Origin: an uncultured Hippea sp.
GTDB lineage: Bacteria; Campylobacterota_A; Desulfurellia; JAADFJ01
DNA: 9,395 bases
Assembly: GCA_913009315.1 (NCBI GenBank)
Contig: CAJVZA010000069.1
Span: forward strand, 1-9,395
Direction of reading: 5' to 3'
Shown: positions 1 to 9,395 of the stretch, one piece after another
Layout: every line of letters begins with the position of its first letter
How positions within the stretch are numbered: the stretch's first letter is position 1
The notes under the pieces: generated by a model
Databases searched by the model: none
The model's input: the letters and a program-made list of their open reading frames with translations, nothing else
Told to the model about the DNA's origin: nothing
Translations under genes and position numbers: made by a program

Positions 1-1
1 C

Positions 2-124
2 CTGTTGATAAATGTTATTGCTGGGAATAGAGTGACGGAACAATCTCAAAAAACGTTGATAATAAAGGGATTGCCACGCACCTTTCGGTGCTCGCAATGA
101 CAAATAGGAGTTTATCAACAGACT
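2..124. repeat. 123-bp dispersed repeat, copy 1, with terminal inverted repeats
   Basis: Bases 2-12 (CTGTTGATAAA) and 111-121 (TTTATCAACAG) are perfect 11-bp inverted repeats, giving the look of a miniature inverted-repeat element. The whole stretch aligns without gaps to 2583-2705. By hand count about 57 of 67 bases match in the left half and about 35 of 56 in the right half. It has no coding capacity. It lies just upstream of a transposase remnant, and the two copies enclose that remnant, an integrase remnant and pyk. I do not recognise a named family. The sequence shows the repeat; its mobility is inference. Confidence 0.75.
70..98. repeat. REP-like imperfect hairpin inside repeat copy 1
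   Basis: ATTGC (70-74) pairs with GCAAT (94-98) and GCACC (78-82) pairs with GGTGC (87-91). They are separated by a small internal loop (CAC/TC) and capped by the tetraloop TTTC (83-86). Imperfect palindromes of this kind, often ending in GCAATGAC, are REP-like elements that RAYT transposases are thought to mobilise. A Y1-type transposase remnant starts 46 bases downstream. The matching position in repeat copy 2 has lost the pairing. Confidence 0.6.
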
Positions 125-143
125 CGTTCACTACAGTGTTTAG

Positions 144-532
144 ATGGCGAGATTATGCAGAATTGTCGTTCCCAACTTACCCGTGCATATTATGCATCGG
201 GGCAATAATAAAAAAGACATCTTTGAATCTGAAGAGAATATGACTCGGATCAAAGAAGATATTGCTCAAGCCTTATCCAAATATGATTGTCATCTACATG
301 CCTATGTCATCATGACCAATCACTTGCATCTCCTTATTATCCCCACGGACAAAGTACAGATAGGTAAATTTATACAGACGATGGCGCAGCAAATCGATAT
401 GTTCGTTATTTCCAATGCCGCACGCAATAGAACAGGAACTATCCGGGAAGGTCGGTTTAAGTCATGCCTGGTAGAAGCGAGAATTATCTCTTTACCCTCT
501 ATCGTTATATTGAAATGAATCCTGTTAAGATG
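144..532 (+). pseudogene. Y1 (IS200/RAYT-type) transposase remnant, frameshifted and truncated
   Basis: The first frame (from ATG 144) opens with MARLCRIVVPNLPVHIMHRG, a typical start for REP-associated or IS200-like HUH transposases. It carries the metal-binding HxH as NHLHLL (about residues 59-64) followed by EGRFKSCLVEA. The family then expects a segment with the catalytic tyrosine; here that segment (ENYLFTLYRYIEMNPV) sits in another frame from about 479. One base appears to be missing at 474-479. After MNPVKM (ending at 532) similarity stops, so the C-terminal third or more is gone. These enzymes cut and rejoin single-stranded DNA at hairpins. This copy should be inactive. No good ribosome binding site precedes it. 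Confidence 0.85.
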
Positions 533-601
533 ATTGTTTACGGATTAACATTAGAAACATATGCAACTCTAATTAATTATTGCATAACTGCAAAGGAAAG
601 T

Positions 602-1015
602 GTGAGCAGATTTCTCGCTTTCTCAAATCGGAATGATGGAGTGAATGGGGATTTGCCGGTAGAAAAGTTCTTGACCCACATAAAAAAGAAAGATGACACA
701 CCTAACCGGCAAGTTCTCTATGCTCTCGGTAAACCCCCGCAGCGGAAAGATAAGACGTTATCGTATCAGTGAAAAGTTCATTCAGAATGCCGTAGGAAAG
801 GCTGTAAAGCAGGCAGGAATAGCCAAACATGCAACAGTTCGCACTCTCAGGCGCAGTTTTGCCGCATATATTCTTATGAAAAAAGTTAATATCAGGAGTA
901 TGCAGGAACTTATTGGTCATAAAAATGTTGAAATTGCAATAATATATCCACATATTTTAAGAGCATATCGAGTGCATCCAAAAGTCCACTCGACTATCTC
1001 TACGTAAAGAGTTAA
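602..1015 (+). pseudogene. Integron-type tyrosine integrase remnant (internal deletion, frameshifts)
   Basis: Bases 602 to about 719 encode VSRFLAFSNRND and VEKFLTHIKKK, which resemble the N-terminal SAM-like DNA-binding domain of long integrases; this half is the less certain. In the next frame, about 720-970, comes LSVNPRSGKIRRYRIS, then VRTLRRSFA, QELIGHK and IIYPHI. These match the IntI-like catalytic C-terminus, where the family has LSVDPRSG, HTLRHSFA, QELLGHK and MIYTHV. The His of HxxR is Arg (codon 840-842). The later His (918-920) and the nucleophile Tyr (945-947) remain. A second shift near 970 puts SKSPLDYL, the family's end motif, in a third frame ending at TAA 1013-1015. Roughly 150 central residues are missing. 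Such enzymes recombine attI and attC sites; this one is surely dead. Confidence 0.75.
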
Positions 1016-1060
1016 AAAGTTTTGTGTAATGATGAGATAAATTATGAATTTGGCATGATA

Positions 1061-1077
1061 CACAAAAATGGTTTGTG
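1061..1077. repeat. Short inverted repeat in the pyk leader
   Basis: CACAAA (1061-1066) and TTTGTG (1072-1077) are a 6-bp inverted repeat around a 5-base loop, 37 bases before the pyk start. It could be an operator or a leader hairpin, or chance. No convincing -35/-10 pair could be placed around it, so no function is assigned. Confidence 0.25.
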
Positions 1078-1113
1078 CCATAACCGGCTTCAAAGTCACT
1101 TGAGGGAGGTTGC

Positions 1114-2559
1114 ATGGGAGCGATAAAGGCAAAGATAGTCTGTACAATAGGTCCGGCTACGTCGTCGGAGAAAATGATTGCATCTATGATTAATGCCGGT
1201 ATGAATGTAGCCAGGCTGAATTTCTCTCATGGAACCCATGAGGAACACAGGCGCTATATTGATATTATCAGAAAGTGGAGCCTCAAACTTCAAAAACCGG
1301 TAGCAATACTTCAGGATTTGCAGGGGATAAAGATAAGGATCGGTAAGGTCGAGGGCGGCGCGGTCAATCTGAAAAAGGGGCAGTCTGTCCTGCTTAAACC
1401 CGGGGACGGTATTACCACAGAACAGACAATCTTTATATCATATCCTGCCCTTCTTAAAGACCTGAAAAAGGGTCACAGGGTGCTGCTTGACGATGGCTTG
1501 ATATCACTTCTGATTACAGAAAATAAGGAAGACGCCGTTGCAGCACGCGTAAAGGAGAGCGGAATTCTGACGGATCATAAGGGTGTGAACCTCCCCGATT
1601 CAAAGATTTCCCTGAGTCCGTTTACAGACAAAGATCAGGATGACCTTGCCTTTGGGTTTGATATGGGGGTGGATTATGTTGCGCTTTCATTTGTTATGGT
1701 GGCCAACGATATCAGGAAAGTCAAGGCGTGGCTGGACCGGCGCGGCGCGGCCATTCCCGTTATTGCAAAAATCGAAAAGCCTGAGGCGCTTCAGCATATT
1801 GATTCCATACTTGATGCGGCAGATGGGATAATGGTGGCCCGGGGCGACCTCGGAGTGGAGATTTTACCGGAAGAAGTCCCTCTTGTACAGAAAAACCTCA
1901 TTCGCAAGGCCAATGAACGGGGCAGGCTGGTAATTACAGCAACTCAGATGCTTGAGTCCATGCGCGAACATACGAGACCCACAAGGGCAGAAGCAACAGA
2001 TGTTGCAAATGCCGTGATTGACGGCACAGATGCTCTGATGCTTTCTGCTGAGACAGCCACCGGCAGGTATCCTCTCGAAACTGTAAGAATGATGAGAAGA
2101 ATAATTGAATATACGGAAAGTGAAATTATTCTGATTCATAAGGGACCATCTTCATTTTCTCTTAAGTTGAAAAGCGATGATAAACTAAGTTTTGCCGTGG
2201 CAGACGCTGCTGTCAGGGCTGCTGCTGAGGTTGGTGCAAAGTGTATAGTCGCTTTTACGCGTTCAGGATTTACGGCACTCCTTGTTTCAAAATGCAGACC
2301 GTCAGTGCCTGTCATTTCCTTTACACCCGATGAAATTGTTATGAGACAACTCTCTCTTTATTGGGGCGTAAAGGGCGCAAGACCTTTTCAGATGAAACCT
2401 CTGGTTCACACAGATGAAATGATTATTGAGGTAGAAAAGGCGCTAATTAACAAGAAGATGGCAAAAACAGGTGATATAATAATTATTATTGCAAGCTCTC
2501 CGCTTCATGACTGCGGGAAAACAAATTTTATGAAGATTCACAAGATTGAACAAAAATGA
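1114..2559 (+). CDS. pyk: Pyruvate kinase
   Basis: Cytosolic last step of glycolysis: phosphoenolpyruvate plus ADP gives pyruvate plus ATP. At 481 residues it is full length (E. coli PykF is about 470). Visible features are KIVCTIGPA (7-15), NVARLNFSHG (31-40) with the Arg/Asn/Ser ligand set, QDLQG (67-71), a B domain of about 72-168, IAKIEKPEA with the catalytic Lys (217-225), ADGIMVARGDLGVE (236-249), TQML (277-280), PTRAEATDVANAVIDGTDA (289-307), and a C-terminal domain from about 350. The ATG at 1114 has a strong GAGGGAGG site at 1102-1109. Two family signatures deviate: QGIKIR where QGPKIR is usual, and LSAETATG where LSGETAKG is usual. The gene stands alone between two repeat copies and degraded mobile genes, yet it is intact, so it is probably functional. 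Confidence 0.97.
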   Translation: MGAIKAKIVCTIGPATSSEKMIASMINAGMNVARLNFSHGTHEEHRRYIDIIRKWSLKLQKPVAILQDLQGIKIRIGKVEGGAVNLKKGQSVLLKPGDGITTEQTIFISYPALLKDLKKGHRVLLDDGLISLLITENKEDAVAARVKESGILTDHKGVNLPDSKISLSPFTDKDQDDLAFGFDMGVDYVALSFVMVANDIRKVKAWLDRRGAAIPVIAKIEKPEALQHIDSILDAADGIMVARGDLGVEILPEEVPLVQKNLIRKANERGRLVITATQMLESMREHTRPTRAEATDVANAVIDGTDALMLSAETATGRYPLETVRMMRRIIEYTESEIILIHKGPSSFSLKLKSDDKLSFAVADAAVRAAAEVGAKCIVAFTRSGFTALLVSKCRPSVPVISFTPDEIVMRQLSLYWGVKGARPFQMKPLVHTDEMIIEVEKALINKKMAKTGDIIIIIASSPLHDCGKTNFMKIHKIEQK

Positions 2560-2582
2560 GTACAAGGTAGCGTTTTTAAAGC

Positions 2583-2705
2583 TTGTTGATAAATGTTATT
2601 ACTATGAATTAACTGACAGAGCAATCTCAAAAAGCGTTGATAATAAAGGCGTTACAACATGCCTTTTGAGTTCAGGATTAACAATTAAGGGTTTTTCAAC
2701 AGACT
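2583..2705. repeat. 123-bp dispersed repeat, copy 2 (diverged)
   Basis: Gap-free match to 2-124: the left 67 bases are about 85 percent identical and the right 56 about 62 percent. The ends are degraded (TTGTTGATAAA at 2583-2593, TTTTTCAACAG at 2692-2702), but the terminal CAGACT is shared exactly. It begins 23 bases after the pyk stop. It ends where the truncated methyltransferase-like gene begins, which suggests that insertion or recombination at this element removed that gene's 5' end. Confidence 0.72.
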
Positions 2706-3129
2706 GTACTGGCGTCATTCTATTGTGTATGGCCGGTGCCGGTCGGCAAAACATTTGCCCTGACAGGCCGGGGTAATCTTATTTGGAATTAGCGCAGCTG
2801 TGCTGCCGATGGGCATGATTGAGTTTCGCACATTGCGAAGATCAATGGGACAGGATATTTCAAAACTTATAACAACGGGAATTTATAAATGGAGCAGGGA
2901 TCCGCAGTTTGTCGGCTGGTTTTTAATGCTTTTTGGAATATCGCTTGCCGGGCGGTCTGGGCTTGCATTTGCACTTACAGGAGTATTTGCCATTGCGATT
3001 TATCTGTACACTATTCTGTTGGCAGAGCCTTACCTTGAGAGTTTGCATGGAGAGGAGTATCGTTTATTCAAATTGAGGACTGCAAGGTGGATTGGAATCC
3101 AGAGGAAACAACAGTTAACTAGTAAATGA
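2706..3129 (+). pseudogene. Isoprenylcysteine carboxyl methyltransferase-like membrane protein remnant
   Basis: The C-terminal part, readable from GTG 2800 to the stop at 3129, shows the family pattern. DISKLITTGIYKWSRDPQFV resembles the usual LxTxGpYrxvRhPqY. Hydrophobic segments follow (WFLMLFGISLA; ALTGVFAIAIYLYTILL), and then the AEPYLESLHGEEYRLF signature. Upstream, another frame (2706 to about 2770) reads VLASFYCVWPVPVGKTFALTGR. It joins naturally to VILFGISAAVLPMGMIEF if one G of the GGGG run at 2770-2773 is removed. No start codon precedes it; the repeat at 2583-2705 ends exactly here. Members methylate small or lipid substrates at the membrane; the substrate here is unknown. A degenerate attC follows 17 bases after the stop, so it may once have been a cassette gene. 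A short functional form from GTG 2800 is possible but unlikely. Confidence 0.65.
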
Positions 3130-3145
3130 TTATAGTAAAATAAAA

Positions 3146-3206
3146 GCATAGCAAGGCGCATTAACTTAGACCCATCTCCGCGGCCCGGTTATGCGCAACG
3201 TTAGGC
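3146..3206 (+). other. Degenerate integron attC site, upstream of the hicBA cassette
   Basis: The site runs from GCATAGC (3146-3152, a weak R'') to GTTAGGC (3200-3206, a perfect GTTRRRY core). Between them GCGCATTAAC (3156-3165) pairs with GTTATGCGC (3188-3196), leaving one unpaired T, like the extrahelical bases that orient attC hairpins. R'' and R' are not complementary to each other. That is expected inside an array, because the last six bases of R' belong to the following cassette. The length, about 61 bp, is typical. Confidence 0.65.
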
Positions 3207-3228
3207 CATTTAAAAATAGGAGGCAAGA

Positions 3229-3447
3229 ATGAAAGCCGAGTTTACTGCCATCATTGAAAAGGCCCCGGAAGGAGGTTATTGGGCAATATGTCCAGAGATA
3301 CCAGGGGCCAATGGACAAGGTGAGACAATTGAAGAGGCGAAGAATAGCCTCAAAGAGGCGATTGAGTTGATTTTGGAAGATCGGAGAGAGGATATTCTTC
3401 GTGGTTTGCCCGAAGATGCGATTCGAGACAAGGTACAGGTTGTGTGA
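3229..3447 (+). CDS. hicB: HicB-family antitoxin
   Basis: A 72-residue protein with the HicB partial RNase H-like fold: FTAIIEKAPEGGYWAICPEI (5-24), then PGANGQGETIEEAKNSL (25-41), the usual PGxxxQGxTxEEA pattern, and an amphipathic helix to about residue 58. In the cell it would bind and neutralise the HicA mRNA interferase. It lacks the C-terminal helix-turn-helix or ribbon-helix-helix domain found in longer HicB proteins, so autorepression through this protein is doubtful. AGGAGG at 3220-3225 sits just before ATG 3229. It overlaps hicA by 4 bases (GTGA) and comes first, the reverse of the classical hicA-hicB order. Confidence 0.93.
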   Translation: MKAEFTAIIEKAPEGGYWAICPEIPGANGQGETIEEAKNSLKEAIELILEDRREDILRGLPEDAIRDKVQVV

Positions 3448-3623
3448 AACGTCGGGATCTGGAGCTAAAGCTCAGGATTGCTGAGTGCTATTTGAAGCGG
3501 GAGGGTGGATCGCACTCGCTTTGGGTAAACCCGAAGAATGGGGTTGTTGAAGCAGTTCCGCGGCATAAAGAGATAAAAGAGCCGCCGGCAAGAAAGATTC
3601 TGAAAAATCTGAATGCTGAGTAA
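3444..3623 (+). CDS. hicA: HicA-family mRNA interferase toxin
   Basis: A 59-residue protein with a double-stranded-RNA-binding-like fold: KRRDLELKL at the start, then LKREGGSHSLW with the catalytic His at position 24, and PRHKEIKEPPARKILKNL at the end, the standard HicA C-terminal pattern. It would cleave mRNA and arrest growth when HicB is lost. The GTG at 3444 overlaps the hicB stop as GTGA, so translation is probably coupled to hicB. No separate ribosome binding site is needed. The TAA at 3621-3623 is followed directly by the attC arm of the cassette. The length and conserved residues suggest an intact toxin. Confidence 0.9.
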   Translation: MKRRDLELKLRIAECYLKREGGSHSLWVNPKNGVVEAVPRHKEIKEPPARKILKNLNAE

Positions 3624-3625
3624 GT

Positions 3626-3698
3626 GGCCTAACAATGCGCCGCACCGGATTTTTATCCGCTGGCGCTCCATAGCGGCAGGTGAGCTTGGTCGTTATAT
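3626..3698 (+). other. Integron attC site of the hicBA cassette
   Basis: R'' is GGCCTAAC (3626-3633) and R' is GTTATAT (3692-3698), supplied from position 3693 on by the next cassette. The interior can fold: CACC (3643-3646) with GGTG (3679-3682), CCGCT (3657-3661) with AGCGG (3672-3676), and alternatively CGGAT (3646-3650) with ATCCG (3655-3659). Pairing is imperfect between the outer arms, as in attC sites recognised by structure. Total length is about 73 bp. Confidence 0.78.
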
Positions 3699-4124
3699 AT
3701 CAGAAAATTAAATGAGGAGGTATTAAAAATGAAAACACCGATTTGTCCTGCATGCGGTTGTTCCCTTGTAAGATTAGGTATTACTAAAGAGAGCGCAGTA
3801 ATACGGAAATACAAAGAAAAAGAATATTCATTCTGCTGCGATGAATGTGCCCTCATGTTCGAAGAAAATCCTGAAGCCCTGATAGAAGAAACTAATAGTC
3901 TCGTCGTGTGCCCAAGCTGCTTAGCAGAAAAACCAATAAGTCAAACCGTGGCAATTGACTACCAGGGTGAGAAGCTGCATTTTTGTAGGTGCCCACATTG
4001 TATGACTGTTTTTCAGGAAGATTCAGAATATTATATAAAACGTTTATCCGGCGAAATTGAATTTTCCGGCGTTTTTTCTGAGGGACGAGGGTGCTGCACA
4101 TAATGTGCAGTAAAGATGTATAAC
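3693..4124 (+). mobile_element. Probable third cassette (YHS-like gene) with truncated attC
   Basis: It starts at TTATATA after the G at 3692. Its own attC arm should read TATATAAC; TGTATAAC occurs at 4117-4124, one transition away, 14 bases after the gene stop. No GTTRRRY partner follows at a usable distance, because the minus-strand flavoprotein gene ends at 4136. The site seems cut off, making this the decayed right end of the array. Confidence 0.45.
3729..4103 (+). CDS. Cysteine-rich double YHS/TRASH-like metal-binding protein
   Basis: A 124-residue, probably cytosolic protein of two similar halves. Each has a CxxC knuckle followed about 22-27 residues later by an aromatic FC-x-C/xxC cluster. 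Half A is C6/C9 (plus C11) with FCCDEC (C36, C37, C40); half B is C61/C64 with FCRCPHC (C86, C88, C91). Both continue into an acidic helix (MFEENPEALI; VFQEDSEYYI) typical of YHS/TRASH domains, which bind metals such as Cu, Zn or Hg in metal sensing or trafficking. A GCCT tail adds two more cysteines. The exact metal and partner are unknown. GAGGAGGT at 3714-3721 is a strong ribosome binding site for ATG 3729. The gene begins 36 bases after a cassette boundary, in the cassette orientation, so it is probably a cassette gene. Confidence 0.7.
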   Translation: MKTPICPACGCSLVRLGITKESAVIRKYKEKEYSFCCDECALMFEENPEALIEETNSLVVCPSCLAEKPISQTVAIDYQGEKLHFCRCPHCMTVFQEDSEYYIKRLSGEIEFSGVFSEGRGCCT

Positions 4125-4135
4125 AAACCAAACAG

Positions 4136-5308
4136 TCAATTGTTTAATAGTTTCTTATTTAAGGAATGAGACGCGAGGTATCCGGTTGAAAATGCAGCCT
4201 GAAGGTTAAATCCTCCAATGCTTCCCTGGATATCCAACATTTCACCGGCGAAAAAGAGTCCTCCGACAAGTTTTGATTCAAGGGTTTTTGAATTGATATT
4301 TTTGAGGGACACTCCTCCTTTTGTAACAAATGCCTGTTCAACGGGACATTTTTTTATATTAATTGTGAAATGTTTCAATCCGGAGAAAAGTTTTCGCAGC
4401 GAGCTGTTTGAGATTTCTTTGCAGGATCTGTTTTCTGTAATTATAAACTGCGCTAATCTCTTTGGGATAATCGCAGAGACAGAATTTGTGAGTTTGCCGC
4501 TTTTTTCCCTGATAAAACGGATAAATTCCGCTTCATTCATTCCGATTAGTTCAATAACAAGCATCGCTCTGTCGAAATCTGCTTCAGAGAGTTTTAGTAT
4601 AGCCGGGCCGCTTATGCCGAAATGGGTAAAAATCAGATCGCCGGTTATTCGTTTCGAGGCTTTTTCCAATTTCAGCATAAGTTTGACATTTTTAAGCGAC
4701 ACTCCTTCTATGTGAGAAAAATCGCAATCGGAATAAAATGCCGATTCATAAGCTGACAGCTCGGTTATTTCATGACCAAAGCTGCGGGCGAATCTGTAGC
4801 CGTCTCCGGTTGAACCGGTTTTTGGATAACTGAGTCCGCCGCACGTCAAAAGCAGAGTCCTGCTTTGATATATAGATTTGCCGGTCTTGACCTCAAAAAA
4901 ACTGTTTTTTCTTACGTCGACTGCGGACTCAAATTGATGAAACTCAATCTGTTTTTCTCTCAGAAGTGATAAAAGCAGCTTACTGAACTGACCGGAAGTT
5001 GCATTTATAATTCTGATTCTATCATTTTCGTTTATCGTTTCGATGCCTATTGATTTTAAAAACAGAAGCAGCTGATCTCTAAAAAACAGGCGAAATGCGT
5101 CTTGCAAAAATCGTCCGTTTTTGCCGTAAGCTTCGAAAAACTCATTAAAACTTAGACTATTAGTGATGTTGCATCTTGTTCTGCCGGTGACGGCAAGTTT
5201 TTCGAGACCTCTCTGTTTATCCAAGAGTAGAATCTTATCCGATTTCAGGTTAAGTGCCGCAAAGACTCCGCTTACTCCGGCTCCAATAATTATGCAATCA
5301 TAAATCAT
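4136..5308 (-). CDS. BaiN/HI0933-family FAD-dependent oxidoreductase
   Basis: A flavoprotein of 390 residues, full length for the family (about 390-420). The N-terminal dinucleotide-binding motif GAGVSG (9-14) lies in a beta strand (MIYDCIIIGAG), and the FAD ribose acid is at LLLDKQ (28-32). The family's Gly-rich RCN motif appears as TGRTRCNITN (41-50), where SGGGRCNxTN is more usual. A C-terminal FAGEMLDIQGSIGGFNLQ (353-370) completes the FAD site. Annotated relatives are called NAD(P)/FAD-dependent oxidoreductase, aminoacetone oxidase-like or BaiN, but the physiological substrate is mostly unknown, so none is claimed. It is transcribed convergently to the cassette genes and divergently from the sugar operon. 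The ATG at 5308 lacks a clear Shine-Dalgarno sequence but has a promoter close upstream. Confidence 0.93.
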   Translation of the reverse strand: MIYDCIIIGAGVSGVFAALNLKSDKILLLDKQRGLEKLAVTGRTRCNITNSLSFNEFFEAYGKNGRFLQDAFRLFFRDQLLLFLKSIGIETINENDRIRIINATSGQFSKLLLSLLREKQIEFHQFESAVDVRKNSFFEVKTGKSIYQSRTLLLTCGGLSYPKTGSTGDGYRFARSFGHEITELSAYESAFYSDCDFSHIEGVSLKNVKLMLKLEKASKRITGDLIFTHFGISGPAILKLSEADFDRAMLVIELIGMNEAEFIRFIREKSGKLTNSVSAIIPKRLAQFIITENRSCKEISNSSLRKLFSGLKHFTINIKKCPVEQAFVTKGGVSLKNINSKTLESKLVGGLFFAGEMLDIQGSIGGFNLQAAFSTGYLASHSLNKKLLNN

Positions 5309-5340
5309 AAAAACAGTCTAACAGTTAAAAGCTTTTTTGC

Positions 5341-5367
5341 AGTATAAATTATTGCGACTGCTGTCAA
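5341..5367 (-). promoter_or_regulatory. Probable sigma-70 promoter for the flavoprotein gene
   Basis: On the minus strand, TTGACA (plus 5362-5367) and TATACT (plus 5341-5346) are separated by 15 bases, about 30 bases before the start at 5308. The -35 is a perfect consensus and the -10 is 5 of 6, but the spacer is shorter than the optimal 17. It overlaps the promoter read the other way. Confidence 0.45.
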
Positions 5368-5394
5368 TTTATGCAAAGTTTGATACAATATAAT
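5361..5394 (+). promoter_or_regulatory. Probable promoter of the polysaccharide operon
   Basis: CTGTCA (5361-5366), 17 bases, then TACAAT (5384-5389) fits a sigma-70 promoter, with TATAAT overlapping at 5389-5394. Transcription would start near 5396, leaving a leader of about 30 bases before ATG 5426. It shares its -35 region with the divergent minus-strand promoter. Confidence 0.4.
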
Positions 5395-5425
5395 TTGAAT
5401 TAAGGTATAAAATTATGGAGAGCAT

Positions 5426-6478
5426 ATGAAGATATTGATAACCGGAACAGCGGGATTCATAGGATATCATCTAACGAAACGGATGGTTTCAAACGGCGAT
5501 GAAGTGGTGGGAATTGATAATATAAATGATTATTATGATGTTGGTATAAAATATGGCAGACTTTCAGATACCGGTATTATGAAGGAAAAAGTTTCGTACG
5601 GAAAGACGGTGCAAAGTGATAAATATTCAAACTATAGATTTGTAAAATTAAATCTCGAGGACAGAGAGGCTGTTTTCAGATTATTCAAGGATGAACGGTT
5701 TGATGTGATTTGCAATCTCGCTGCCCAGGCAGGGGTTCGCTATTCAATCGAAAATCCGTTTGCATATATTGACAGCAATATTGTCGGTTTTGTCAATCTT
5801 CTGGAGGCATCGCGCAGATTTGAAATTGGTCATTTTGCATACGCAAGCAGTTCTTCCGTATATGGACTAAATAAAAAAATGCCGTTTTCTGTTCATGATG
5901 ATATTTCTCACCCTGTCAGTCTGTATGCGGCAAGCAAAAAATCAAATGAACTTATGGCTCATTCCTATAGCCATTTATATGGTTTGCCTACAACAGGCCT
6001 GCGTCTTTTTACCGTTTACGGACCATGGGGAAGACCCGATATGGCATTATTTAAGTTTGCAAAGGCAATTATCGAGAATAAACCGATTGATGTTTATAAC
6101 TACGGCAACATGCAGAGAGATTTTACATATATCGACGATATTGCGGAAGGATTGGCAAGAATTGTCAACAGGCCTGCGGCAGCTGATAAAAAATGGAATG
6201 GGATAGATCCCGACCCTGCTTCAAGTTCCGCTCCGTACAGAACCTACAACATTGGAAATGGAGCGCCGATTGAGTTGACCGCTTTTATAGAAGCAATAGA
6301 AAATGCGCTTGGCAAAAAGGCAAAAAAGAATCTGATGCCGATGCAGCCAGGAGATGTTGCTGCGACCTGGGCGGATACGACCGAGCTTGAGAACGATTTT
6401 GGATATAAGCCAAACACATCAATTGCCGAAGGGGTAGGGCGATTTATCAGCTGGTATCGGAAATTTTATAAGGTGTAG
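5426..6478 (+). CDS. UDP-glucuronate 4-epimerase (extended SDR)
   Basis: Interconverts UDP-glucuronate and UDP-galacturonate in the cytosol, supplying galacturonate for lipopolysaccharide or capsule. It has 350 residues and is full length. The Rossmann motif is GTAGFIG (7-13), with the acidic residue of NAD binding in GIDNIND (29-35). SSSSVYG (141-147) and Y167-x3-K171 (YAASK) form the catalytic set. LPTTGLRLFTVYGPWGRPDMA (187-207) and RDFTYIDDI are hallmarks of the LpsL/Cap1J-type subfamily rather than of GalE. ATG 5426 has GGAG at 5417-5420. It leads the operon. The next gene lies in the same reading frame, with only the TAG stop and one CTG codon between them. Confidence 0.93.
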   Translation: MKILITGTAGFIGYHLTKRMVSNGDEVVGIDNINDYYDVGIKYGRLSDTGIMKEKVSYGKTVQSDKYSNYRFVKLNLEDREAVFRLFKDERFDVICNLAAQAGVRYSIENPFAYIDSNIVGFVNLLEASRRFEIGHFAYASSSSVYGLNKKMPFSVHDDISHPVSLYAASKKSNELMAHSYSHLYGLPTTGLRLFTVYGPWGRPDMALFKFAKAIIENKPIDVYNYGNMQRDFTYIDDIAEGLARIVNRPAAADKKWNGIDPDPASSSAPYRTYNIGNGAPIELTAFIEAIENALGKKAKKNLMPMQPGDVAATWADTTELENDFGYKPNTSIAEGVGRFISWYRKFYKV

Positions 6479-6481
6479 CTG

Positions 6482-7177
6482 TTGAAACTATCGGTTATAA
6501 TTATTACGTTTAATTCCGAAAAAATCATTGCAGATGCGGTAAAATCGGCTCTTTTTGCCGATGAAATTCTGATTCTCGATAGCGGATCAGATGACAAAAC
6601 GGTTGAGATAGCCGGAAATCTTGGAGCAAGGGTTGAGCATCAGGAATGGCTCGGCTTTGGAAAACAAAAACAGAGGGCAGTCGAACTGGCAAAAAATGAT
6701 TGGATTTTTGTTTTGGATTCAGATGAAAGAATAACCGATATGTTAAAGGACGAGATATTGAGCGCTTTGCAAAAGGCTGATTTTGACGGCTATCTGATTC
6801 CGAGACTAAACTATTTTTTTGGAAAATCGATAAAACATTGCGGCTTGTACCCTGATTATACGATCAGGCTTTTTAACAGGAATCTGGGATATTTTACAGA
6901 TGATGATGTGCATGAAAGGGTTATTATTAAAGGCAAGATCGGAACCTTAAAAAATCATCTGATTCATCATGCATATGACACGGTTGAAGAATTTATAGCC
7001 AAACAAAACAGATATTCGACATTGTCATCTAAAAGCAGCAAAACTAAAGCATTGATTGCTCCATTATGGACATTCTTAAGAATTTTCTGCTTAAAATTAG
7101 GATTTCTTGATGGATGGCGCGGTTTTGTTATTGCAAAACTTTATAGTCAGTATACTTTTTGGAAATATATCAAGTGA
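6482..7177 (+). CDS. WaaE/KdtX-like family 2 glycosyltransferase
   Basis: A GT-A fold transferase of 231 residues, slightly short for the family (about 250). Motifs are LSVIIITFNSE (3-13), EILILDSGSDDKT (28-40), EWLGFGKQKQRA (55-66) and the metal-binding VLDSDER (77-83), followed by VHERV and HHAYDTVEEFI. This set is characteristic of WaaE-type lipopolysaccharide core glucosyltransferases; the real donor here could differ. The only usable start is TTG 6482, with AAGGTG at 6470-6475 as ribosome binding site; the first in-frame ATG lies about 85 codons in, beyond the catalytic motifs. It follows the epimerase stop by 3 bases, so it is in the same operon and probably translationally coupled. It should act at the inner face of the inner membrane. 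Confidence 0.9.
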   Translation: MKLSVIIITFNSEKIIADAVKSALFADEILILDSGSDDKTVEIAGNLGARVEHQEWLGFGKQKQRAVELAKNDWIFVLDSDERITDMLKDEILSALQKADFDGYLIPRLNYFFGKSIKHCGLYPDYTIRLFNRNLGYFTDDDVHERVIIKGKIGTLKNHLIHHAYDTVEEFIAKQNRYSTLSSKSSKTKALIAPLWTFLRIFCLKLGFLDGWRGFVIAKLYSQYTFWKYIK

Positions 7178-7208
7178 AAATTTCGATAATCAAATGCAAA
7201 GAGCAATC

Positions 7209-7214
7209 AAGGAG
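7209..7214 (+). promoter_or_regulatory. Ribosome binding site that fixes a TTG start
   Basis: AAGGAG lies 8 bases before TTG 7223. An ATG at 7216 is nearer but out of frame with the glycosyltransferase, so the TTG is the supported start. The protein from TTG begins MNILHTE, matching the MKKQVRVLHTE start of the paralogue at 9116. Confidence 0.65.
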
Positions 7215-7222
7215 AATGATCG

Positions 7223-8323
7223 TTGAATATACTGCATACGGAAACATTAAAAGGCTGGGGCGGAGAACAAAATAAGGTTTTAAAAGAATTAATCGCTGCA
7301 AAAAAACTTGGCCATAAGGTATATTTTATATGTAATCCTTTTGCAGAAATTGCCAAAAGAGGCAAAAAAATGGAATTGGATGTCTTTGAATTCGAAATGA
7401 ATAAAAAAAATTTTCATAAAACAATTCCTTTTTTTCTAAAATTTATAAAAGATAAAAATATCGATATTCTTTTCTCTCACGGTTCTACCGATAGTTGGAT
7501 TGTTGCTATTGCAGGAAATCTTTCATCTAAAAAACCGTTTTTAATCAGAGAAAGGCACAATCTTTTCGTTATAAAGGGATATTTGTCAAAACTTCTGCAT
7601 AGAAAGCTTTTCGATAAAATTATAACAGTTAGTGAAAGTGTTAAAAATTATTTAAAAGATATTAAGGTGAAAGAAGAAAAAAATTTTATGCTGCCGGATG
7701 TCGTTGATACAAAACATTTTATAAATACAAAACCTACTTTAAGAAAAGAATTTGCTATTCCCGATAATGCAATAGTGGTCGGCATTTTCACATCTCTTTA
7801 TAAACAGAAGGGTGTGTATGATTTTTTTGAGGTTGCAAAGAAGATTTTAAAAAAATATGATAATGTCTATACTGTTTTTGGAGGAAACTATTCCGAAAAA
7901 GTAAAGAGGGAAATAGATGATTTTTTTGAAAAAGAAAATTATGATAAAAAAAGAGTGATATGGACAGGTTTTAAAGAAGACGCAGCATCTGTCATGAAAG
8001 ATTTTGATATATTTTTATTTCCTACGCATATTGAAGGTTTAGGGACGGTTATCATCGAGGCAATGACTTCTAAATTACCTGTTATCGTATACGATAAGGG
8101 ACCTATGAATATTTTGGTCAAAAATGGTTTAAATGGATTTACCGTGCCCTTTTTAGATACAAAAAAATTGACAGAGGCGGCAAGCCTATTGATTGAGAAC
8201 AAAGATTTGAGGAAAAAAATGGGTAAAAAATCTTTTGAAATTGCCTACGTCAATTTCGTCGAAGATGTATTAATAAATAGAATGAAAAAGCTTTTGGGAA
8301 AAATTAGTGCCGAAATTAGTTAA
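7223..8323 (+). CDS. Family 4 glycosyltransferase
   Basis: A GT-B fold transferase of 366 residues with two Rossmann-like domains. The N-terminal acceptor domain (about 1-165) begins NILHTETLKGWGGEQNKVL, and TVSESVKNYL (135-144) is the usual end-of-domain motif. The C-terminal donor domain carries VVGIFTSLYKQKG (185-197), WTGF (247-250) and the EX7E motif as E271 and E279 (EGLGTVIIEAM). Donor and acceptor sugars cannot be read from the sequence. It is preceded by a 45-base gap after the WaaE-like gene and overlaps the next gene by 17 bases. The coding sequence is markedly A-rich, with many AAA codons, unlike pyk, which may indicate recent acquisition of this part of the cluster. Confidence 0.92.
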   Translation: MNILHTETLKGWGGEQNKVLKELIAAKKLGHKVYFICNPFAEIAKRGKKMELDVFEFEMNKKNFHKTIPFFLKFIKDKNIDILFSHGSTDSWIVAIAGNLSSKKPFLIRERHNLFVIKGYLSKLLHRKLFDKIITVSESVKNYLKDIKVKEEKNFMLPDVVDTKHFINTKPTLRKEFAIPDNAIVVGIFTSLYKQKGVYDFFEVAKKILKKYDNVYTVFGGNYSEKVKREIDDFFEKENYDKKRVIWTGFKEDAASVMKDFDIFLFPTHIEGLGTVIIEAMTSKLPVIVYDKGPMNILVKNGLNGFTVPFLDTKKLTEAASLLIENKDLRKKMGKKSFEIAYVNFVEDVLINRMKKLLGKISAEIS

Positions 8324-9119
8324 TGTGTTAACCTGTCATCATATAAATCCATATAAAGATACCCTGACTATTCCGCCATATCTTTTTGAAAAGATGCTGC
8401 ACGAGATAAGTAAAAAATATAGTTTTATCTCATACCAATATTTTAAAGATTTTATCTTTGAAGATAGAAAACTTCCCGCAAAACCTGTTTTTTTAACGCT
8501 TGACGACGGATATCTGGATAATTTTATATATGCCTATCCTGTTTTGAAAAAACTTAATATTCCGGCCGTTATTTTTGCCGTTACCGGATTTATCAGAACA
8601 TCGGATAATATCCGTGACGAAATACCTGTATTTAAATCTCACAAAGAGTTGGAACAAAACCCTGATGAAAAATATTATATTAATACGGCTGAAATAAAAG
8701 AGATGGAAAGTAGCAATCTAATTGATATAGAAAGTCATACCACCGCACATTTTATATGCAGAAACAAAAGCTATAAAGAGATATATGCAGAGTTAACGGA
8801 TTCTTTAACATTTATAAAAACACACACAAGACAAAAGAAGTATTATGGTTTTTGCTGGCCCAAAGGCGTATTTGATGAAACGTCCATAAAAGCCATAAAA
8901 GATTCGTCTTACTCTTTTGCATTTTCTACAGTTGATGGGGCTTTTCATAAAGGTGATGATCTGTTTGCTATAAAAAGGATAGACTGCTCGTCATGGAATC
9001 AAAATGAAAACGACTATTTATCAAGAATAAAAAGAAAAATCTTTATCTATTCGAATCCGATGATTTCAAAATTTTATAGTAATTTTAGAGAATATCGAAT
9101 CAAAAAGAGAAGAGAATGA
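8307..9119 (+). CDS. NodB-type polysaccharide deacetylase
   Basis: A metal-dependent carbohydrate esterase 4 protein of 270 residues that would remove N- or O-acetyl groups from a surface glycan. Motif 1 is FLTLDDGYLDN (62-72), with catalytic base D66 and metal ligand D67. Motif 2 is ESHTTAH (142-148), with ligands H144 and H148. Motif 3 is FCWPKG (182-187), close to the usual RxPxG/WPxG, and R224 may be the late arginine. No signal peptide is seen, so it may act in the cytosol or on lipid-linked intermediates. The chosen start is GTG 8307, inside the previous gene, with a weak TTGGGAA before it; GTG 8325 is the alternative. It overlaps the following gene by 4 bases (ATGA). Confidence 0.9.
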   Translation: MPKLVNVLTCHHINPYKDTLTIPPYLFEKMLHEISKKYSFISYQYFKDFIFEDRKLPAKPVFLTLDDGYLDNFIYAYPVLKKLNIPAVIFAVTGFIRTSDNIRDEIPVFKSHKELEQNPDEKYYINTAEIKEMESSNLIDIESHTTAHFICRNKSYKEIYAELTDSLTFIKTHTRQKKYYGFCWPKGVFDETSIKAIKDSSYSFAFSTVDGAFHKGDDLFAIKRIDCSSWNQNENDYLSRIKRKIFIYSNPMISKFYSNFREYRIKKRRE

Positions 9120-9395
9120 AAAAACAGGTAAGAGTTTTACATACTGAGTGGTCTGACGGATGGGGCGGGCAGGAGATTAGAATAATAAATGAGATGCTTG
9201 CCGTTAGAGAGTCGGGTGTTGAAGTTTTTTTGGCCTGCAGAAAAAATTCAATTATAAGCAAAAACGCATCTGAGCAAAATATTGAAGTTTTCAAATTACC
9301 TTTTGCGGGAATTATTGATATAAAAACTATTCTTATGCTATATAAAATCATAAAAAATAAAAAAATAAATATAGTAAATACTCATAGCGGCAAAG
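9116..9395 (+). CDS. Family 4 glycosyltransferase, N-terminal part only (runs off the window)
   Basis: 93 residues are visible. The start VRVLHTEWSDGWGGQEIRII closely parallels the family 4 transferase at 7223 (HTE..GWGG) and fits the acceptor-side domain of GT-B enzymes. A later NIVNTHSGK corresponds to ILFSHGSTD of that paralogue. ATG 9116 overlaps the deacetylase stop as ATGA, with AAGAGAAGAG as a purine-rich ribosome binding site. It is probably another sugar transferase of the same glycan pathway. The catalytic C-terminal half lies outside the window. Confidence 0.88.
   Translation, partial: MKKQVRVLHTEWSDGWGGQEIRIINEMLAVRESGVEVFLACRKNSIISKNASEQNIEVFKLPFAGIIDIKTILMLYKIIKNKKINIVNTHSGK

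Follow-up and report, generated by a model that had tools for sequence, protein, structure and literature searches.

A hicBA toxin-antitoxin pair as a probable integron gene cassette in a relic array of a Desulfurellia draft genome

The 492 bp at positions 3201-3692 of the DNA analysed here raise the question of whether a hicBA gene pair was brought to this locus as a single integron gene cassette, as a preliminary description had proposed, and what has become of the array around it. The window, i.e., the whole stretch analysed (9395 bases), is the entire contig C69 of the draft genome G000 (1.74 Mb, 88% complete), from the class Desulfurellia of the Campylobacterota. We consider it highly probable (roughly 93%) that the segment is one integron gene cassette, composed of a 28-nt leader, overlapping hicB and hicA genes of a type II toxin-antitoxin pair and an attC site, that it was inserted by the integron integrase IntI, and that the array is now a relic.

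On the forward strand, the cassette begins at the G|TT cut of its left box and ends on the G that opens the following R' box. The 8-nt box GTTAGGCC was found at 3200-3207 (+), and 3626-3633 reads GGCCTAAC, which complements it exactly. The 9395 bases contain no further copy on either strand, and 200 shuffles gave a mean of 0.13 copies, none of them (0/200) containing two, in keeping with the earlier remark that such a match is hard to obtain by chance.

An attC covariance model (R1), trained on nine attC sites that belong to other cassettes of the genomes G000, G021, G025 and G051, none of them a hicBA site, retrieved one strong site in the window, downstream of the two genes and with the R''/L''/L'/R' organisation, at 3627-3698 (+; R'' at 3627-3633, R' at 3692-3698), with 51 bits and an E-value of 1.6e-12 over the full model (1-72). 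The next-best matches did not rise above noise (10.6 bits at 7525, 9.5 bits at 4118-4148 and 9.1 bits at 3146-3206), and an Rfam search of the window matched no attC-like family, yielding chance matches only. Scanning of the whole draft genome with the same model returned eight attC sites, each on a different contig, with an E-value of 3e-10 for the site at 3627-3698.

Comparison with other genomes placed both ends of the cassette where the boxes predict them. In G018, from another family of the same class, the local match covers window positions 3199-3696 only (69% identity) with unrelated flanks, and the homology stops at both predicted breaks, 3200/3201 and 3692/3693. In G001, of the same genus, only 3692-4131 matches (85%) and hicBA is absent, in agreement with the second break. 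The cassette is thus a discrete unit, being present with other flanks in G018 and in metagenome-assembled genomes of Flavobacteriales (L089), Aquificota (L114) and Deltaproteobacteria (L136), with a box-to-box spacing of 426 nt identical in all four and in the window. The empty site is seen on the right side only, because the left flank has no DNA homologue in 24 relatives (its only matches are repeat-element copies within G000) and no synteny of the right flank was found in the genus. Non-cassette hicBA copies do occur in the class, as an ordinary chromosomal locus with accidental GTT/AAC boxes would have it; such a chance origin is nevertheless refuted by the E-value of the covariance model, by homology breaks exactly at both predicted ends and by the same architecture in unrelated phyla. 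The proposal of an integron cassette carrying hicBA was therefore borne out by the attC match, by the boundary boxes and by the breaks in relatives.

The box adjoining the R'' partner site, GTTATAT at 3692-3698, does not match the hicBA R''. It does nearly match, with one G.T pair, the GTATAAC at 4119-4125, which is probably the R'' of the following cassette (3693-4131, +). This cassette contains an ORF for a YHS-domain protein (3729-4103; PF04945, E = 8.8e-11), lies within the block that is 85% identical in G001 and has an attC truncated or diverged past its R'', the 9.5-bit match at 4118-4148 being the candidate start of this site. In G001 the YHS-gene cassette sits directly behind attI, upstream of which the C-terminal end of IntI survives as a relic (IYTHTLNQ..., recognised by eye in the DNA), and the match with the window starts at 3692; the GTTATAT at 3692 therefore serves the YHS cassette as R', and the R' of the hicBA cassette is the GTTAGGC at its own left end. 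The earlier view that the mismatched neighbouring R' belongs to the next cassette is accordingly supported. The attI and relic of G001 also precede a glyoxalase cassette on contig C18 of G000.

On the other side, a degenerate attC of a preceding cassette was recognised at 3146-3206 (+), its R'' decayed to GCATAGC and its R' being the GTTAGGC of hicBA. Although the site scores too low to pass the threshold (9.1 bits, E = 0.82), none of 24 other right arms pairs as well with its left arm as its own right arm does, a separate comparison with shuffled arms gives p = 0.05, and its arms resemble sites on contigs C18 and C1 of G000. Upstream of it, a fragment of a PEMT/ICMT-type methyltransferase (2800-3129, +; PF04191, E = 5.7e-10, profile positions 36-104 only), which belongs to the left flank devoid of homologues, is probably the remnant of the preceding cassette. 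An interpretation of 3146-3206 as attI was rejected, as the sequence is unlike the attI common to G001 and contig C18.

Given the weak upstream site and the dispersal of the eight attC matches over as many contigs, the cassette might instead have entered as a single insertion at a genomic attG-like site rather than into an array, the resemblance of the flanks to attC being accidental; such a route, by way of non-classical attG sites, has been published (Loot et al. 2024, as cited in PMC12690207). We regard this as quite unlikely: the sequence to the right of 3692 is itself a cassette, found behind attI in G001, the left arm of the upstream site pairs best with its own right arm, and the same contig contains a C-terminal remnant of the integron integrase IntI (693-1007, +; TIGR02249, E = 2.5e-23, profile positions 223-304 of 315). 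Moreover, several of the scattered attC matches lie near contig ends, as expected of broken arrays. Under the preferred reading of an array insertion, the cassette would once have been circular, and IntI, recombining at the GTT boxes, would have placed the circle in a cassette array.

A "perfect attC arm" had been described for the cassette. This stood for the 8-nt R box, but beyond it the arms of the attC at 3627-3698 are not complementary above chance (no better than shuffled, p = 0.65), and no canonical hairpin appeared in the fold prediction of this site. Its left arm most resembles the attC of a Bacteroidetes hicBA locus (L132) and its right arm an attC of G051; the left arm pairs better with the right arm of the upstream site (-12.8 vs -9.5 kcal/mol, p = 0.04), and an inverted repeat of 28 nt links 3185-3212 with 3621-3648. 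The arms appear mismatched, for which a chimera and mutation are both possible. The features of the arms and this inverted repeat would also suit an arrival, or a rearrangement, by homologous recombination in the attC cores, with chimeric flanking attCs, in place of IntI action at the GTT boxes. The p-values are however modest, the left arm of the upstream site shows no pairing with the right arm of the hicBA attC (p = 0.41), against what a reciprocal exchange predicts, and ordinary mutation of a non-selected attC explains the arms too, so that this alternative is judged unlikely. On the side with that p = 0.41, the pairing gave no support to a reciprocal crossover as the source of the two flanking attCs.

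Turning to the state of the array, insertion by IntI being the reading retained, the remains of intI in the draft genome consist of a pseudogene with broken frames and several stops on contig C14, the C-terminal piece at window positions 693-1007 and, on contig C18, a 3' relic. The search of this 88%-complete draft revealed neither an intact integron integrase nor a functional intI with attI beside the array, attI being identified on contig C18 and not in the window. This contig holds a single above-threshold attC, followed by a cassette with no detectable complete attC, and a clean array of at least two attCs is not demonstrated in it. With its integrase fragmented, its preceding attC decayed and the arms of the hicBA attC mismatched, the locus is the relic of an array. 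The "492-bp mobile unit" of the preliminary description hence applies to the origin of the segment, while its present mobility is doubtful, because no intact integrase was found and the attC looks defective; as predictions, the missing hairpin and arm pairing suggest a lower present activity and do not speak against a cassette origin.

Further observations were made on the same draft genome. A second cassette stretch is present on contig C1 (L173, 1894-2900), where an attC is followed by a mazEF cassette and, past an attC-like site, by an Unstab_antitox (PF09720) gene. Two direct copies of a repeat of ~125 bp lie at window positions 3-124 and 2583-2709; G000 contains about 22 matches to this repeat, 24 relatives contain none, and, given the remnant of a Y1 (IS200/REP-associated) transposase at 144-518, the repeat may be a REP/RAYT-type element. 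Illumina adapters (P5 and P7 types, by eye) are found inside contigs C23 (L022, 96-157) and C81 (L174, 2447-2515), each of which has an attC match, and these stretches are assembly artefacts.

The match between the two boxes was also followed through the gene family. A scan that used HicB relatives as queries yielded no fewer than 534 loci; the best 80 show 76-93% identity and represent many phyla. In the 75 of these best 80 that have hicA, the boxes self-match at 8/8 positions in five loci (0.8 expected from cross-pairing the flanks of different loci) and at 7/8 or more in ten (3.4 expected), numbers that are descriptive because the 75 loci are not independent; the R'/R'' logic put forward for the window thus holds in other hicBA loci. 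All 30 attC matches listed in the best 80 hicB loci share the strand of hicBA, and 13 attC matches, at 12 of the 80 loci, adjoin hicBA. A second type of terminal boxes, GTTCGGTC with GACCGAAC, surrounds the same hicBA family in L134, L141 and several other hicBA loci, which suggests a second cassette lineage. Several copies of the family also occur outside cassettes (G004, G008 and contig C168 of G015), and the linkage of hicBA to integrons is frequent, not universal.

As for the genes, hicA (3444-3623, +) begins with a GTG that overlaps the hicB stop by 4 nt and codes for a predicted HicA mRNA-interferase-type toxin of 59 aa, matching PF07927 above the Pfam cut-off (E = 1e-7) and having a conserved His24, invariant across six homologues. 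The hicB gene (3229-3447, +) codes for a putative short HicB/UPF0150-like antitoxin of 72 aa, for which PF15919 (E = 1e-5, 26.1 bits vs a curated cut-off of 27) and PF21748 (E = 1.9e-5), the matches to HicB_lk_antitox and UPF0150, fall slightly below cut-off; a profile built from its relatives matches solved HicB antitoxins (E = 3e-6), and no DNA-binding domain was recognised in it. A plasmid search with HicB gave two weak matches only (41-47% identity). From these family matches, hicBA is a putative type II toxin-antitoxin pair, in which HicA would act by cleaving mRNA and be neutralised by HicB; a cell that lost the cassette would then suffer inhibition, which would keep the array in place. 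The HicA family with its conserved His and a putative HicB N-terminal domain are shared with the HicAB type II family (solved HicB 6u0i and 6hpb, HicA 6hpb), whereas the antitoxin gene comes first in the window and the solved HicB chains, of 138-148 aa, have an extra C-terminal part that is lacking here.

The leader comprises the 28 nt before the hicB ATG, and a consensus scan of 3201-3228 gave no sigma70-like match in these 28 nt of room. Integron toxin-antitoxin cassettes are stated to carry their own promoters (PMC11023631), and in another cassette family a distance of 25-28 bp was taken as too short for one (PMC12690207). The leader of the mazEF cassette on contig C1 does contain a promoter-like TTGACA-17-TAAACT. 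Taken together, these data suggest, without proof, that the hicBA cassette is expressed by transcription from outside, upstream of it. A small inverted repeat over the ribosome-binding site is observed at 3200-3226 and in L114, L136 and G018, reading CCAATATAAATTGG-AGG in L136 and weaker in the window, and it is possibly a hairpin for translational control. In non-cassette hicBA copies, TTGACx-17-TATxxx promoter-like boxes were seen by eye just upstream (L019, 7268-7720, i.e., G004; L092, about 2440-2500).

It is conceivable, and we propose it only tentatively, that this is a widespread stripped-down toxin-antitoxin cassette devoid of self-regulation, lacking both a promoter of its own (the leader measured 28 nt in the inspected type-1 copies) and a DNA-binding domain in its antitoxin, and that it would cause addiction only where transcribed from outside, from Pc or from a neighbour. 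Such a reading, if true, would contradict the rule that integron toxin-antitoxin cassettes have their own promoters, and a promoterless cassette would offer a simple test of whether these cassettes need a promoter to stabilise arrays.

Earlier reports describe HicAB cassettes from the integron of Treponema denticola and from saliva (PMC4909258) and from metagenomes (PMC7370490), and the hicBA of the window adds a new example. With it, integron cassettes and intI relics are documented in Desulfurellia (Campylobacterota), and one hicBA cassette is seen to recur with exact architecture in at least four lineages, namely Desulfurellia, Flavobacteriales, Aquificota and Deltaproteobacteria. The T. 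denticola cassette (TDE1837/TDE1838, with saliva-metagenome copies; PMC4909258) is likewise a HicA/HicB pair, but its HicB gene of 405 bp (about 134 aa) differs from the 72-aa HicB of the window, and so does the host phylum. In the superintegron of Vibrio cholerae, with 19 toxin-antitoxin cassettes, small operons similarly lie between attC sites and are thought to stabilise the array by killing upon cassette loss (PMC11023631); own promoters are stated for them, in contrast with the 28-nt leader lacking a promoter match and the relic array lacking an intact intI described here. A comparable state is that of the CALIN (IntegronFinder 2.0, PMC9024848) and SALIN (PMC12690207) elements, likewise formed by attC sites and cassettes with no working integrase nearby: with one above-threshold attC the contig is a SALIN by count, and its degenerate neighbours suggest a former array.
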